Notes under the pieces: generated by a model | Seen by the model: the letters and a program-made list of their open reading frames with translations, nothing else | The model's database searches: none | What the model was told of the DNA's origin: nothing | Assembly (NCBI RefSeq): GCF_003711205.1 | Contig: NZ_CP031013.1 | Coordinates: 558,001 to 622,000, forward strand | DNA length: 64,000 bases | From: Polaromonas sp. SP1 | GTDB lineage: Bacteria > Pseudomonadota > Gammaproteobacteria > Burkholderiales > Burkholderiaceae_C | Reading direction: 5' to 3' | Shown here: positions 1-64,000 of the stretch, one piece after another | Layout: the number at the start of each line of letters is the position of its first letter | Numbering within the stretch: the first letter of the stretch is position 1 | Position numbers and translations under genes: made by a program

Positions 1-104
1 ATAAGAGGTCTCCTCCCCTGAATCTAGCATCGCCGGCGAGCTTGCGTTGGCCGGGCCCATGGCATCATTGGAGACGCTTTTTCAGCTCAAAGAGGACTTC
101 CGAC

Positions 105-902
105 ATGCCTTCCACGACTTACGAAACCATCGCAACCCGCACCGAAGGCCCTGAAGGCCGCAAAGTGGGCATCATCACCCTGAACCGGCCCAAGCAGCTC
201 AACGCCCTGAACGACCAGCTGATGGACGAACTGGGCCAGGCGCTCAAGGGTTTTGACGCCGATGCAAGCATCGGCTGCATGATCCTGACCGGCAGCGAAA
301 AGGCCTTTGCCGCCGGCGCCGACATCGGCGCGATGGCGACCTACACCTTTGCCGACGTCTACAACCAGGACTACATCACCCGCAATTGGGAACAGATCCG
401 CAGCGTGCGCAAGCCGGTGATCGCGGCCGTCAGCGGTTTTGCCCTGGGCGGCGGCTGCGAACTGGCGATGATGTGCGACTTCATCATCGCGGCCGACAAC
501 GCGAAGTTCGGCCAGCCCGAAATCAAGCTGGGCATCATCCCCGGCGCCGGCGGCACGCAGCGCCTGCCACGTGCCGTGGGCAAATCCAAAGCCATGGACA
601 TGGCCCTGACCGGCCGCATGATGGACGCCCAGGAAGCCGAGCGCTCGGGCCTGGTCAGCCGCGTGGTGCCGCTGGACAAACTCATGGACGAAGCCCTGGG
701 CGCCGCCCTGCTGATCTGCGGCTTCGGCCAGACCAGCGTCATGGCCGCCAAGGAAGCCGTCAACCGCGCCTTTGAAAGCAGCCTGAGCGACGGCGTGATG
801 TTTGAGCGGCGCCTGTTTCATTCGTTGTTTTCCACCGACGATCAGAAAGAAGGCATGGACGCCTTCGTCAACAAACGGAAACCGGTGTTTAAACACCGCT
901 AA
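105..902 (+). CDS. Enoyl-CoA hydratase (crotonase family)
   Basis: Hydrates trans-2-enoyl-CoA to 3-hydroxyacyl-CoA in fatty-acid beta-oxidation (EC 4.2.1.17 type). The 265-residue protein has the usual length of single-domain crotonases. The oxyanion-hole region [10 protein letters not shown] carries a Glu at about residue 119, and FGQPEIKLG carries a second at about 139. These are the two catalytic acids of true enoyl-CoA hydratases, so this is probably a hydratase rather than an isomerase. The open frame runs upstream to base 42, but ATG 105 is chosen because AAAGAGGA lies just before it and homologues start near this point. A GC-rich repeat follows the stop. Substrate chain length cannot be judged from sequence. 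Confidence 0.93.
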
Positions 903-909
903 ACATGGA

Positions 910-1003
910 GCCCCCACGGTCGCTCACTTCGTGTAGCTTCCTGCCCCCCGAGGGGGCCGCCCGCCCTCCGGCCCGGCGAAGCCGGTTCCGGGGCTCATGC
1001 TGG
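910..1003 (+). repeat. GC-rich intergenic repeat, copy A
   Basis: Starts with CCCCCACG eight bases after the stop codon of the hydratase gene. It contains CACTTCGTGT and the palindrome GCCCCCCGAGGGGGC, then a hairpin-like GGCCCGGCGAAGCCGG. Related copies lie at 22382-22451, 25999-26091 and 47603-47683. Copies A and C match over about 90 bases. The hairpins suggest a 3'-end or terminator-like role, but there is no T-run. Confidence 0.8.
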
Positions 1004-1022
1004 TTTTAGGTAGCCCCCGGCG

Positions 1023-1052
1023 TTGCGGCATGCCTGAAGTTTTGGCTATAAT
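1023..1052 (+). promoter_or_regulatory. Promoter of the tRNA-Met gene
   Basis: A perfect -10 hexamer TATAAT at 1047-1052 is preceded at 18 bases by a weak -35 TTGCGG (1023-1028). The predicted start falls a few bases before the mature tRNA 5' end at 1064. Confidence 0.65.
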
Positions 1053-1063
1053 CGTCGGCTGTC

Positions 1064-1140
1064 GGTCGTATAGCTCAGTTGGTTAGAGCGCAGCATTCAT
1101 AATGCTGATGTCGGTGGTTCAAGTCCACCTACGACCACCA
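1064..1140 (+). tRNA. tRNA-Met (CAT anticodon), elongator type
   Basis: The cloverleaf folds fully: acceptor GGTCGTA with TACGACC, D stem GCTC/GAGC, anticodon stem CAGCA/TGCTG around loop TTCATAA (anticodon CAT), and T stem GGTGG/CCACC around TTCAAGT. The 3' CCA is encoded. The paired G1-C72 end argues against an initiator tRNA. The CAT anticodon alone cannot exclude an Ile2 tRNA, but the overall sequence looks like elongator Met. Confidence 0.95.
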
Positions 1141-1150
1141 AAAATACTTT

Positions 1151-1185
1151 CAAAGCCCCAGAGGGTCCCCTCCCCTGGGGCTTTG
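1151..1185 (+). terminator. Terminator after tRNA-Met
   Basis: A 10-bp perfect stem, CAAAGCCCCA with TGGGGCTTTG, closes a 15-base loop and is followed by a loosely T-rich stretch. It lies 10 bases after the tRNA. Confidence 0.7.
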
Positions 1186-1289
1186 TTCATTGTGTTTTGG
1201 GTTTTCCGGGTCCGTTTAGGGCATTTTGTGGCGCGCTTTCGCCATTCTTTGCTATCCTTTTGATATTCAACAGCCTCTGGACACATACC

Positions 1290-1757
1290 ATGAACCGCTG
1301 CAACTCCCGCCTCCACACCCTCCTGCTGGCACTGGCCGCCAGCGCCGGCCTGCTGGGCCTGCCCGCACTGGCGCAGACCGACCCGGCCGAACCCGTCAAG
1401 CCCAATATCCGCCAGTTCCCCGCCAAAGCGATCCGCGGTGAAATGGTGGTGCTGGCGCCGCCGGTGATCTCGATGGACGGCAAGCAGGACCGCCTCTCGG
1501 TCGGTGCGCGCATCCGCGACGTCAACAACAATTTTGTGCTGTCCGGCCCGTTTCTGAACCAGAAACTGGTGGTGAACTACGTGCGCAACCCCAACGGCCT
1601 GATCCAGGAAGTCTGGATCCTCAATGCCGAGGAAGCCAAGGAAAAGCGTGCCGGCAACAAGGACACGCTGTTCAACTTCGTCACCGACTCCTCCACCAAG
1701 GCGCCGGCGGACAACGGCAAGACGCCGTACCACCAGCTGCCGGCCTACAAGCAGTAG
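1290..1757 (+). CDS. Small secreted protein of unknown function
   Basis: The 155-residue protein has a clear Sec signal peptide: Arg near the N-terminus, a Leu/Ala-rich core and a likely AxA cleavage after PALAQ near residue 29. The mature part has no motif I can name. It contains a conserved-looking stretch (KAIRGEMVVLAPP, then SVGARIRDVNNNFVLSG) and predicted beta structure. ATG 1290 is chosen because it puts the signal peptide at the N-terminus; the frame itself opens at 1197. It sits alone between the tRNA terminator and miaB. Probably periplasmic; function unknown. Confidence 0.75.
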   Translation: MNRCNSRLHTLLLALAASAGLLGLPALAQTDPAEPVKPNIRQFPAKAIRGEMVVLAPPVISMDGKQDRLSVGARIRDVNNNFVLSGPFLNQKLVVNYVRNPNGLIQEVWILNAEEAKEKRAGNKDTLFNFVTDSSTKAPADNGKTPYHQLPAYKQ

Positions 1758-1800
1758 TCTGCGCCGCCCTGGCCTGCAAGCGCAGCTCAGGCATGAAATC

Positions 1801-1851
1801 AGCCCCCAGCCCTTTAAGCGCCTTGGCTGATAGCTCCTAAATTCATAGCAG
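1801..1851 (-). repeat. AT-core intergenic repeat, family 1 copy
   Basis: On the reverse strand it reads TCTGCTATGAATTTAGGAG followed by CTATCAGCC and an AAGGGCTGGGGGCT segment. This matches the shared pattern of a TTGCTAT...ATAGCTA head and a GGGCTGGAGGCC-like tail about 20 bases further on. It lies in the 157-base gap before miaB. Confidence 0.7.
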
Positions 1852-1914
1852 ACCGGCTTCCACCCCACCGCCGCTGCCGCCCCCTCCCAATACCCAGCCC
1901 CACCGACCGCCATC

Positions 1915-3258
1915 ATGAGCAAAAAAGTCTTTATCAAAACCTTCGGCTGCCAGATGAACGAGTACGACTCGGACAAGATGTCCGACGTGCTGCATGCCGC
2001 CGAGGGCTACGAGCCGACGCAGGACATGGAACAGGCCGACCTGATCCTCTTCAACACCTGCTCGGTGCGTGAAAAAGCGCAGGAAAAAGTCTTCAGCGAC
2101 CTGGGCCGCGTCAAGCACCTGAAGGAAAAAGGCGTGCTGATCGGCGTGGGCGGCTGCGTGGCCAGCCAGGAAGGCGCGGCCATCATCCAGCGCGCGCCCT
2201 ACGTCGATGTGGTGTTCGGCCCGCAGACCCTGCACCGCCTGCCGCAAATGCTGGCCAGCCGCGCCCGCCTGGGCAAGCCGCAGGTCGACATCAGCTTTCC
2301 CGAGATCGAAAAGTTCGACCACCTGCCGCCGGCGCGGGTCGAGGGCGCCAGCGCCTTTGTGAGCATCATGGAAGGCTGCTCCAAGTACTGCAGCTACTGC
2401 GTGGTGCCCTACACCCGCGGCGAAGAGGTCTCGCGGCCCTTTGAAGACGTGCTGGTCGAAGTCGCCGGCCTGGCCGACCAGGGCGTGAAGGAAGTGACGC
2501 TGCTGGGCCAGAACGTCAACGCCTACCGCGGGCCCATGGGTGATACAGCCGAGATCGCCGACTTCGCGACGCTGCTCGAATACGTCTCCGACATCCCCGG
2601 CATCGAGCGCATCCGCTACATCACCAGCCACCCCAACGAATTCACGCAGCGCCTGATCGACGCCTACGCCAAGCTGCCCAAGCTGGTGAACCACCTGCAC
2701 CTGCCGGTGCAGCACGGCTCCGACCGCATCCTGATGGCGATGAAGCGCGGCTACACCGCCATGGAATACAAGAGCACCATCCGCAAGCTGCGCGCCATCC
2801 GGCCCGACCTGGCCATGAGCAGCGATTTCATCGTCGGCTTTCCGGGCGAAACCGAAGACGACTTCGGCAAGATGATGAAGCTGATCGACGAGATCGGCTA
2901 CGACACCTCTTTCAGCTTTATCTACAGCCCGCGCCCCGGCACACCGGCCGCCGCGCTGCAGGACGACACACCGCACGAGGTCAAGCTCAAGCGCCTGCAA
3001 CACCTGCAAGCCGCGATTGACGACAACGTGCGCGCCATCAGCGCCAGCCGCCAGGGCACGGTGCAGCGCATCCTGGTCGAAGGCGCTTCGCGCAAGGACC
3101 CGACCGAGCTCATGGGCCGCACCGAATGCAACCGCGTGGTCAACTTCAAGGGCCAGCCGCGCCTGATCGGCCAGATGCTGGACATCACCATCACCCAGGC
3201 CACGCAGCGCTCGCTGCGCGGTGAAGTCCTCACGCGGGACGTCGCTGTGGCGGCCTGA
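1915..3258 (+). CDS. miaB: tRNA-2-methylthio-N6-dimethylallyladenosine synthase MiaB
   Basis: A radical-SAM methylthiotransferase that adds the 2-methylthio group to i6A37 of tRNAs reading UNN codons. The 447-residue protein has family length. The N-terminal domain carries its three cluster Cys at residues 12, 49 and about 81. The radical-SAM motif CSKYCSYC places Cys at 155, 159 and 162. A TRAM-type RNA-binding domain occupies about the last 70 residues. It is transcribed in the same direction as the following sensor kinase, 33 bases away; no functional link is known to me. Confidence 0.97.
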
Positions 3259-3291
3259 CGCACCGGCGCGCTGCTGACGCACCCCACGCGC

Positions 3292-4713
3292 ATGCTTCAG
3301 AGATTCTCGTTCCGCCAGCTGCTGGTCATCGCCTTCCTGCTGATCGCAGCGCTGCTGGGCGCCGCCTCGCTGCGCGCCCTGTTCACCCTGGAAGACCTCA
3401 CCCAGCAAAGCCGCAGCAATGCCGCGCAGGCGCTGGAGCTCAGCGGCGCGGCGCAGTCGCTGAGCGAACGCAGCGTCTCGATGGAGCGCACCTCGCGCCA
3501 GTCGGTTGTGCTGGACGACCGGGTGCTCAGGGAGCGCTTCAATGAGGAAGTGCGTGAAGCCACCCAAATCCTGGACGGCCTGGCCCGCGAAAACATCCCG
3601 GCGGCAAGGGCCCGGCAGTGGCGCGCCCACCTGCAGGCCATGGCCGGCCTGCTGACCGGCCCGCCCGACACCGCACTGGACCGCGAACGCCAGCTCGCGC
3701 AGGAGTTTCGCGAACTGGAGAGCATTAACGCCGCGATTGCGGTGCAGGTGCAGCAGGCCATCCAGCAGCGTAATAAATCGCTGGAAGGCAAGCTCGAAGC
3801 CAGCCGCCAGCAGCTGGCGCAGCAAGTGACCTGGGCCATCGTGCTGGCCGTGGCCATGGCGCTGGCCTTCGGCATCTGGTTCACACTGCCGCTCAAACGC
3901 CTGGAAAACGCCATCGTCGGCCTGGGCGAAAACCGGCTCGACAAAGTCATCGCCATCCAGGGGCCGGCCGACCTGGCGCTGGTCGGCCAGCGGCTGAACT
4001 GGCTGCGCCTGCGGCTGGTGGAGCTCGACGCCGACAAGTCGCGCTTTCTGCGCCACATCTCGCACGAGCTCAAGACGCCGCTGGCCTCGCTGCGCGAAGG
4101 CGTGTCGCTGCTGGAAGACGGCGTGGCCGGCACGCTGACCAGCGACCAGCGCGAGATCGCGCAAATCCTCAAACACAACACCGGCGTGCTGCAGGGCCAG
4201 ATCGAAGACCTGCTGCGCTTTAACACCGCGGCTTTTGAGGCACGCCAGTTGCGCCGCCAGGGCGTCGATCTGCTGCAGGTGCTGGAAGAGCAGGTCTACG
4301 CCCAGCGCCTGCAGTGGCGGGCCAAAGAGCTGTCCGTCACCGTCGTCGGCGAGCCGCTGGTGATGGAAATCGACGCCGAAAAAATCGGCACGGCGCTGGC
4401 TAATTTGCTGTCCAACGCGATCCGCTACTCGCCGGCCAAAGGCCTGATCCGCCTGGAACTCAGCCACCAGCAGGGCTTTGCCCGCATCGACATCCATGAC
4501 CAGGGCGTGGGTGTGGCCGAAGGCGACCGCGAGCGGATCTTCGAGCCGTTTTACCGCGGCGAGCGCCAGCCCACCGACGTGGTGCGCGGCAGCGGGATCG
4601 GCCTGTCCATCGTCCATGAATACATTGCCGCGCACGGCGGAAGCATCTCCCTGATGCCGGACCAGCCTGGTGCACACTTCAGAATAGAGCTACCCCATGC
4701 TTCCAAGTACTGA
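3292..4713 (+). CDS. glrK: Sensor histidine kinase, GlrK/QseE type
   Basis: Inner-membrane kinase of 473 residues. TM1 (about 8-28) and TM2 (about 181-199) flank a helical periplasmic domain. A HAMP-like linker follows, then the H-box FLRHISHELKTP with phospho-acceptor His258. The ATPase domain shows NLLSNAIRYSP (N box), DQGVGV and GSGIGLSIV (G boxes). Identification as GlrK rests on the operon order kinase-lipoprotein-sigma54 activator, which matches glrK-qseG-glrR of enterobacteria. The 3' end overlaps the lipoprotein gene by 17 bases, implying coupled translation. The signal sensed is unknown here; in enterobacteria this system responds to envelope stress and host cues. Confidence 0.87.
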   Translation: MLQRFSFRQLLVIAFLLIAALLGAASLRALFTLEDLTQQSRSNAAQALELSGAAQSLSERSVSMERTSRQSVVLDDRVLRERFNEEVREATQILDGLARENIPAARARQWRAHLQAMAGLLTGPPDTALDRERQLAQEFRELESINAAIAVQVQQAIQQRNKSLEGKLEASRQQLAQQVTWAIVLAVAMALAFGIWFTLPLKRLENAIVGLGENRLDKVIAIQGPADLALVGQRLNWLRLRLVELDADKSRFLRHISHELKTPLASLREGVSLLEDGVAGTLTSDQREIAQILKHNTGVLQGQIEDLLRFNTAAFEARQLRRQGVDLLQVLEEQVYAQRLQWRAKELSVTVVGEPLVMEIDAEKIGTALANLLSNAIRYSPAKGLIRLELSHQQGFARIDIHDQGVGVAEGDRERIFEPFYRGERQPTDVVRGSGIGLSIVHEYIAAHGGSISLMPDQPGAHFRIELPHASKY

Positions 4714-5347
4714 TTTTTCCCTTCGGCCATTGGCGGCCCTGGCCACGGCGGCCTTGCTGGCCGCATGCGGCAGCGGCCCGGCCCCCGATCACGCCGCTGA
4801 CGCCGCTGCGGCCGCCCAGGCGGCGCGTGCCGCAGCCGCTGCCGCCGCCGAGGCCGCGCGGGCCAGCGCCAGCCAGCCCGCCCCCTTGCCCGAGGCCGTG
4901 GTATTCACCAGCGGCATGACGCTGCGCATGCTGGCTTATGCCGAGCGCGTGCGCGTGATGCCGCCGGCCGACCTCACGCAGGAAGCCGCCCGGCTGGGCG
5001 ACGCCGCCAGCCCCGAGGCCCAGGTCCAGCTGTCGCTGGTGCTGAGCCAGTTGCGCCAGTTACCCGAATTGATACGTGCCCAGGAACTGCTGGCCCGCGT
5101 GCTGGGCAATGCCGAGGCGCAGCCGCTGCACCCGCTGGCCCGGCTGCTGGCATCGCGCTATGCCGAGCAGCGCCGCCTTGAAGAACAACTCGACAAACAA
5201 AACCAGCAGTTGCGTGACGTGCAGCGCCGGCTGGACCAGACCAACGAGCGGCTGGAAGCCCTCAAGGCGATTGAACGCAGCCTGACAAGCCGACCACCCG
5301 CCGCCCCGGCCTCGGCGCCTTCAGTTCGAAACCGCCCCGCGCCATGA
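4697..5347 (+). CDS. qseG: QseG-like lipoprotein
   Basis: A 216-residue protein with a lipoprotein signal, LLAAC, whose lipidated Cys is residue 24. An Ala-rich low-complexity stretch follows (about 30-60). The C-terminal half is helical, ending in a coiled coil (about 150-195: EEQLDKQNQQLRDVQRRLD) and a Pro/Ala tail. In enterobacteria QseG is an outer-membrane lipoprotein that binds the kinase periplasmic domain; position between kinase and regulator is the main support here. It overlaps glrR by four bases (ATGA). Sequence similarity to enterobacterial QseG is probably low, so the name is positional. Confidence 0.72.
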   Translation: MLPSTDFSLRPLAALATAALLAACGSGPAPDHAADAAAAAQAARAAAAAAAEAARASASQPAPLPEAVVFTSGMTLRMLAYAERVRVMPPADLTQEAARLGDAASPEAQVQLSLVLSQLRQLPELIRAQELLARVLGNAEAQPLHPLARLLASRYAEQRRLEEQLDKQNQQLRDVQRRLDQTNERLEALKAIERSLTSRPPAAPASAPSVRNRPAP

Positions 5348-6708
5348 ACGATATCGCCAGCGTCATATCGCCGCACCTGCTCGTTGTCGATGACGATGCG
5401 GACATGCTGCGCCTGCTCACCATGCGGCTCACCGCGGCGGGCTACCGTGTCACGGCGGTCACCTCGGCTGAAGCAGCACTGACGCAGATTCACATCGAGC
5501 GGCCGCAACTGGTGCTCAGCGATGTGCAACTGCCGGGACGCGACGGCCTGGCGCTCTTTGACGACATCCGCCAGCAACACCCTTCGCTGCCGGTGATTTT
5601 GCTGACCGCGCACGGCACCATTCCCGACGCGGTGGAGGCCACCGAGCGCGGTGTGTTCACCTACCTCACCAAGCCGTTTGACGGCAAGGGGCTGCTCGAC
5701 AAGATCGCCCAGGCGCTGGCGCTGAGCGCGCCCGCCAACCCGGCCAAACGCGGCAGCCCCGAAGCCTGGCAAAACCAGATCATCAGCCGCTCCAGCCGCA
5801 TGGCCGAGGCGCTGGCCGAGGCGCGCATGGTGGCGCAATCCGACGCCAGCGTGCTGCTGCGCGGCGAAAGCGGCACCGGCAAGGAGCTGCTGGCCCAGGC
5901 CATCCACCAGGCCGGCGCGCGGGCCAGCAAACCGTTTATCGCCGTGAACTGCGGCGCGATTCCCGAAGCCCTGCTCGAGTCCGAGCTGTTCGGCCACGTC
6001 AAGGGCGCCTTCACCGACGCCGTGGCCAACCACAAGGGCCTGTTCCAGGCGGCCGACGGCGGCACCTTGCTGCTCGACGAGATCGGTGACATGCCGCCCG
6101 CGCTGCAGGTCAAGCTGCTGCGCGTGCTGCAAGAGCGCGTGGTGCGGCCGCTGGGCTCCAGCCAGTCGATCCCGGTAGATGTGCGCATCATCTCGGCCAC
6201 GCACCGCGACCTGGATGCGGCCATGGCCGAGGGCCAGTTCCGCGCCGATTTGTATTACCGGCTCAATGTGGTCACCTTGACCTTGCCGCCGCTGTCGGAG
6301 CGCCGCGAAGACATTCCGCTGCTGGCCAACCACTTCCTCCTGAAGCTGGCGGCCAAATACGACAAGCGCCTGAGCGGCTTCGCGCCCGAAGCCCTCAAGG
6401 CCCTGACCACCGCGGCCTGGCCGGGCAATGTGCGCCAGCTCTACAACGTGGTGGAGCAGGTCTGCGCGCTGTCGACCACGCCGCTGGTGCCGCTGGCACT
6501 GGTGCAGCGCGCGCTGCGCTCGCCGAGCGTGCAGGTGCTCACTTTTGCCGAGGCCAAGCAGCACTTTGAGCGCGACTACCTGGTGGGCTTGCTCAAATTG
6601 ACGGACGGCAATGTGGCCGACGCAGCCCGGCTGGCCGACCGCAACCGGACCGAGTTCTACCGGCTGATGCAAAAGCACGGGCTGACGCCGGGCCACTTCA
6701 AGGCTTAG
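5344..6708 (+). CDS. glrR: Sigma-54-dependent response regulator, GlrR/QseF type
   Basis: An NtrC-family activator of 454 residues. The receiver domain has the acidic pair in VVDDDAD, phospho-acceptor Asp60 ([10 protein letters not shown]) and Lys110 (YLTKPFD). The AAA+ domain has Walker A GESGTGK (174-180) and Walker [10 protein letters not shown]. The C-terminus is a Fis-type helix-turn-helix (about 420-450). The sigma-54-contacting loop reads GAFTDA (221-226) instead of the usual GAFTGA. It is the last gene of the glrK-qseG-glrR operon. GlrR-like sites and a sigma-54 promoter start about 35 bases beyond its stop, pointing to direct control of opgGH. Confidence 0.9.
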
Positions 6709-6743
6709 GCTTGTCCTGAGTTTGTCGCCATGCCGCCGGTGAT

Positions 6744-6761
6744 CGTCGCTGTCTGGCGACA
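6744..6761 (+). promoter_or_regulatory. Putative GlrR binding site 1 (upstream activator)
   Basis: Reads CGTC-N10-GACA, one mismatch from the TGTC-N10-GACA sequence reported for GlrR at enterobacterial glmY. It is 16/18 identical to site 2 at 6811-6828. Its centre lies about 195 bases before the predicted sigma-54 start. Confidence 0.6.
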
Positions 6762-6765
6762 GGTT

Positions 6766-6778
6766 TAAGCTGTTGATT
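6766..6778 (+). promoter_or_regulatory. Putative IHF site 1
   Basis: TAAGCTGTTGATT matches the reverse form of the IHF consensus WATCAANNNNTTR at every defined position. It is part of an 18-base sequence repeated at 6890-6907 with two differences. Confidence 0.5.
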
Positions 6779-6810
6779 TAAAAAGGTTTAATTACTTCAC
6801 CCCCAGAAGT

Positions 6811-6828
6811 TGTCGCTCACTGGCGACA
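6811..6828 (+). promoter_or_regulatory. Putative GlrR binding site 2 (upstream activator)
   Basis: An exact TGTC-N10-GACA palindrome, centred about 128 bases before the predicted transcription start, a normal distance for a sigma-54 activator. Confidence 0.68.
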
Positions 6829-6889
6829 AAAACAGCGGTTCTGGGCACCTTTCGGCCTGATTACATTTTGTGATGTCAGGTATCACTCG

Positions 6890-6902
6890 TAAGCCATTGA
6901 TT
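6890..6902 (+). promoter_or_regulatory. Putative IHF site 2
   Basis: TAAGCCATTGATT matches the IHF consensus fully in reverse orientation. It lies between GlrR site 2 and the -24/-12 promoter, where a DNA bend would bring the activator to the polymerase. Confidence 0.58.
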
Positions 6903-6921
6903 TAAAACAATTTTTTGAAGC

Positions 6922-6937
6922 TGGCACAGGGTTTGCC
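6922..6937 (+). promoter_or_regulatory. Sigma-54 (-24/-12) promoter of opgGH
   Basis: TGGCACAGGGTTTGCC has the invariant GG and GC exactly 10 bases apart and matches TGGCAC-N5-TTGC. Transcription should start near base 6948. Confidence 0.75.
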
Positions 6938-6948
6938 CTAGTCATGGC

Positions 6949-8559
6949 ATGCCAGCTTTTTTCCTGTCTTTTTTTGATAGCTCCGGCGGCCCGAAACGCC
7001 GCGGCGGCTTTGGGCTGCAGGCCCGGATGGCGGCCTGCGCCAGCCTGGCGGTATTGACCCTGGCGGCAGGCCAGGCCCATGCCTTTGACCTCGACGATGT
7101 GGCCGCCATCGCGCGCCAGCGCTCGCAAGCGCCCTGGCGCGAAGCCTCCCACGCCGTGCCCACCGAGCTGGCAAAGATGGAGTACGACGACTACCGCGAC
7201 ATCCGTTTCAATGCCGCCAGCACGCTGTGGCGCGCCGACAAACTCCCCTTTGAGGCGAACTTTTTCCACGTCGGCCGGCACGGTGATTCGGTGCGCATTC
7301 ACGAAATCACGACAAGCGGCGTGAAGCGCCTGCCCTACGACCCTGCCACCTTCAATTTCGGTAAAAACAAGCTGTCGCCCGAAACCTGGGGCGACCTGGG
7401 CCACGGCGGCGTGCGCTTTTTCAGCAACCTCAACTCGCCCACCTACAAGGACGAGCTGGTCGTGTTCACCGGCGCGACCTACTTCCGGGCGCTGGGCGCC
7501 GGCCAACGCTACGGCCTCTCGGCACGCGGCCTGGCGGTCGACACCGCGGGCGGCGCCGGCGGCGCGAAGGAAGAATTTCCCCGCTTCACGGATTTCTGGC
7601 TGCAAAAGCCCACGGGTGAAAGCCAGCAGCTGACGCTGTATGCGGTGATGGACTCTGAGCGCATGACGGGCGCCTACCGCTTTGACGTCCAGGCGGGCGA
7701 GCAAACCACCACGAATGTGCAGGCGCGCATCTTCATGCGCCCGGCCGCCACGTCCGGCAACAGCGCGCCCATCACCTCGCTGGGCATCGCGCCGCTGACC
7801 AGCATGTTTTTCTTTGGCGAAAACCAGCCCCGGCCTGGCGACTTTCGCCCCGAGGTGCACGACTCCGACGGCCTGATGATGGCCACCGGCGACGGTGAAT
7901 GGCTGTGGCGCCCGCTGCAAAACCCGTCGTCGCCGCTGGTGACTTCTTTTGCGATGAAGTCGCTCAAGGGCTTTGGCCTGATGCAGCGCGACCGCGCCTT
8001 TGCCAACTACGAAGACACCGAGGCCCGCTACGAGATGCGGCCCAGCGCCTGGGTGACGCCCGTGGGCGACTGGGGCGCCGGCCGGGTCGAGCTGTTTCAA
8101 TTTGCCACGCCCGATGAGACGCACGACAACGTCGCGGCTTACTGGGTGCCTGAAAAACTGCCGGCCCCGGGCCAATCGCTGGACATCGCCTGGCAGATCA
8201 GCTGGCAGGGCAAGAACCAGCAGCTGCCGCCCAACGGCTGGGTGACGCAGTCGCGCCGCGGCTTCGGCTACGCCAAGGCCGGCACCGACCTCAAGGACCA
8301 GGTCCAGTACGTCATCGACTTTGCCGGCCCGGCGCTGGACGCGCTGCCCGAAGACGCGAAGGTCGAAGCAATTTCCAGCGCCAATGCCAACGGCCGTGTG
8401 CTCGAAAGCCTGGCCTACAAAAACCCCGCCACCGGCGCCTGGCGCATGACGCTGCGCGTGCAGCGGCTGAACGCGGCCCAGCCTGTTGAGCTGCGCGCCT
8501 TCCTCAAACACGACAACCACACCGTAAGCGAAACATGGACCAACCTGATCACACCCTGA
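6949..8559 (+). CDS. opgG: Periplasmic glucan biosynthesis protein OpgG
   Basis: A periplasmic protein needed to build osmoregulated periplasmic glucans, acting with the glucosyltransferase OpgH. The sequence aligns through its length with the OpgG/OpgD family (YGLSARGLAVDTA, FPRFTDFW, LGIAPLTSMFFFGENQP, HDSDGLMMATGDGEWLWRPL). A signal peptide ends at AGQAHA. Start is uncertain: ATG 6949 sits at the predicted sigma-54 start and would be almost leaderless, and ATG 7027 starts right at the hydrophobic core with no positive charge. The region between resembles a repeat copy. OpgG is preferred over OpgD because opgH overlaps it by 25 bases. Confidence 0.9.
   Translation: MPAFFLSFFDSSGGPKRRGGFGLQARMAACASLAVLTLAAGQAHAFDLDDVAAIARQRSQAPWREASHAVPTELAKMEYDDYRDIRFNAASTLWRADKLPFEANFFHVGRHGDSVRIHEITTSGVKRLPYDPATFNFGKNKLSPETWGDLGHGGVRFFSNLNSPTYKDELVVFTGATYFRALGAGQRYGLSARGLAVDTAGGAGGAKEEFPRFTDFWLQKPTGESQQLTLYAVMDSERMTGAYRFDVQAGEQTTTNVQARIFMRPAATSGNSAPITSLGIAPLTSMFFFGENQPRPGDFRPEVHDSDGLMMATGDGEWLWRPLQNPSSPLVTSFAMKSLKGFGLMQRDRAFANYEDTEARYEMRPSAWVTPVGDWGAGRVELFQFATPDETHDNVAAYWVPEKLPAPGQSLDIAWQISWQGKNQQLPPNGWVTQSRRGFGYAKAGTDLKDQVQYVIDFAGPALDALPEDAKVEAISSANANGRVLESLAYKNPATGAWRMTLRVQRLNAAQPVELRAFLKHDNHTVSETWTNLITP
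6966..7024 (+). repeat. Degenerate family 1 repeat at the 5' end of opgG
   Basis: TTTTGATAGCTCC is followed some 35 bases later by TTGGGCTGCAGGCC, the same head and tail seen in the family 1 repeats. It lies between the sigma-54 promoter and the possible downstream start at 7027. Weaker match than the other copies. Confidence 0.4.
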
Positions 8560-10535
8560 CCACCGCTGCCCCGCGCAGCCCCCTGCGTGAGGAACGTCAT
8601 CCGAATTCGGTCACGGCGCCGCCGCTGAACCGTGGTTCGATGGCGCCGCGCCCCTGGCGCGGCTTCTGGAACAGCATGGCAACCGCCGTGTTGCTGCCCA
8701 TGCTGGCCCTCTTCAAGGCGGCCGACCCTGCCGCCTTGCGACCCCTGCCCGCCCCACGGCCCGAGGCCTGGCAGCGCGCGGCCAAACGCCGCCGCACCGT
8801 GTTCCTGCTGCTGACGCTGGTCAGCACGGTGCTGGCGACCAGCATCTTTGCCGACATGCAGCCCGACTACGACAACGCCTGGCTGCAGTACGGCCAGATC
8901 ACGCTGTTTGCGCTGCTGTCGGCCTGGGTCGTGACGGGTTTCATGACCGCGATGATGGGTTTTTACGTGACGATTTACGGCGACAAGCACGCGCTGTCGG
9001 CCAAAAAAGTCCAGCATGTCCCGCTGGATGCGAGCACACGCACCGCGATCATCATGCCGATCTGCAACGAGGACGTGCGCACCGTGTTTGCCGGCCTGCG
9101 CGCCACCTGCGAGTCGGTCGCGATGACCGGCCATGTGCAGAGCTTTGACGTGTTCGTGCTGTCGGACAGCAACAACCCGGCCATCATCCAGGCCGAGCGC
9201 GCCGCATGGGAAGACCTGCGCACGCAACTGGCGGCCCACCCGGACCAGCCGCAGATCGAGGTGTATTACCGCCTGCGCAAACGCCGCACCGACCGCAAGG
9301 CCGGCAACGTGGCCGACTTTTGCCGCCGCTGGGGCAAGGACTACCGCTACATGGTGGTGCTGGACGCCGACAGCGTGATGAGCGGCGACTGCCTGGTCTC
9401 CATGGTCAAGCTGATGGAAGCCAACCCCAAGGCCGGCATCATCCAGACTGCCACGCAGGCCATCGGCCACGTGACCCTGCATGCGCGCGCGCAGCAGTTC
9501 GCCTCGCGCGTGACGGGCCGCCTCTTCACGCTGGGCATGCAGTTCTGGCAGATGGGCGAGTCGCACTACTGGGGCCACAACGCCATCATCCGCATTGAGC
9601 CTTTCATGAAGCACTGCGCGCTGGCGCACATCAGCGGCACGGGCGGCATGGCCGGCAGCATCATGTCGCACGATTTTGTCGAGGCCGCGCTGATGCGCCG
9701 CGCCGGCTACCACGTGTGGCTGGTGGGCGACCTGGTGGGCAGCTACGAGCAGCAGCCGCCCGATTTGCTGGCCGAGCTGCAGCGCGACCGCCGCTGGTGC
9801 CAGGGCAACCTGCAAAACTCGCGCCTGATCGCCGAGCCGGGCATCCACCCGGTGCACCGCTCCATGTTCGGCACGGGCGCGATGGCCTATTTGTCGGCGC
9901 CGCTGTGGCTGTGCTTCCTCACGCTAGGCACGGCGCTGTGGCTGTCGGGCTCGCCGATGATTGCCGACTGGACGCTGCTGCCGGGCGAGCTGATGGCGCT
10001 CTGGGGCTGGACGCTGTGCATGCTGTTTTTGCCGCGCATCCTGGGCATCGTCGCCGTGCTGGTCAACCGCCAGCAGGCCTCTTACGGCGGCACCGCCAGC
10101 CTGCTGCGCAGCGCGTTGCTGGAGACGCTGATCGCGCTGCTGCAGGCGCCCATCCGCATGCTGGCGCATTCGCTGTTTGTGGTGGTGGCCCTCACCGGCC
10201 TGAAGCTCGAATGGAAGTCGCCCCCGCGCGAAGCGGCCGCCGTGCCCTGGCGCCATGCGCTGGCGCAGCTGGCGCCCATGTCCGGCGTGATTGTGCTGCT
10301 GGCCGTCGGCATTGCGGTGATCGATGCCCGCGCACTGGTCTGGCTGATCCCGGTCGGCCTGCCGCTGCTGCTGGCGATCCCGATGACGGTGCTCACCAGC
10401 AAGGTCGGCGTGGGCACGGCCCTGCGTGCGCAGAACTACCTGCTGATCCCGGAAGAGACCCGCTCGCCGGCGGTGCTGCGCCGCGCCTGGCTGCATGCAA
10501 GCCGGCTGGCCCAGCCTCGGCTGAAGGCGGCCTGA
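8535..10535 (+). CDS. opgH: Glucans biosynthesis glucosyltransferase OpgH
   Basis: A 666-residue inner-membrane family-2 glycosyltransferase that polymerises the beta-1,2-linked glucan backbone from UDP-glucose. It has two N-terminal membrane segments, then a cytoplasmic catalytic domain with IIMPICNED, VLSDSNN, the metal-binding LDADS, the SHDFVEAAL acid and RDRRW (the (Q/R)xxRW motif). Several C-terminal membrane segments follow. It overlaps opgG by 25 bases, so the two are one operon. It ends just before a strong terminator. Confidence 0.95.
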   Translation: MDQPDHTLTTAAPRSPLREERHPNSVTAPPLNRGSMAPRPWRGFWNSMATAVLLPMLALFKAADPAALRPLPAPRPEAWQRAAKRRRTVFLLLTLVSTVLATSIFADMQPDYDNAWLQYGQITLFALLSAWVVTGFMTAMMGFYVTIYGDKHALSAKKVQHVPLDASTRTAIIMPICNEDVRTVFAGLRATCESVAMTGHVQSFDVFVLSDSNNPAIIQAERAAWEDLRTQLAAHPDQPQIEVYYRLRKRRTDRKAGNVADFCRRWGKDYRYMVVLDADSVMSGDCLVSMVKLMEANPKAGIIQTATQAIGHVTLHARAQQFASRVTGRLFTLGMQFWQMGESHYWGHNAIIRIEPFMKHCALAHISGTGGMAGSIMSHDFVEAALMRRAGYHVWLVGDLVGSYEQQPPDLLAELQRDRRWCQGNLQNSRLIAEPGIHPVHRSMFGTGAMAYLSAPLWLCFLTLGTALWLSGSPMIADWTLLPGELMALWGWTLCMLFLPRILGIVAVLVNRQQASYGGTASLLRSALLETLIALLQAPIRMLAHSLFVVVALTGLKLEWKSPPREAAAVPWRHALAQLAPMSGVIVLLAVGIAVIDARALVWLIPVGLPLLLAIPMTVLTSKVGVGTALRAQNYLLIPEETRSPAVLRRAWLHASRLAQPRLKAA

Positions 10536-10550
10536 CGCGTTTGAAAAGCC

Positions 10551-10585
10551 CAAGAAAAAAGCCGCTTGAAGCGGCTTTTTTCTTG
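10551..10585. terminator. Bidirectional terminator between opgH and ffh
   Basis: A perfect 16-bp stem (10551-10566 with 10570-10585) closes a 3-base loop TGA. The GC core GCCGCT/AGCGGC is flanked by six A and six T, so it can act in both directions, for opgH forward and ffh reverse. Confidence 0.9.
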
Positions 10586-10603
10586 GCGGTCAATTCCGGC
10601 AAA

Positions 10604-10668
10604 TGCTATTAATTTAATAGCTATAAGTCCAGGCGGCGATTGGGCAGGTGGCCTTTTTTGCTTAAATC
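10604..10668 (+). repeat. Family 1 intergenic repeat copy
   Basis: Begins TGCTATTAATTTAATAGCTA, a palindromic head, and ends with GGGCAGGTGGCCTTTTTTGC. It lies between the terminator and the ffh stop codon. Confidence 0.8.
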
Positions 10669-10676
10669 CCGGCCGG

Positions 10677-12035
10677 TTAAAACTTCGGCATGCCCTTCAT
10701 GCCGCCCATGCGCTTCATCATCTTCATCATGCCGCTGCCCTTCATCTTCTTCATCATGCCCTGCATCTGCTCAAACTCGTTGAGCAGGCGGTTGACCTCC
10801 TGAACATGCACGCCGGAGCCGGCGGCGATGCGGCGCTTGCGGGTGGCCTTGATGAGTTCGGGCTTGCGGCGCTCCAGCGGCGTCATGCTCTGGATGATGC
10901 CTTCCTTGCGCTTGATGTCTTTTTCGGCCTTGTCCATGTCGACCTGGCCGGCCTTGGCGGCCATTTGCGCGGGCAGTTTGTCGAGCAGGCTGGACAGCCC
11001 GCCCATGTTTTTCATCTGCTGCAGCTGGCTCAGGAAGTCGTTGAGGTCAAAGCCGTCGCCGGACTTGATCTTGGCGGCAAGCTTCTGGGCGGACGCCATG
11101 TCCACCCCGGCAGCCACCTGCTCGACCAGCGCGACGATGTCGCCCATGCCCAGGATGCGGCCGGCGTGGCGCTCGGCGTCAAACACTTCCAGGCCGTCGA
11201 TCTTTTCGCTGGTGCCGGAGAACTTGATGGGCGCGCCGGTGACCTGGCGCACGCTCAGCGCCGCGCCGCCGCGCGAGTCGCCGTCGGTTTTGGTCAGGAT
11301 GATGCCGGTGAGCGGCAGTGCTTCCTTAAAAGCCTTGGCGGTGTTGACGGCGTCCTGGCCCTGCATCGCGTCGACCACAAACAGGGTTTCGACCGGGTTC
11401 AGGATGGCGTGCAGCTCCTTGATTTCGGCCATCAGGGCTTCGTCAATGGCCAGGCGGCCGGCCGTGTCGACCAGCAGCACGTCAAAGAAATGCTTGCGGG
11501 CGTAGTCAATGGCGGCGCGGGCGATGTCGGCCGGTTTCTGCTCGGGCGAGCTCGGGAACCACTCGGCGCCGGCCTGCTTGGTCACGGTTTTGAGCTGCTC
11601 GATGGCGGCCGGGCGGTAGACGTCGCCCGAGACCGTCAGCACTTTTTTCTTGCGCTTTTCGATCAGGTGCTTGGCCAGCTTGGCGGTTGTCGTGGTTTTA
11701 CCCGCGCCCTGCAGGCCGGCCATCAGGATGACGGCGGGCGGCTGGGCCGCCAGGTTGATGTCGCTCACGCCTTCGCCCATCGTTGCCGCCAGCTCGCGGT
11801 TGACGATGCCGACCAGCGCCTGGCCCGGCGAGAGCGATCCCATCACCTCCTGACCAAGCGCTTTGTCCTTGACCCGGGCAATGAAGTCGCGCACCACCGG
11901 CAGGGCGACGTCGGCCTCCAGCAGCGCCATGCGCACCTCGCGCAGCATGTCCTGCACATTGGATTCGGTGATGCGGGCCTGGCCTCGCATTTCCTTGACG
12001 AGGCGGGATAACTTGTCGGTAAGGGCTGAGGCCAT
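10677..12035 (-). CDS. ffh: Signal recognition particle protein Ffh
   Basis: The GTPase of the signal recognition particle, which binds 4.5S RNA and signal peptides of membrane proteins and docks with FtsY. 452 residues: N domain (about 1-90), G domain with P-loop GLQGAGKTTTTAK (about 101-113), DTAGR and TKTDGDSRGG, then an M domain ending in a methionine-rich tail (MQGMMKKMKGSGMMKMMKRM). It is divergent from ypjD with 100 bases between; that gap has no convincing promoter that I can call. Confidence 0.98.
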   Translation of the reverse strand: MASALTDKLSRLVKEMRGQARITESNVQDMLREVRMALLEADVALPVVRDFIARVKDKALGQEVMGSLSPGQALVGIVNRELAATMGEGVSDINLAAQPPAVILMAGLQGAGKTTTTAKLAKHLIEKRKKKVLTVSGDVYRPAAIEQLKTVTKQAGAEWFPSSPEQKPADIARAAIDYARKHFFDVLLVDTAGRLAIDEALMAEIKELHAILNPVETLFVVDAMQGQDAVNTAKAFKEALPLTGIILTKTDGDSRGGAALSVRQVTGAPIKFSGTSEKIDGLEVFDAERHAGRILGMGDIVALVEQVAAGVDMASAQKLAAKIKSGDGFDLNDFLSQLQQMKNMGGLSSLLDKLPAQMAAKAGQVDMDKAEKDIKRKEGIIQSMTPLERRKPELIKATRKRRIAAGSGVHVQEVNRLLNEFEQMQGMMKKMKGSGMMKMMKRMGGMKGMPKF

Positions 12036-12135
12036 GGGAAGGCGCCACGGGCGTGGGGCAGTTAGGGGTGGGAAAGGGAGGGCGCCAGGCTGTCAGGAGG
12101 GCGGCGGGAAAGACAGTAAAGGCTAAACTCTAGCC

Positions 12136-12936
12136 ATGATTTTAGCTTTGAGCGCCTGGTGGGGTCTTGCGGTAGCGGCGGGCGCCGCCATTGCCTATGC
12201 CGTGCTGGCGCTGGCCACCCCGCGCCTGGCGGCCGGCACCATCCGCGCCGTGCTGCTGGCGGCCTGGCTGCTGCACGCGCTCGCGCTGGCCGACGGCCTG
12301 CTGGGCGAGCCGCCCCGCTTCGGTTTTGCGCCGGCCCTGTCCATGACGGTCTGGCTGGTGCTGACCGTCTACGCGATCGAAAGCCGCCTTTTCCCGCAGC
12401 TGCAGGCCCATTGGGCGCTGGCCGGGCTGGGCAGCGCGGCCGTCATCGTTGCCGCCATCTTCCCCGGAACGACCTACCACGCCATCGCCTCACCCTGGCT
12501 GCCGCTGCACTGGGCCCTGGGCATCGCGTCTTACGGACTCTTTGCCGCGGCGGTCGTGCACGGCTGGCTGATGACGCGCTCCGAACGGGCCATCCGCCTG
12601 GCCGCGCAAACCGATGCCGGCGTGCCGCTGCTCACGCTGGAGCGCCTGACCTTCCGCTTCGTCGAGGCCGGCTTTGTGCTGCTGTCGGCCACGCTGTTTG
12701 TAGGCTGGCTGTTTGCCGAGACGCTCTACGGGCCGGGACTGGCCTGGAAGTGGAACCACAAAACCGTTTTTTCCGTCCTGGCCTGGTTGACATTCGCCGG
12801 CCTGCTGATCGGCCGCGCGCGCCTGGGCTGGCGCGGGCGCAAGGCGGTAAACGTTTTGTACCTGGGGTCGGGCTTGCTGCTGCTGGGCTATGCGGGTTCG
12901 CGCTTTGTGCTTGAAGTCATCCTGAGGCGGGCATGA
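12136..12936 (+). CDS. ypjD: YpjD/CcsA-like inner-membrane protein
   Basis: A 266-residue protein with about eight membrane segments, related to the cytochrome c assembly family CcsA/CcmC. Family traits seen are a conserved His in LHWALGIASYGLF (about 129), the AETLYGPGLAWKWNHKTVFSVLAW loop region with its Trp and His, and the general layout. ypjD beside ffh is a conserved pairing in proteobacteria. The canonical WGxxWxWD haem-handling motif is not present, so a direct role in cytochrome c assembly is uncertain. It overlaps the next gene by four bases. Confidence 0.82.
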   Translation: MILALSAWWGLAVAAGAAIAYAVLALATPRLAAGTIRAVLLAAWLLHALALADGLLGEPPRFGFAPALSMTVWLVLTVYAIESRLFPQLQAHWALAGLGSAAVIVAAIFPGTTYHAIASPWLPLHWALGIASYGLFAAAVVHGWLMTRSERAIRLAAQTDAGVPLLTLERLTFRFVEAGFVLLSATLFVGWLFAETLYGPGLAWKWNHKTVFSVLAWLTFAGLLIGRARLGWRGRKAVNVLYLGSGLLLLGYAGSRFVLEVILRRA

Positions 12937-13184
12937 AATACCTGCTGGTCGCGGCCCTGGTGCTGGTGGTGTTCTGGCTCTGGCGGAACAACCGCGACGC
13001 GGAAAGAAAAGACGCTGCGGCAAGCCGTGCGCCGGCCCCGCCAAAACCCGGAACTGCTGTCACCGAAATCGTCGCCTGCGAGGTCTGCGGCGTACATTTG
13101 CCGAAATCAGAAGCGCTGATCGCAGGCAAGGGCATTTACTGCAGCGATGCGCACCGCCGCCAGGCCGGGGGCCAGGGCCTGTGA
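12933..13184 (+). CDS. Small membrane-anchored protein, PP0621-like
   Basis: 83 residues: an N-terminal membrane helix (about 3-17, LLVAALVLVVFWLW), a charged linker, and a C-terminal zinc-ribbon-like part with CEVCGVHLP and a third Cys in GIYCSDAHR. This matches the PP0621 family of uncharacterised proteins found next to pilS in pseudomonads and burkholderiales. Start (ATGA) and stop (GTGA) overlap both neighbours, so it is translated as part of the ypjD-pilS-pilR unit. Function unknown. Confidence 0.78.
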   Translation: MKYLLVAALVLVVFWLWRNNRDAERKDAAASRAPAPPKPGTAVTEIVACEVCGVHLPKSEALIAGKGIYCSDAHRRQAGGQGL

Positions 13185-14899
13185 CCACGCCGTCCCATTG
13201 GTTTGAGACAGGCGGCGACAAGATACCCGGCGCCTGGGAAAACGAGCCGGAAGTGGGTTCATTCGGGCGCCTGTGGCGCGTATTCATGACGGCGCGCGTG
13301 GCGATTGCCTCCGTGCTGGTGATCCTGCAGGCCGTTATTTATGCGCTGGGCAATATCACCGACGGCTGGTCCATCGCGGTGTGCGTCGCCTATCTGTGCG
13401 CAACGCTGGCGGTGCGGCTCTGGGCCAGGCCCCGGCCGCCCGGAAGCACCTTTGACGCGCAATGGGTATTGACGATCGGCGTGGATGTCATCACGTTCTC
13501 GGCGCTGAATTTTCTGCAGTCGAGCGGCATCAACTACACACCGCTGTTTGCGCTGCCGGTGCTGCTCTCCTCCATCCTCGGCCCGATTTTGCTGGCTTTT
13601 GGAACGGCCGCCAGCGTCACGCTGCTGCTGCTGGTGGAGGCATGGTCGAGCTCGCTGCAAAACCTGGGTGACTCCAGCGCGCGCTTTCTGCAGTCGGGGC
13701 TGAGCGGCTCCGGCTTCTTCCTGGTGGCACTGCTGGCCAATCACCTGGCACTGCGCCTGGCGCGTGAAGAGCAACTGGCAAAGCGCAGCCAGTCTGCCGC
13801 GCGCATGCAGATCCAGGTCAATGAACTGGTCGTCGAAACCCTGGCGGACGGTGTGCTGGTGGTGGATATCAACGGCATCGTCCGTTCAGCGAACCCTGCT
13901 TCCCGGCGTTTGCTGACAGCCGGGGAATCCGTGCGCAACGCACCTTTTATCCTGGCCACCGAAGCGGCCTGGCAGCCGCTGGCCGAATTGACGCACCACA
14001 CTTTCAGCACACAGACTCCCCAGGAGGCCGACGTCAGCCTTGAGTACCCGGACAGCCACAGCCGGCGGCTGCACGTGCGCACGCGGCTGGCGGCCTCGCA
14101 AAACGGCACGCACGAGAGTCTTTGCGTGATGTTTCTCGAGGACCTGCGTGAAATGGAAGCGCGGGTGAGAACCGAGAAGATGGCCGCCATGGGACGCATG
14201 TCGGCCGCGGTGGCGCATGAGATCAGGAATCCGCTGGCGGCCATCTCGCAGGCCAACGCGCTGCTCGAGGAAGACCTGCAGGACGCAGGGCACCGCCAGC
14301 TCACCGCCATGGTCAGGCAAAACGCGCAGCGCCTGGCCAAAATTGTCGACGAGGTGCTGAATATCTCCAGGGCCCAGGCGCAACTGCCGCTGGCAGAGGC
14401 GACTGCCCTGGCGCTGGATGAAACCGTCCAAAAAATCGCCACCGACTGGGGTACCCAAACCGCCGCATCGCAGCGAATGCGCATCACGACAGACTCGGGC
14501 AACGCCGTCGTGTGCTTTGAGCCCGAACACCTGCGGCGCCTGATGGTCAATTTGCTGGACAACGCCTTGCGCTATGCCGGCACCTCCGTCCGCTCCATCG
14601 AGGTGAGTACCCAGGTCGTTTCACCGGGGCAGGCGTTCCTGTCGGTATGGAGCGACGGGCAGCCGCTGGAGCAAACCGTCCAGACCCATCTCTTCGAGCC
14701 GTTTTTCTCTTCGGAAAGCCGCTCCAGCGGATTGGGCCTCTATATTTGCCGCGAACTGTGCGAGCGCTACGGCGCGCTTATCGGCTACCAGCGCGTACAA
14801 CGCGCCGGCACCGAGGGCAATGAATTCTTCGTCATGTTCAGGCCGACCTCCCCCGCTTTAAACACGCCGCCGCCTTCTTTTGCCACAATGCCCACCTAA
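13181..14899 (+). CDS. pilS: Sensor histidine kinase PilS
   Basis: Sensor of the PilS-PilR system that controls type IV pilin transcription. 572 residues: about six membrane segments in the first 190, a PAS-like domain (VNELVVETLADGVLVVDING, about 210-310), H-box VAHEIRNPLAAIS, N-box NLLDNALRYAG and G-box SSGLGLYICRE. It starts at GTG 13181 within the stop of the preceding gene (GTGA). The D/G1 box is weak (SVWSDGQPL), as is common in PilS. The pilin target is not in this window. Confidence 0.93.
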   Translation: MTTPSHWFETGGDKIPGAWENEPEVGSFGRLWRVFMTARVAIASVLVILQAVIYALGNITDGWSIAVCVAYLCATLAVRLWARPRPPGSTFDAQWVLTIGVDVITFSALNFLQSSGINYTPLFALPVLLSSILGPILLAFGTAASVTLLLLVEAWSSSLQNLGDSSARFLQSGLSGSGFFLVALLANHLALRLAREEQLAKRSQSAARMQIQVNELVVETLADGVLVVDINGIVRSANPASRRLLTAGESVRNAPFILATEAAWQPLAELTHHTFSTQTPQEADVSLEYPDSHSRRLHVRTRLAASQNGTHESLCVMFLEDLREMEARVRTEKMAAMGRMSAAVAHEIRNPLAAISQANALLEEDLQDAGHRQLTAMVRQNAQRLAKIVDEVLNISRAQAQLPLAEATALALDETVQKIATDWGTQTAASQRMRITTDSGNAVVCFEPEHLRRLMVNLLDNALRYAGTSVRSIEVSTQVVSPGQAFLSVWSDGQPLEQTVQTHLFEPFFSSESRSSGLGLYICRELCERYGALIGYQRVQRAGTEGNEFFVMFRPTSPALNTPPPSFATMPT

Positions 14900-16353
14900 T
14901 GAGCACGCAAGCCCCCGCCGCCCAGCAAGCCCGCATCCTCGTCATTGACGACGAGCCGGACCTGCGCACCCTCTACGAGCTGACGCTGCTCAGGGAAGGC
15001 TATCGGGTGGAAGCTGCCGGCGACCTGCAGCAGGCCCGCCAGCAACTGAGTGAAAACCGCTTCGACGCGGTCATCACCGACATGCGCCTGCCGGACGGCC
15101 TGGGCCTCGAATTGCTGCGCGACCTGGTGACCCAGCAGCGGCCGGAGCGCTGCGTGGTCATCACGGCGCACGGTTCTGCCGAAAATGCGGTCGAAGCGCT
15201 GAAGGCCGGCGCTTTTGACTACCTCACCAAGCCGGTCGACCTCAAACAGTTTCGCAGCGTCGTCGCCTCGGCCGTGCAGGGCGCGCGGCAGCCCGCTGCT
15301 GCCGCCAAGGCCGAACGCAATGGCGCGGAACCGGGTATCGCCCCCCTCGCGATCCCGCTGCCCGTAGCCGCCGATGCGCCTTTGATACTGCAAAAACTGG
15401 TCGGTGAATCGGCCGTCATGCGCGCCGTGAAATCGCGCATCGTCAAGGTGGCGGGCAGCATGGCGCCGGTTTTGATCCAGGGAGAATCGGGCACCGGCAA
15501 GGAACTGGTCGCGCGAGCGGTGCACGGCTGCAGCCACCGGGCGGCAGGCCCTTTTGTGGCAGTCAACTGCAGCGCCATCCCCGAGAACCTTCTCGAAGCG
15601 GAGTTCTTCGGCGCGCGCAAAGGGGCGTACACCGGATCGGCACAGGACCGGCAGGGCTACTTCCAGGCGGCCAAAGGCGGCACCCTGTTTCTCGATGAGA
15701 TCGGCGACCTGCCGCTGGCCATGCAATCCAAGCTGTTGCGGGCCATCCAGGAGCGAACGGTGCGCCCGCTGGGCTCCCCGCACGAAGATGCCGTCGATGT
15801 GCGCATCGTCAGCGCCACCCACAAGGACCTGTCCGCCGGCGTAGAGCAAGGCACCTTCCGCCAGGACCTGTATTACCGGCTCAACGTGATCGAGATTCTT
15901 GTGCCCGCCCTGCGCGAGCGCCGGGAAGACCTGCCCGCTCTGTGCAAGGCACTGCTTTCAAGAATCTGCCAGGAGTCCGGCTTCGGCATGCCCGAGCTGA
16001 CGGACGCCGTGATGGAACAACTGCGCGCGCGGCCCTTCAACGGCAATGTGCGGGAGCTTGAAAACACCCTGCACCGGGCGGTGGCGCTCGGCGACGGCAG
16101 CGAGCTTCACTTCGATGCGCCGGCGGAAGAGCACGTCTCGGTTCCCGAGAACCTGCAGGATTACCTGGACGGGCAGGAAAGAAACATTCTTACCAAGGTA
16201 TTGCTGGAAACCGGCTTTAACCGCACCGCCGCAGCCAGCCGGCTGGGCCTGACGCTTCGCCAGATCCGCTACCGGATTGCCCGCCTGAACATCGTGACGC
16301 CGGGCAGCGACGACCCCGCCGACGGACTCGACCCTGCCGATGACCCCGCCTGA
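14899..16353 (+). CDS. pilR: Sigma-54-dependent response regulator PilR
   Basis: Partner of PilS and activator of the sigma-54 promoter of pilA. 484 residues: receiver domain with IDDEPD, phospho-acceptor Asp61 (VITDMRLPDG) and a Lys in YLTKPVD; AAA+ domain with GESGTGKE, the sigma-54 loop as GAYTGS, and TLFLDEIGD; C-terminal Fis-type helix-turn-helix (NRTAAASRLGLTLRQIRYRI). It overlaps the pilS stop by one base (TAATG) and ampD by 14. The acidic tail after the HTH (about 465-484) is repetitive and probably disordered. Confidence 0.95.
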   Translation: MSTQAPAAQQARILVIDDEPDLRTLYELTLLREGYRVEAAGDLQQARQQLSENRFDAVITDMRLPDGLGLELLRDLVTQQRPERCVVITAHGSAENAVEALKAGAFDYLTKPVDLKQFRSVVASAVQGARQPAAAAKAERNGAEPGIAPLAIPLPVAADAPLILQKLVGESAVMRAVKSRIVKVAGSMAPVLIQGESGTGKELVARAVHGCSHRAAGPFVAVNCSAIPENLLEAEFFGARKGAYTGSAQDRQGYFQAAKGGTLFLDEIGDLPLAMQSKLLRAIQERTVRPLGSPHEDAVDVRIVSATHKDLSAGVEQGTFRQDLYYRLNVIEILVPALRERREDLPALCKALLSRICQESGFGMPELTDAVMEQLRARPFNGNVRELENTLHRAVALGDGSELHFDAPAEEHVSVPENLQDYLDGQERNILTKVLLETGFNRTAAASRLGLTLRQIRYRIARLNIVTPGSDDPADGLDPADDPA

Positions 16354-16942
16354 GCCCGGCGGCGCACCCGCCTCACAGCCCCTGTGGCAAAACGGCTGGT
16401 ACCGGTACGCGCGGGCACTGGCTTCGCCCAATTTCGGCCCGCGGCCCGAAGGCGCGCAGATCGACCTGATCGTCATCCACTCCATCAGCCTGCCGCCCGG
16501 CGAGTTCGGCAACGGCAACGTCCAGCGCCTGTTCACCAATGAACTCGACTGGGAGGCGCATGCTTACTTCCAGGGCATTCGCGGCTTGCAGGTCTCATCG
16601 CATTTTTTCATTGCCCGCGACGGTGCCTTGTGGCAGTTTGTCGGCTGCAACGACCGGGCGTGGCATGCCGGCGAGTCCAGCTACCGCGGACGCGGCAACT
16701 GCAATGACGACTCCATCGGCATTGAGCTGGAGGGGCTGGAAGGCAATCTCTTTGAGGGCCCCCAATATGAAACCCTGGCCGGACTGTGCGCCGGGCTTCT
16801 TCAGGCCTATCCCATTGCCCACATTGCCGGGCATGAGCATATTGCGCCGGGCCGCAAGCTGGATCCGGGACCGGGCTTCGACTGGCCTTTGCTGCAAGAC
16901 GCACTGGCATTGCCTGCTAGGTGTTTTCCCGAAATTATTTGA
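16340..16942 (+). CDS. ampD: 1,6-anhydro-N-acetylmuramyl-L-alanine amidase AmpD
   Basis: Cytoplasmic zinc amidase that removes the peptide from anhydro-MurNAc during peptidoglycan recycling; its activity also sets the level of AmpR-type inducers. 200 residues. Zinc ligands seen: His47 (LIVIHSIS), the His in AGHEHIAPGRK and the Asp in KLDPGPGFDW. The catalytic region includes SHFFIARDG and SIGIELEG. It overlaps pilR by 14 bases. It works in the same pathway as mpl at 29682, which re-uses the released tripeptide. Confidence 0.95.
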   Translation: MTPPEPGGAPASQPLWQNGWYRYARALASPNFGPRPEGAQIDLIVIHSISLPPGEFGNGNVQRLFTNELDWEAHAYFQGIRGLQVSSHFFIARDGALWQFVGCNDRAWHAGESSYRGRGNCNDDSIGIELEGLEGNLFEGPQYETLAGLCAGLLQAYPIAHIAGHEHIAPGRKLDPGPGFDWPLLQDALALPARCFPEII

Positions 16943-17210
16943 ACGGCCCGCCGCGCGCACCACACCATCAGGGTGCATTTTGTGGCGCAAAAATTTGCGG
17001 TACTTTTACCGTTTCAATGCCGGCCGGTGCCGCCGGCCCAAAGCACGCGCAAAGCCGCGCCAGCGCTTTGTCCATGAGGCGCAAGCGTGATTTCATGAGG
17101 GCTTGGCGAGCATCAACGCGCTCTCCGATGCTTGATTGAGGTGCACAAGCACGGCACAAAAAAGCACCTGAAAAAGCCACAAAACGTAACAGCGAATTCA
17201 GAGGGCGATA
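16943..17210. other. Gene-free stretch before the nrdA promoter
   Basis: The 447 bases between ampD and nrdA hold no convincing gene. The first 270 bases show only short open frames without ribosome sites or recognisable products. The promoter and regulatory boxes follow at 17211-17258. Confidence 0.6.
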
Positions 17211-17226
17211 CACTACCTGTAGTGGC
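17211..17226 (+). promoter_or_regulatory. NrdR box 1
   Basis: ACACTACCTGTAGTGG resembles the NrdR consensus ACACWATATVTWGTGT, with inverted ends ACACTA/TAGTG. It starts exactly 32 bases before box 2, about three helical turns, which is the usual NrdR arrangement. Confidence 0.7.
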
Positions 17227-17227
17227 T

Positions 17228-17256
17228 TGTATTCCCTTGGTACCCTAGGTATAGTG
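17228..17256 (+). promoter_or_regulatory. Promoter of nrdAB
   Basis: TTGTAT (17228-17233), a 17-base spacer and TATAGT (17251-17256) form a sigma-70-type promoter. NrdR box 2 covers the -10, so NrdR binding would block it. The leader to the nrdA ATG is about 125 bases. Confidence 0.65.
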
Positions 17257-17258
17257 TC
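17243..17258 (+). promoter_or_regulatory. NrdR box 2
   Basis: ACCCTAGGTATAGTGT matches the NrdR consensus well on its right half and overlaps the -10 hexamer. Confidence 0.7.
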
Positions 17259-17389
17259 TAAGCCCTAATTCAGTTTTGACGTAATTCGGGCCCAGCGCCG
17301 CAGGGAACCGTTCATTGCCCTTGAACAACCCCGGCAAATTTGGATGCCCCGGACAGCACGTCAGACAGTCATAAAACAAAGAGGAACTC

Positions 17390-20299
17390 ATGCAAACAGC
17401 ACAACACGCGGTGCCAGCAACGTCCAGCGTTCTGGCAGGCAATCCCGCAGCAGGCGACACCAACGCACAATCCAACCCCCTCGCCCATTACCAGATCATT
17501 CGCCGCAATGGCGGCGTGGTGCCGTTTGAGCCCAACAAGATTGCCGTGGCCATGATGAAGGCCTTCCTGGCGGTTCACGGCACGCAGGGCGCCGCATCGG
17601 CCAGCGTGCGCGAAACGGTGGACGGCCTGACCCAGGCGGTCATTCGCGCCCTGATGCGTTCGCGCCCGGGCGGCGGCACCTTTCATATAGAAGACGTGCA
17701 GGACCAGGTCGAACTCGGCCTGATGCGCGGCGGCCACCACGAAATCGCCCGCGCCTACGTGCTGTACCGCGAAAAGCGCACGCAGGAGCGCGCACGCCAG
17801 CCCCAAACCACCGCACCCGCAGCGCCCCTGATCCATGTGACCGACCGCGGCAACCGCGTCGCGCTCGATGTGCGCAACCTGCAGGCGCTGATTGAGGCGT
17901 CCTGCGCCAACCTGGGCGCCGACGTCAAACCCGACCCCATCGTTGCGGAAACCATGCGCAACCTGTACGACGGCGTTCCCATTGACGAGGTCTACAAGGC
18001 TTCCATCCTGGCAGCGCGTACCCTGATTGAAAAAGACCCCGACTACACCTACGCTACCGCGCGCCTCTTGATGCACACCATCCGCCGCGAAGTGCTGGGC
18101 GAGGAAGTCAACCAGGCCGACATGGCGATCCGTTACGCCGAATACTTCCCCCAGTTCATCGCCAAGGGCGTGCAAAACGAGCTGCTCGACGAAAAACTGC
18201 AGCAGTTCGACCTGGCCCGCCTGGGCGCCGCGCTCAAGCCCGAGCGCGACCTGAAGTTCGACTACCTCGGCCTGCAGACCCTGTTTGACCGCTACTTCCT
18301 GCACGTGCGCAAGCAGCGCATCGAGCTGCCGCAGGCTTTCTTCATGCGCGTGGCCATGGGCCTGTCGCTCAACGAGATCAACCGCGAAGAGCGCGCGATC
18401 GAGTTCTACGAAATCCTGTCGTCCTTCGACTTCATGTCGAGCACGCCGACCCTGTTCAATGCCGGCACGCTGCGCTCGCAGTTGTCGTCCTGCTACCTGA
18501 CGACCGTCGCCGACGACCTGGGCGGCATCTACGACGCCATCAAGGAAAACGCCCTGCTGTCCAAATTTGCCGGCGGCCTGGGCAACGACTGGACGCCCGT
18601 TCGCGCCCTGGGCGCCCATATCAAGGGCACCAACGGCGAATCGCAAGGCGTCGTGCCTTTCCTCAAGGTCGTCAACGACACGGCAGTGGCGGTCAACCAG
18701 GGCGGCAAGCGCAAGGGCGCCGTCTGCGCCTACCTGGAAACCTGGCACCTGGATATCGAGGAGTTCCTCGAGCTGCGCAAGAACACCGGCGACGACCGCC
18801 GCCGCACGCACGACATGAACACCGCCAACTGGATCCCCGACCTCTTCATGCGCCGCGTGATGGAAAAGGGCACCTGGACACTGTTCTCGCCGTCCGACAC
18901 GCCTGACCTGCACGACAAGTTCGGCAAGGACTTCGAGAAAATCTACACCGCCTACGAGGCCAAAGCCGAGCGCGGCGAGATCAAGCCCTCCCGCAAGCTG
19001 CAGGCCACCGACATGTGGCGCAAGATGCTGTCGATGCTGTTTGAAACCGGCCATCCCTGGATCACTTTCAAGGACGCCTGCAACGTGCGCTCGCCGCAGC
19101 AGCACACCGGCGTCGTGCACTCGTCCAACCTGTGCACCGAGATCACGCTGAACACCAGCGACACCGAAACCGCCGTGTGCAACCTCGGATCGGTCAACCT
19201 CGTGCAGCATTTGAAGGACGGCGCGGTCGACCACGAAAAGCTCAAGAAAACCATCACCACGGCCATGCGCATGCTGGACAACGTGATCGACATCAACTAC
19301 TACGCCGTCAAGAAGGCCCGCGACTCCAACATGCGCCACCGTCCCGTGGGCCTGGGCATCATGGGCTTCCAGGACTGCCTGTATGAACTGCGCGTGCCTT
19401 ACGCCTCGCAGGAAGCCGTCGAGTTCGCCGACAAGTCCATGGAAGCCGTCTGCTACCACGCTTACTGGGCCTCCACCGAGCTGGCCAAAGAGCGCGGCAA
19501 GTACGCCAGCTACAAGGGCTCGCTCTGGGACAAGGGCGTCCTGCCCCTGGACACGCTGGACATGCTGGCCGAGCAACGCGGCGGCTACGTCGAAGTCGAC
19601 CGTTCCGCCACGCTGGACTGGGAAGCCCTGCGCAAGAAGATCGCCAAAGACGGCATGCGCAACTCCAACTGCGTCGCCATCGCCCCGACGGCCACGATTT
19701 CCAACATCATCGGCGTGGACGCCTGCATCGAGCCCTGCTTCGGCAACCTCTCGGTCAAGTCCAACCTGTCCGGCGAATTCACGGTCATCAACCACTACCT
19801 GGTGCGCGACCTCAAGCGCCTGAACCTGTGGGACGACGTGATGGTGGTGGACCTGAAGCACTTTGACGGATCGCTGCGCCCCATCGACCGCGTGCCGCAA
19901 GACGTCAAGGCGCTGTACGCCACGGCGTTTGAAATTGAGACCTCCTGGATTGTCGAAGCCGCAGCGCGCCGCCAGAAATGGATCGACCAGGCCCAATCGC
20001 TCAATATCTATATGGCGGGTGCCTCGGGCAAGAAGCTCGATGACACCTACAAGCTGGCCTGGTTGCGCGGCCTGAAGACCACCTACTACCTGCGCACGCA
20101 GAGCGCGACGCACGCCGAGAAATCAACCGTGACCGCAGGCAAGATGAACTCGGTTTCTTCCAGCACGGCCACCGCAAGCAGCGGCATGAGCGCGCTCGAA
20201 GCGGCTGCTGCCGCAGCGCAAGCGCAGATGAATGCAACGCCGGCAACCGACATCAAGTTCTGCGCGATCGATGACCCGGGATGCGAGGCCTGCCAGTAA
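17390..20299 (+). CDS. nrdA: Class I ribonucleoside-diphosphate reductase, alpha subunit
   Basis: Catalytic subunit that reduces ribonucleotides to deoxyribonucleotides with NrdB. At 969 residues it is longer than E. coli NrdA (about 760). The extra length is N-terminal: an ATP-cone (about 35-125, IIRRNGGVVPFEPNKI) plus a second cone-like domain (about 145-240), as in Pseudomonas NrdA. Catalytic elements seen are SSCYLTT, NLCTEI (thiyl Cys and Glu), VCNLGSVNL and a C-terminal swinging-tail Cys pair, GCEAC, close to the end. The ATP-cones suggest allosteric control by ATP/dATP. It is preceded by NrdR boxes and followed by nrdB. Confidence 0.97.
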   Translation: MQTAQHAVPATSSVLAGNPAAGDTNAQSNPLAHYQIIRRNGGVVPFEPNKIAVAMMKAFLAVHGTQGAASASVRETVDGLTQAVIRALMRSRPGGGTFHIEDVQDQVELGLMRGGHHEIARAYVLYREKRTQERARQPQTTAPAAPLIHVTDRGNRVALDVRNLQALIEASCANLGADVKPDPIVAETMRNLYDGVPIDEVYKASILAARTLIEKDPDYTYATARLLMHTIRREVLGEEVNQADMAIRYAEYFPQFIAKGVQNELLDEKLQQFDLARLGAALKPERDLKFDYLGLQTLFDRYFLHVRKQRIELPQAFFMRVAMGLSLNEINREERAIEFYEILSSFDFMSSTPTLFNAGTLRSQLSSCYLTTVADDLGGIYDAIKENALLSKFAGGLGNDWTPVRALGAHIKGTNGESQGVVPFLKVVNDTAVAVNQGGKRKGAVCAYLETWHLDIEEFLELRKNTGDDRRRTHDMNTANWIPDLFMRRVMEKGTWTLFSPSDTPDLHDKFGKDFEKIYTAYEAKAERGEIKPSRKLQATDMWRKMLSMLFETGHPWITFKDACNVRSPQQHTGVVHSSNLCTEITLNTSDTETAVCNLGSVNLVQHLKDGAVDHEKLKKTITTAMRMLDNVIDINYYAVKKARDSNMRHRPVGLGIMGFQDCLYELRVPYASQEAVEFADKSMEAVCYHAYWASTELAKERGKYASYKGSLWDKGVLPLDTLDMLAEQRGGYVEVDRSATLDWEALRKKIAKDGMRNSNCVAIAPTATISNIIGVDACIEPCFGNLSVKSNLSGEFTVINHYLVRDLKRLNLWDDVMVVDLKHFDGSLRPIDRVPQDVKALYATAFEIETSWIVEAAARRQKWIDQAQSLNIYMAGASGKKLDDTYKLAWLRGLKTTYYLRTQSATHAEKSTVTAGKMNSVSSSTATASSGMSALEAAAAAAQAQMNATPATDIKFCAIDDPGCEACQ

Positions 20300-20356
20300 A
20301 AAAACTTTGAATCGCGCAGTCACCCGGCCGCGCGATTCGATGTATATGAGCAACAC

Positions 20357-20401
20357 AATTTTGTAGCGATGTGAATGAACACTTTTCATTTTGTATCGCT
20401 G
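20357..20401 (+). repeat. Direct repeat pair between nrdA and nrdB
   Basis: AATTTTGTAGCGATG at 20357-20371 recurs with changes as CATTTTGTATCGCTG at 20387-20401, offset by exactly 30 bases. It may be an operator or processing signal; no known factor is assigned. Confidence 0.4.
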
Positions 20402-20432
20402 CTTTCATAATCCCAAAGTATTGGAAACCTCT

Positions 20433-21665
20433 ATGTTGACCTGGGACGAAGAAGTCAAACCATCTTTGCAAACATCTCATAACAGCGGCACGCCCGAAGG
20501 CCGCTCGATGGAACTTCCGCCTCTTTCTTTGAACCCCGCCGGGCAACCCCAAGCGCAAGTGCGCATGCTCAACGACGGCGCGTTCACACCCGCACCCGCT
20601 GCCATCTCTTCTACCCCTTCTGCTCCTGCAGCAGAACCCGCCAAGGCGCAGCGCGTCAAGGCCTCCGACAAGCGCATCATCAACGGCCAGACCGACGTCA
20701 ACCAGCTGGTGCCCTTCAAATACAAATGGGCCTGGGAAAAATACCTCGCCACCTGCGCCAACCACTGGATGCCGCAGGAAGTGAACATGACGCGCGACAT
20801 CGCGCTCTGGAAAGACCCGAACGGCCTGACCGAAGACGAGCGCCGCCTGGTCAAGCGCAACCTGGGTTTCTTTGTCACGGCCGATTCGCTGGCCGCCAAC
20901 AACATCGTGCTGGGCACCTACCGCCACATCACGGCGCCCGAGTGCCGCCAGTTCCTGCTGCGCCAGGCATTCGAAGAAGCCATCCACACCCACGCTTACC
21001 AGTACATCACCGAGTCGCTGGGCCTGGACGAAGCCGAGATCTTCAACGCCTACAACGAAGTCCAGTCCATCAAGGACAAGGACCAGTTCCTGATCCCTTT
21101 CATTGAAGTCATCTCCAACCCCCACTTCAAGACCGGTACGCCCGAAGCCGACCAGACGCTGCTCAAGTCGCTGATCGTGTTTGCCTGCCTGATGGAGGGT
21201 TTGTTCTTCTATGTGGGCTTCACGCAGATTCTTGCGCTGGGCCGCCAGAACAAGATGACCGGCGCCGCCGAGCAATACCAGTACATCCTGCGCGACGAGT
21301 CGATGCACTGCAACTTCGGCATCGACCTGATCAACCAGCTGAAGCTGGAAAACCCCCATCTCTGGACCGCAGAGTTCAAGGCCGAGATCAAGGCCTTGTT
21401 CATGAAAGCCGTCGAACTGGAATACCGCTACGCCGAAGACACCATGCCGCGCGGCGTGCTCGGCCTCAATGCCTCCATGTTCAAAGGCTACCTCCGCTAC
21501 ATTGCCAATCGCCGCGCCACGCAGATCGGACTTGAAACTCTCTTCCCCAACGAGGAGAATCCGTTCCCGTGGATGAGCGAAATGATCGACCTGAAGAAAG
21601 AGCGCAACTTCTTTGAAACCCGTGTGATCGAGTACCAGTCCGGTGGTGCACTTTCCTGGGATTGA
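20433..21665 (+). CDS. nrdB: Class I ribonucleoside-diphosphate reductase, beta subunit
   Basis: The radical-storing subunit of the class Ia enzyme. 410 residues from ATG 20433; the frame extends 14 codons upstream, but homologues start with MLTWDEE. A Ser/Ala/Pro-rich N-terminal 75 residues precede the ferritin-like core. Metal-ligand regions seen: [21 protein letters not shown] (Glu, His and the likely radical Tyr in HAYQY), [11 protein letters not shown] and [12 protein letters not shown] (Glu and His). The presence of the Tyr argues for an ordinary tyrosyl-radical enzyme. It follows nrdA after 133 bases. Confidence 0.96.
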
Positions 21666-21850
21666 TTGAAAAACGCCCGAACAATGATTTTAAGAATTGC
21701 AATGACCAATGACGCTGCCGAAGAGCACGCGTTGGGCTTTGCTCCTGTGTTCGCGGCGCTGGGACCGGTTTATCCGGGGCCCAACGCCGTGAATCGCTTT
21801 ACGTACTCCAACCGTGAAGTGCTCTTTGCAACGTGATCAAGGAGAAAACT

Positions 21851-22324
21851 ATGGCAACTGCGAAAAAAACTGCGGCTAAAAAAGCTGCTCCAAAGAAAGC
21901 CCCTGCTAAAAAAGTAGCGGCTAAGAAGGCTCCTGCGAAAAAAGCAGCAGCGAAAAAAGCTCCGGCTAAAAAAGCTCCAGCGAAAAAAGTAGCGGCCAAG
22001 AAGCCAGCTGCGAAAAAATCGCCAGCGAAAAAGCCAGCAGCCAAGAAGGTAGCGGCCAAGAAGCCAGCGGCGAAGAAAGCCGCAGCTAAAAAGCCAGCAG
22101 CCAAGAAGGCCGCGAAAAAGGTAGCGAAGAAACCAGCGGCCAAGAAAGCCGCTGCGAAAAAGCCTGCCGCCAAGAAAGCAGCGAAAAAGCCCGCTGCGAA
22201 GAAAGCCGCGAAAAAACCTGCTGCCAAAGCTGCCAAAGCACCTGCTGTAGCGGCTGCCCCTGCGGCTCAGACAACCCTGAACCCGCAAGCTGCCTGGCCG
22301 TTTCCAACAGCCAGCAAGCCGTAA
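21851..22324 (+). CDS. Histone H1-like Ala/Lys-rich DNA-binding protein
   Basis: A 157-residue, very basic protein made almost entirely of AAKK, PAKK and VAAKK units (about 1-135), then a short non-repetitive tail [16 protein letters not shown]. This is the pattern of bacterial histone H1-like proteins such as Bordetella BpH1, which bind DNA non-specifically and compact it. ATG 21851 is chosen because AAGGAG lies 7-12 bases before it. It lies 185 bases after nrdB and has its own terminator. Repeat number in such genes often differs between strains. Confidence 0.88.
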
Positions 22325-22346
22325 GCAGTAAGGTATTTCTGCTTGG

Positions 22347-22377
22347 AGCCCGATATCGAAAGATGTCGGGCTTTTTT
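22347..22377 (+). terminator. Terminator of the histone-like gene
   Basis: An 11-bp stem (AGCCCGATATC with GATGTCGGGCT, one G-T pair) closes a GAAA tetraloop and is followed by TTTTT. It sits 23 bases after the stop. Confidence 0.88.
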
Positions 22378-22381
22378 CATT

Positions 22382-22451
22382 GCCGGGCCGCCCCAAAATG
22401 AAAAGCGCCCCCTCAGGGGGCAGCGAGCACACGAAGTGAGGGAGCGTGGGG
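22382..22451 (-). repeat. GC-rich intergenic repeat, copy B
   Basis: The reverse strand reads CCCCACGCTCCCTCACTTCG followed by TGTGCTCGCTGCCCCCTGAGGGGG, the family 2 pattern. Unlike copies A, C and D it is antisense to both flanking genes and follows a normal terminator. Confidence 0.75.
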
Positions 22452-22510
22452 TTATTTTTCATGCCCGTGCAGTTTTCACAGCTGCCCGGCCTCTTCACAT
22501 ACCCGCCGCC

Positions 22511-22864
22511 ATGAACATACCCCCTGCACCACCCGACCTGCCCTTCATGCGCACGGAAAAGAACGGCGATGTGCTGCTGGACGTGCACGTCGTGCCGAAT
22601 GCCGCCAGAACCCAAGCCATGGGACTGCATGGTGAGGCCGGAGATCTGGCGCTGCGCCTGCGGCTGCAGGCGCCTCCCGTAGACGGCAAAGCCAACCAGG
22701 CGCTGGTGAAGTGGTTGGCCGGTTGCCTGGGTGTACCCCAACAGGCGGTCACGCTGGCGCGCGGCGAGACCTCCAGGCGCAAGCAGCTGCGCGTGCAAGC
22801 TTTGGCGGCAAGCCAGGCCACATGGGATGAATTGGTGAAGGCTGCGGGCAGGCCCGCGCCATAA
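22511..22864 (+). CDS. DUF167 (UPF0235/YggU) family protein
   Basis: 117 residues from ATG 22511; ATG 22547 is an equally possible start and would give the more typical length of about 105. The family core is clear: LDVHVVPNAARTQ, LALRLRLQAPPVDGKANQALVKWLA and VTLARGETSRRKQLRV. The family is widespread, small and of unknown function. The open frame upstream of 22511 runs through the GC-rich repeat and is not coding. Confidence 0.85.
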   Translation: MNIPPAPPDLPFMRTEKNGDVLLDVHVVPNAARTQAMGLHGEAGDLALRLRLQAPPVDGKANQALVKWLAGCLGVPQQAVTLARGETSRRKQLRVQALAASQATWDELVKAAGRPAP

Positions 22865-22900
22865 GGACGCAATCAGCAAACGGGCAGCGCAGCGGTTAAA

Positions 22901-22946
22901 TTGCTATTAATTTAATAGCTATAACCCAAGGTACGGATTGGGCTAG
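22901..22946 (+). repeat. Family 1 intergenic repeat copy
   Basis: TTGCTATTAATTTAATAGCT at its head is identical to the copy at 10604 over the palindrome. The tail GGATTGGGCTAGGCAG runs into the end of the kinase gene. Confidence 0.8.
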
Positions 22947-23845
22947 GCAGCGATTTGTTCAGCAGTCAGGGTGTAATTCTGGCCGCCGCGCGTGGCGATC
23001 TTGAGCGCACCCACCCGGTTACCCAGCGCGGCGCAACGCGCCAGCGACCAGCCCTGCTCCAGGCCAAACAGCAGTGCGCCGCGAAAGGCATCGCCACAGC
23101 CGGTCGGATCGACCACTTCTGTGGCCTTCACAGGCGGTACCAGCGTTTTTTCGCCGGCCACCCAGACTTCGCAGCCCTCGGCGCCCAGCGTCACCACCAG
23201 GCCCTCCACCCTGCGCGACAACTCGGCGCACGACAGACCCGTGCGGTCGCAAAGCATTTTGGCTTCGTAATCATTGACCGTCACCCAGGTCGCCAGCTCG
23301 ACAAAATGCGCCAGCTCCTTGCCGTCAAACATGGGCAGGCCCTGGCCCGGGTCAAACACAAAAGGAATGCCGGCCGCCTTGAACTGTTCTGCGTGCTGAA
23401 GCATCGCGTCGCGGCCATCGGGAGCAATGATGCCCAGCTTGATGTCGCTGCGGGCCTCGATGCGGGTCACATGGGCCTGCATCATCGCGCCGGGGTGGAA
23501 GGCCGTGATCTGGTTGTTGTCGCGGTCGGTCATGATCATGGCTTGCGCGGTGTAGGTATCGCCGACCTGGCGGACGAACTCGGTGCTGACGCCCAGGGTT
23601 TTCATGCGTTCCACATACTCGGCGCCGTCGGTGCCGACGGTGGCCATGGGCAGCGGTTTGCCGCCGAGCTGGCGCAGGCTGTAGGCAATGTTGCCGGCGC
23701 AGCCGCCGAACTCACGGCGCAGGGCCGGCACCAGGAAAGACACATTGAGGATGTGCAACTGGTCGGGCAGGATCTGCTCGGAAAAGCGCCCCTCAAAAGT
23801 CATGATGGTGTCAAACGCCAGGGAGCCACAGATAACAGCAGACAT
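22943..23845 (-). CDS. PfkB-family carbohydrate/nucleoside kinase
   Basis: A ribokinase-fold kinase of 300 residues. PfkB signature 1 is seen in FGGCAGNIAYSLRQLGG (about 46-62) and signature 2 in DPTGCGDAFRGALL, whose Asp is the catalytic base. The substrate is not determined by these motifs; related proteins are annotated as adenosine kinase or ribokinase. The last codons overlap the tail of the preceding repeat. It stands alone, 20 bases downstream of the DUF3426 gene on the same strand, so the two may be co-transcribed. Confidence 0.85.
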   Translation of the reverse strand: MSAVICGSLAFDTIMTFEGRFSEQILPDQLHILNVSFLVPALRREFGGCAGNIAYSLRQLGGKPLPMATVGTDGAEYVERMKTLGVSTEFVRQVGDTYTAQAMIMTDRDNNQITAFHPGAMMQAHVTRIEARSDIKLGIIAPDGRDAMLQHAEQFKAAGIPFVFDPGQGLPMFDGKELAHFVELATWVTVNDYEAKMLCDRTGLSCAELSRRVEGLVVTLGAEGCEVWVAGEKTLVPPVKATEVVDPTGCGDAFRGALLFGLEQGWSLARCAALGNRVGALKIATRGGQNYTLTAEQIAA

Positions 23846-23865
23846 TCAGTTCTCTCTCGTATCAA

Positions 23866-24990
23866 TCAGGGATAAAAAGCCAGGACGCGGTAGCCGGCAA
23901 CCCGCAAGGGGCCGCCGGGCGCAGGGGAAGGGGAAGAAGATGCCGAAGCAGGCGCCGGCGCAGCCGCGTCGCCGGAGACTTTCATGACGACCACACCCGC
24001 CAGGTCCGACTGTGCGGCCAGCGTAGCGCTTTTGGCGCCAAACTGCGCCGGCGTGAGGATGCGGCGCACGATGGCCTGGTCCTGTGTGTCGGTCAGCGTG
24101 ACTTCCAGCGACGGCATTTCAAGCACCACCACGCCGGTGTTCTTGAGGGTAAAACTGAGCCGGTAGGCGTCGGGGCCGAGACGGTTGAAACTGGAACTGT
24201 CGATCACCAGCGCCTCGATATGGCGGGGCGCGCGTATCTGGCACTGCAGCGGGCCGCAAATCGCCTGGAGCGCCGGAACCAGGCGCGGCTCCAGCGCCGC
24301 CAGCGTGTCCCGCTGCTGCACGCCCCATTGCAGCACCAGGGCCGCCAGCAGCAACAAGGACAGCAAAGCCAGCGACCAGCGTGTCGACGCCTTCTTCCAG
24401 AAGGCCTTGCGCCGCGCATCCCGCACAAAAGAAACATCGTGCTCCACGCGTATGCGCGAGTCCGGCATGCCGGAGTCCACATCCGAGAAAAGGAAGCTTG
24501 AATCGTCTTCGGGCGTTGGCCGCACCATGGCCGGCTGCCGGGGCAGCGGCGCCGGGGGCAGCGAATCATCATCGAGCTCCACCGGATCCAGCTGGCGTTC
24601 CTGCTGCGCCCGCTTCCAGCGCACGGGGTCAAAGTCGGCGGCGCTGTCCTGGGCTTCAACGGGTCCGGCCCGCATGGGCCGCTGCGGCGCCCTGTCGGCA
24701 AACGACCGGGCAGGTGCCCAGTCATCGGGGTGAAGGCCTGCAGGCTCTGTGTCGGCGGTGGCTTGCGGGGTGGAAGGAGGGCCGGGTTCCGGCAGTGGCT
24801 GCGGCGCGGTGTCGGCCAGCGGGGCGGATGACGTTGCCAGCGACGACATATCGCGGGGCAGCAGATGGGCCGAAGCGTCAAAGACTTCGGCGCAATGCCC
24901 GCATCGCACCCAGCCCTGCGAGACTTTGAGTTGATCGGTCACGACTTTGAACATCGTGCCGCATGCGGGGCAGCGCGTAATCAGGCTCAT
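23866..24990 (-). CDS. Zinc-ribbon and DUF3426 domain membrane protein
   Basis: 374 residues. The N-terminus has a MJ0042-type zinc ribbon: CPACGTMF and CGHCAEVFD (Cys pairs near 8/11 and 30/33). A long Pro/Ala-rich, probably disordered linker (about 45-185) follows, then one membrane helix (about 205-225, ALLSLLLLAALVLQW) and a C-terminal DUF3426 domain (about 230-345). A cytoplasmic ribbon with the C-terminal domain outside the membrane is likely. It lies directly downstream of prmA on the same strand, a common betaproteobacterial arrangement. Function unknown. Confidence 0.85.
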   Translation of the reverse strand: MSLITRCPACGTMFKVVTDQLKVSQGWVRCGHCAEVFDASAHLLPRDMSSLATSSAPLADTAPQPLPEPGPPSTPQATADTEPAGLHPDDWAPARSFADRAPQRPMRAGPVEAQDSAADFDPVRWKRAQQERQLDPVELDDDSLPPAPLPRQPAMVRPTPEDDSSFLFSDVDSGMPDSRIRVEHDVSFVRDARRKAFWKKASTRWSLALLSLLLLAALVLQWGVQQRDTLAALEPRLVPALQAICGPLQCQIRAPRHIEALVIDSSSFNRLGPDAYRLSFTLKNTGVVVLEMPSLEVTLTDTQDQAIVRRILTPAQFGAKSATLAAQSDLAGVVVMKVSGDAAAPAPASASSSPSPAPGGPLRVAGYRVLAFYP

Positions 24991-25057
24991 TTAGCGCTGT
25001 ATTGTAGGGGTGCAGGCCGCTGCTGACGGCCCGTGGCGAGCTGGAGCGCGGGAATGC

Positions 25058-25948
25058 CTAAAAGGCCGCGGTCATCAGGATCCAGCCCTCTTGCGTGTCA
25101 TGCACGGTGAGCCGGCAGTAAGGCGCATAGGCCTCCTTGAGCTCTTCGGCCTGGCGGTCAAGAATGCCGGCCAGCACCAGGTGCCCGCCTTTGTCGACAT
25201 GCGAACACAGCAGCGGCGCCAGCACCTTGAGCGGCGTGGCAAGGATGTTGGCCAGCACCGTCTGGTACTTGCCGGTGGCCTTCTCGGGCAGACCTGCCTT
25301 GAGCACCACGTGGTTGGCCTCGGCATTGGCCCAGGTCGACTCGACGGCGGCCTGATCGATATCGACAGCGTCGATGTCGGTTGCGCCGAACTTCGCCGCG
25401 CCAATGGCCAGAATGCCCGAGCCGCAGCCGTAGTCCAGGACACGGCCGAGATCTTTGCCGGCGGAACCCTGGCCCGCGATCCAGCGCAGGCACATGCGCG
25501 TGGTGGGATGGGTTCCGGTGCCAAACGCCAGGCCCGGATCCAGGCGAATCAGCTGTTTGGCCTCTGCGGGCGGCTCATGCCAGGTCGGCACGATCCAGAA
25601 TTCGGGCGTGATGTCGACCGGCGCGAACTGCGATTGCGTCAGTCGCACCCAGTCCTGGTCGGGCACCGGCTGAATGGCCACCACCCGGCAACCGGCGAAA
25701 AAATCTTGCGCCGCCAGCACGCCGGCGGCGTCACGCGCCAGGGCTTCGGTGGCAAACAGCGACACGATGCGCGAGCGCTCCCAGCCCGCCTTGGGCGGCG
25801 GCATGTCCGGCTCGCCAAACAGCGCCTGCTCCGCCGGCGTCTGCGCATCGGCATCTTCCACCGACACGCTGAGCGCATCCAGCGCGTCCAGCGCCTCGCT
25901 CAGGATTTCGACTTCGTCGACGGGGGTCAGCAGGATCAGTTCAAACAT
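25058..25948 (-). CDS. prmA: Ribosomal protein L11 methyltransferase PrmA
   Basis: SAM-dependent enzyme that trimethylates ribosomal protein L11. 296 residues: an N-terminal substrate-recognition domain and a Rossmann methyltransferase domain with FGTGTHPTTRMCL (about 160-172), VLDYGCGSGILAIGA (motif I) and LANILATPL, the usual PrmA motif after strand 4. It is downstream of accC on the same strand, separated by a GC-rich repeat. Confidence 0.96.
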   Translation of the reverse strand: MFELILLTPVDEVEILSEALDALDALSVSVEDADAQTPAEQALFGEPDMPPPKAGWERSRIVSLFATEALARDAAGVLAAQDFFAGCRVVAIQPVPDQDWVRLTQSQFAPVDITPEFWIVPTWHEPPAEAKQLIRLDPGLAFGTGTHPTTRMCLRWIAGQGSAGKDLGRVLDYGCGSGILAIGAAKFGATDIDAVDIDQAAVESTWANAEANHVVLKAGLPEKATGKYQTVLANILATPLKVLAPLLCSHVDKGGHLVLAGILDRQAEELKEAYAPYCRLTVHDTQEGWILMTAAF

Positions 25949-25998
25949 GGTTTATTGCCTCGCAGGAAGCTCTACGCCGAGGAGCACGGTATTCAATT

Positions 25999-26091
25999 CC
26001 AGCATGAGCCGCGGAACCGGCTTTGCCGGGCCGCAGGGCGGGCGGCCCCCTCGGGGGGCAGCGACCCACACGAAGTGGGGGAGCGTGGGGG
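25999..26091 (-). repeat. GC-rich intergenic repeat, copy C
   Basis: On the reverse strand CCCCCACG begins directly after the accC stop codon. It continues through CACTTCGTGTGGG, GCCCCCCGAGGGGGC and GGCCCGGCAAAGCCGG. It matches copy A with only scattered differences over about 90 bases, in the same orientation relative to the upstream gene. Confidence 0.8.
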
Positions 26092-27441
26092 CTAACGTTC
26101 TCGCTTGGACAGCCACTCTTCGAGGTAATGAATATTCGTGCCGCCGTCCATGAACTTGGCATCCACCATCAGCTCGCGGTGCAGCGGGATGTTGGTGTTG
26201 ATGCCTTCGACCACGGTCTCGGCCAGCGCCGTGCTCATGCGGGCCAGCGCCTGCTCGCGCGTGTCGCCGTGCACGATGATCTTGCCGATCATCGAGTCGT
26301 AGTTGGGCGGCACGAAGTAGTTGGCGTAAATATGCGAGTCCACCCGCACGCCCGGCCCGCCCGGCGTGTGCCAGGTCGTGATGCGGCCCGGCGAAGGGAC
26401 AAACTTGTACGGGTCTTCCGCGTTGATGCGGCATTCGATCGAATGGCCCTTGAGCTCGATGTCGCGCTGGGCGAAAGGCAGCTTTTCACCGGCGGCCACC
26501 ATGATCTGGGTGCGCACGATGTCCACGCCGGTGATCCACTCGGTGACCGGGTGCTCCACCTGCACGCGGGTGTTCATCTCGATGAAGTAGAACTCGCCGT
26601 TTTCGTAGAGGAACTCAAAGGTGCCCGCGCCGCGGTAGCCGATCTTCTTGACGGCGGCGACGCAACGCTCGCCGATGCGCTCGATCAGCTTGCGCGGAAT
26701 GCCGGGCGCTGGCGCTTCTTCAATGACTTTCTGGTGGCGCCGCTGCATGGAGCAGTCGCGCTCGCCCAGCCAGACCGCGTTTTTGTGCTGGTCGGCCAGG
26801 ATCTGGATTTCGATGTGCCGCGGGTTCTGGAGAAACTTCTCCATGTAGACCTCGGGGTTGCCGAAAGCCGCGCCGGCTTCGGCCTTGGTGGTCTGCACCG
26901 CGTGCAGCAAGGCCGCCTCGGTGTGCACCACACGCATGCCTCGCCCGCCGCCGCCGCCCGCCGCCTTGATGATGACGGGGTAGCCGATCTGTTTGGCGGT
27001 GCGCTTGATGAAGACCGCGTCGTCGGGCAATGCGCCTTCGGAGCCGGGCACGCAGGGCACGCCGGCCTTGATCATGGTTTGCTTGGCCGAAACCTTGTCG
27101 CCCATGATGCGGATGGATTCGGGCGTGGGGCCGATGAACTTGAAGCCGCTTTTTTCTACCCGTTCGGCGAAGTCGGCGTTTTCGCTCAGGAAGCCGTAGC
27201 CGGGGTGAATCGCTTCAGCATCCGTCACCTCGGCGGCCGAGATGATGGCCGGCATGTTGAGGTAGCTGTCTTTGGAGGGCGCCGGGCCGATGCAGACCGA
27301 CTCGTCCGCCAGCTTGATGTATTTCGCCTCGCGGTCGGCCTCGGAATAGACCATCACGGCCTTGACGCCGAGTTCGCGGCAGGCGCGCTGGATGCGCAAC
27401 GCGATCTCTCCGCGGTTGGCGATCAGTATTTTCTTGAACAT
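26092..27441 (-). CDS. accC: Acetyl-CoA carboxylase, biotin carboxylase subunit
   Basis: ATP-dependent carboxylation of biotin on AccB, the first half-reaction of malonyl-CoA synthesis. The 449-residue protein is of family length. Motifs seen: the N-terminal [14 protein letters not shown], the glycine-rich ATP loop [14 protein letters not shown], the catalytic region [14 protein letters not shown] and [13 protein letters not shown]. It is co-directional with accB, 42 bases apart. Confidence 0.98.
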
Positions 27442-27483
27442 GCGTCGGTAAGCCTGGTTTGAAAAAGGGGGCGAAGCGCCCGC

Positions 27484-27939
27484 TTACTCAATGATGAAGA
27501 GCGGTTGGCCGTATTCGACAGCCTGGCCGTTTTCCGAAAGAATCTTGGTGACCGTGCCGGATTTGTCGGCTTCGATCTCGTTGAGGATCTTCATGGCCTC
27601 GATGATGCAGATGGTCTCGCCTTCCTTGACGACGCTGCCCAGTTCGACAAAAGGCTTGGCGCCGGGGCTGGCGGAGCGGTAGAAGGTGCCCACCATGGGC
27701 GACTTGACGGCATGGCCGGCCGGTGCGGCGGGGGCGGCTTCAGCCACCGGGGCAGCGGGGGCGCCTGCTGCGGGGGCCGCAGCGGGAGCTGCTACCATGG
27801 CAACCGGCTGCTGCATCACGAGCGGGGCGCCGCTGGACTTGACGATACGCACCTTGCCTTCGGCTTCGGTGATTTCCAGTTCAGACACGTTGGACTCCGA
27901 AACGAGGTCGATCAGGGTCTTGAGTTTTCTTAAATCCAT
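27484..27939 (-). CDS. accB: Biotin carboxyl carrier protein of acetyl-CoA carboxylase
   Basis: Carrier subunit of acetyl-CoA carboxylase. 151 residues: an N-terminal dimerisation segment, a flexible Ala/Pro-rich linker (about 45-75) and a biotinyl domain. Lys117 in [12 protein letters not shown] is the biotinylation site. Together with accC it forms the usual accBC operon. Confidence 0.97.
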
Positions 27940-28273
27940 GGGTTCTCTCCAACGACGGTAGATGCTGGCGCGAGGGTTTCAGCGCAGCGTCTGAATAAAA
28001 GCGTGGAAACCGGGCAAGCGCATCGCCAACACCGATCTCTCTTCTTTTTTCATTTACTTCCTGCTTTTGTGCCCTAAAGCACTTATCAGTTTATTACTGC
28101 AGGCACCAACCAGGTGGCCGGGCCTGTGAGAGCGCAGAGTGTACATCAAGCTGGAGGGCCTCCCAAGCCCCTGACGGCAACCCTGGCAGACCATTAGTAA
28201 GCGCCTATACCGCGGCTGTTCGGTGCAGCTCGCAGCGCGTTCCCGTCAGTTAGACCAAAGATACCAGCAACAG
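27940..28273. other. Intergenic region upstream of accB
   Basis: About 330 bases between the end of the thioredoxin-like gene and the accB start, both on the reverse strand. It must hold the accBC promoter, but I see no hexamer pair good enough to call. No ORF with a credible ribosome site, RNA gene or repeat was found. Confidence 0.5.
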
Positions 28274-28831
28274 CTATTTCAGCTTGGCCCAAAGCGCCAG
28301 TTCTTCGGGCAAGACCTGGCCGATCTTGCGGTGAAGCAGCTCGCCGGTGGCGCTGAACACCACCGTAAAAGGCAGGCTGCCGGCGAGGTTGCCCAGCGAT
28401 TTGCTGAGCTCGGTGCCGCCCATCCCGGCCATGCCGACCGGAAAATGCAGCGGTGTCGCTTTCAGCCAGTCCCTCACCTTGCTGGGCTGGTCGACCGCCA
28501 AACCGACGATTTGAATGTTTTTATCGCGGTTTTCCTGGTAGAAGTAATCCAGTAAAGGCAACTCCTCCACGCACGGCGGGCACCAGGTCGCCCAGAAATT
28601 GACCAGCAGGAGCTTGCCCCGAAAACTGCTCATGGACAGGTTTTTGCCGTCGGGCGTGTCGAAATTCAGGCTCCAGAAGGCGTCGGTCGCGCTGCCCGCC
28701 GTGCCGCCGGGAGCCTTGGCCACGACCTTTTCATCCACCGCGTGGGGCTGGAATTTCCACCAGGCGACGCCCGCGCCGGCCAGGCCGGCCACAACGGCGG
28801 TGCCGCCATAAAGCATGTTTCTGCGATTCAC
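28274..28831 (-). CDS. TlpA/ResA-like thioredoxin-fold protein
   Basis: 185 residues with an N-terminal membrane anchor or uncleaved signal (about 8-25; it starts MNRRNML, twin-Arg-like but not a full Tat motif). The thioredoxin domain has WCPPC with Cys84 and Cys87 and the cis-Pro region SLPFTVVF. Such proteins face the periplasm and reduce disulphides, for example in cytochrome c maturation. It overlaps the gene upstream by four bases (ATGA). The partner is not identifiable from context. Confidence 0.88.
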   Translation of the reverse strand: MNRRNMLYGGTAVVAGLAGAGVAWWKFQPHAVDEKVVAKAPGGTAGSATDAFWSLNFDTPDGKNLSMSSFRGKLLLVNFWATWCPPCVEELPLLDYFYQENRDKNIQIVGLAVDQPSKVRDWLKATPLHFPVGMAGMGGTELSKSLGNLAGSLPFTVVFSATGELLHRKIGQVLPEELALWAKLK

Positions 28832-29439
28832 GAGTTCTCGGCTCCGGGTTGGGGGGACAGCAATTTTTGCACGGCGGCCAGGTCGCCTCGGGGGCTGCGG
28901 CCTTTGGTGTCGGGCCTCAGGGCGCCGCGCAGGTCGTCATGGTCATACACCATCAGGTGCACACCCACGGTTTCGTTTAGAGGTTTGCACACACTTCGCA
29001 AACTGAGCGCTTCCACGCTGTCGCCGGTAAAACCGGTGACGGTGCGCGGCTCGTAGTCCACATTGTGCTCAATCAGCGCGATCTCGGCCGATTTGGGGTC
29101 GTCGCAAAAAAGCTGGATATAGATATCAGACAGCCGGGTGGCCGTGCCGTGCCAGACGGCGCCTCCCAGATAGGGCCGGAACTGCGCCAGCCGCTCCATC
29201 CAGGTCAAGGCCAGCTCACGCAGCGCGGTCAGCTCGGCCGGCTGGGTGTCGGCGCAGAACAGCGCGATGTATTCACGCACCGCGTCTTCCAGCTCGTCGT
29301 TGCCCGGCAACTCGGTGCGCGCGGGCAGCGCCATCTGCTTGACGGCGCGGCGTTTGGCCGGGCCGTACTCCAGCCCTTCTTCCACGACCATGGCGGCGGC
29401 CGTGGCGGCGATTTCGGATTTGAGGGTGTGTGGGGTCAA
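28828..29439 (-). CDS. Conserved hypothetical protein
   Basis: 203 residues, soluble and mixed alpha/beta, with no signal peptide or membrane segment. Distinctive stretches are GLEYGPAKRRAVKQM (about 22-36), AVREYIALFCADTQP and LFCDDPKSAEIALIEHNVDYEPRTV. I do not recognise a catalytic motif with confidence; the C-terminal half could be a degenerate nucleotidyltransferase-like fold, but that is a guess. It is translationally coupled to the thioredoxin-like gene, which suggests a shared task. It is divergent from mpl. Confidence 0.7.
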   Translation of the reverse strand: MTPHTLKSEIAATAAAMVVEEGLEYGPAKRRAVKQMALPARTELPGNDELEDAVREYIALFCADTQPAELTALRELALTWMERLAQFRPYLGGAVWHGTATRLSDIYIQLFCDDPKSAEIALIEHNVDYEPRTVTGFTGDSVEALSLRSVCKPLNETVGVHLMVYDHDDLRGALRPDTKGRSPRGDLAAVQKLLSPQPGAENS

Positions 29440-29552
29440 GGTCGGCTGGCGTGGGCCAGTGATAGGAGTGAAGCAGATGCGGGCGAAACGATTGTGCCCG
29501 GGTTAGGCCACCGTTGCGGCCTAAAGTTCACGGCAAACAGCTGAAGGCGTGG

Positions 29553-29618
29553 TTGCTATGAAATCAGGAGCTAAAAGCCAAGGCAGCACCTGGGCCGGAG
29601 GCCTTTTTTACTTGAAAC
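29553..29618 (+). repeat. Family 1 intergenic repeat copy
   Basis: TTGCTATGAAATCAGGAGCT at the head and TGGGCCGGAGGCCTTTTTT at the tail. It lies in the 240-base divergent gap between the hypothetical gene and mpl. Confidence 0.78.
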
Positions 29619-29681
29619 CCCCGGGAGCCGGAGGAGCCCCGGCCTGCCGGGCGGCAAAACGCCCTGCCTAGAATACGGGCC

Positions 29682-31109
29682 ATGCACATACATATTCTGG
29701 GAATCTGCGGCACTTTCATGGGCGGCCTGGCCGCCCTGGCGCGGGAGGCGGGGCACAAAGTCACGGGTTGCGACACCGGCGTCTACCCGCCCATGAGCGA
29801 CCAGCTGCGGGCCCTGGGCATTGAACTGATCGAAGGCTATAGCGCCGACCAGATGGCGTTTGAGCCCGATGTGTTTGTGATCGGCAACGTCGTGTCACGG
29901 GCCCGCCAGCCGGACGGCAGCCCACGGTATCCATTGATGGAAGCCATCCTCAACAGCGGCAAGCCCTACACGAGCGGTCCGCAGTGGCTGTCTGGCCACG
30001 TGTTGCACCACCCAACCCACCACGCCACCGGCCCGCGCCATGTGCTGGCCGTGGCCGGCACGCACGGCAAGACCACCACGACCGCCATGCTGACCTGGAT
30101 CCTGGAGCAGGCCGGCCTCAAGCCGGGTTTTCTGGTGGGCGGCGTGCCGCTGAACTTCGGCGTGTCGGCCCGGCTGGGCGAAGGCAACGCCTTTGTGATC
30201 GAGGCCGACGAGTACGACACCGCGTTTTTCGACAAGCGCAGCAAGTTTGTGCATTACCGCCCGCGCACCGCCGTGCTGAACAACCTGGAGTTCGACCACG
30301 CCGACATCTTTGACGACCTGGCGGCCATCGAGCGGCAGTTTCACCACCTGGTGCGCACCGTGCCTTCGCAGGGGCGCGTGGTCGTCAACGCCGCCGAAGC
30401 CAGCCTGCAGCGCGTGCTGGCCCAGGGCTGCTGGAGCGAGCAGGTGCTTTTCGGCGGTGGCACACTGAATAAAGACGGCTTTACCGCCCAGGGCGAGCCG
30501 CATGACTTCAAGGTGCTGAAAGCCGGGCAGGCCGTGGCCCATGTGCAATGGGGCATCAGCGGCGTGCACAACCAGCTCAATGCACTGGCCGCCATCGCCG
30601 CGGCCGAGCATGTCGGCGTGGCGCCCGAAGCCGCCGCCCAGGCGCTGGCCTCCTTCCAGAACGTCAAGCGCCGCATGGAAGTGCGCGGCGTGGTGAAGAA
30701 ACCCGGCGGCGACATCACGGTGTACGACGACTTCGCCCATCACCCGACCGCCATCCACACCACGGTGGACGGCCTGCGCCGCCAGATCAAAAGCGCCGGC
30801 AAGGGCGGCGAACGCATCCTGGCGATTTTCGAGCCGCGCAGCAACACCATGAAACTGGGCGCCATGACGGCCCAGCTGCCCTGGAGCCTGGAGCAGGCCG
30901 ACCTGGCGTTTTGCCACGCCGGCGGGCTGGACTGGGATGCGCGCGCCGCACTCGCGCCCATGGGTGACCGCGCGCAGGTCGCTGGCACCATCGATCAGCT
31001 GGTTGGGCAGGTGCTGGCCGCGGTGCGGCCCGGTGACCATTTGCTGTGCATGAGCAACGGCGGGTTTGGCGGGATTCACGCCAGGCTGCTGGCGGCGCTG
31101 CAAGCGTGA
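29682..31109 (+). CDS. mpl: UDP-MurNAc:L-Ala-gamma-D-Glu-meso-DAP ligase Mpl
   Basis: Peptidoglycan-recycling ligase that joins the recovered tripeptide to UDP-MurNAc. 475 residues of the Mur ligase fold: N-terminal HILGICGTFMGGLAALA, P-loop [11 protein letters not shown], the EADEYDTAFFDKRSKF stretch typical of Mpl rather than MurC, and C-terminal DDFAHHPTAI. It acts downstream of AmpD (16340). It is not linked to the dcw mur genes at 50-63 kb. Confidence 0.96.
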   Translation: MHIHILGICGTFMGGLAALAREAGHKVTGCDTGVYPPMSDQLRALGIELIEGYSADQMAFEPDVFVIGNVVSRARQPDGSPRYPLMEAILNSGKPYTSGPQWLSGHVLHHPTHHATGPRHVLAVAGTHGKTTTTAMLTWILEQAGLKPGFLVGGVPLNFGVSARLGEGNAFVIEADEYDTAFFDKRSKFVHYRPRTAVLNNLEFDHADIFDDLAAIERQFHHLVRTVPSQGRVVVNAAEASLQRVLAQGCWSEQVLFGGGTLNKDGFTAQGEPHDFKVLKAGQAVAHVQWGISGVHNQLNALAAIAAAEHVGVAPEAAAQALASFQNVKRRMEVRGVVKKPGGDITVYDDFAHHPTAIHTTVDGLRRQIKSAGKGGERILAIFEPRSNTMKLGAMTAQLPWSLEQADLAFCHAGGLDWDARAALAPMGDRAQVAGTIDQLVGQVLAAVRPGDHLLCMSNGGFGGIHARLLAALQA

Positions 31110-31137
31110 TGAACAGCCTTACGGATTCAAACCCGGT

Positions 31138-31200
31138 TTGCTATTAATTTGATAGCTACCAGTTCATGATTGGCATGGGCTGGAGGCTTAAATCGCTTAA
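31138..31200 (+). repeat. Family 1 intergenic repeat copy
   Basis: TTGCTATTAATTTGATAGCT at the head, CATGGGCTGGAGGCTTAAA at the tail. It is the only feature between the convergent mpl and the following reverse-strand gene. Confidence 0.8.
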
Positions 31201-31224
31201 GAAAAAGCGAACGCCGCAGGGGCG

Positions 31225-31536
31225 CTAGAAACTGATGCTGAGCGTGGCGACGTCGACATGCACAACGGGCTTGCCCAGCGCCGCACTCGAAGCCCGGGCA
31301 AATTCCTGGGCCCATTTGGCCTCGGCAAACTTCGCCGGCCCGGCCGCCTGGGCCACCACCACGACCTTGTCGGCCGTCAGCAGCTTGCCGGTGGGCCGCA
31401 GCGGCTCGCAGCCCATTTGCGTGAACTGGTCGTCCAGCCACCAGCGCGCCACATCGTGCGGCATGGGCTGCACTTCGTTGAGGTCCAGCCGCACGGGCGG
31501 GCTGTCTTTGAAGGTCACGCTGACTTCGCTGCGCAT
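31225..31536 (-). CDS. Conserved hypothetical small protein
   Basis: 103 residues from ATG 31536, chosen because AGGAG lies six bases upstream; the open frame extends to 31608. The sequence is soluble and starts MRSEVSVTFKDSP, with LNEVQPMPHDVARWWLDDQF in the middle. No catalytic motif is recognised. It lies just downstream of aroG on the same strand (98-base gap), so it may share its transcript. Confidence 0.65.
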   Translation of the reverse strand: MRSEVSVTFKDSPPVRLDLNEVQPMPHDVARWWLDDQFTQMGCEPLRPTGKLLTADKVVVVAQAAGPAKFAEAKWAQEFARASSAALGKPVVHVDVATLSISF

Positions 31537-31634
31537 GGCCGGCTCCTGGTAGGCAGATGCTGCATGTTCGGCGATCTGCGGGCGCGCGGCATTCGCACTT
31601 ACCCGCAAGATGCCGGCGGCCTCTTCGTTGCTTC

Positions 31635-32759
31635 TTACTTGGCGGCGCGACGCTTGAGCACGGCGGCAGACAGCACTTCCAGCACGTCCAGAGAATCGCC
31701 CCAGCCCAGGCAGGCGTCGGTGATGCTTTTGCCGTATTCCAGCGCTTTGGCGTCGTCCTTGCCGGGGGTGAATTTCTGCGCGCCGGGGTTGAGGTGGCTT
31801 TCCACCATCAGGCCGAACACATGGCGCGAGCCGCCCGCCACCTGGCCGGCGATGTCGCGCGCCACGTCGACCTGCTTTTCATGCTGCTTGGAGCTGTTGG
31901 CGTGGCTGCAGTCCACCATCAGCGTGGCCGGCAGTTTGGAGGCTTCGAGTTCCTTGCAGGCCGCCGCGACGCTGGCCGCGTCGTAGTTGGGCGCCTTGCC
32001 GCCGCGCAAAATCACGTGACAGTCCTTGTTGCCGTTGGTCTGCACGATGGCGACCTGGCCGTTTTTGTGCACCGACAAAAAGTGGTGGCCGCGGGCAGCC
32101 GCCTGGATGGCGTCCGTCGCAATGCGGATGTTGCCGTCGGTGCCGTTCTTGAAGCCGATGGGCGCCGACAGGCCCGAAGCCAGCTCGCGGTGCACCTGGC
32201 TTTCGGTCGTGCGCGCACCGATGGCGCCCCAGGAAATCAGGTCGCCGATGTACTGCGGCGAGATCACGTCGAGGAACTCGCTGCCGGCGGGCAGGCCCAG
32301 GCGGTTGATGTCGATCAGCAGCTGGCGCGCGATGCGCAGTCCTTCGTCGATGCGGAAGGTTTCGTCGAGGTAGGGGTCGTTGATCAGGCCCTTCCAGCCG
32401 ACGGTGGTGCGCGGCTTTTCGAAGTAGACGCGCATCACGATTTCCAGCGAGCCTTCGTACTTCTTGCGCTGCTCGACCAGCTTGCGGGCGTATTCCAGCG
32501 CGGCCATCGGGTCATGGATGGAGCAAGGCCCGACGACGACAAGCAGGCGGTCGTCCTTGCCCTGGATGATGTTGTGGATGCTTTTGCGGGTTTTGCTGAT
32601 CAGCGTCTCGACGGCGGTGCCGCGGATCGGGAAAAAGCGGATGAGATGCTCGGGAGGGGGTAGCACGGTGATGTCCTTGATGCGTTCGTCGTCGGTCTGG
32701 CTGGTCTTTTCGACGGTCGCATACCAGTTGTCGCTGGCGGAGGTGGGCTTGGCATTCAT
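31635..32759 (-). CDS. aroG: 3-deoxy-7-phosphoheptulonate synthase (DAHP synthase), class I
   Basis: First enzyme of the shikimate pathway, condensing PEP and erythrose-4-phosphate. 374 residues from ATG 32759; the frame opens ten codons earlier. Type I alpha motifs: VVGPCSIHDP, RVYFEKPRTTVGWKGL, GARTTESQVHRE, FKNGTDG and MVDCSHANS. The 127 bases before the start contain a terminator hairpin preceded by an aromatic-rich leader ORF, pointing to control by attenuation. Which aromatic amino acid inhibits the enzyme cannot be read from the sequence. It shares the shikimate pathway with aroE at 40482. Confidence 0.97.
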   Translation of the reverse strand: MNAKPTSASDNWYATVEKTSQTDDERIKDITVLPPPEHLIRFFPIRGTAVETLISKTRKSIHNIIQGKDDRLLVVVGPCSIHDPMAALEYARKLVEQRKKYEGSLEIVMRVYFEKPRTTVGWKGLINDPYLDETFRIDEGLRIARQLLIDINRLGLPAGSEFLDVISPQYIGDLISWGAIGARTTESQVHRELASGLSAPIGFKNGTDGNIRIATDAIQAAARGHHFLSVHKNGQVAIVQTNGNKDCHVILRGGKAPNYDAASVAAACKELEASKLPATLMVDCSHANSSKQHEKQVDVARDIAGQVAGGSRHVFGLMVESHLNPGAQKFTPGKDDAKALEYGKSITDACLGWGDSLDVLEVLSAAVLKRRAAK

Positions 32760-32830
32760 CGGAGTTTTCCTTTTCTTTCGGGCTATCAATCAGGTCGTCG
32801 GTGTCGGGTCATCTGGAAATTGGAACGGGC

Positions 32831-32861
32831 AAAAAAAAACCGCCGGAGGCCGGCGGTTTTT
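32831..32861 (-). terminator. Attenuator terminator in the aroG leader
   Basis: On the reverse strand a 12-bp perfect stem (AAAAACCGCCGG / CCGGCGGTTTTT, loop CCT) runs into nine T. It stands 71 bases before the aroG start. The 5' arm core ACCGCCGG is also complementary to CCGGCGGT within the leader ORF (32904-32911), which can form an alternative anti-terminator pairing. Confidence 0.85.
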
Positions 32862-32885
32862 GGAGAATCGGTGCGTTTTATCGGG

Positions 32886-32960
32886 TCACGCGTTGATCTC
32901 TCTACCGCCGGAAGCGCTTGAGAACCAAAAGTAACCGAAGTAAAACTTGGCCGAATTCAT
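32886..32960 (-). CDS. Leader peptide of aroG, aromatic-rich
   Basis: A 24-codon ORF, ATG 32960 to TGA 32886, whose codons 6-13 read FYFGYFWF: four Phe, two Tyr and one Trp in eight codons. Codons 16-19 (A-S-G-G) contain the segment CCGGCGGT, which can pair with the terminator 5' arm. Stalling on aromatic codons would leave that segment free to form the anti-terminator and allow aroG transcription; completed translation would cover it and favour termination. There is no Shine-Dalgarno, so translation may be leaderless. The arrangement, rather than length or homology, is the evidence. Confidence 0.75.
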   Translation of the reverse strand: MNSAKFYFGYFWFSSASGGREINA

Positions 32961-32967
32961 AAGCTGA

Positions 32968-32995
32968 AATGTAGCACAGGTCAAAAAGTGGCCAA
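32968..32995 (-). promoter_or_regulatory. Possible aroG promoter
   Basis: On the reverse strand TTGGCC (32995-32990), a 16-base spacer and TACATT (32973-32968) preceded by TGC (extended -10 type). Transcription would start at about the leader ATG. The match is moderate. Confidence 0.35.
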
Positions 32996-33007
32996 TTCAG
33001 GGCCTGT

Positions 33008-34531
33008 TCAGGCGGTTCCGCCCACCGTCAGGCCGTCGATGCGCAGAGTCGGCTGGCCGACGCCGACCGGCACGCTCTGGCCTTCCTTGCCGCAGGTGCC
33101 CACGCCGCTGTCCAGCGCCATGTCGTTGCCCATCATGGTGACGCGGGTCAGCGCGTCGGGACCATTGCCGACAATCGTCGCGCCTTTGACCGGATACAGG
33201 ATCTTGCCGTTTTCAACCCAGAAGGCTTCGCTGGCCGAAAACACGAACTTGCCCGAGGTGATGTCGACCTGGCCGCCGCCGAAGTTGGTGGCGTACAGGC
33301 CTTTTTTGATGCTGGCCACGATTTCTTCGGGCTGCTTGTCGCCGCCCAGCATGTAGGTGTTGGTCATGCGCGGCATGGGCACGTGGGCGTAGCTTTCGCG
33401 GCGGCCGTTGCCGGTGGGTTTGACCTTCATCAGGCGCGCATTGAGCGAGTCCTGGATATAGCCCTTCAAAATTCCGTCTTCGATCAGCACATTGCGCTGG
33501 CTGGCGTTGCCTTCGTCATCGACGTTGAGCGAGCCGCGGCGGTCGGCAATCGTGCCGTCGTCCAGCACCGTGACGCCCTTGGCTGCCACGCGCTGGCCGA
33601 TCTTGCCGGAAAACGCGCTGGAGCCCTTGCGGTTGAAGTCGCCTTCCAGGCCGTGGCCGATGGCTTCGTGCAGCAGGATGCCGGGCCAGCCCGAGCCCAG
33701 CACCACCGTCATTTCACCGGCCGGCGCGGGCCGCGCATCGAGGTTGGTCAGCGCGGCTTTCACCGCGTCGTTCACATATTCGGCGATCTGCGCGTCATCA
33801 AAGTAAGCCAGGCCAAATCGCCCGCCGCCGCCGCCCGAACCGACTTCGCGCCGGCCTTTTTGTTCGGCGATCACCGTCACGCTCAGGCGCACCAGCGGGC
33901 GCACATCGGCGGCCAGCGTGCCGTCGGCGCGCGCCACCATCACCACGTCGTATTCACTGGCCAGCCCCGCCATCACCTGCACGATGCGCGGGTCCTTGGC
34001 CTTGGCGAGCTTTTCAACTTTCTCCAGCAGCTTGACCTTGGCGGTGCTGTCCAGCGTGGCGATCGGGTCCAGGCCCTGGTAGAGCGAGCGGCTGCCGGCG
34101 ATGCGGCTGGCGGGCGTCTTCACGCGGGCCGATTTGCCGCCTGCGGAAATGCTGCGCACCGTGCGGGCGGCATCGAGCAGCGAGGCTTCGGAAATATCGT
34201 CGGAATAGGCAAATGCGGTTTTTTCGCCGCTCACGGCGCGCACACCCACGCCCTGGTCGATGCTGAAGGAGCCGGTCTTCACGATGCCTTCTTCCAGGCT
34301 CCAGCCTTCGCTGCGGGTGTACTGGAAGTAGAGGTCGGCATCGTCGGCGCCGTGGGAGGTGATTTCACCCAGTGCACGGCTCAAATGCGCCTGCGTGAGG
34401 CCGAAAGGCGCCAGCAGCAGCTTTTCAGCGATCTCCAGCCGCCCCGAGGTGGACGCCGCCGTCGGCTTGGCCGTCGATGAGGCCGTGGACTTGTTGGAGG
34501 CGGAGGCGGGGGTGGAGCGAAGTGAGGTCAT
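33008..34531 (-). CDS. tldD: Metalloprotease TldD
   Basis: Subunit of the TldD/TldE metalloprotease, known for maturing microcin B17 and degrading the CcdA antitoxin in E. coli. 507 residues from ATG 34531, preceded by an upstream open extension that is probably not coding. The active-site motif HEAIGHGLEGD holds the two zinc His and the catalytic Glu. Other family landmarks are GVGVRAV, MTNTYMLGG and the Gly-rich C-terminal part. The first 30 residues are Ser/Thr/Ala-rich and unusual. The partner tldE/pmbA is not in the window. Confidence 0.96.
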   Translation of the reverse strand: MTSLRSTPASASNKSTASSTAKPTAASTSGRLEIAEKLLLAPFGLTQAHLSRALGEITSHGADDADLYFQYTRSEGWSLEEGIVKTGSFSIDQGVGVRAVSGEKTAFAYSDDISEASLLDAARTVRSISAGGKSARVKTPASRIAGSRSLYQGLDPIATLDSTAKVKLLEKVEKLAKAKDPRIVQVMAGLASEYDVVMVARADGTLAADVRPLVRLSVTVIAEQKGRREVGSGGGGGRFGLAYFDDAQIAEYVNDAVKAALTNLDARPAPAGEMTVVLGSGWPGILLHEAIGHGLEGDFNRKGSSAFSGKIGQRVAAKGVTVLDDGTIADRRGSLNVDDEGNASQRNVLIEDGILKGYIQDSLNARLMKVKPTGNGRRESYAHVPMPRMTNTYMLGGDKQPEEIVASIKKGLYATNFGGGQVDITSGKFVFSASEAFWVENGKILYPVKGATIVGNGPDALTRVTMMGNDMALDSGVGTCGKEGQSVPVGVGQPTLRIDGLTVGGTA

Positions 34532-34590
34532 TGGGCCATTGTAGGCAGTCTGCGCTGCCTGACATGCCCCATGGGCATTGCCCGCCACGC

Positions 34591-35478
34591 TCAGGATTTG
34601 CCGGCCAGGTGCTTGAGATGCTTGAAAAGGGCCGCGTCGTCCTCACCCGCCAACCCGGCCTGGTGCGCTTCGGCAAAAACCCGGCTGGCGCGCAGGCCCA
34701 GCGGGCCGTCAAACCCGGCCGCGCGGGCGGCCTCCATGGCCAGGCGGGTGTCTTTTTCAAGCAATGTCACGTGCGCGCGGGGCGCGTAGTCGCCGGCAAT
34801 CGCTCGGCGCATGCGGTCCGACCCAATCCAGCTCTGCCCGCTGGATTGCTCGATCACGTCCAGCGTGGTGCCCAGGTCCAGCCCCAGCCGGCCAGCCAGC
34901 GCCAGCGCTTCGGCGGCGCCCACCAGGTTGATGCCCGCCAGCAGGTTGTTAACCAGCTTGGTGCGGGCGCCGTCGCCGGGCTTTTGGCTGATGCGAAACA
35001 CCTTGGCTGACAAGGCCTGCAGCAACTCAGCCTGCTGCGCATAGACCTCGTCCGCGCAGGCCAGCATCAGGCTCATGGTGCCGTCGCGGGCCCGCGCGGG
35101 CCCGCCGGACATGGGCGCGTCCAGCGTGTGCACACCGCGTGCCGCCAGTCGGCTGGCGAAAGATTCAACGTCTTGGGGCGAGATCGTCGGGCACAGCATC
35201 ACGGCATGGCCGGGTTGCAGCATGCGGGCCAGGCCCTGGCCGTCAAACAGCACGTCTTCGGTTTGCGCGGCGTCGACCACGCAGATGATGAAAGCCAGTG
35301 AATCGGCCGAAGCTTCGGCGGGGGAGTCAATGGCCACAGCGCCCAGCGCCACCATATCGGCCACCTTGCCCTCGTCGATGTCGCAGACCTGCACGCTCCA
35401 GCCCTGGCTCAGCAGGTTGGCCGCCATGCCGCCGCCCATATTGCCGACCCCAATCACGGTCACGAGTCTGGGGTTCAC
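34591..35478 (-). CDS. NAD(P)-dependent 3-hydroxyisobutyrate dehydrogenase-like oxidoreductase
   Basis: 295 residues of the beta-hydroxyacid dehydrogenase family. The nucleotide-binding motif is GVGNMGGGMAANLL (about 10-23). The substrate motif DAPMSGGPARARDGTMSLM (about 119-137) and KLVNNLLAGINLVGAAEAL, with its catalytic Lys and Asn pair, follow. The exact substrate (hydroxyisobutyrate, tartronate semialdehyde or threonate) is not evident. It lies between rodA and tldD on the same strand. Confidence 0.85.
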   Translation of the reverse strand: MNPRLVTVIGVGNMGGGMAANLLSQGWSVQVCDIDEGKVADMVALGAVAIDSPAEASADSLAFIICVVDAAQTEDVLFDGQGLARMLQPGHAVMLCPTISPQDVESFASRLAARGVHTLDAPMSGGPARARDGTMSLMLACADEVYAQQAELLQALSAKVFRISQKPGDGARTKLVNNLLAGINLVGAAEALALAGRLGLDLGTTLDVIEQSSGQSWIGSDRMRRAIAGDYAPRAHVTLLEKDTRLAMEAARAAGFDGPLGLRASRVFAEAHQAGLAGEDDAALFKHLKHLAGKS

Positions 35479-35491
35479 GGCAAGACTCCGT

Positions 35492-36646
35492 TCAGGACTG
35501 CACCAGCCGTTTGGCCTTGGCGATCGACATCAGCATGCCGATGGCCAGGCCCAGCGTGACCATGGCGGTGCCGCCGTAGCTGATAAAGGGCAAGGGCACG
35601 CCCACGACAGGCAGGATGCCGCTGACCATGCCCATGTTGACAAACGCATAGGTGAAAAAAATCATGGTCAGCGCGCCGGCCAGCAGGCGCGCAAACAGCG
35701 TCGGGGCCTCCAGCGCAATCGCCAGCCCGCGCAGGATGAGGAAGATGAATCCGGCGATCAGAAGCAGGTTGCCCAGGAGGCCGAATTCTTCGGAATAGGC
35801 CGCAAAGATGAAGTCGGTGGTGCGCTCGGGGATGAACTCCAGGTGCGTCTGGGTGCCGGCCATAAAACCCTTGCCGGTGATGCCGCCGGAGCCGATGGCG
35901 ATCATGCCCTGGATGATGTGAAAGCCCTTGCCCAGCGGGTCGCGCGAAGGGTCCAGCAGCGTGCAGATGCGCTGCTGCTGGTAGTCGTGCAGGACGGGCC
36001 AGCGCATGCCGTCGGCGCACAGCTGCGGCTCAAACCACACCAGCAGGAACATGCCGGTCAGCCCCAGCAGCACCGGCGGCACGATCAGCTTCCAGCTCAG
36101 GCCCGCAAAAAAGATGACGGCCAAACCTGCAGCCAGCACCAGCAGCGAGGTGCCCAGGTCAGGCTGCTTCATGATCAGCCCGACCGGGATGATCAGCAGC
36201 AGCCCTGCCGCCAGGAAGTCCAGCGGGCGCAACTGGCCTTCGCGTTTCTGGAACCACCAGGCCAGCATCAGCGGCATGGCGATCTTGAGGATTTCGCTGG
36301 GCTGGATGACCACGCCCACATTCAGCCAGCGCCGCGCGCCTTTCTTGGTGATGCCGAAAATCGCCACCGCGATCAGCAACGTGACGCCGGCGATGTACAG
36401 CGGCACGGCAAAGGCCATCAGGCGCTGCGGCGGGATTTGCGCCACCACAAACATGATGGCGCCGGCAATCAGCATGTTGCGGCCGTGGTCGACAAAACGG
36501 GTGCCGTGGTCGTAGCCCGACGAATACATGATCAACAGGCCCGCACAGGCCAGCAGGAAAACGGCAAAAGCCAGCAGCCCGTCAAAGCCCTGCAGCAAAG
36601 GCAGGGTTCGCTGGTAGAGGGAGGGTTTGTCGAAAACGGCAGACAT
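35492..36646 (-). CDS. rodA: Rod-shape SEDS glycosyltransferase RodA
   Basis: Inner-membrane peptidoglycan polymerase of the elongation machinery. 384 residues with about ten membrane segments. SEDS hallmarks: KKGARRWLNVGVVIQPSEILKIA with its conserved Trp/Pro-Ser pattern, KQPDLGTSLLVL, the ERTTDFIFAAYSEEFGLLG loop and the C-terminal PLPFISYGGTAM. It is closest to RodA rather than FtsW, which has its own gene at 54837. Its usual neighbours mreBCD and mrdA are absent here. Confidence 0.94.
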   Translation of the reverse strand: MSAVFDKPSLYQRTLPLLQGFDGLLAFAVFLLACAGLLIMYSSGYDHGTRFVDHGRNMLIAGAIMFVVAQIPPQRLMAFAVPLYIAGVTLLIAVAIFGITKKGARRWLNVGVVIQPSEILKIAMPLMLAWWFQKREGQLRPLDFLAAGLLLIIPVGLIMKQPDLGTSLLVLAAGLAVIFFAGLSWKLIVPPVLLGLTGMFLLVWFEPQLCADGMRWPVLHDYQQQRICTLLDPSRDPLGKGFHIIQGMIAIGSGGITGKGFMAGTQTHLEFIPERTTDFIFAAYSEEFGLLGNLLLIAGFIFLILRGLAIALEAPTLFARLLAGALTMIFFTYAFVNMGMVSGILPVVGVPLPFISYGGTAMVTLGLAIGMLMSIAKAKRLVQS

Positions 36647-36721
36647 GCCGCGATTATCCGCCAGCTCGATGGCCGGGCTGGTCGCCTTGCAGGGATTGCG
36701 ACGATCACTGTGGGCATCGGA

Positions 36722-36786
36722 TTGCTATCAAATAAATAGCGCAATACCTAACCACCATATGGGCTGGAGGCCGATTTTTCTTAAGA
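36722..36786 (+). repeat. Family 1 intergenic repeat copy
   Basis: TTGCTATCAAATAAATAGCG head and ATATGGGCTGGAGGCC tail with TTTTTC following. It lies in the 216-base divergent gap between rodA and the hydrolase gene. Confidence 0.8.
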
Positions 36787-36862
36787 ACCCGGCGCACCGC
36801 CTGAAAGCCTGCACTCAAACCCAGGCAAGGCGCAGGGCCCACCCGCCGTCTAACATGGCGCC

Positions 36863-37459
36863 ATGCGCACCACCCACCTGCTTTACCTGCACGGCTTTCG
36901 CTCTTCGCCCCTGTCCACCAAAGCCAAAAAAATGGCGGCCCTGGTACAGGCGCGCCACCCGGCCGTGCGCTGGTGGTGCCCTCAACTGCCGGCCTCGCCC
37001 AAAGCCGCGCTGCAGATGATTCAGGATGAAATAACCGGCTGGCCGCGGCAGGCCGGCTACGAAAGCATGGCGGTGATCGGCTCGTCGCTGGGCGGGTTTT
37101 ACGCCACCGCCGTGGCGGAGCGCACCGGCTGCCGCGCCGTGCTGCTGAATCCGGCCGTGGAGCCGGCGCGCGACCTGGCCGGTTATATCGGCGAACAAAC
37201 GACCTGGCAAAACCCGAATGAACACTTCTTCTTCGAGCCGCACTTTGTGGACGAGCTCGAGGCCCAGCACGCCGGGCCGTTGAAGGCGCCCAAAAACTAC
37301 TTCGCCGTGATCGCCAAGGGCGACGAGGTGCTGGACTGGCGCGAAATGACGGCGCGCTATGCGGGCGCGCGCATCAAGCTGCTGGAAGGCGGCGACCATG
37401 CACTGAGCGACTTTGACGCGCATGTGCCTGAAATTCTCGATTTCCTGGCTTTGGCCTGA
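36863..37459 (+). CDS. YqiA/YcfP-family alpha/beta hydrolase
   Basis: 198 residues. The oxyanion region LYLHGFRSSP (about 7-16), nucleophile elbow GSSLGGFYA (about 72-80) and a late His in GGDHALSDF complete a Ser-Asp/Glu-His triad. YqiA-type proteins are esterases with broad activity on acyl-CoA or short esters in vitro; the natural substrate is unknown. It stands alone upstream of the RNase II-type gene. Confidence 0.85.
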   Translation: MRTTHLLYLHGFRSSPLSTKAKKMAALVQARHPAVRWWCPQLPASPKAALQMIQDEITGWPRQAGYESMAVIGSSLGGFYATAVAERTGCRAVLLNPAVEPARDLAGYIGEQTTWQNPNEHFFFEPHFVDELEAQHAGPLKAPKNYFAVIAKGDEVLDWREMTARYAGARIKLLEGGDHALSDFDAHVPEILDFLALA

Positions 37460-37525
37460 AATCTCCCCGAACGGGGCCTGATTACACTAGTCCCAAGTCA
37501 TCAAAGACACCAAAGGGATCCCGTT

Positions 37526-39586
37526 TTGTTTGTATTGTTTGAAGAAGCCGGCAAGTTTCTGGCCGGCCGCATTTTGTCCGAGAGCGACGCCTCGCTGCAG
37601 GTCGAGCTCGACTCGGGCAAGCGCGTGAAGGTCAAGGGCGTCAACGCCCTGCTGCGATTTGAAAAACCCTCGCCTGCCGACATGGTGGCCGCGGGCCAGA
37701 AATTGAGCCAGGACATCGAGCTCGACCTGGCCTGGGAATTTGCCAGCGAAGAAGAATTCGGTTTTGCCGACCTGGCGCGCGACTACTTCAGCGCCGACGG
37801 CAAGGCCGCCACGCTGGAGCAGCAGGCCGCCGCCCTCTTTCGCCTGTACGACGCGCCGCATTACTTTCGCCGCGCTGGCAAGGGCCGCTTCAAAAAAGCC
37901 CCCGCCGAAATCCTGCAGCAGGCGCTGGCCGCCATCGAGAAAAAGAAACAGATCGCAGCACAGATCACCGCCTGGGCCGAAGAACTGGGCCGCGGCGAAT
38001 GTCCGGCGCCGGTGCGCGAGCAGCTGTACAAAATCCTTTTCAAGCCCGACAAAAACAGCGCTGAATACAAGGCTGTGGTCGAGGCCTCGCGCGCCACGCA
38101 CACCGCGCCGCTCGATCTGCTGCAAAAGTCCGGCGCCATCGCTTCGCCCTACCAGTTCCACTGGAAGCGCTTTCTGTTTGAAAACTTCCCCAAGGGCACC
38201 GGCTTCCCCGCGCTGCAGGCGCCTGAAGTCAAGGACGAGCTGCCGCTTGCCGACGTGAAGGCGTTTTCCATCGACGACTCGGCCACCACCGAGATCGACG
38301 ACGCGCTCTCCGTGCAAGGCCTGGGCAGTGGCACCGTCACGCTGGGCATCCACATCGCCGCCCCCGGCCTGGCCGTCTTGCCCGGCAGCCCGATTGACAC
38401 CGTGGGCCGCGCGCGGCTGTCCACCGTCTACATGCCCGGCTACAAGCTGACCATGCTGCCCGACGAGATCGTCAAAAGCTACACGCTGCAGGAAGGCCGC
38501 AACTGCCCTTCCCTGTCGCTGTACATCACGCTGGACGAAGCCACGCTGGAGATCAAGGACAGCGTGACCCGGCTGGAGCAGGTGCCCATCGTCAGCAACC
38601 TGCGCCACGACGTGCTGGACAGCACTTTCACCGAGGCCTTTTTTGAAGCCGCGCAAACCACCCCTCCCACCGGCGTTGAGTGGGGCGTGGAGCTGAGCTT
38701 TTTGCACCGCCTGGCCAAACACCTGAAGGCGCAGCGCGAAGTCGCACGCGGCAAGCCCGAGAACTTCAACCGGCCCGATTACAACTTCCGCCTGGACAAC
38801 CCCACGGGTGCCGAGCCCCAGGGCAACGAGGCCGTCAGCATCAGCACCCGCCAGCGCGGCGCGCCGCTGGATTTGATCGTGGCCGAGGCGATGATTCTGG
38901 CCAACAGCACCTGGGGCCAGTGGCTGGCCGAGCACGGTGTGCCCGGCATTTACCGCAGCCAGGCGAGCCTGGCGCCCGGCGTGAAGGTGCGCATGGGCAC
39001 CAAGGCCTTGCCGCATGCGGGCCTGGGCGTGAAAAGTTATGCCTGGAGCACCTCGCCGCTGCGCCGCTACACCGACCTGGTCAACCAGTGGCAAATCATT
39101 GCCTGTGCGCGCCACGGCCGCACGGCCGCGCTGGCTGCCCCCTTCAAGCCCAAAGACGCCGAGCTGTTTTCCATCATCTCGGGTTTTGATGCGGCCTACA
39201 GCGCCTACAACGGTTTCCAGGCCGGTATCGAGCGCTACTGGACGCTCAAATACCTGCAGCAAAACAACATCACCGAGCTCACCGCCACCGCCTTCAAGGA
39301 CAACCTGGTGCGCGCCGACGAGTTGCCACTGGTGCTGCCGGCCGTGGGTGCGCAGGGCCTGCCGCGCGGCGCGAAAGTGCGCGTCAAGCTGGGCGAGATC
39401 GACGAGATCACGCTGGATATTTCAGGCACGGTGATCGAGCGGCTGGATGTCGACATCGACGAGTCGCCGGACCCGCTGGGCGAGGAAGACGGCGAGTCCG
39501 AGATGGCGGCCGGCCCGATCTCGATTGCCGTCGATGTCAATGAGCCACAAACCGATGCCGCCGCTGCGGCCCCGGTGGCAGGTTGA
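37526..39586 (+). CDS. RNB-domain ribonuclease (RNase II type)
   Basis: 686 residues. The catalytic RNB domain (about 245-560) has FSIDDSATTEIDDALSV, with the Asp cluster that binds metal, followed by RARLSTVYMPGYKLTMLP and YAWSTSPLRRYTDLVNQWQ near its end, as in RNase II. The C-terminus has an S1-like part and an acidic tail. TTG 37526 is chosen as start: AAAGGGA lies about 9 bases before it and the frame has no ATG nearby; homologues start at this point (M-x-VLFEE). The role is 3'-5' degradation of single-stranded RNA. Confidence 0.9.
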   Translation: MFVLFEEAGKFLAGRILSESDASLQVELDSGKRVKVKGVNALLRFEKPSPADMVAAGQKLSQDIELDLAWEFASEEEFGFADLARDYFSADGKAATLEQQAAALFRLYDAPHYFRRAGKGRFKKAPAEILQQALAAIEKKKQIAAQITAWAEELGRGECPAPVREQLYKILFKPDKNSAEYKAVVEASRATHTAPLDLLQKSGAIASPYQFHWKRFLFENFPKGTGFPALQAPEVKDELPLADVKAFSIDDSATTEIDDALSVQGLGSGTVTLGIHIAAPGLAVLPGSPIDTVGRARLSTVYMPGYKLTMLPDEIVKSYTLQEGRNCPSLSLYITLDEATLEIKDSVTRLEQVPIVSNLRHDVLDSTFTEAFFEAAQTTPPTGVEWGVELSFLHRLAKHLKAQREVARGKPENFNRPDYNFRLDNPTGAEPQGNEAVSISTRQRGAPLDLIVAEAMILANSTWGQWLAEHGVPGIYRSQASLAPGVKVRMGTKALPHAGLGVKSYAWSTSPLRRYTDLVNQWQIIACARHGRTAALAAPFKPKDAELFSIISGFDAAYSAYNGFQAGIERYWTLKYLQQNNITELTATAFKDNLVRADELPLVLPAVGAQGLPRGAKVRVKLGEIDEITLDISGTVIERLDVDIDESPDPLGEEDGESEMAAGPISIAVDVNEPQTDAAAAAPVAG

Positions 39587-39623
39587 CACCGGAATGCATG
39601 CATAAGCCCCGATAATCTGCTCT

Positions 39624-40472
39624 GTGAAATCCCCGAGCACACTGCAAATCGCTTTAGGCGCATCCATCGCGTTCCACGTGGTGTTGCTGACGGTGCGTTT
39701 TGTCGACCCGGAGCGTTTTAACCGCGTCTTCCAGGACACGCCGCTGGAAGTGATCCTGGTCAACGCCAAGTCCAACGAAAAGCCGGATTTCGCCAAGGCC
39801 ATTGCGCAGGCGTCCCTCGCCGGCGGCGGCGAGGCCGAAAAAGGCCGGGCCACTTCGCCGCTGCCGCCATCGGCCCTGATGGAGCTGGGCGACGCCACCG
39901 AAGACGCGCAGCGCAAGGTCGAGTCGCTGCAGGAGCAGCAAACCCAGCTGCTGGCGCAGATCAAGAAACAGCTGGCCTCCATGCCGCCGCCCGACCTGAC
40001 GCAGCCCGCCAACAACCCCGCACAGGCCGAGCGCGAAGAAAAGCGCAAGCAGCTCATCAAGATCCTGGCCGAGATCGAACGCCGCATCAACGAAGAAAAT
40101 GCACGGCCCAAAAAGCGCTACATCAGCCCGGCCACGCGCGAAGAGGTCTACGCCGTGTACTACGACGAGCTGCGCCGCAAGATCGAAGACAAGGGCACCG
40201 TCAACTTCCCCGAGCAGGCCGGCAAAAAACTGTATGGCGAGCTCACCATGGTCGTCACCGTGAATTTCGACGGCAGCGTGATCGACACCGAAGTCGTGCA
40301 GACCTCGGGCAACCTGACGCTGGACCGGCGCGCGCAAAGCATCGTGCGCGGTACCGGGCCTTTCGGTAAATTCAGCGACGCCATGCGCCGCAAGGCCGAC
40401 CAGATCGTCGTGGTGTCGCGCTTCAAGTTCACGCGCGACGACACGCTTGAGACCAAACTCACGAGCCGTTGA
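39624..40472 (+). CDS. TonB-like energy transducer protein
   Basis: 282 residues from GTG 39624. One N-terminal membrane helix (about 8-24, IALGASIAFHVVLLTV), a Pro/Ala and coiled-coil stretch with Gln-rich helices (about 90-160), and a C-terminal TonB-type domain (about 180-275; YGELTMVVTVNFDGSVIDTEV matches the TonB C-terminal beta-strand pattern). Ten bases precede aroE. No exbB/exbD is adjacent, so whether it drives an outer-membrane receptor or has another envelope role is unclear. Confidence 0.8.
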   Translation: MKSPSTLQIALGASIAFHVVLLTVRFVDPERFNRVFQDTPLEVILVNAKSNEKPDFAKAIAQASLAGGGEAEKGRATSPLPPSALMELGDATEDAQRKVESLQEQQTQLLAQIKKQLASMPPPDLTQPANNPAQAEREEKRKQLIKILAEIERRINEENARPKKRYISPATREEVYAVYYDELRRKIEDKGTVNFPEQAGKKLYGELTMVVTVNFDGSVIDTEVVQTSGNLTLDRRAQSIVRGTGPFGKFSDAMRRKADQIVVVSRFKFTRDDTLETKLTSR

Positions 40473-40481
40473 GGTCGCGCC

Positions 40482-41321
40482 ATGGATCAGTACTACGTCC
40501 TGGGCAACCCGATCGCGCACAGCAAATCGCCGCTGATCCACGCGCGCTTTGCCGAACTGACCGGCCAGACGCTGCAGTACGAACGCCTGCTGGTGCCGCT
40601 GGATGCCTTTGCCGCCACGCTGGCGCAACTGGCACAAGACGGCGTTAAAGGCTGCAACATCACCGTCCCTTTCAAACTTGAAGCCTTTGAAGCTGCCGCC
40701 ACGCTGACCGACCGCGCGCAACTGGCCCGGGCCGCCAACACGCTCAAACTGGACGGCGGCCTCATCCATGCCGACAACACCGACGGCGTAGGCCTGGTGA
40801 ACGACATCCAGAACAACGCCGGTGTTTCGCTGGCCGGGCGCGATGTGCTGCTGATAGGCGCGGGCGGCGCGGGGGCCGGTGCGCTGGCGCCGCTGCTGGC
40901 GGCCGGGCCGCGCCGGCTGGTGCTGGTCAACCGCACACGGGCCAAGGCCGATGCGCTGGTGGACAGCCACAAGGCGCATCCCTCCATGCAGGCTTTGCTA
41001 CAAAAAACAGAGCTACAAGCCCAGGACCTGCCTGGGCTGCAGGGCAATTTCGATGTAATCATCAATGCCAGCGCCAGCAGCCTGGCCGGCGCCGGCGTGC
41101 CGGTGGCGGCCTGCGTACTCAAGCCCGGCGCGCTGGCCTGCGACATGATGTATGGCCCCGCGGCCGCCGGCTTTATGGTCTGGGCCAAAGACCACGGCGC
41201 CACGCCGCGCGACGGTCTGGGCATGTTGGTGGAGCAAGCCGCCGAGGCCTTCGAAATCTGGCGCAAGGTGCGCCCGCCGTCCGCGCAGGTGCTGCGGGAA
41301 ATGCGGGCGCAGTTCGGATGA
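40482..41321 (+). CDS. aroE: Shikimate dehydrogenase AroE
   Basis: NADPH-dependent reduction of 3-dehydroshikimate. 279 residues: substrate part with NPIAHSKSPLIHARF (about 8-22), GCNITVPFK with its catalytic Lys, and DNTDGVGLV; NADP-binding GAGGAGAGAL (about 127-136) and NRTRAKADAL. Residues about 169-188 (QALLQKTELQAQ and following) are encoded by a family 1 repeat kept in frame. It overlaps mtgA by four bases (ATGA). Confidence 0.96.
   Translation: MDQYYVLGNPIAHSKSPLIHARFAELTGQTLQYERLLVPLDAFAATLAQLAQDGVKGCNITVPFKLEAFEAAATLTDRAQLARAANTLKLDGGLIHADNTDGVGLVNDIQNNAGVSLAGRDVLLIGAGGAGAGALAPLLAAGPRRLVLVNRTRAKADALVDSHKAHPSMQALLQKTELQAQDLPGLQGNFDVIINASASSLAGAGVPVAACVLKPGALACDMMYGPAAAGFMVWAKDHGATPRDGLGMLVEQAAEAFEIWRKVRPPSAQVLREMRAQFG
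40994..41048 (+). repeat. Family 1 repeat inside aroE
   Basis: TTGCTACAAAAAACAGAGCT head and CCTGGGCTGCAGGGCAAT tail, in frame with aroE. It encodes LLQKTELQAQ and the residues after it. The same 16 bases GCTACAAAAAACAGAG also occur in murG in the same reading frame. Confidence 0.75.
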
Positions 41322-42070
41322 AAGCGCTGCTCCGCTTGCTGGGCCTGGGGCTGATCGCCGGGCTGGCGCTGCAGCTCTTTTTTGTGGCGCGCATCGCCAT
41401 GATGGCTGTGGTGAACCCGGAGTCGACCGCCTTCCAGCGCTCGGAGGCTTATCTCATCGCGCGCAACACCGGCGCCCTGAAATGGCGCCAGCAGTGGGTG
41501 CCTTACAGCGAGCTGCCGGCACACCTCAAGCGCGCCGTCATCGCCTCGGAAGACGCGAGTTTTGCCGAGCACGACGGCGTGGACATGGAAGCGCTGGAAA
41601 AAGCCTGGGACAAAAACGCCAAGGCCGAGCAGCGCGCCGCGCAGTCGGCCAGCCGGCTGGCCCCGGCCAACAAGGCGGCCGCAACCCCGGCCAAGCCCCC
41701 CAAAATCGTGGGCGGCTCCACCATCACGCAGCAGCTGGCCAAAAACCTCTTTTTGTCGGGTGAACGCACCTTGCTGCGCAAAGGCCAGGAGCTGGTGCTG
41801 ACGCTGATGCTGGAGGCGCTGCTGAGCAAGGAACGCATCCTGGAGATCTACCTCAACAGCGTGGAATGGGGTGAAGGCATTTTTGGCGCCGAGGCTGCGG
41901 CCCAGCACTACTACCGCAAGCCCGCAGCCAAGCTCAGCGCCTACGAGGCCGCGCGCCTGGCCGTGATGCTGCCCCGGCCCAAGTACTTTGAAACCCGGCC
42001 GGCCTCGGGTTACCTCGCCTCACGCGCCGGCACCATCGTGGCGCGCATGGGCGGCGTGGAACTGCCCTAG
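41318..42070 (+). CDS. mtgA: Monofunctional peptidoglycan glycosyltransferase MtgA
   Basis: Single-pass inner-membrane GT51 enzyme that polymerises lipid II. 250 residues: membrane helix (about 8-30), catalytic Glu region VIASEDASFAEHDGVD, then GGSTITQQLAKNLFLSGERTLLRKGQEL and ILEIYLNSVEWGEGIFGAEAAA. An Ala/Lys/Pro-rich stretch of roughly 25 residues (about 100-125) between the first two motifs is absent from E. coli MtgA. It follows aroE with an ATGA overlap. Confidence 0.94.
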   Translation: MKALLRLLGLGLIAGLALQLFFVARIAMMAVVNPESTAFQRSEAYLIARNTGALKWRQQWVPYSELPAHLKRAVIASEDASFAEHDGVDMEALEKAWDKNAKAEQRAAQSASRLAPANKAAATPAKPPKIVGGSTITQQLAKNLFLSGERTLLRKGQELVLTLMLEALLSKERILEIYLNSVEWGEGIFGAEAAAQHYYRKPAAKLSAYEAARLAVMLPRPKYFETRPASGYLASRAGTIVARMGGVELP

Positions 42071-42083
42071 AACCCGTTCACGG

Positions 42084-43331
42084 TCAGCGCTTGACCACCA
42101 GCGAAGCCACGCCGGCCTCCCGGTTGCGGCCCACATCGGTTTGCAGGCTGCCCACCGGCGCCGTGCTGGTGTAAGTGCCGGCCGCCGAAGCCCGCACCTT
42201 GATCGAAACCGTGCACCCGCCGCTGCGGATGCCCATGCCGGCATCGACTGTCACCGTGCTGCCGCCTGGCGCGGCGCTGACCGAACCCAGGCAGTCGCCG
42301 CCCAGGCCCGACGGGTTGGCCACCACCAGGCCGGCGGGCAGCGTCTGCGCGAAAGGCGCGGCCAATACTGCGGCGCGACTGCCGGTGCTGTTGAAATGCA
42401 GCTCCAGCGTGCTGGTGCCACCGGGTGCAATCGTCGTGGGCGTGAAGACCTGGTTGATCGCGGGCGGGTTGGCCGCGTTGCCGGTCACCATCAGGTCGCG
42501 CACCTCGTGCACATTTTTGGCGCCGCCCGTGCTGCCGGCCACCCCCACGCTCAGCGCGGCGGGCGCCGCATAGGGGAAGTCGGTGTTGGACAGCAGGCGC
42601 CGGAAGGGGCCGGCCGTGCCGTCGCGCACATCGACATTGATGGTGTAGCCCACGCCGGCGGTCTTGGGCGTCAGCGTCATCACCACCTGGCGCAGCAACG
42701 GGCGCGCGGTGGCCGTGGCCTGGTCCACGTTGCCGGGCATGGGCACATGGGCAATAAAGGGGTTGCTGGCCGTGACGGGGCCGCGCAGCACCAGTGCCTG
42801 CGGCGCGCCGCCGGGACCGCCGCCGCCCGAGCAGTTGTCGGCCGGGCTGGAGAAATTGCCGTATTCATCCAGCGCCAGCGCCAGGTAGCCGCCGGCGCCC
42901 TTGCAATAACCCAGGCCACCGCCGGGCAGCGCACCGGCCATGTTTTGTGTGGCGTCATAAAGGAAGACCGAGATGCCGTCTGCGCCCGGCGCGCCGCCGC
43001 CCCACGAGGCATAGCTGAACGCCAGCGTCACGCCGCCCTGCGCACTGAAGCTGGCGGCGGTGTAGCGCACATTGCCCTGCGCACTGCCGACATTGCCCGT
43101 GAGCCGGAGCCAGCCGGCGCCTTCGGCATCGGCGACGGGTGCGGTCAGCGCCACCGACCCGCCCGGGCTCCAGCCCGCATCGAGTGTGGAGGCCGAGAAA
43201 CGCCCGTGCACCTGGAACTGGCCCCAGGCGGCGCACGACAGCGCCAGGCACGCACCGCCGGCAAGCCAGCGGGACAGGAAAGCCGCGCGCCTGGGCGCAG
43301 CGAAAGATGGGGAAGTGTGGAGTTTCAGCAT
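42084..43331 (-). CDS. Secreted lectin-like protein with DUF11/DUF7933-type domain
   Basis: 415 residues. The N-terminal signal peptide ends about residue 36 (ALSCAAWGQ). Residues about 40-260 resemble a bacterial L-type lectin domain: GADGISVFLYDA, ALDEYGNFS and a glycine/cysteine-rich loop. Residues about 285-415 look like a surface-protein beta-sandwich repeat: INQVFTPTTIAPGGTSTLELHF, TLPAGLVVANPSGLGGDC and GGCTVSIKVRAS. Only one such repeat is present, with no clear membrane anchor or sorting motif. It is convergent with mtgA, isolated on the reverse strand. Probably binds glycans outside the cell; this is inference. Confidence 0.7.
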   Translation of the reverse strand: MLKLHTSPSFAAPRRAAFLSRWLAGGACLALSCAAWGQFQVHGRFSASTLDAGWSPGGSVALTAPVADAEGAGWLRLTGNVGSAQGNVRYTAASFSAQGGVTLAFSYASWGGGAPGADGISVFLYDATQNMAGALPGGGLGYCKGAGGYLALALDEYGNFSSPADNCSGGGGPGGAPQALVLRGPVTASNPFIAHVPMPGNVDQATATARPLLRQVVMTLTPKTAGVGYTINVDVRDGTAGPFRRLLSNTDFPYAAPAALSVGVAGSTGGAKNVHEVRDLMVTGNAANPPAINQVFTPTTIAPGGTSTLELHFNSTGSRAAVLAAPFAQTLPAGLVVANPSGLGGDCLGSVSAAPGGSTVTVDAGMGIRSGGCTVSIKVRASAAGTYTSTAPVGSLQTDVGRNREAGVASLVVKR

Positions 43332-43432
43332 CGGCTACGAACGGAAGTATTAATAAGTATGCGCATCTTGCTATGTACCAGAATAGTTTGAATCGCGCCA
43401 GACGGTCACGGCGGGAACGTATCATCGGCGCC

Positions 43433-44044
43433 ATGCTTGCCAAAATAATGAGCCTTTTCCTGCTGGGCCTGATCCGTACGCTCACAGGCGCACAGGCCCG
43501 CTGGCTGGGCTGCCCGCCCAAGGCCGAACAGCGGATTTACTTCGCCAACCACCAAAGCCACGCCGACCTGGTGCTGATGTGGGCGGCGCTGCCCGAAGAG
43601 CTGCGCAGCATCACCCGCCCCATCGCCGCCAAAGATTACTGGACCAAAACGCCGTTCAAGAAGTGGATCACCACGGCGGTCTTCAACGCCATTTACGTCG
43701 ACCGCGCCAAGACCGGCGACCAGGACCCGCTGGAGCCGCTGATCGAGGCGCTGACCAACGGCGACTCCATCATCCTGTTCCCCGAAGGCACACGCGGCAA
43801 CCAGGAAGAGCCGCAAAAATTCAAGGCCGGCCTCTACAACCTGGCGCTGAAGTTTCCCCACGTCGTGCTGGTGCCGGCCTGGATCAACAACGTGCAGCGC
43901 GTCATGCCCAAGGGCGAAGTCGTGCCGGTGCCCATCCTGTGCTCGGTCACCTATGGCGCGCCGATTTCGCTGGCCCCGGGTGAAGACCGCGGCGAATTCC
44001 TGGCGCGCGCGCGCCAGGCCGTCATCGACCTCAGGGAAACCTGA
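43433..44044 (+). CDS. PlsC-type 1-acylglycerol-3-phosphate acyltransferase
   Basis: 203 residues from ATG 43433; the frame opens far upstream but the extension is low-quality Arg-rich sequence. Family motifs: NHQSHADL (HX4D catalytic pair), FPEGTRG (acyl-acceptor phosphate) and a Pro-containing VPAWI segment. It is smaller than E. coli PlsC (245). A CdsA-like gene follows 20 bases later, so the two probably make phosphatidate and then CDP-diacylglycerol, or modified versions of these. It may be a second copy beside a main plsC elsewhere. Confidence 0.85.
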   Translation: MLAKIMSLFLLGLIRTLTGAQARWLGCPPKAEQRIYFANHQSHADLVLMWAALPEELRSITRPIAAKDYWTKTPFKKWITTAVFNAIYVDRAKTGDQDPLEPLIEALTNGDSIILFPEGTRGNQEEPQKFKAGLYNLALKFPHVVLVPAWINNVQRVMPKGEVVPVPILCSVTYGAPISLAPGEDRGEFLARARQAVIDLRET

Positions 44045-44064
44045 CCCCAAGGCCCGGATTCCTG

Positions 44065-45045
44065 ATGAACACCTTCTTGCGCAACCTTTCCCCCTCGCAC
44101 CAGGTCGGCCTGCTGTTTGTGCTGGTCTTCGGCGTGCTGGCCATCATCAGCGCGGTGGCCTTTGTGATGTCGCTCAAGGACACGCACGAGGACGACCTGC
44201 ACACCGACAAGCTCAAGGAATTCAACGGCCTGCTGCGCACCTCCTGGCTGATGTCGACGGTGTTCTGGATAGGCTGGACGCTGGGCGAGACCGTGGCCAC
44301 GGTGCTGTTCGCCGTGGTGGCGTTTTTTGCGCTGCGCGAGTTCATCACGCTCTCCCCCACCCGCCAGGGCGACCACCGCAGCCTGGTGCTGGCGTTTTTT
44401 GTGGTGCTGCCGGTGCAGTTCGCGCTGGTGATCACGCGGCGCTTTGATTTGGTCACCGTGTTCATTCCGGTGTACGTGTTCCTGGCGATCCCGGTGGTGA
44501 GCGCACTGGCCGACGACCCGCAGCGCTTCCTGGAGCGCAACGCCAAGCTGCAGTGGGGCATCATGGTCTGCGTCTACGGCATCAGCCACGTGCCGGCCCT
44601 GCTGCTGCTGAAGTTTCCCAACTACGACGGCAAGAACGCCTTCCTGGTGTTCTTCCTGGTGTTTGTGGTGCAGACCTGCATGATCGTGGAGCACCTGGTG
44701 GGCCGCAAGCTGCAGCGCCCGCCCAGTGCGCCCAATGTGAGCAAGAGTTTTAACTGGACCAGCTGGCTGATCGCCGTGGTCGTGGCCAGCCTGCTGGGCG
44801 GCCTGCTGGCGGGCCTCACACCCTTCAAGCCCGCGCAGGCCGTCGCCATGGCTTTCATCGCCTGCGTGTCGGGCTCGCTCGGGCACCTGGTGATGAAGGC
44901 CCTCAAGCGCGACCGCGGCATTCCCAACTGGGGCAAGCGCGGCGTGGGCGTCACGGGCGCCAGCGGACTGCTCGACAGGGTCGATGCGCTGTGCTTCGGC
45001 GCACCGATCTTCTTCCACTCGGTTCGATGGTATTTTGGCCTCTAG
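44065..45045 (+). CDS. CDP-diglyceride synthetase (CdsA)-like membrane protein
   Basis: 326 residues with about eight membrane segments. The C-terminus has a CdsA-like signature: KALKRDRGIPNWGKRG followed by GLLDRVDAL, matching KRxxGxKDxG...DRxD. The middle part, normally IPGHGGxLDR, reads VGVTGASGLLDRVD, so it is divergent. Pairing with the PlsC-like gene supports phospholipid precursor work. The last codons lie inside a family 1 repeat. Whether it is catalytically normal is not certain. Confidence 0.78.
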   Translation: MNTFLRNLSPSHQVGLLFVLVFGVLAIISAVAFVMSLKDTHEDDLHTDKLKEFNGLLRTSWLMSTVFWIGWTLGETVATVLFAVVAFFALREFITLSPTRQGDHRSLVLAFFVVLPVQFALVITRRFDLVTVFIPVYVFLAIPVVSALADDPQRFLERNAKLQWGIMVCVYGISHVPALLLLKFPNYDGKNAFLVFFLVFVVQTCMIVEHLVGRKLQRPPSAPNVSKSFNWTSWLIAVVVASLLGGLLAGLTPFKPAQAVAMAFIACVSGSLGHLVMKALKRDRGIPNWGKRGVGVTGASGLLDRVDALCFGAPIFFHSVRWYFGL

Positions 45046-45087
45046 CCCTTACTGTACCTTGACCAGTAGCTACAAAATTCATAGCAG
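45033..45087 (-). repeat. Family 1 repeat spanning the cdsA-like stop and ruvC start
   Basis: On the reverse strand it reads CTGCTATGAATTTTGTAGCT and later AAGGGCTAGAGGCCAAAA. Its tail supplies the last codons and stop of the cdsA-like gene, and its head abuts the ruvC ATG. Confidence 0.8.
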
Positions 45088-45636
45088 ATGCGCATCCTAG
45101 GCATAGACCCCGGCCTGCAGACGTCCGGCTTCGGCGTGGTCGATGTGGATGGCCAACACCTGCGCTACGTGGCCAGCGGCACCATCAAGACCACCCACCT
45201 GGAGCGCGCCGATCTGCCGGGCCGGCTCAAGGTGCTTTTTGAAGGTGTGTGCGAGGTGGTCGAGCGCTACCAGCCCGACGCCGCCTCGGTCGAAATCATT
45301 TTTGTCAACGTCAACCCGCAGGCGACGCTGCTGCTGGGCCAGGCGCGCGGGGCCTGCATCACCGCGCTGGTGTCACGCGAACTTTCGGTGGCTGAATACA
45401 CTGCGCTGCAGCTCAAAAAAGCCGTGGCCGGCTACGGCAAGGCCGGCAAGGCCGAGGTGCAGGAGATGGTGATGCGGCTGCTAAAGCTGCCCTCGCTGCC
45501 CGGCAAGGATGCGGCCGATGCGCTGGGCCTGGCAATTACCCACGCCCATGTGGGCAGCGCGATGGCGCGGCTGGCGCAGGCCAGCGGCACGGGCGCGCCA
45601 ATGACGGGAAATTACCGGGGTGGTCGAAGCCGATAG
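45088..45636 (+). CDS. ruvC: Crossover junction endodeoxyribonuclease RuvC
   Basis: Holliday-junction resolvase of 182 residues. Catalytic acids: Asp7 ([10 protein letters not shown]), Glu69 (ASVEIIFVN) and the Asp pair in [14 protein letters not shown]. Basic Lys/Arg residues follow [18 protein letters not shown]. The usual ruvA and ruvB do not follow here, so ruvC is detached. The start codon directly follows a repeat and no good Shine-Dalgarno is visible in it. Confidence 0.96.
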
Positions 45637-45672
45637 ATTTTTACCTTGAGCGCCCGCATCTCAGCAAAGGCG

Positions 45673-46164
45673 TTAGCGTCCGGTATTTTTTGCCGGGCCA
45701 CAGCGATCGGAGGGATTCAAGACAGTCTTGCATTGCTGAAACGCCTCTTCTTTTGACCCCGCGAGGCATCTGAAAAGGTGCGAAGCATTCCTGGCTTCAT
45801 AGTACGCGCGCCATAAGGCGTCGCATTCCGTTCCTGTTTGACCTTTAGAAGACTGGCCTGCTGAACCAGGAGCAGCAGATCCTGGACTGGCAGGCGGGAG
45901 CCGGGCGGCCTCGTCACGAATTCGTTCGGCCTCCAGGGCGGCCAGCCGATCGCGATCCCTGGCAGCACGTGCGGCAGCCGTCGCACGCTCGCTTTCGGGC
46001 ACCTGAAACTTCCCGGAGTTGATTTTGGTCGCGACGGCCTTATAGCGTTCCGGAACAGAATCGGCGACGTGCGTGCGGCCATGCTCGTCCACCCAGCGTC
46101 ATATATCGGCGGCATGGCAAAGGCCGGCAACACACACCAAGACGATAGCGGCCAATCCTTTCAC
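45673..46164 (-). pseudogene. DUF4124-type secreted protein interrupted by a stop codon
   Basis: Reading from GTG 46164, the frame gives a signal peptide (MKGLAAIVLVCVAGLCHAAD), then Ile, an in-frame TGA at 46099-46101, then RWVDEHGRTHVADSVPERYK, the usual DUF4124 motif, and on to the stop at 45673. In DUF4124 proteins the motif reads I-Y/W-R/K-W-V-D, so the TGA replaces an aromatic residue. Without the stop the protein would have about 163 codons. The 139-codon remnant from GTG 46092 lacks a signal peptide. A GGGGGA ribosome site precedes GTG 46164. Probably a recent pseudogene; a sequencing error remains possible. Confidence 0.65.
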
Positions 46165-46235
46165 CGCAGTCCCCCGGGTAAATTTGTTGCAGCGAATCAC
46201 GGCGTTAACTGCGCTGAGATGCTGCGGCAGACTGA

Positions 46236-46409
46236 CTACACACGATCAAGTATCAATATCGCAAAAAAGACGAAGGCGGCAACCAGCGTCCAGATGAGGA
46301 GGGTCAGCCCCACACGTTTATAGCGGTCCTTCGACGTCAGCGCGTAGGCCGCAAAAAATCCAGCCGACACAAAAAGCAGCAGGAAAATAGCGACGCGGAA
46401 AACTGCCAT
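46236..46409 (-). CDS. Small two-helix membrane protein
   Basis: 57 residues from ATG 46409 to TAG 46236. Two membrane helices (about 5-22, VAIFLLLFVSAGFFAAY, and 34-54, GLTLLIWTLVAAFVFFAILI) are joined by a basic loop TSKDRYKR. The helix-basic loop-helix pattern and position between the DUF4124 remnant and lpxC suggest a conserved small inner-membrane protein. Function unknown. It lies just after lpxC on the same strand. Confidence 0.6.
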   Translation of the reverse strand: MAVFRVAIFLLLFVSAGFFAAYALTSKDRYKRVGLTLLIWTLVAAFVFFAILILDRV

Positions 46410-46432
46410 GGGTGATTTTGCTTACTCGCAGG

Positions 46433-47356
46433 CTACCAGGCGCGCGCCAGCGTCGCAAAACCCTGCGGCGCTTTTTTCTCGTCCTCGAAGGTCACGACCT
46501 CGTAGGCGTCCTTGTGCGCCAGCAATTCGCGCAGCAGCTTGTTGTTCATCGCGTGGCCGGAGCGGAACGCGCTGTAGGCCGCCAGCATCGGCTTGCCCAG
46601 CAAATACAGGTCGCCCATGGCGTCGAGGATCTTGTGCTTCACGAACTCGTCGTTGTAGCGCAGGCCGTCGCTGTTGAGTACCTTGTAGTCGTCCATCACG
46701 ATGGCGTTGTCCAGCCCGCCGCCCAGCGCCAGGCCGTTGGCACGCATCATTTCCACGTCTTTGGTAAAGCCGAAGGTGCGGGCCCTGGCGATGTCGCGCG
46801 TGTAAACGCCCGAGCCCATGTCGAACTCCACGCGCTGGCCGGTCGAGTCCACCGCCGGGTGGTCAAAATCAATTTCAAAGCTGAGCTTGTAGCCTTCGTA
46901 AGGACTCAGGCGCGCCCACTTGGTGTTGGCGCCCTCGCCTTCGCGCACCTCCACCGGCTTGATCACACGGATAAAACGTTTGGGCGCAGCCTGCAGTGCA
47001 ATGCCCGCCGACTGCAGCAAAAACACGAACGACGAAGCCGAGCCATCCAGGATCGGCACTTCTTCAGCCGTGATGTCCACATACAGGTTGTCGATGCCCA
47101 GGCCCGCACAGGCCGACATCAAATGCTCAACCGTGTGCACCTTGGCGCTGCCGCTCGAGATCGTCGACGCCAGCCGCGTGTCCGTCACCGACTGCGCAGA
47201 GATCACGATGTCCACCGGCTGCGGCAAATCCACCCGGCGAAACACAATCCCCGTGTCCGGCGCCGCAGGCCGCAAAGTCAACTCCACCCGCTGCCCACTG
47301 TGCAGGCCCACGCCCACGGCTTTGGTCAGTGACTTAAGGGTTCTTTGGGCAAGCAT
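46433..47356 (-). CDS. lpxC: UDP-3-O-acyl-N-acetylglucosamine deacetylase LpxC
   Basis: The committed zinc enzyme of lipid A synthesis, removing acetate from UDP-3-O-acyl-GlcNAc. 307 residues. Motifs: [14 protein letters not shown] (zinc His), the [17 protein letters not shown] stretch, [15 protein letters not shown] (second zinc His and Asp) and [14 protein letters not shown] with the catalytic His. It lies after ftsZ in the cluster, as in E. coli, but 331 bases away with a repeat between. Confidence 0.98.
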
Positions 47357-47602
47357 GGTGTCTATTTTAGGTGGCGCAAAGCCATTTCAAGGGTAGGGGA
47401 TAGCAATGCCGGGCATAGGCAGAGTGCATTGGGCGACCTCACGACCCTGCGGCCTCAGCGACGAGCACCCGGCCCACTACCCAAAGCGATTGGTCGAACG
47501 GAAAGCGTAGCGAGCGGGCTGAGGTTGCGTAGAGGAGCGGAACCGTACTCGGGTACGGCGAGCACCGCAAGCGCAAGATCGGGACGCGCAGTAGCTTTAC
47601 AT
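47357..47602. other. ftsZ-lpxC intergenic region
   Basis: The 331-base gap holds no credible gene. Directly before lpxC, TTGAAA and TAAAAT on the reverse strand are spaced only 15 bases, so a promoter there is doubtful. The rest includes the small hairpin CCGTACTCGGGTACGG (47547-47562) and arm-rich GC sequence. GC-rich repeat copy D occupies the end near ftsZ. Confidence 0.5.
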
Positions 47603-47683
47603 CCGCCCCGCCGCCGGGCCGCCCCAAGGCGGGGCAGCCCCCTCGGGGGGCAGCGCAGTACGCGAAGCGACAAGCGTGGGGGC
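47603..47683 (-). repeat. GC-rich intergenic repeat, copy D
   Basis: On the reverse strand CCCCCACG begins within 10 bases after the ftsZ stop and continues to GCCCCCCGAGGGGGC and GCCCCGCCTTGGGGCGGC. It has the same orientation relative to its upstream gene as copies A and C. The CACTTCGTGT part is changed to TCGCTTCGCG. Confidence 0.75.
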
Positions 47684-47687
47684 CAGG

Positions 47688-48920
47688 TTAATCGGCTTGT
47701 TTGCGGAGGAAGGCGGGAATCTCGAAATCGTCCATCCCGCCAGAAGCCAGCGCATCCACCTTCGCAGCCGCCTGCGTCCGGTTGGTACGCCAGACGCTAG
47801 GCACCGACATATTCCCGTAGTCAGGCTGGGCCGATCCCGTGGCCATCTGCGGTGCACCACCAGCAGTGCCTGCCGTCGCATTCAACGTAGGCACATTAAA
47901 CGGCACGTTGTCAGTACCGGTGCGCAGCACCTGCAGCGGCGGCGCATGGCGGCGCACGCCCTGGCGCGACAAACCCGTCGCGACCACGGTCACGCGGATG
48001 TCGTCGCCCAGCTCGTCGTCATAAGCCGTGCCGTAGATCACATGCGCATCCGGCGAAGCGTAAGCGCGGATGGTGTTCATCGCCAGCTTGGATTCGCTCA
48101 GCTTGAGCGAGCCCTTGGCGGCCGAGATCAGCACCAGCACGCCCTTGGCGCCCGACAGGTCGATGCCTTCGAGCAGCGGGCAAGCCACGGCTTGTTCGGC
48201 AGCGATGCGCGCGCGGTCGGGGCCATTGGCCTTGGCCGTGCCCATCATGGCCTTGCCGGGCTCGCCCATCACGGTGCGCACGTCTTCAAAGTCGACGTTC
48301 ACATGGCCGGGAACATTGATGATCTCGGCAATGCCGCCCACGGCGTTTTTCAGCACGTCGTTGGCATGGGCAAACGCCTCGTCCTGCGTGACGTCGTCGC
48401 CCAGCACTTCGAGCAGCTTCTCGTTCAGCACCACGATCAGCGAATCGACGTTCGCTTCCAGCTCGGCCAGGCCGAGGTCGGCATTGGTCATGCGGCGGCC
48501 GCCTTCAAACTCGAAAGGCTTGGTCACCACACCGACGGTGAGGATGCCCATTTCTTTCGCGATGCGCGCGATCACCGGCGCCGCGCCGGTGCCCGTGCCG
48601 CCGCCCATGCCGGCGGTGATGAACAGCATGTGCGCGCCGTCAATCGCGCTGCGAATGTCGTCCGCCGCCAGTTCGGCCGCGTCACGGCCCTTGTCGGGCT
48701 TGCTGCCCGCGCCCAAGCCGCTGTTGCCCAGCTGGATGGTCTTGTGCGCGCTGCCGCGGCTGAGCGCCTGTGCGTCGGTGTTGGCGCAGATGAACTCGAC
48801 GCCTTGCACGCCGCATTCGATCATGTGCCCGACCGCGTTGCCGCCGCCGCCGCCCACGCCGATCACCTTGATCTGCGTGCCCTGGTTGAACTCTTCGATT
48901 TCAATCATTTCGATGCTCAT
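47688..48920 (-). CDS. ftsZ: Cell division GTPase FtsZ
   Basis: Tubulin-like GTPase that forms the division ring. 410 residues from ATG 48920, preceded by AGGAGG. Motifs: VIGVGGGGGNAVGHMI, the tubulin signature GGGTGTGAAPVIA, NADLGLAELEANVDSL and the T7-loop region NVDFEDVRTVM. After a short variable linker (about 325-395) the conserved C-terminal peptide DDFEIPAFLRKQ binds FtsA and ZipA. It follows ftsA by 149 bases, where I cannot name a clear promoter. Confidence 0.98.
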   Translation of the reverse strand: MSIEMIEIEEFNQGTQIKVIGVGGGGGNAVGHMIECGVQGVEFICANTDAQALSRGSAHKTIQLGNSGLGAGSKPDKGRDAAELAADDIRSAIDGAHMLFITAGMGGGTGTGAAPVIARIAKEMGILTVGVVTKPFEFEGGRRMTNADLGLAELEANVDSLIVVLNEKLLEVLGDDVTQDEAFAHANDVLKNAVGGIAEIINVPGHVNVDFEDVRTVMGEPGKAMMGTAKANGPDRARIAAEQAVACPLLEGIDLSGAKGVLVLISAAKGSLKLSESKLAMNTIRAYASPDAHVIYGTAYDDELGDDIRVTVVATGLSRQGVRRHAPPLQVLRTGTDNVPFNVPTLNATAGTAGGAPQMATGSAQPDYGNMSVPSVWRTNRTQAAAKVDALASGGMDDFEIPAFLRKQAD

Positions 48921-49069
48921 TGGGAGCCTCCTAATCAATAAACTGCAGTTGCCAATAGTTGGAAATTTGTACTTATGCTTGACATGGCGTCGTCACGCAG
49001 GGGGGTCCGCCCCGCCTGAATGCATACAACGCGAAGGCCTGCCGATAAAAGTGGAATAGGTTTTCATGG

Positions 49070-50299
49070 TCAGAAGTTCCCCACAAACCAGTCTTTGACC
49101 CGGCCGAATGCGTTGTGCACGCTGCCCGCTTTTTGCGACACCTTGTAGCCCCGCATGCGCGCCAGCCGGGCTTCCTCGAGCAGGCCCATGACAGTAGCCG
49201 CTCTCGCCTGGGCCACCATGTCGGACAAAGCGCTCGAATAACGCGGTATGCCGCGCCGAACCGGCTTGAGGAAGATGTCTTCGCCAAGCTCGACCATGCC
49301 GGGCATGACCGCGCTGCCGCCCGTGATGACGATGCCTGAAGAGAGAACTTCTTCGTACCCGGACTCACGGATCACCTGCTGGACCAGCGAGAAAATTTCT
49401 TCAATGCGCGGCTCGATCACACCGGCCAGCGCCTGTTTGCTCAGCATGCGCGGGCCGCGGTCGCCCAGGCCCGGGACTTCCACCTGCGTGTCCGGGTCGG
49501 CCAGCAGCTGCTTGGCATAACCGCTTTCGACCTTGATGTCTTCGGCATCCTTGGTGGGGGTGCGCAGCGCCATGGCGATATCGCTGGTGATCAGGTCGCC
49601 GGCAATCGGGATCACCGCCGTGTGCCGGATGGCGCCACCGGTAAAGATGGCGACGTCGGTGGTGCCGGCGCCGATATCGACCAGCGCCACACCGAGCTCC
49701 TGCTCGTCCTGTGTCAGCACCGACAGGCTCGACGCCAGCGGGTTGAGCATCAGCTGGTCGACCTCCAGCCCGCAGCGCCGCACGCACTTGATGATGTTTT
49801 CAGCCGCGCTTTGCGCGCCGGTGACGATGTGCACCTTGGCCTCGAGGCGAATGCCGCTCATGCCGATGGGTTCGCGCACGTCCTGGCCGTCGATGACAAA
49901 CTCTTGCGGTTCCACCAGCAGCAGGCGCTGGTCGGTCGAGATGTTGATGGCCTTGGCCGTCTCGATCACCCGCGCCACGTCGGCCTGCGTGACTTCCTTG
50001 TCTTTCACCGCGACCATGCCGCTGGAGTTGATGCCGCGGATGTGGCTGCCGGTGATGCCGGTGTAGACACGCGCGATCTTGCAATCGGCCATCAGCTCGG
50101 CCTCTTTCAGCGCCTGCTGGATGCTTTGCACCGTGGCATCGATGTTGACCACCACGCCGCGCTTCAGGCCGTTGCTCGCCGCAATGCCCAGGCCTGCGAG
50201 CTTGAGCTCGCCGCCCGGCATGACCTCGGCCACCACCGCCATGACCTTGCTGGTTCCGATGTCCAGCCCGACCACCAGATCTTTGTATTCCTTGGCCAT
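49070..50299 (-). CDS. ftsA: Cell division protein FtsA
   Basis: Actin-like ATPase that tethers FtsZ to the membrane. 409 residues: DLVVGLDIGTSKVMAVVAE (phosphate 1), VDIGAGTTDVAIFTGG (phosphate 2), GIVITGGSAVMPGM (adenosine site) and a C-terminal amphipathic helix VHNAFGRVKDWFVGNF. It lies six bases after ftsQ and upstream of ftsZ. Confidence 0.98.
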   Translation of the reverse strand: MAKEYKDLVVGLDIGTSKVMAVVAEVMPGGELKLAGLGIAASNGLKRGVVVNIDATVQSIQQALKEAELMADCKIARVYTGITGSHIRGINSSGMVAVKDKEVTQADVARVIETAKAINISTDQRLLLVEPQEFVIDGQDVREPIGMSGIRLEAKVHIVTGAQSAAENIIKCVRRCGLEVDQLMLNPLASSLSVLTQDEQELGVALVDIGAGTTDVAIFTGGAIRHTAVIPIAGDLITSDIAMALRTPTKDAEDIKVESGYAKQLLADPDTQVEVPGLGDRGPRMLSKQALAGVIEPRIEEIFSLVQQVIRESGYEEVLSSGIVITGGSAVMPGMVELGEDIFLKPVRRGIPRYSSALSDMVAQARAATVMGLLEEARLARMRGYKVSQKAGSVHNAFGRVKDWFVGNF

Positions 50300-50305
50300 A
50301 TCTAT

Positions 50306-51109
50306 TTACCTTTTTTTCTTTCCGTCGTCTTTGTCAGCGGGGTTTCCCGTGGTGACGCCCTTGAGCCTGACCGCATAGCCGTTGCCGTAACGCAAATCGG
50401 CCGACTCCAGCTCACGCCCGTACCTGGATGAGACCTGCGTCATCGTGGCGATAAAGCGCCGCGTGCGCGCCTGTATTTCGTCCAGGGACCCGTGCCCCAG
50501 TTCAATCACGGCGCCGGTATCCAGTTGCGCACGCCAGCCGCCTTGCCCCGACAGCTGGAGCTCCTCCAGCGTTGCGTCCATGTCGTCGAACAGGGGCGAC
50601 AGCACCTGGTAGGCCTGAAGCACCAGTGCCGCCTGCCCTGGTGGGCCATTGAGCAGGGGCAAGTCCTCAGCCTCGACATCGCCCTGGTTGGCATCGAAGA
50701 CTTCGCCAAAACTGTTGACCAGCCGGGCCTCGCCCTCGGCGCCCCAGAAGGCCACCGGCTTGTGCTCCTGCAGCACGACTTTGAGCCGGTTGGGAAACTC
50801 ACGCTGCACCAGCGCCCGGCGCACCCAGGGCACCGACTCGAACACCGCGCGCGTGGCGCCCAGGTCGACCGTGAAAAAGTTGCCCGCCAGCCGGGGCGCC
50901 ACATTGGCGCGCAGGGTGACGGCGTTGTTGTGGATCAAATCGCCCTGCACGCGAATCGCGCTCAGGCTGAACAGGGACTGCCGCATCAGCCACGCCACAC
51001 CCAGCGCCACAACCATGGCGGCAAACGCCAGGCTGAAGACCACCGTGAGGGTGTTCATCAGTTTGACGTCCAGCGGCAAGGGCGTGGAAAGGGGCATGGT
51101 TCGGCTCAA
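50306..51109 (-). CDS. ftsQ: Cell division protein FtsQ
   Basis: Bitopic division protein linking FtsBL with early divisome parts. 267 residues: a short cytoplasmic tail, one membrane helix (about 20-40), a POTRA domain (about 46-118, [20 protein letters not shown]) and a beta domain (PFFDDM region and [25 protein letters not shown] near the end). It overlaps ddl by four bases. Confidence 0.95.
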
Positions 51110-52083
51110 GTTGCGCCTCCTCCGTGCTTTTGGTGATCGAGCGAGGCGGTCTGCAGCACCTGGACGCAGAGGTCTTCATACGAAATGCCGGCCGCGCGCG
51201 CGGACATGGGCACCAGCGAATGGCCCGTCATGCCGGGCGAGGTGTTGATCTCCAGCAGGTAGGGCTTGCGCGTGACCTTGTCGATCATCACGTCGGCGCG
51301 GCCCCAGCCACGGCAATTGAGGATCCGGAAGGTATCCAGCACCAGCTGCTGGATGACGGCCTCTTCGCCTTCGGGCAGGCCGCAGGGCACGATGTACTGC
51401 GTGCTGTCGGTGAAGTATTTGTTCTGGTAGTCATAGTTGCCGTCCGGCGCCACAATGCGGATGACGGGCAGCGCGCGCGCCTGGGCGCCGGTGCCCAGCA
51501 CCGGGCAGGTCACTTCGTCGCCGCTGATGAACTGTTCGCACAGCACATCGGCATCGAGTTTTTCGGCCTGCGCCACGGCCTCGGCCATGCCCGAACGCTC
51601 CGTCACCTTGGTCAGCCCGATGGACGAGCCTTCGCGTGCCGGCTTGACGATCAGCGGCAGGCCGAGTGCATCCGGCAACGCAGCGATGTCGGCGGCGCCA
51701 TAGGTGCCACGGCGCAGCAGGCGGTATTGGGGCGTCGGCAGCCCTTCGGAAATCATCACGCGCTTGGTCATGACCTTGTCGATGGCCATGCTGGAGGCCA
51801 TGACGCCTGAGCCGGTGTAGGGAATGCCCAGCAGCTCGAGTGCGCCCTGCACCGTGCCGTCTTCGCCGAAACGGCCGTGCAATGCGATGAAGCAGCGCTC
51901 GAAGCCGTCTTTCTTCAGCTCGCTCAGGTCGCGCTCGGCGGGGTCAAAGGCGTGGGCGTCCACGCCGCGCGAGCGAAGCGCCTTCAGCACGCCATTGCCC
52001 GACATCAGCGAGACTTCGCGTTCCGCCGACGCCCCCCCCATCAGAACGGCGACTTTTCCAAAGTTCACGGTGTTCTCTTTCAT
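51106..52083 (-). CDS. ddl: D-alanine--D-alanine ligase
   Basis: ATP-grasp ligase forming D-Ala-D-Ala for the pentapeptide. 325 residues, DdlB type. Motifs: [17 protein letters not shown] (about 13-29), [40 protein letters not shown] with its metal-binding Glu and Asn, and [15 protein letters not shown]. It overlaps both murC and ftsQ by four bases, so it is translated within the dcw operon. Confidence 0.97.
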
Positions 52084-53495
52084 GTTCTGGCTCCTGCCGG
52101 CTCCAGCATTTCAACGACTTTGGCGGGCACCTGGCCAATCGATCCGGCGCCCATGCACATCACCACATCGCCATCCAAAGCGTTGTCCAGGATGGCCTGC
52201 GGCATGGCCTCGATCTCATCCACAAAAACGGGCTCCACCTTGCCGCCTACACGCAGCGCGCGCGCCAGCGAACGGCCGTCGGCCGCCACGATGGGCGCTT
52301 CGCCGGCGGCATACACCTCCGACAGCAGTACCGCGTCGGCGTTGCCTATGACCTTGACGAAGTCTTCAAAGCAGTCGCGTGTGCGGGTGTAGCGGTGCGG
52401 CTGGAAGGCCAGCACCAGGCGGCGGCCGGGGAAGGCGCCGCGCGCCGCGGCCAGCGTGGCGGCCATCTCCACGGGATGGTGGCCATAGTCTTCGATCACA
52501 GTGAAATGCCCGCCGCCCTTGGCCGGCAGGTCGCCGTAGCTCTGGAAACGCCGGCCCACGCCGCGGAATTCGGCCAGGGCTTTTTGCACGGCGGCGTCAG
52601 GCACATTGAGTTCGACCGCAATCGCAATGGCCGAGAGCGCATTGAGCACGTTGTGCTCGCCGGCCAGGTTGAGCACCACCTCCATGTCGGGCAGCGTGAC
52701 ACCGTTGCGCCGCTGCGCCGTGAAATGCATTTGTGCGCCCACCGGCCGCACATTGACGGCGCGCACCTGCGCGTCTTCGCCAAAGCCGTAGCTGGTGATG
52801 GGGCAAGACACCTGCGGCACGATCTCGCGCACGGCCGGGTCGTCGGTGCACAAGATCGCCGTGCCGTAAAACGGCATGCGGTGCAGGAAGTCGACAAAGG
52901 CTTTCTTGAGGTTGCCGAAATCGTGGCCGTAGGTTTCCATGTGGTCGGCGTCGATGTTGGTGACGACCGCCATCACAGGCAGAAGATTGAGGAAGGAGGC
53001 GTCGGACTCGTCGGCCTCGACCACGATGTAGTCGCCAGAGCCCAGCTTGGCATTGGCGCCTGCACTGTTGAGGCGCCCGCCGATGACAAAGGTCGGGTCC
53101 AGCCCGCCCTCGGCCAGCACGCTGGCTACCAGGCTGGTGGTTGTGGTTTTGCCGTGTGTCCCTGCAATGGCGATGCCCTGCTTCAGGCGCATCAGTTCGG
53201 CGAGCATGAGTGCGCGCGGCACCACAGGAATGCGCTTTTCACGCGCGGCCAGCACTTCGGGGTTGTCGGCCTGCACGGCGGTGGAAGTCACCACCGCATC
53301 GACGTCGGCCAGGTTACCGGCCGCATGGCCGACGAAGGTCTTGATCCCGAGCTTGGCCAGGCGGCGCAGCGTCGCGCTGTCCGACAGGTCGGAGCCGGAA
53401 ATCACGTAGCCCAGGTTGTGCAGCACCTCGGCGATGCCGGACATGCCGGAGCCGCCCAGGCCGATGAAGTGAATGTTCTTGATGGCGTGTTTCAT
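52080..53495 (-). CDS. murC: UDP-N-acetylmuramate--L-alanine ligase MurC
   Basis: First Mur ligase of the cytoplasmic peptide-adding series. 471 residues from ATG 53495. Motifs: [18 protein letters not shown]-loop [27 protein letters not shown] and [13 protein letters not shown]. The frame stays open to 53618, but homologues start [12 protein letters not shown]. The 262-base gap to murG contrasts with overlaps or near-contacts at nearly all other junctions of the cluster. Confidence 0.98.
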
Positions 53496-53757
53496 GGTCA
53501 GTCCAATGAAACGGGGAAATCGAATGTGCGCCGGGCCAATGCGGGGATGCAGGGCAAGGCGTGGCCCGCCGCCAAGGCTGCACGCCTTGGCAAGGGCCGC
53601 AACGCGGCCATGCGCCACGCATTGACCCGGCCCTTCGGGTGAGTGCCTGCCAGGGCCGCACTCGTTGTTGCCGTGCTCGCCGGGTGGTCAACCCGGCTGC
53701 GCGCGGCGCCTAGATTGCGACCCTGGCAGGCACTCACGCACATCCGATTTCCCCGTT
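53496..53757. repeat. Self-complementary insertion between murG and murC
   Basis: The outer arms 53501-53530 and 53737-53766 are inverted repeats with one mismatch in 30. A second nested pair is 53639-53659 with 53717-53737 (20 of 21), and a third is 53532-53543 with 53619-53630 (11 of 12). Small perfect hairpins lie at 53571-53591 (GCCAAGGC/GCCTTGGC) and near 53680 (CCGGGT/ACCCGG). Together they predict a three-way branched fold of the whole stretch. The right arm includes the last codons of murG. GTTTCAT flanks it as a direct repeat at 53489-53495 and 53755-53761. Confidence 0.85.
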
Positions 53758-54840
53758 TCATTGGACTAGCTCCTCGCAAGCGGCTACGACGCGAGCCGTG
53801 GCATCTGTTTTTTGCATTGTTTTGGCCTGTAGCCCATGCTGCATAAGCACATGGCGCTCTGTTTTTTGTAGCATTTCAGCGAGCCGCCCGGGTGTCAGGT
53901 CGCGCTGCTGGATGAGCCAGCCGCCGCCCTGGTCGACCAGAAACTTCGCGTTGGTGGTCTGGTGGTCGTCAACCGCGGCCGGAAAAGGCACAAACAGCGC
54001 CGCGGCGCCAACGGCGGCGATCTCGGTCACCGTGCTGGCGCCGGAGCGGCAGATGATGAGGTCGGCATCGGCGAAAGCCTGCGCGGTGTCTTCAATAAAG
54101 GGCGTGAGTTCGGCCTGCACGCCGGCCGCAGCGTAGTTGGCGCGCAACTCGTCAATCTGATGGGCACCGCTTTGGTGGAGGACCTGCGGACGTTCGCCTT
54201 CGGGAATCAGTGCGAGGGCTTTGGGCACGAGGTCGTTCAACCCACGCGCGCCCAGGCTGCCGCCGACCACCAGCAACTTCAAGGGACCGGTGCGGCCGGC
54301 AAAACGCTCTGCCGGGCCGGGCTGCCCAAGAAAGGCCGGACGCAAGGGGTTGCCCACCCATTCGGCTTTGCGGAACACATTCGGGAAGGCGGTAAAGACG
54401 CGGTCAGCGACGCCGGCCAGCACCTTGTTGACCATTCCCGCCACCGAGTTCTGCTCATGCAGCACCAGCGGCTTGCCCAGCAGCACGCTCATCATGCCGG
54501 CCGGAAAGCTGATGTAGCCGCCCAGGCCCACCACCACGTCGGGCTTGACGCGGCGCACCACCTGGATGCTTTGCCAGAAGGCCTTGAGCAGGCGCAAAGG
54601 CAGGAACACCAGCGTGGCGGGGCCTTTGCCGCGCACGCCGGAAAAATCAATGGTCTCGAAAGCGAAGCCGCGCGGCGGCACCAGCTGGCTTTCCATGCTG
54701 GGGCGCTGCTCACTGCCGCGCCCACCCAGCCAGTGCACACGCCAGCCGCGTTCGCGCAGGGCCTCGGCCACGGCCAGGCCCGGGAAGATGTGGCCACCAG
54801 TACCACCAGCCATGACAAGAGCGCAGCGCTGTCCACTCAT
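53758..54840 (-). CDS. murG: UDP-GlcNAc:lipid I GlcNAc transferase MurG
   Basis: Peripheral membrane enzyme converting lipid I to lipid II. 360 residues with GT-B fold. Motifs: [19 protein letters not shown] (about 10-28), [31 protein letters not shown] and [15 protein letters not shown]. The C-terminal residues [20 protein letters not shown] (about 323-342) come from a family 1 repeat kept in frame. It overlaps ftsW by four bases. The final Q-stop CAATGA lies inside an inverted-repeat arm. Confidence 0.97.
53819..53874 (-). repeat. Family 1 repeat inside murG
   Basis: The reverse strand reads ATGCTACAAAAAACAGAGCG, then CATGGGCTACAGGCCAAAAC. Head and tail match the family. The 16 bases GCTACAAAAAACAGAG are identical to the aroE copy and in the same frame (LQKTE). 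Confidence 0.78.
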
Positions 54841-56093
54841 GCGCGGCCCCCTCTCATGAGCATGCGGTTCTCGTAATCAATCCGCAACACGACCGCCAAC
54901 GCAATCAGGTTCATCAGGATGGCCGAGCCGCCGTAGCTCATGAGCGGCAAGGTCAGTCCCTTGGTCGGCAAGGCGCCCAGGTTCACGCCGATGTTGATGA
55001 AGGTCTGGAAGCCCATCCAGATACCGACGCCCTGCGCCACCAGGCCGGCAAAGAGCCGGTCCAGCGCGATCGACTGACGGCCGATGTGCATGATGCGGCG
55101 GGTCATCCACATGAACATCCCGATCACTGTCAGCACGCCGAGCAGCCCAAACTCTTCGCCGATCACGGCCATCAGGAAATCGGTGTGCGCTTCGGGCAGC
55201 CAGTGCAGCTTTTCAATGCTGCCGCCCAGGCCCACGCCAAAAATTTCGCCACGCCCGAAGGCGATCAGCGAATGCGACAACTGGTAGCCCTTGCCCATGG
55301 AGTATTTGTCGCTCCAGGGGTCGAGGTAGGCAAAAATCCGCTCGCGCCGCCATTCGCTGAGCATCACCATGAGCCCGAACGCGACCACCACCACGGTGGC
55401 GATGACAAAGAACATGCGGGCATTGACGCCGCCCAGGAAAAGGATGCCCATGGCAATGACCGAAATCACCATGAAGGCGCCCATGTCGGGCTCGGCCAGC
55501 AACAGCAGACCCACGATGGCAATGGCGATTGCCATGGGCATGACGGCGCGGAAGAAGCGCTCCTTCACTTCCATCTTGCGCACCATGTAGTCGGCCGCAT
55601 ACAGCAGCACCGCGAACTTCGCCAGCTCGGAAGGCTGGAAGTTCATGATGCCCAGCGAGATCCAGCGGCGGGCGCCGTTGACGCCCTTGCCGATAAAGGG
55701 CACCAGCACCAAAATCAGCAGCAGCAACGAGATGACAAACAGCCAAGGCGCCATTTTTTCCCAGGTTGCCAGCGGCACCTGGAAAGCCAGGACGGCCACG
55801 ACGAAGGCCACCACCAGCGACAGCATGTGGCGCATCAGGAAATGTGTGTGCGCATAGCGTGCGAACTTGGGGTTGTCGGGCATGGCGATGGAAGCGGAAT
55901 ACACCATCACCAGGCCGAACATCAGCAAGGCGACCGTGACCCAGAGCAGCCCCTGGTCGAAGCCGGCCATGCGCACAGGCGGCTTGGCCAGCGTTCGCGA
56001 CAGGCTTTGCCCGCCCAGCCGCACCGGCAGCACATCGGCGGCAGCCTTGCCGAAGCCGGAGAACCAGCCCGAGATGCGCGCAGCAGCTGTCAC
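54837..56093 (-). CDS. ftsW: Septal SEDS glycosyltransferase FtsW
   Basis: Peptidoglycan polymerase of the divisome, partner of FtsI. 418 residues with about ten membrane segments. SEDS motifs: [42 protein letters not shown], the [21 protein letters not shown] loop and [21 protein letters not shown]. It starts about 45 residues before the first helix with a basic N-terminus. It overlaps murD by four bases. Confidence 0.97.
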
Positions 56094-57904
56094 AGCACGG
56101 CCCCCTGTTCCCGGGCCAACGCCTGCACCGCGTCACAAAACACACGGGCGCGATGTTCGTAGTTGTCGAACATGTCAAAGCTGGCGCAGGCCGGCGACAT
56201 CAGCACGGCATCGCCGGTGGTCGCCTGTTGTGCGGCCAGGGTGACGGCCTCTTCCATCGACGCGGCGTCGAACACCGGGATATTGCGCGGCAGCACTTCC
56301 TTGATCAGGGGCGCATCACGCCCGATCAACACCACAGCCCGTACATGGCGCAGCACCGGGTCGGCCAGCGGCGAGAAATCCTGCCCCTTGCCTTCGCCGC
56401 CGAGAATGAGCACCAGCTTGCGCTCCAGGCCCAGCCCCGTCAGCGCCGCCACGGTGGCGCCCACATTGGTGCCCTTGCTGTCGTCAAAGTACTCGACGTC
56501 GTTGATGATGGCCACCGACTCCACACGGTGCGGCTCGCCGCGGTATTCACGCAAGCCGTGCAGCATGGGCGCCAGGTTGCACCCGGCAGCCACGGCCAGG
56601 CCCAGTGCGGCCAGCGCATTGGTGGCGTTATGGCGTCCGCGAATGCGCAAGGCCTCGATGGGCATCAGGCGCTGCACATGCAGCTCGACCTCTTCGTCCT
56701 TGCGGCGCTTGATGGTCTCATCCGCCTCGGCCGCCCGCACCAGCCAGGTCATGCCGTTGACGGTTTCAATGCCGTAGTCGCCGGGGCGTTGCGGTTCGCC
56801 CGCACCGAACGTGGCATGGGGACGAACCTGCGGCGGCTTCAACCGCACCTTGACAGGCGGCGGCAGCATGGCCATCACGCGCTCATCGTCGCGGTTGAGC
56901 AGCATGAAGGTGCTGGCGCCGAAGACTTTGGCTTTCGCCGCGGCGTAGGCGTCCATGTTGCCGTGCCAGTCGAGGTGGTCTTGCGTGATGTTGAGCACCA
57001 CGGCGGCCGTCGGGTCAAAATCCTGCACGTCGGCCAGCTGGAAGCTGGACAGCTCCAGCACCCAGACCTGCGGCAGGGTTTCGGCGTCCATATGGGCCGA
57101 CAGGGTGTCCAGCAGCGTGGGACCGATGTTGCCGGCGACGGCGACGGTTTTTCCGGCGCGCTGCACCAGCTGGCCGAGCAACGAGGTCACCGTGGTTTTG
57201 CCGTTGGTACCTGTAATGGCGAGCACGGCGGGGCGGTAGCCGACAGGTTTCTCCGGCGGCACAAGACCCAGCAGCTCAGGCGTCACAACACCTTCGCCGG
57301 TTTCATCCGGCACCGGTGCATCACCAGCAGCGTCCGGTGCGGCCACGGCCGCCTCTTGCAGGTCGCCGGAGGTATCGGCTGCCAAAGCGGCTTCGCCTTC
57401 GGGTGTGTCAGCCGCGTCGCCTGCGTCGGCGGCATCGGTCACGCCGGCTTCGTCAACGGCTTCAATCGCATCAGGCGCATCGGGCAAGGGCGCTTCTGCC
57501 GTCGGCTCGGGCGCCGCAACGGCTTCAGCAGGCTCTTCGGCCGCTTCGGCGGCGGGCGGCTCACGCAGGTCCGCCAGCGCGCGTGCGAAAAGATCCAGCT
57601 CGCCACCCACCGGCAAGCCCATGGCGCGCGCGGCATCGGCCACGGGGGCGATGGTGTCGGGCGTCAGTCCGGGCGAGCGATAAACGGCACGCACCGCAGT
57701 GCCTTGCACCAGTTCCGGGGTAAAGGCGCCGCCGGCAAAGGCCACGCCCGGCAGTTCCTCCTGCAGCGTGGCGAGCAAGGGCGGCGCTTCCCGTGTGTCG
57801 GCGACCGTCACATGGGCCCCGTGGCGCACGCACCAGCGCGCCATGGCCAGGCCGGACGCACCCAGGCCCAGGATCAACACGGTTTGGTCTTGTAGATGCC
57901 GCAT
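56090..57904 (-). CDS. murD: UDP-MurNAc-L-alanine--D-glutamate ligase MurD, with acidic insertion
   Basis: Adds D-Glu to UDP-MurNAc-L-Ala. At 604 residues it is far longer than the usual 440-500. The N-terminal domain ([13 protein letters not shown], ending [13 protein letters not shown] near 113) and the ATPase domain (P-loop GTNGKTTV at about 232) are normal. Between them, about 115-222 (bases 57239-57562), lies an Ala/Glu/Asp/Pro-rich insert whose core has no Lys or Arg. Other motifs: [20 protein letters not shown] and [13 protein letters not shown] short extra stretch (about 370-410) is also present. It starts six bases after mraY. Confidence 0.95.
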
Positions 57905-57910
57905 GCCTTG

Positions 57911-59089
57911 TTACCTGAGCTTCAAGGTGGAAAGGCCGATGAGGCACAGCAGCATGGTGATGATCCAGAAACGCACGACGACCTGCGTTTCCTTCCAGCC
58001 GCTCTTTTCAAAGTGGTGGTGAAGCGGTGCCATCTTGAGGATGCGGCGACCCTCGCCGTACCGCTTCTTGGTGTACTTGAACCAGGTCACCTGCATCATC
58101 ACGGAGAGGGCCTCAACGACAAAGATGCCGCCCATGATGGCCAGCACGATTTCCTGGCGCACGATGACGGCGATGGTGCCCAGCGCGGCGCCCAGCGCCA
58201 GCGCGCCCACGTCGCCCATGAAGACCTGGGCCGGATGCGTGTTGAACCACAGGAAAGCCAGGCCGGCGCCGGCCATGGCCGAGCAGAAGATCAGCAATTC
58301 GCCCGAGCCTGGGATGTGCGGGAAGAAGAGGTATTTGGAGTAGACCGAGCTGCCGGTGACGTAGGCAAACACACCGAGCGCCGAGCCCACCATGACCACG
58401 GGCATGATGGCCAGGCCGTCCAGACCGTCTGTCAGGTTGACGGCATTGCTGGAGCCCACGATCACCAGGTAGGTCAGGATCACGAAGCCGAACACGCCCA
58501 GCGGGTAGCTGATTTCCTTGACGAAGGGCACCAGCAAACCGGCCTTGGGCGGCAGGTTCACGTCAAAGCCCGACTGCACCCAGCTGAAGAACAGCTCCAG
58601 CACACGCATGTTGGAGCTCTCGGAAATGCTGAACACCAGGTAGAGCGCCGCGACCAGCCCGATGATGGACTGCCACATGTATTTCTCACGCGAGCGCATG
58701 CCTTCCGGGTCCTTGAGCACGACCTTGCGCCAGTCGTCTGCCCAGCCGATGGCGCCGAAACCCAGCGTGACGATCAGGACGATCCAGACAAAACGGTTGG
58801 ACAGGTCGAACCACAGCAGCGTGGAGATGCCGATGGCCAGCAGGATCAGCACACCGCCCATGGTGGGCGTGCCGCTCTTGCTCAGGTGTGTCTGCATCGC
58901 GTATTCGCGGATGGGCTGGCCGATCTTGAGCGCGATGAGACGCCGGATCACAAAGGGCCCGGCCAGCAGGCCGATCAGCAGCGCCGTGAGCGCGGCCATG
59001 ACGGCGCGGAAGGTCAGGTACTGGAACACCCGGAAGACCCCGAACTCGGGGGAAATCGACTGGAGCCACTGGGCCAGACTAAGCAGCAT
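57911..59089 (-). CDS. mraY: Phospho-MurNAc-pentapeptide transferase MraY
   Basis: Integral-membrane enzyme making lipid I from UDP-MurNAc-pentapeptide and undecaprenyl phosphate. 392 residues from ATG 59089, preceded by GGGAGGG; the frame extends 24 codons upstream within the murF end. Motifs: [17 protein letters not shown] (Asp pair), [10 protein letters not shown] and [11 protein letters not shown]. About ten membrane segments. Its start overlaps the end of murF by 11 bases. Confidence 0.98.
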
Positions 59090-60488
59090 GGGGCCCTCCC
59101 TTTTGATGGTGATGTTGTTGTGTTGGGTCTTGTGCGTGCGCGGTGATGGCTTGCACCACACGTTCCATCTTCATGAAGCGTGAGCCTTTCACCAGCACAC
59201 TGCCGGTGTGGGGGAGTTCGGCCAGCACGGTGGCGATGAGCGCATCCACGTCGCCGAAAACCTGCGCCTGGCCAAAGCCCGCCGCCGCGTTTTTCGACTG
59301 TTCCCCCAAGGTGAAAAGCTTTTCAATGCCCAGGGCGCGTGCATGCCGCCCGGCTTCGTCATGGAACTGCGGGCCCTGGTCGCCGACCTCGCCCATATCG
59401 CCCATCACCATCAGGCGCGGGCCGGGCAGTTCGGCCAGCACTTCCAGCGCGGCGTGCATGGAGTCGGGATTGGCGTTGTAGGTGTCGTCCACCAGCGTCA
59501 GCACACGGCCGGGCAGTGCCACGGCAATGGCGCGTGAGCGGCCCTTGACCGGGACAAAGGCCGACAAGCCTGCAGAAATGGAGGCCAGCGGCACACCCGC
59601 AGCCAACGCGCAGGCCGTGGCGGCTAATGCATTCTTGACGTTGTGCCTGCCGGCGATATGCAGTGAAAAGACGGCAGCGCCTGCGGGCGTAGCCGCCGTG
59701 ACCTTCCAGCAGCCGTCCTCCCACTGCGCGGCGCCGGTGACATCGGCGGGGCCTGAGAGTGCAAATGTCAGCACCTTGCGCGAACCCACGAGGCCGCGCC
59801 AAAGCGGCGTGTACGCATCGTCGGCCGGGAAGACCGCAGTCCCGTCCGCAGCCAGCGACCGGAACACGGAGCCGTTTTCGCGGGCGACAGCCTCCACCGT
59901 TGCCATGAACTCAAGATGCTCACGCTGCGCGTTGTTGACCAATGCGACGGTGGGCTTTGCAATTTCGGCCAGGTAGGCGATCTCGCCCGGGTGGTTCATG
60001 CCCAGTTCGACCACGCCGGCTTCATGGGCCGCAGACAGGCGCAGCAGCGTGAGCGGCACGCCGATGTCGTTGTTGAGGTTGCCTTCGGTCGCAAAGGCCT
60101 TGTCGAGTTTCCATGCGCGCAAGATCGACGCGATCATCTGCGTGACGGTGGTCTTGCCGTTGCTGCCCGTCACCGCCACCAGGGGCAGGCGGAACTGCGA
60201 CCGCCAGCCGGCGGCAAGCTGGCCCAGCGCCAGCCGGGTGTCGGGCACTTCCAGCCCCGGCAAGCCAGCCTCGGCCAGCCCATGGTGCGCAATGGCCGCC
60301 ACTGCGCCCTGCACTTTGGCCTGCGCCAGAAACTCGTGCGCGTCGAAACGCTCGCCCTTGAGGGCGACAAACAGATCACCCGCCTGCAGGCTGCGTGTAT
60401 CGGTGTTCACCCGCAAGGCCGTGACGCCGGCGTCCCCCACCAGACGCGCCGAATTCACCCAGCCCATGGCTTGCTGCAAGCGCATCAT
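59079..60488 (-). CDS. murF: UDP-MurNAc-tripeptide--D-Ala-D-Ala ligase MurF
   Basis: Adds D-Ala-D-Ala (from Ddl) to UDP-MurNAc-tripeptide. 469 residues. Motifs: [23 protein letters not shown]-loop [29 protein letters not shown] and [16 protein letters not shown] His/Gln-rich tail (THNxQQ..HHHQKGG type) runs over the mraY ribosome site. It overlaps murE by four bases. Confidence 0.97.
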
Positions 60489-61984
60489 GAGCGGCCCCCT
60501 TGCACACCGGCCGCGGCGGCGCGGGCATCCAGGGCCGCCTGCGCATGTTCACGGTCGGAAAACGGCAGCTTCTGGCCGCTGATCTCCTGAAAACTTTCAT
60601 GGCCCTTGCCGGCCAGCAGCACCACGTCTTGCGGTTGGGCCAAACTCAAGGCGTGCGTGATGGCGGCGGCACGGTCAGCCTGCACGTGCACGGCATCCCG
60701 GTGGCTCAAGCCGAGCAACACCTGGCAGATGATGGCCAGCGGGTTTTCGCCGCGCGGGTTGTCGCTGGTCACCACAATCTGGTCCGCGGCTTTTTCAGCG
60801 ACGGCCGCCATCAGCGGGCGCTTGGTGGCATCGCGGTCACCGCCGCAGCCAAATACACACCAGAGCCGCCCGCCCCGGCGCGCGGCCGAGGGCTTGAGCG
60901 CCAGCAATACTTTTTCGAGGGCGTCCGGCGTGTGCGCGTAGTCGATGACCACCAGCGGCAGGCCTGGCATGGCCAGCGTCTCGGTGCGCCCCGGAACCGG
61001 CAGCAAACCAGTGCAGGCGCCCACGGCGTCGGCCAGGGCGATGCCCATCGCACGAAGCGCCGCCAGGACGCCGAGCAGGTTCGACACGTTGTACTGGCCC
61101 ACCACCTGCGCGTGCACCCGGTGGCGCTCGCTGCCCTCGACCACATCAAAACTCAGCGCATCGGCGCCATGCTCAATCGCTTGCGCCTGCAGGCGTGCGG
61201 GCTCTGCGCACGACACGGTCCAGAGATCGAGCCCGCGGCCTTCCAGTGAGGCGTTGAGCTCGGCTCCCTTGCTGTCGTCGATATTGATGACCGCCGCCTT
61301 CAGGCCCGGCCAGCCGAAGAGCGCAGCCTTGGCCTCCCAGTACGCATCCATCGATGCGTGGTAGTCGAGGTGGTCCTGGGTGAAGTTGGTGAAAATCGCC
61401 ACTTCAATGGCGGTGGCATCCAGGCGGTGCTCGACCACACCGATGGAAGACGCTTCAAGGGCGCATGCGGCAAACCCTTCGTCGGCGAAGCGCCGCAGCG
61501 CTTGCTGCAGCAGCACCGGGTCAGGCGTCGTCAGGCCGTTGGACACCATGGCACCGGGTTCGCCGATGCCCAGGGTTCCCACGACCCCGCACTTGTGCCC
61601 GATGCGGCCCAGGGCCTGGGCCAGCCACCAGGCTGTGGAGGTTTTTCCGTTGGTGCCGGTGACGGCGGAAATCCGCAACTGCCGGCTCGGTTCGTTGAAG
61701 TAGGCAGAGGCAATCGGCCCGGTTGCGGCCTTGAGGCCCGCGTAAGCAGCCACTTTCTCGTCATCGAATCCGTAGTCGGCCGCGCCGTCCTGCTCGACCA
61801 GGCAGGCCTTGGCGCCGGCGGCCAGCACGGCGCCCACAAATTTACGGCCGTCCGTCGCAGCGCCCGGCCAGGCAATGAAGCCGTCGCCCTGCGCCACTTT
61901 GCGGCTGTCGGTCCAGAGGCTGCCGTTCACGCGTTCGCGCAACCAGCCCGCTGCCTGCTCGGGGGTGTGGAGTTGCGTGCTCAA
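60485..61984 (-). CDS. murE: UDP-MurNAc-L-Ala-D-Glu--meso-DAP ligase MurE
   Basis: Adds the third residue, here probably meso-diaminopimelate. 499 residues from TTG 61984, which overlaps the ftsI stop (TTGA); the frame upstream to 62191 is shadow of ftsI. Motifs: WTDSRKVAQGDGFIAW, P-loop VTGTNGKTSTAWWLA, FTQDHLDYHASMDAYWEAK and TSDNPRGENPL (DNPR is the DAP-specific signature). It is translationally coupled to ftsI and murF. Confidence 0.95.
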   Translation of the reverse strand: MSTQLHTPEQAAGWLRERVNGSLWTDSRKVAQGDGFIAWPGAATDGRKFVGAVLAAGAKACLVEQDGAADYGFDDEKVAAYAGLKAATGPIASAYFNEPSRQLRISAVTGTNGKTSTAWWLAQALGRIGHKCGVVGTLGIGEPGAMVSNGLTTPDPVLLQQALRRFADEGFAACALEASSIGVVEHRLDATAIEVAIFTNFTQDHLDYHASMDAYWEAKAALFGWPGLKAAVINIDDSKGAELNASLEGRGLDLWTVSCAEPARLQAQAIEHGADALSFDVVEGSERHRVHAQVVGQYNVSNLLGVLAALRAMGIALADAVGACTGLLPVPGRTETLAMPGLPLVVIDYAHTPDALEKVLLALKPSAARRGGRLWCVFGCGGDRDATKRPLMAAVAEKAADQIVVTSDNPRGENPLAIICQVLLGLSHRDAVHVQADRAAAITHALSLAQPQDVVLLAGKGHESFQEISGQKLPFSDREHAQAALDARAAAAGVQGGRS

Positions 61985-63714
61985 AACGACTCCTCCACGG
62001 CCTGGGTGGTGATTTGCGGCTTGACGCTCATGTCGGGCTGCACACCCATCATGCGCAGCGTCTGCTGCACCACCTCGCTGAAAACGGGTGCGGCAGCCAC
62101 GCCGCCGAAGTAGTTGCCGTCGCTGGGCTCGTCGATCATCACGCCGACGATGATGCGCGGCGCCTCGATGGGCGCCATGCCTGTGAACCATGCGCGGTAT
62201 TTGTTGGTGGCATAGCCTTTGCCGACCTGCTTGTGCGCCGTGCCGGATTTGCCGCCCACCGAATAGCCCACGGTCTGCGCAAGCTGTCCGGTGCCGCCGG
62301 GCGCAGCCGCCATCTGCAGCATCTTGCGAACGGCGTGCGCGTTCTCCGCGGAAAAGACCTGCACGCCCACGGCGGGCTCACTGCTCTTGAGCATGGTGGC
62401 GGGGATGATCTGGCCGTCGTGCGCGAACGCGGTGTAGGAGTGCGCCATCTGGAACAGCGAGGCCGACAGGCCATAACCGTAAGCCATCGTCGCCTGCTCG
62501 ACCGGGCGCCAGGTTTTCCAGGGCCGGACACGCCCCGTGACGGCGCCGGGGAACTGGATTTGCGGCTTTTGCCCGTAACCCAGCGCCATGAAGGTTTCCC
62601 ACATTTCCTGCGGGCTCATCTTTTGCGCAATCTTCAACGCACCGACATTGCTGGATTTCTGGATGACGCCTTCCACCGTCAGCGTGCCGTAGTTGTGCGT
62701 GTCGCTGATCGTGAAACCGCCGATGCTGTAGCGGCCGGGCCCGGTTTCGATGATGGTTTGCGGCTTGATGCGCCCGGCCTCGAGCGCCATGGCGACCGTG
62801 ATCGGCTTCATCGTGGAGCCAGGCTCGAAGGTGTCGGTCAGGGCCCGGTTGCGCAGTTGTTCACCGGTGAGGTTTTTTCGCTTGTCGGGGACATAACTCG
62901 GATAGTTGGCCAGCGCCAGCACCTCGCCGGTCGTGGAGTCCAGCACCACCACGCTGCCGGCCTTGGCCTTGCGCGCGATGACGGCGTCGCGCAGCTTCTG
63001 GTACGCGAAGAACTGCACCTTGCTGTCGATGCTGAGCTGGATGTCCTTGCCTTCGACGGGATGCACCTGCTCGCCGACGTCCTCGACGACGCGGCCCAGG
63101 CGGTCCTTGATCACGCGGCGCGATCCGGCCTTGCCGGCCAGGTCCTTGTTGAAGGTCAGCTCAATGCCTTCCTGGCCACGGTCCTCGACATTGGTGAAGC
63201 CCACCACGTGGGCCACGGTTTCGCCTTCGGGATACTGGCGCTTGTATTCCTTGCGCTGGTAAATGCCCTTGATGCCCAGCGCATGAATTTTTTGCGCCAC
63301 GGGTTCATCCACTTGGCGCTTGATCCAGACAAAGGTCTTGTCTTCTTCACCGAGCTTTTTGTTGAGCTCGGCCAGGGGCATTTCCAGCAGCCTGGCCAGC
63401 TCAGCCAGTTGCGCCTTGCTGGCTTCGACGTCTTCGGGAATGGCCCAGATGCTGGGCGCCGGCACGCTGGACGCGAGGATCAGGCCGTTGCGGTCCAGGA
63501 TACGGCCGCGGTTGGCGGGCAGTTCCAGCGTGCGCGCAAACCGCACTTCACCCTGGCGCTGGAAAAATTCGTTGCCGAATATCTGGATGTAGGCCGCGCG
63601 GCCGGCCAGCCCGGCAAACGCCAGCGCCACACCAGCCACAATGAATTTGCTGCGCCAGACGGGCGTCTTGCTGGCCAGCAGGGGGCTGGATGAATAAAGA
63701 ACGCTGCGGCTCAT
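61981..63714 (-). CDS. ftsI: Septal peptidoglycan transpeptidase FtsI (PBP3)
   Basis: Class B penicillin-binding protein that crosslinks septal peptidoglycan with FtsW. 577 residues: one membrane helix (about 24-44), a non-penicillin-binding domain (RGRILDRNGLILASS), then the transpeptidase with SXXK (STMK, Ser300), SXN (SSN, about 354-356) and KTG-type KSGT (VGGKSGTAHKQ). It overlaps ftsL by four bases. Confidence 0.98.
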   Translation of the reverse strand: MSRSVLYSSSPLLASKTPVWRSKFIVAGVALAFAGLAGRAAYIQIFGNEFFQRQGEVRFARTLELPANRGRILDRNGLILASSVPAPSIWAIPEDVEASKAQLAELARLLEMPLAELNKKLGEEDKTFVWIKRQVDEPVAQKIHALGIKGIYQRKEYKRQYPEGETVAHVVGFTNVEDRGQEGIELTFNKDLAGKAGSRRVIKDRLGRVVEDVGEQVHPVEGKDIQLSIDSKVQFFAYQKLRDAVIARKAKAGSVVVLDSTTGEVLALANYPSYVPDKRKNLTGEQLRNRALTDTFEPGSTMKPITVAMALEAGRIKPQTIIETGPGRYSIGGFTISDTHNYGTLTVEGVIQKSSNVGALKIAQKMSPQEMWETFMALGYGQKPQIQFPGAVTGRVRPWKTWRPVEQATMAYGYGLSASLFQMAHSYTAFAHDGQIIPATMLKSSEPAVGVQVFSAENAHAVRKMLQMAAAPGGTGQLAQTVGYSVGGKSGTAHKQVGKGYATNKYRAWFTGMAPIEAPRIIVGVMIDEPSDGNYFGGVAAAPVFSEVVQQTLRMMGVQPDMSVKPQITTQAVEESF

Positions 63715-64000
63715 GGCCTGGCACTCCCCGGTGCCGGCGCCGAGGCGGCCGCTGCGGGCTCGTCCTTGTAGGTCACGTACTGCGTGATGGCCGGTGTGAC
63801 CGTGCGCATCTGCAGCTTCTCTTTGGCCAGCTTTTCAACCTTCAAGGGCGTGGCTTGCGCGCGCTTTTCCACTTGCAGGCGTTCATTGGTCGTTTCGAGC
63901 TTGCGGCTTTCCGCGGCCGCCTTCTCGAGCTCGACATACAGGCGCCGCGATTCGTACTGCGTGCGTACGAGGTATAGCGCACTGACCAGCACCGCAAGCA
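63711..64000 (-). CDS. ftsL: Cell division protein FtsL, 5' end outside the window
   Basis: Small bitopic protein of the FtsBLQ complex. The window ends within its membrane segment (LAVLVSALYLVRTQYESRRLY), so a short N-terminus and start codon are missing. The visible part continues as a coiled coil (YVELEKAAAESRKLETTNERLQVEKRAQ region), then a C-terminal Ala/Pro tail. It is the most upstream dcw gene visible; mraZ and rsmH would be expected beyond the edge. It overlaps ftsI by ATGA. Confidence 0.93.
   Translation of the reverse strand, partial: LAVLVSALYLVRTQYESRRLYVELEKAAAESRKLETTNERLQVEKRAQATPLKVEKLAKEKLQMRTVTPAITQYVTYKDEPAAAASAPAPGSARP

Follow-up and report, generated by a model that had tools for sequence, protein, structure and literature searches.

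How DAHP synthase, the entry point of the shikimate pathway, is controlled where a single gene for it is found is the question raised by the region upstream of aroG in Polaromonas sp. SP1. In E. coli, the activity is divided among three isoenzymes under repressor control. In the 4.5-Mb single-contig genome that contains the window (the whole stretch of DNA analysed here, 64,000 nucleotides long), no second DAHP synthase was found besides aroG: another match to PF00793 was rejected for that role, being KdsA, and no type II DAHP synthase was matched. The nearest named relatives are other Polaromonas, with an AroG 98% identical in one of them (L002) among the matches listed. The answer proposed here is that aroG is very probably controlled by a classical ribosome-mediated transcription attenuator carried on a leaderless mRNA, for which the parts are as follows.

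31635..32759, minus strand: aroG, DAHP synthase of 374 amino acids and the putative regulated gene (TIGR00034 aroFGH, 529.5 bits against a cut-off of 173.2; PF00793)
32831..32861, minus strand: intrinsic terminator (5' arm 32850-32861, 3' arm 32835-32846, T run 32831-32839)
32850..32869, minus strand: segment 3, GAUUCUC plus ACCGCCGG, which forms the predicted antiterminator with segment 2 (-23.7 kcal/mol)
32873..32891, minus strand: inner GCGU/ACGC hairpin of the predicted antiterminator, from folding and alignment
32886..32960, minus strand: leader ORF, stop included, 24 codons, MNSAKFYFGYFWFSSASGGREINA; ATG at 32960, TGA ending at 32886
32895..32911, minus strand: segment 2, CCGGCGGU.GAGAG.UC, the 5' half of the predicted antiterminator, inside leader codons 17-22
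32920..32924, minus strand: segment 1, UUCUC, which pairs with GAGAG of segment 2 (1:2 hairpin, -10.0 kcal/mol)
32922..32945, minus strand: control codons 6-13, FYFGYFWF, with aromatic residues in 80 aligned leaders
32968..32979, minus strand: extended -10 promoter element CTGTGCTACATT, with a predicted transcription start at the leader ATG or within about 2 nt of it

Read along the minus strand, tldD (ending at 33008) is followed by a 47-bp gap with the promoter element, then by the leader ORF, the terminator (32861-32831) and aroG, whose ATG at 32759 is preceded by AAGGAAAA, resembling a Shine-Dalgarno sequence. The sequence-only reading had picked out this region for a 24-codon ORF with FYFGYFWF at codons 6-13 and for a 12-bp terminator stem with nine T before aroG; the ORF was confirmed on the minus strand, and the terminator by folding and conservation. 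Its stem, AAAAACCGCCGG / CCGGCGGTTTTT, closes a 3-nt loop, folds at -18.6 kcal/mol (z -2.8) and ends in the nine T. A rule-based promoter and terminator scan of the window reported neither feature at the leader (the sigma-70 rule requires a -35 element, and the terminator rule missed the stem), so the case for the hairpin rests instead on folding and conservation. The same reading had noticed an exact complement of the terminator 5' arm core within the ORF, and here it was right about the match (CCGGCGGT against ACCGCCGG) and slightly off about the place, which is codons 17-19 rather than 16-19. The 8-bp alternative pairing stands as it was noted, within a predicted antiterminator that is longer, with a second helix (GAGAG.UC/GAUUCUC) and the inner hairpin. 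Segment 3 can therefore pair with segment 2 to form the antiterminator, or with segment 4 through its ACCGCCGG part.

Several figures from the window itself show how unusual this arrangement is. Of the short ORFs in the window (2,150 with 12-60 codons over the two strands, each nested start taken separately), the leader ORF alone, in both of its possible starts, has at least six aromatic residues in eight; its alternative start, TTG at 32984, precedes the conserved -10 box. The whole 136-nt leader has a folding z of -3.9, and when leader nt 16-90 were shuffled 200,000 times, 189 of the shuffled sequences contained CCGGCGGT. Conservation is far stronger evidence than any of these.

An aromatic leader precedes aroG in 79 of the best 80 named relatives, ranked by AroG with more in existence, mostly Comamonadaceae (some titles name no Comamonadaceae genus); the expectation that the ORF and its aromatic codons would be conserved in aligned aroG upstream regions was thus borne out. 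The remaining relative (L075) is a contig cut off at that point and was left out of all leader counts. Together with the window this gives 80 leaders, all with Phe and Tyr and 79 with Trp. Each has 5-9 aromatic residues in positions 2-16, with a mean of 6.9 against 2.4 and 2.2 in the other frames, and synonymous codons are both in use (Phe: TTT 222, TTC 121; Tyr: TAC 86, TAT 53). The terminator was found in 79 of these 80 leaders.

Two of these loci merit description in their own right. In L061, left out of all structure counts, the leader is kept, the terminator is absent and the AroG match starts at residue 16, which may reflect assembly collapse or a real loss. In L075, an uncultured betaproteobacterial contig, the end of a group II intron (RF00029, at L075:70-141) adjoins aroG on its upstream side, where the leader and terminator would otherwise stand. 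Some group II introns insert after terminators.

Where transcription would begin is suggested by the promoter element. The pattern TRnTAnAnT stands 5-9 nt before the ATG in 79 of the 80 leaders against 0.1 expected from shuffles, a count that was not blind, since leaders had been located with a -10-like pattern (the rule asked for such a pattern, followed 2-15 nt later by a start codon, and for three or more aromatic residues). In an alignment of the 80 leaders anchored on T[AC]nAnT, which forces three positions, the six positions before the anchor read CTGTGC and carry 0.94-1.9 bits, outside the anchor pattern; the 30 positions upstream of CTGTGC carry at most 0.31 bits, so no conserved -35 element is seen. 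In 78 of 79 leaders the distance from the -10 box to the start codon is 6-8 nt, the exception (L069) being listed from an upstream TTG; in L081, whose leader was added by eye, it is 8 nt. The usual -10 spacing puts +1 about where the leader ATG begins, and from the two together we infer a start on or next to the A of the ATG. The earlier observation that the leader ORF lacks a Shine-Dalgarno sequence was correct, and it generalizes: SD-like motifs precede 0 of 80 leaders as against 58 of 61 aroG starts. The placement of the -10 box and the absent Shine-Dalgarno sequence indicate that the predicted leader transcript is probably leaderless, in support of what the sequence-only reading had suspected.

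This predicted form of initiation may not be universal across the families that have the element. Among tabulated leaders, a TAnnnT box ending 5-9 nt before the start is present in 4 of 5 in f4, 5 of 8 in f10, 1 of 1 in f12, 6 of 7 in f13, 8 of 8 in f23, 1 of 1 in f40 and 4 of 5 in f44. Such a box is found in none of the tabulated leaders of seven other family labels (f3, f8, f11, f20, f30, f32 and f63), hence the reservation. A separate observation, made by eye, concerns three loci (L085, L086 and L107) with a TAAAAT -10-like box a few nucleotides before the presumed aroG start; there aroG itself may be leaderless, with no attenuator.

Leaderless attenuators have a precedent in trpL of Sinorhizobium meliloti, where, in the portion of PMC7298713 consulted, the transcript begins at the leader ORF ATG; that system differs in having Trp codons, in controlling trpE(G) and in belonging to an alphaproteobacterium. 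In S. meliloti, rnTrpL and peTrpL also act in trans. By analogy, the terminated leaderless RNA of about 120-130 nt, or its peptide, might act elsewhere in addition to attenuating aroG. The shared layout and the strongly conserved peptide core in the window's family speak for such a second role; the sequence does not require it, and attenuation alone accounts for the conservation, leaving a trans-acting product an unlikely addition to the attenuator.

How the leader varies bears on what is being read. The upstream half of the leader changes like coding sequence, with third-position T/C changes and aromatic codons held in one frame. Further downstream, the GGCGG core of segment 2 falls in ORF frame 0, 2 or 1 in 80, 53 and 3 of 136 loci, and is read as ..SGGRE.. 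in the window and as ..PLAEEG.. or ..PLADREG.. elsewhere, which argues that it is maintained as RNA and not as peptide. Judged from these substitutions, evolution is codon-like upstream of segment 2 and RNA-like within it. A nascent peptide that arrests its ribosome on a free aromatic amino acid, rather than through codon starvation, would be another way to use an aromatic leader, as TnaC does in arresting the ribosome with tryptophan, and the YFWFS core is indeed well conserved within the window's family. The order and length of the run vary across families, however (FFFGFF, FFFFFYYF, FYFYFFW, SYFWYYF), and what persists is its aromatic character and its rough distance to segment 2; codon reading fits this better than an arrest motif does, and we regard peptide sensing as very unlikely.

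The RNA-level constraint can be followed at one variable position shared by segments 2, 3 and 4: of the 136 loci, 76 read C,G,C there, and 26, spanning nine family labels, read T,A,T. (The count left out L205 and L212, with no terminator by pattern, together with 16 loci that lack a perfect GGCGG; L128, L206 and L207 lie outside both this count and the family tabulation of start boxes and Trp.) Segments 2 and 3 form a Watson-Crick pair here in 106 of the 136, a G-U pair in 9 and no pair in 21. The prediction that both alternative stems would be kept with compensatory changes was accordingly upheld, through coordinated replacements of C-G by U-A that occur for the most part beyond the window's family. 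Between segment 2 and the stem core there is no mismatch in 81 of 101 loci and at least one in 20.

Two alignments gauge how far this coupling extends. In A1, drawn from the window's family (identical rows counted once, 77 of 79 distinct), the terminator has 92.1% of its cells paired and no both-sided change, the stem being too invariant to covary. For the extended antiterminator, paired cells make up 78.0% in register and 34.5-49.8% once it is slid, helix 2 being weakest at 61.0%; its both-sided cells number 29 at slide +1 and 28 in register, so that the both-sided measure has no discrimination in A1. The 1:2 pairing has 91.8% of cells paired (0 of 500 shuffles as high). The inner GCGU/ACGC hairpin has 86.9% of cells paired, with both-sided changes from G-C to A-U in six sequences and from U-A to C-G in three. 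Since the core varies too little inside the family, the wider set A2 (42 sequences) was used, in which 92.4% of terminator cells are paired. There, both-sided changed cells number 7 for 2:3 and 11 for 3:4, levels that none of 500 shuffles reached for either helix, the shuffles leaving relatedness among sequences in place. These changes are confined to one 2:3 pair and two 3:4 pairs; counts of both-sided pairs do not exceed the shuffles (478 of 500 as high for 2:3, 55 for 3:4), nor do pair-type counts (478 and 500 of 500). Covariation is narrow.

Stems conserved at the RNA level are also what a metabolite riboswitch would show, the RNA binding an aromatic compound directly with translation irrelevant. 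Against this stand the upstream half, varying as coding sequence, and a search of Rfam 15 at gathering scores, which matched only tRNA in the whole window and no T-box, riboswitch or leader family; such a riboswitch is scarcely plausible. That the hairpin merely terminates tldD, a same-strand gene whose end lies 47 bp before the leader ATG, with the ORF there by chance, has next to no probability, given a conserved promoter element between tldD and the leader, upstream sequence that differs among relatives (by eye) and an aromatic run that a chance ORF would not retain in 79 of the best 80 named loci.

Attenuation also makes demands on geometry, and these were modelled by placing a ribosome at each codon and masking the RNA up to 12 nt past the A-site codon's first base, a distance that is a rule of thumb. 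In the window, before segment 4 is made, the antiterminator is predicted at about -23.7 kcal/mol with the ribosome at codons 2-13; at codon 14 it falls to -15.4, and with the ribosome at codon 15 or beyond it disappears. The aromatic codons of the leader end at codon 13. The same was done for 101 loci. A ribosome placed on whichever aromatic codon is the last to leave segment 2 free lets segment 3 pair upstream ahead of segment 4 synthesis in all 101, and one placed at the stop codon leads to the terminator in all 101. In 56 of these loci the last codon permitting the antiterminator is no more than one codon away from the final aromatic one; in 44 it is further downstream. Without a ribosome the complete leader, segment 4 included, is predicted to form the terminator in 99 of 101; at the earlier stage that lacks segment 4, the predicted fold still has the antiterminator in 45 of the 101, so blocking through 1:2 pairing is not uniform. 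For the full leader with a stalled ribosome, the minimum-energy fold is still the terminator in 95 of 101 loci, and antitermination would thus have to be kinetic, dependent on the order of synthesis.

The attenuator could then work as follows. RNA polymerase would start at the AUG or a couple of bases away, and ribosomes would load straight onto the 5' end. With Phe-, Tyr- or Trp-tRNA scarce, the ribosome would stall within codons 6-13; on codons 10-13 it would hide all or part of segment 1, and on codon 13 it would reach nt 49, leaving segment 2, which begins at nt 50, free. With segment 4 still to be transcribed, segments 2 and 3 could pair, allowing read-through into aroG. With aromatic tRNAs plentiful, the ribosome would move over segment 2 to the stop codon, the 3:4 terminator would form and transcription would stop. 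In an untranslated leader, 1:2 pairing may also favor the terminator.

The closest textbook systems resemble this leader in layout and differ in what they sense and control. E. coli trpL likewise joins a short leader ORF and control codons to a 2:3 antiterminator that competes with a 3:4 terminator, and its full-length fold is always the terminator, the result seen in 95 of 101 loci here, whereas E. coli pheL differs at codons 5-11. Used as a control for the masking model, trpL gave the antiterminator at codons 3-4 and 7-12 (its control codons are 10 and 11), reduced at 13 and gone at 14; unlike the window leader, it gave none at codons 2, 5 and 6. The trpL leader has a Shine-Dalgarno sequence, its codons address Trp only and it controls trpEDCBA rather than a DAHP synthase. 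E. coli pheL shares a Phe-rich leader peptide and a terminator, with Phe as sole input and pheA as the gene controlled. Its family (RF01859, Phe_leader) scores best of Rfam on the window region, at 20.8 bits against a gathering score of 55, and the window leader is therefore not a member.

The range of the element was followed with an Infernal covariance model (R1) built from 42 aroG leaders, 23 of them with the label of the window's family (20 belonging to the window or to named loci, and the three leaders L082-L084); searches with it are not independent of those leaders. At E <= 1e-5, R1 matches 289 of 299 genomes of the window's family and 137 of 141 genera, a genome-level figure that does not speak to aroG adjacency, match positions being listed for the best matches only. 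The window's own genome has one full-length match and six partial ones. In an even sample of 300 genomes across the order, 175 show a match at E <= 0.01, many of the weaker ones to the terminator part only; matches spanning only about 50-134 or 100-134 of the model were set aside as ordinary terminators. Full-length matches at E <= 1.6e-7 occur in 76 of the 300, which represent 14 of 51 sampled family labels, and every one of the 76 immediately precedes aroG (tblastn showed this for 30 of 30 loci; it holds for 41 of 41 in the set L167-L207, and for 5 others, four by tblastn and G003 by coordinates). Beyond that cut-off, one further full-length match stands before aroG (L212), and several stand elsewhere. 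At the level of the class, 9 of 274 genomes match: two, both f63 and so from a family beyond the order, have a similar leader before a DAHP synthase 61-62% identical to AroG, three are members of the window's family and four matches do not adjoin aroG. Many genomes of the order have aroG with no recognized leader; 22 leaders were accepted in 49 upstream regions, 23 with L128 (f4), which has a full-length model match, and short aromatic ORFs in L113, L118, L127 and L129 were judged to be chance.

An aromatic leader, by a rule of 4 in 9 residues, is present in 39 of the 41 loci L167-L207. The other two, L206 and L207 (both f44), have a full-length model match before aroG and short ORFs with few aromatic codons; these leaders have possibly decayed or been re-tuned. 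A different aromatic leader, ..FNAYFYWYRSS.. or ..SYYWYRTP.., is found with a terminator in L208, L211 and L213 (f28) and L210 (f51), before an ORF of about 200 codons and not before aroG.

The inputs appear to differ among families. With identical peptides counted once, Trp is present in 68 of 69 distinct peptides of the window's family, 8 of 8 in f23, 4 of 5 in f3, 3 of 5 in f32, 3 of 7 in f13, 3 of 8 in f10 and 1 of 8 in f8, and in none in f4 (5), f11 (5), f20 (4), f44 (5) and f30 (1). The tabulated leaders of f4, f11, f20 and f44 have Phe, mostly Tyr and no Trp; L128, an f4 leader outside the table, holds Trp. The suggestion that all three pathway end products may be sensed by one leader would, by its codons, fit the window's family and not every family with the element, and the uneven Trp codons would limit joint sensing to some families.

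Related proposals exist elsewhere. A transcript survey of Corynebacterium glutamicum mentions, in the portion consulted, a putative aroF attenuator leader peptide with Phe-Tyr-Phe before a DAHP synthase gene (PMC4046766); that organism is an actinobacterium, the likeness is one of description and Phe-Tyr-Phe is all that this portion mentions. In the part of PMC8632094 consulted, the uORFC-13-1 motif before aroF of Acholeplasma is likewise a predicted uORF with Phe codon(s) and a terminator ahead of a DAHP synthase gene, and differs in its 24 representatives (Acholeplasma and environmental sequences), its ribosome binding site and a minimum of at least one Phe codon; that part also notes that attenuation-based control of E. 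coli aroF has been hypothesized. No publication naming this leader in Burkholderiales was found among the literature matches listed, and a mention in comparative attenuator studies is possible; in a survey of premature terminators, the word aroG is absent from the main text as consulted (PMC2965389). The mechanism of attenuation is textbook and leaderless attenuators are already known; what is unusual here is the combination of a leaderless start, as predicted, with mixed Phe/Tyr/Trp control codons and a wide range. In silico and by comparison, the loci have an ORF with end-product codons (except L206 and L207), a terminator before the gene and a mutually exclusive antiterminator that overlaps the ORF.

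A bolder account, in which the leaderless ORF is an ancient main control point in Burkholderiales, with one ribosome polling Phe, Tyr and Trp, families gaining and losing Trp, and the released RNA or peptide acting in trans, is one to which we give little credence as a whole. Closer to hand, joint sensing of the three amino acids, as its codons suggest, fits a genome with one DAHP synthase found: a single leader seemingly reads all three end products at the gene for that enzyme. The varied aromatic runs, with and without Trp, form a natural series for learning how one attenuator weighs several amino acids. The loci together make up a large candidate set of leaderless attenuators, a possible Rfam family and a possible target in strains built to produce aromatic compounds.
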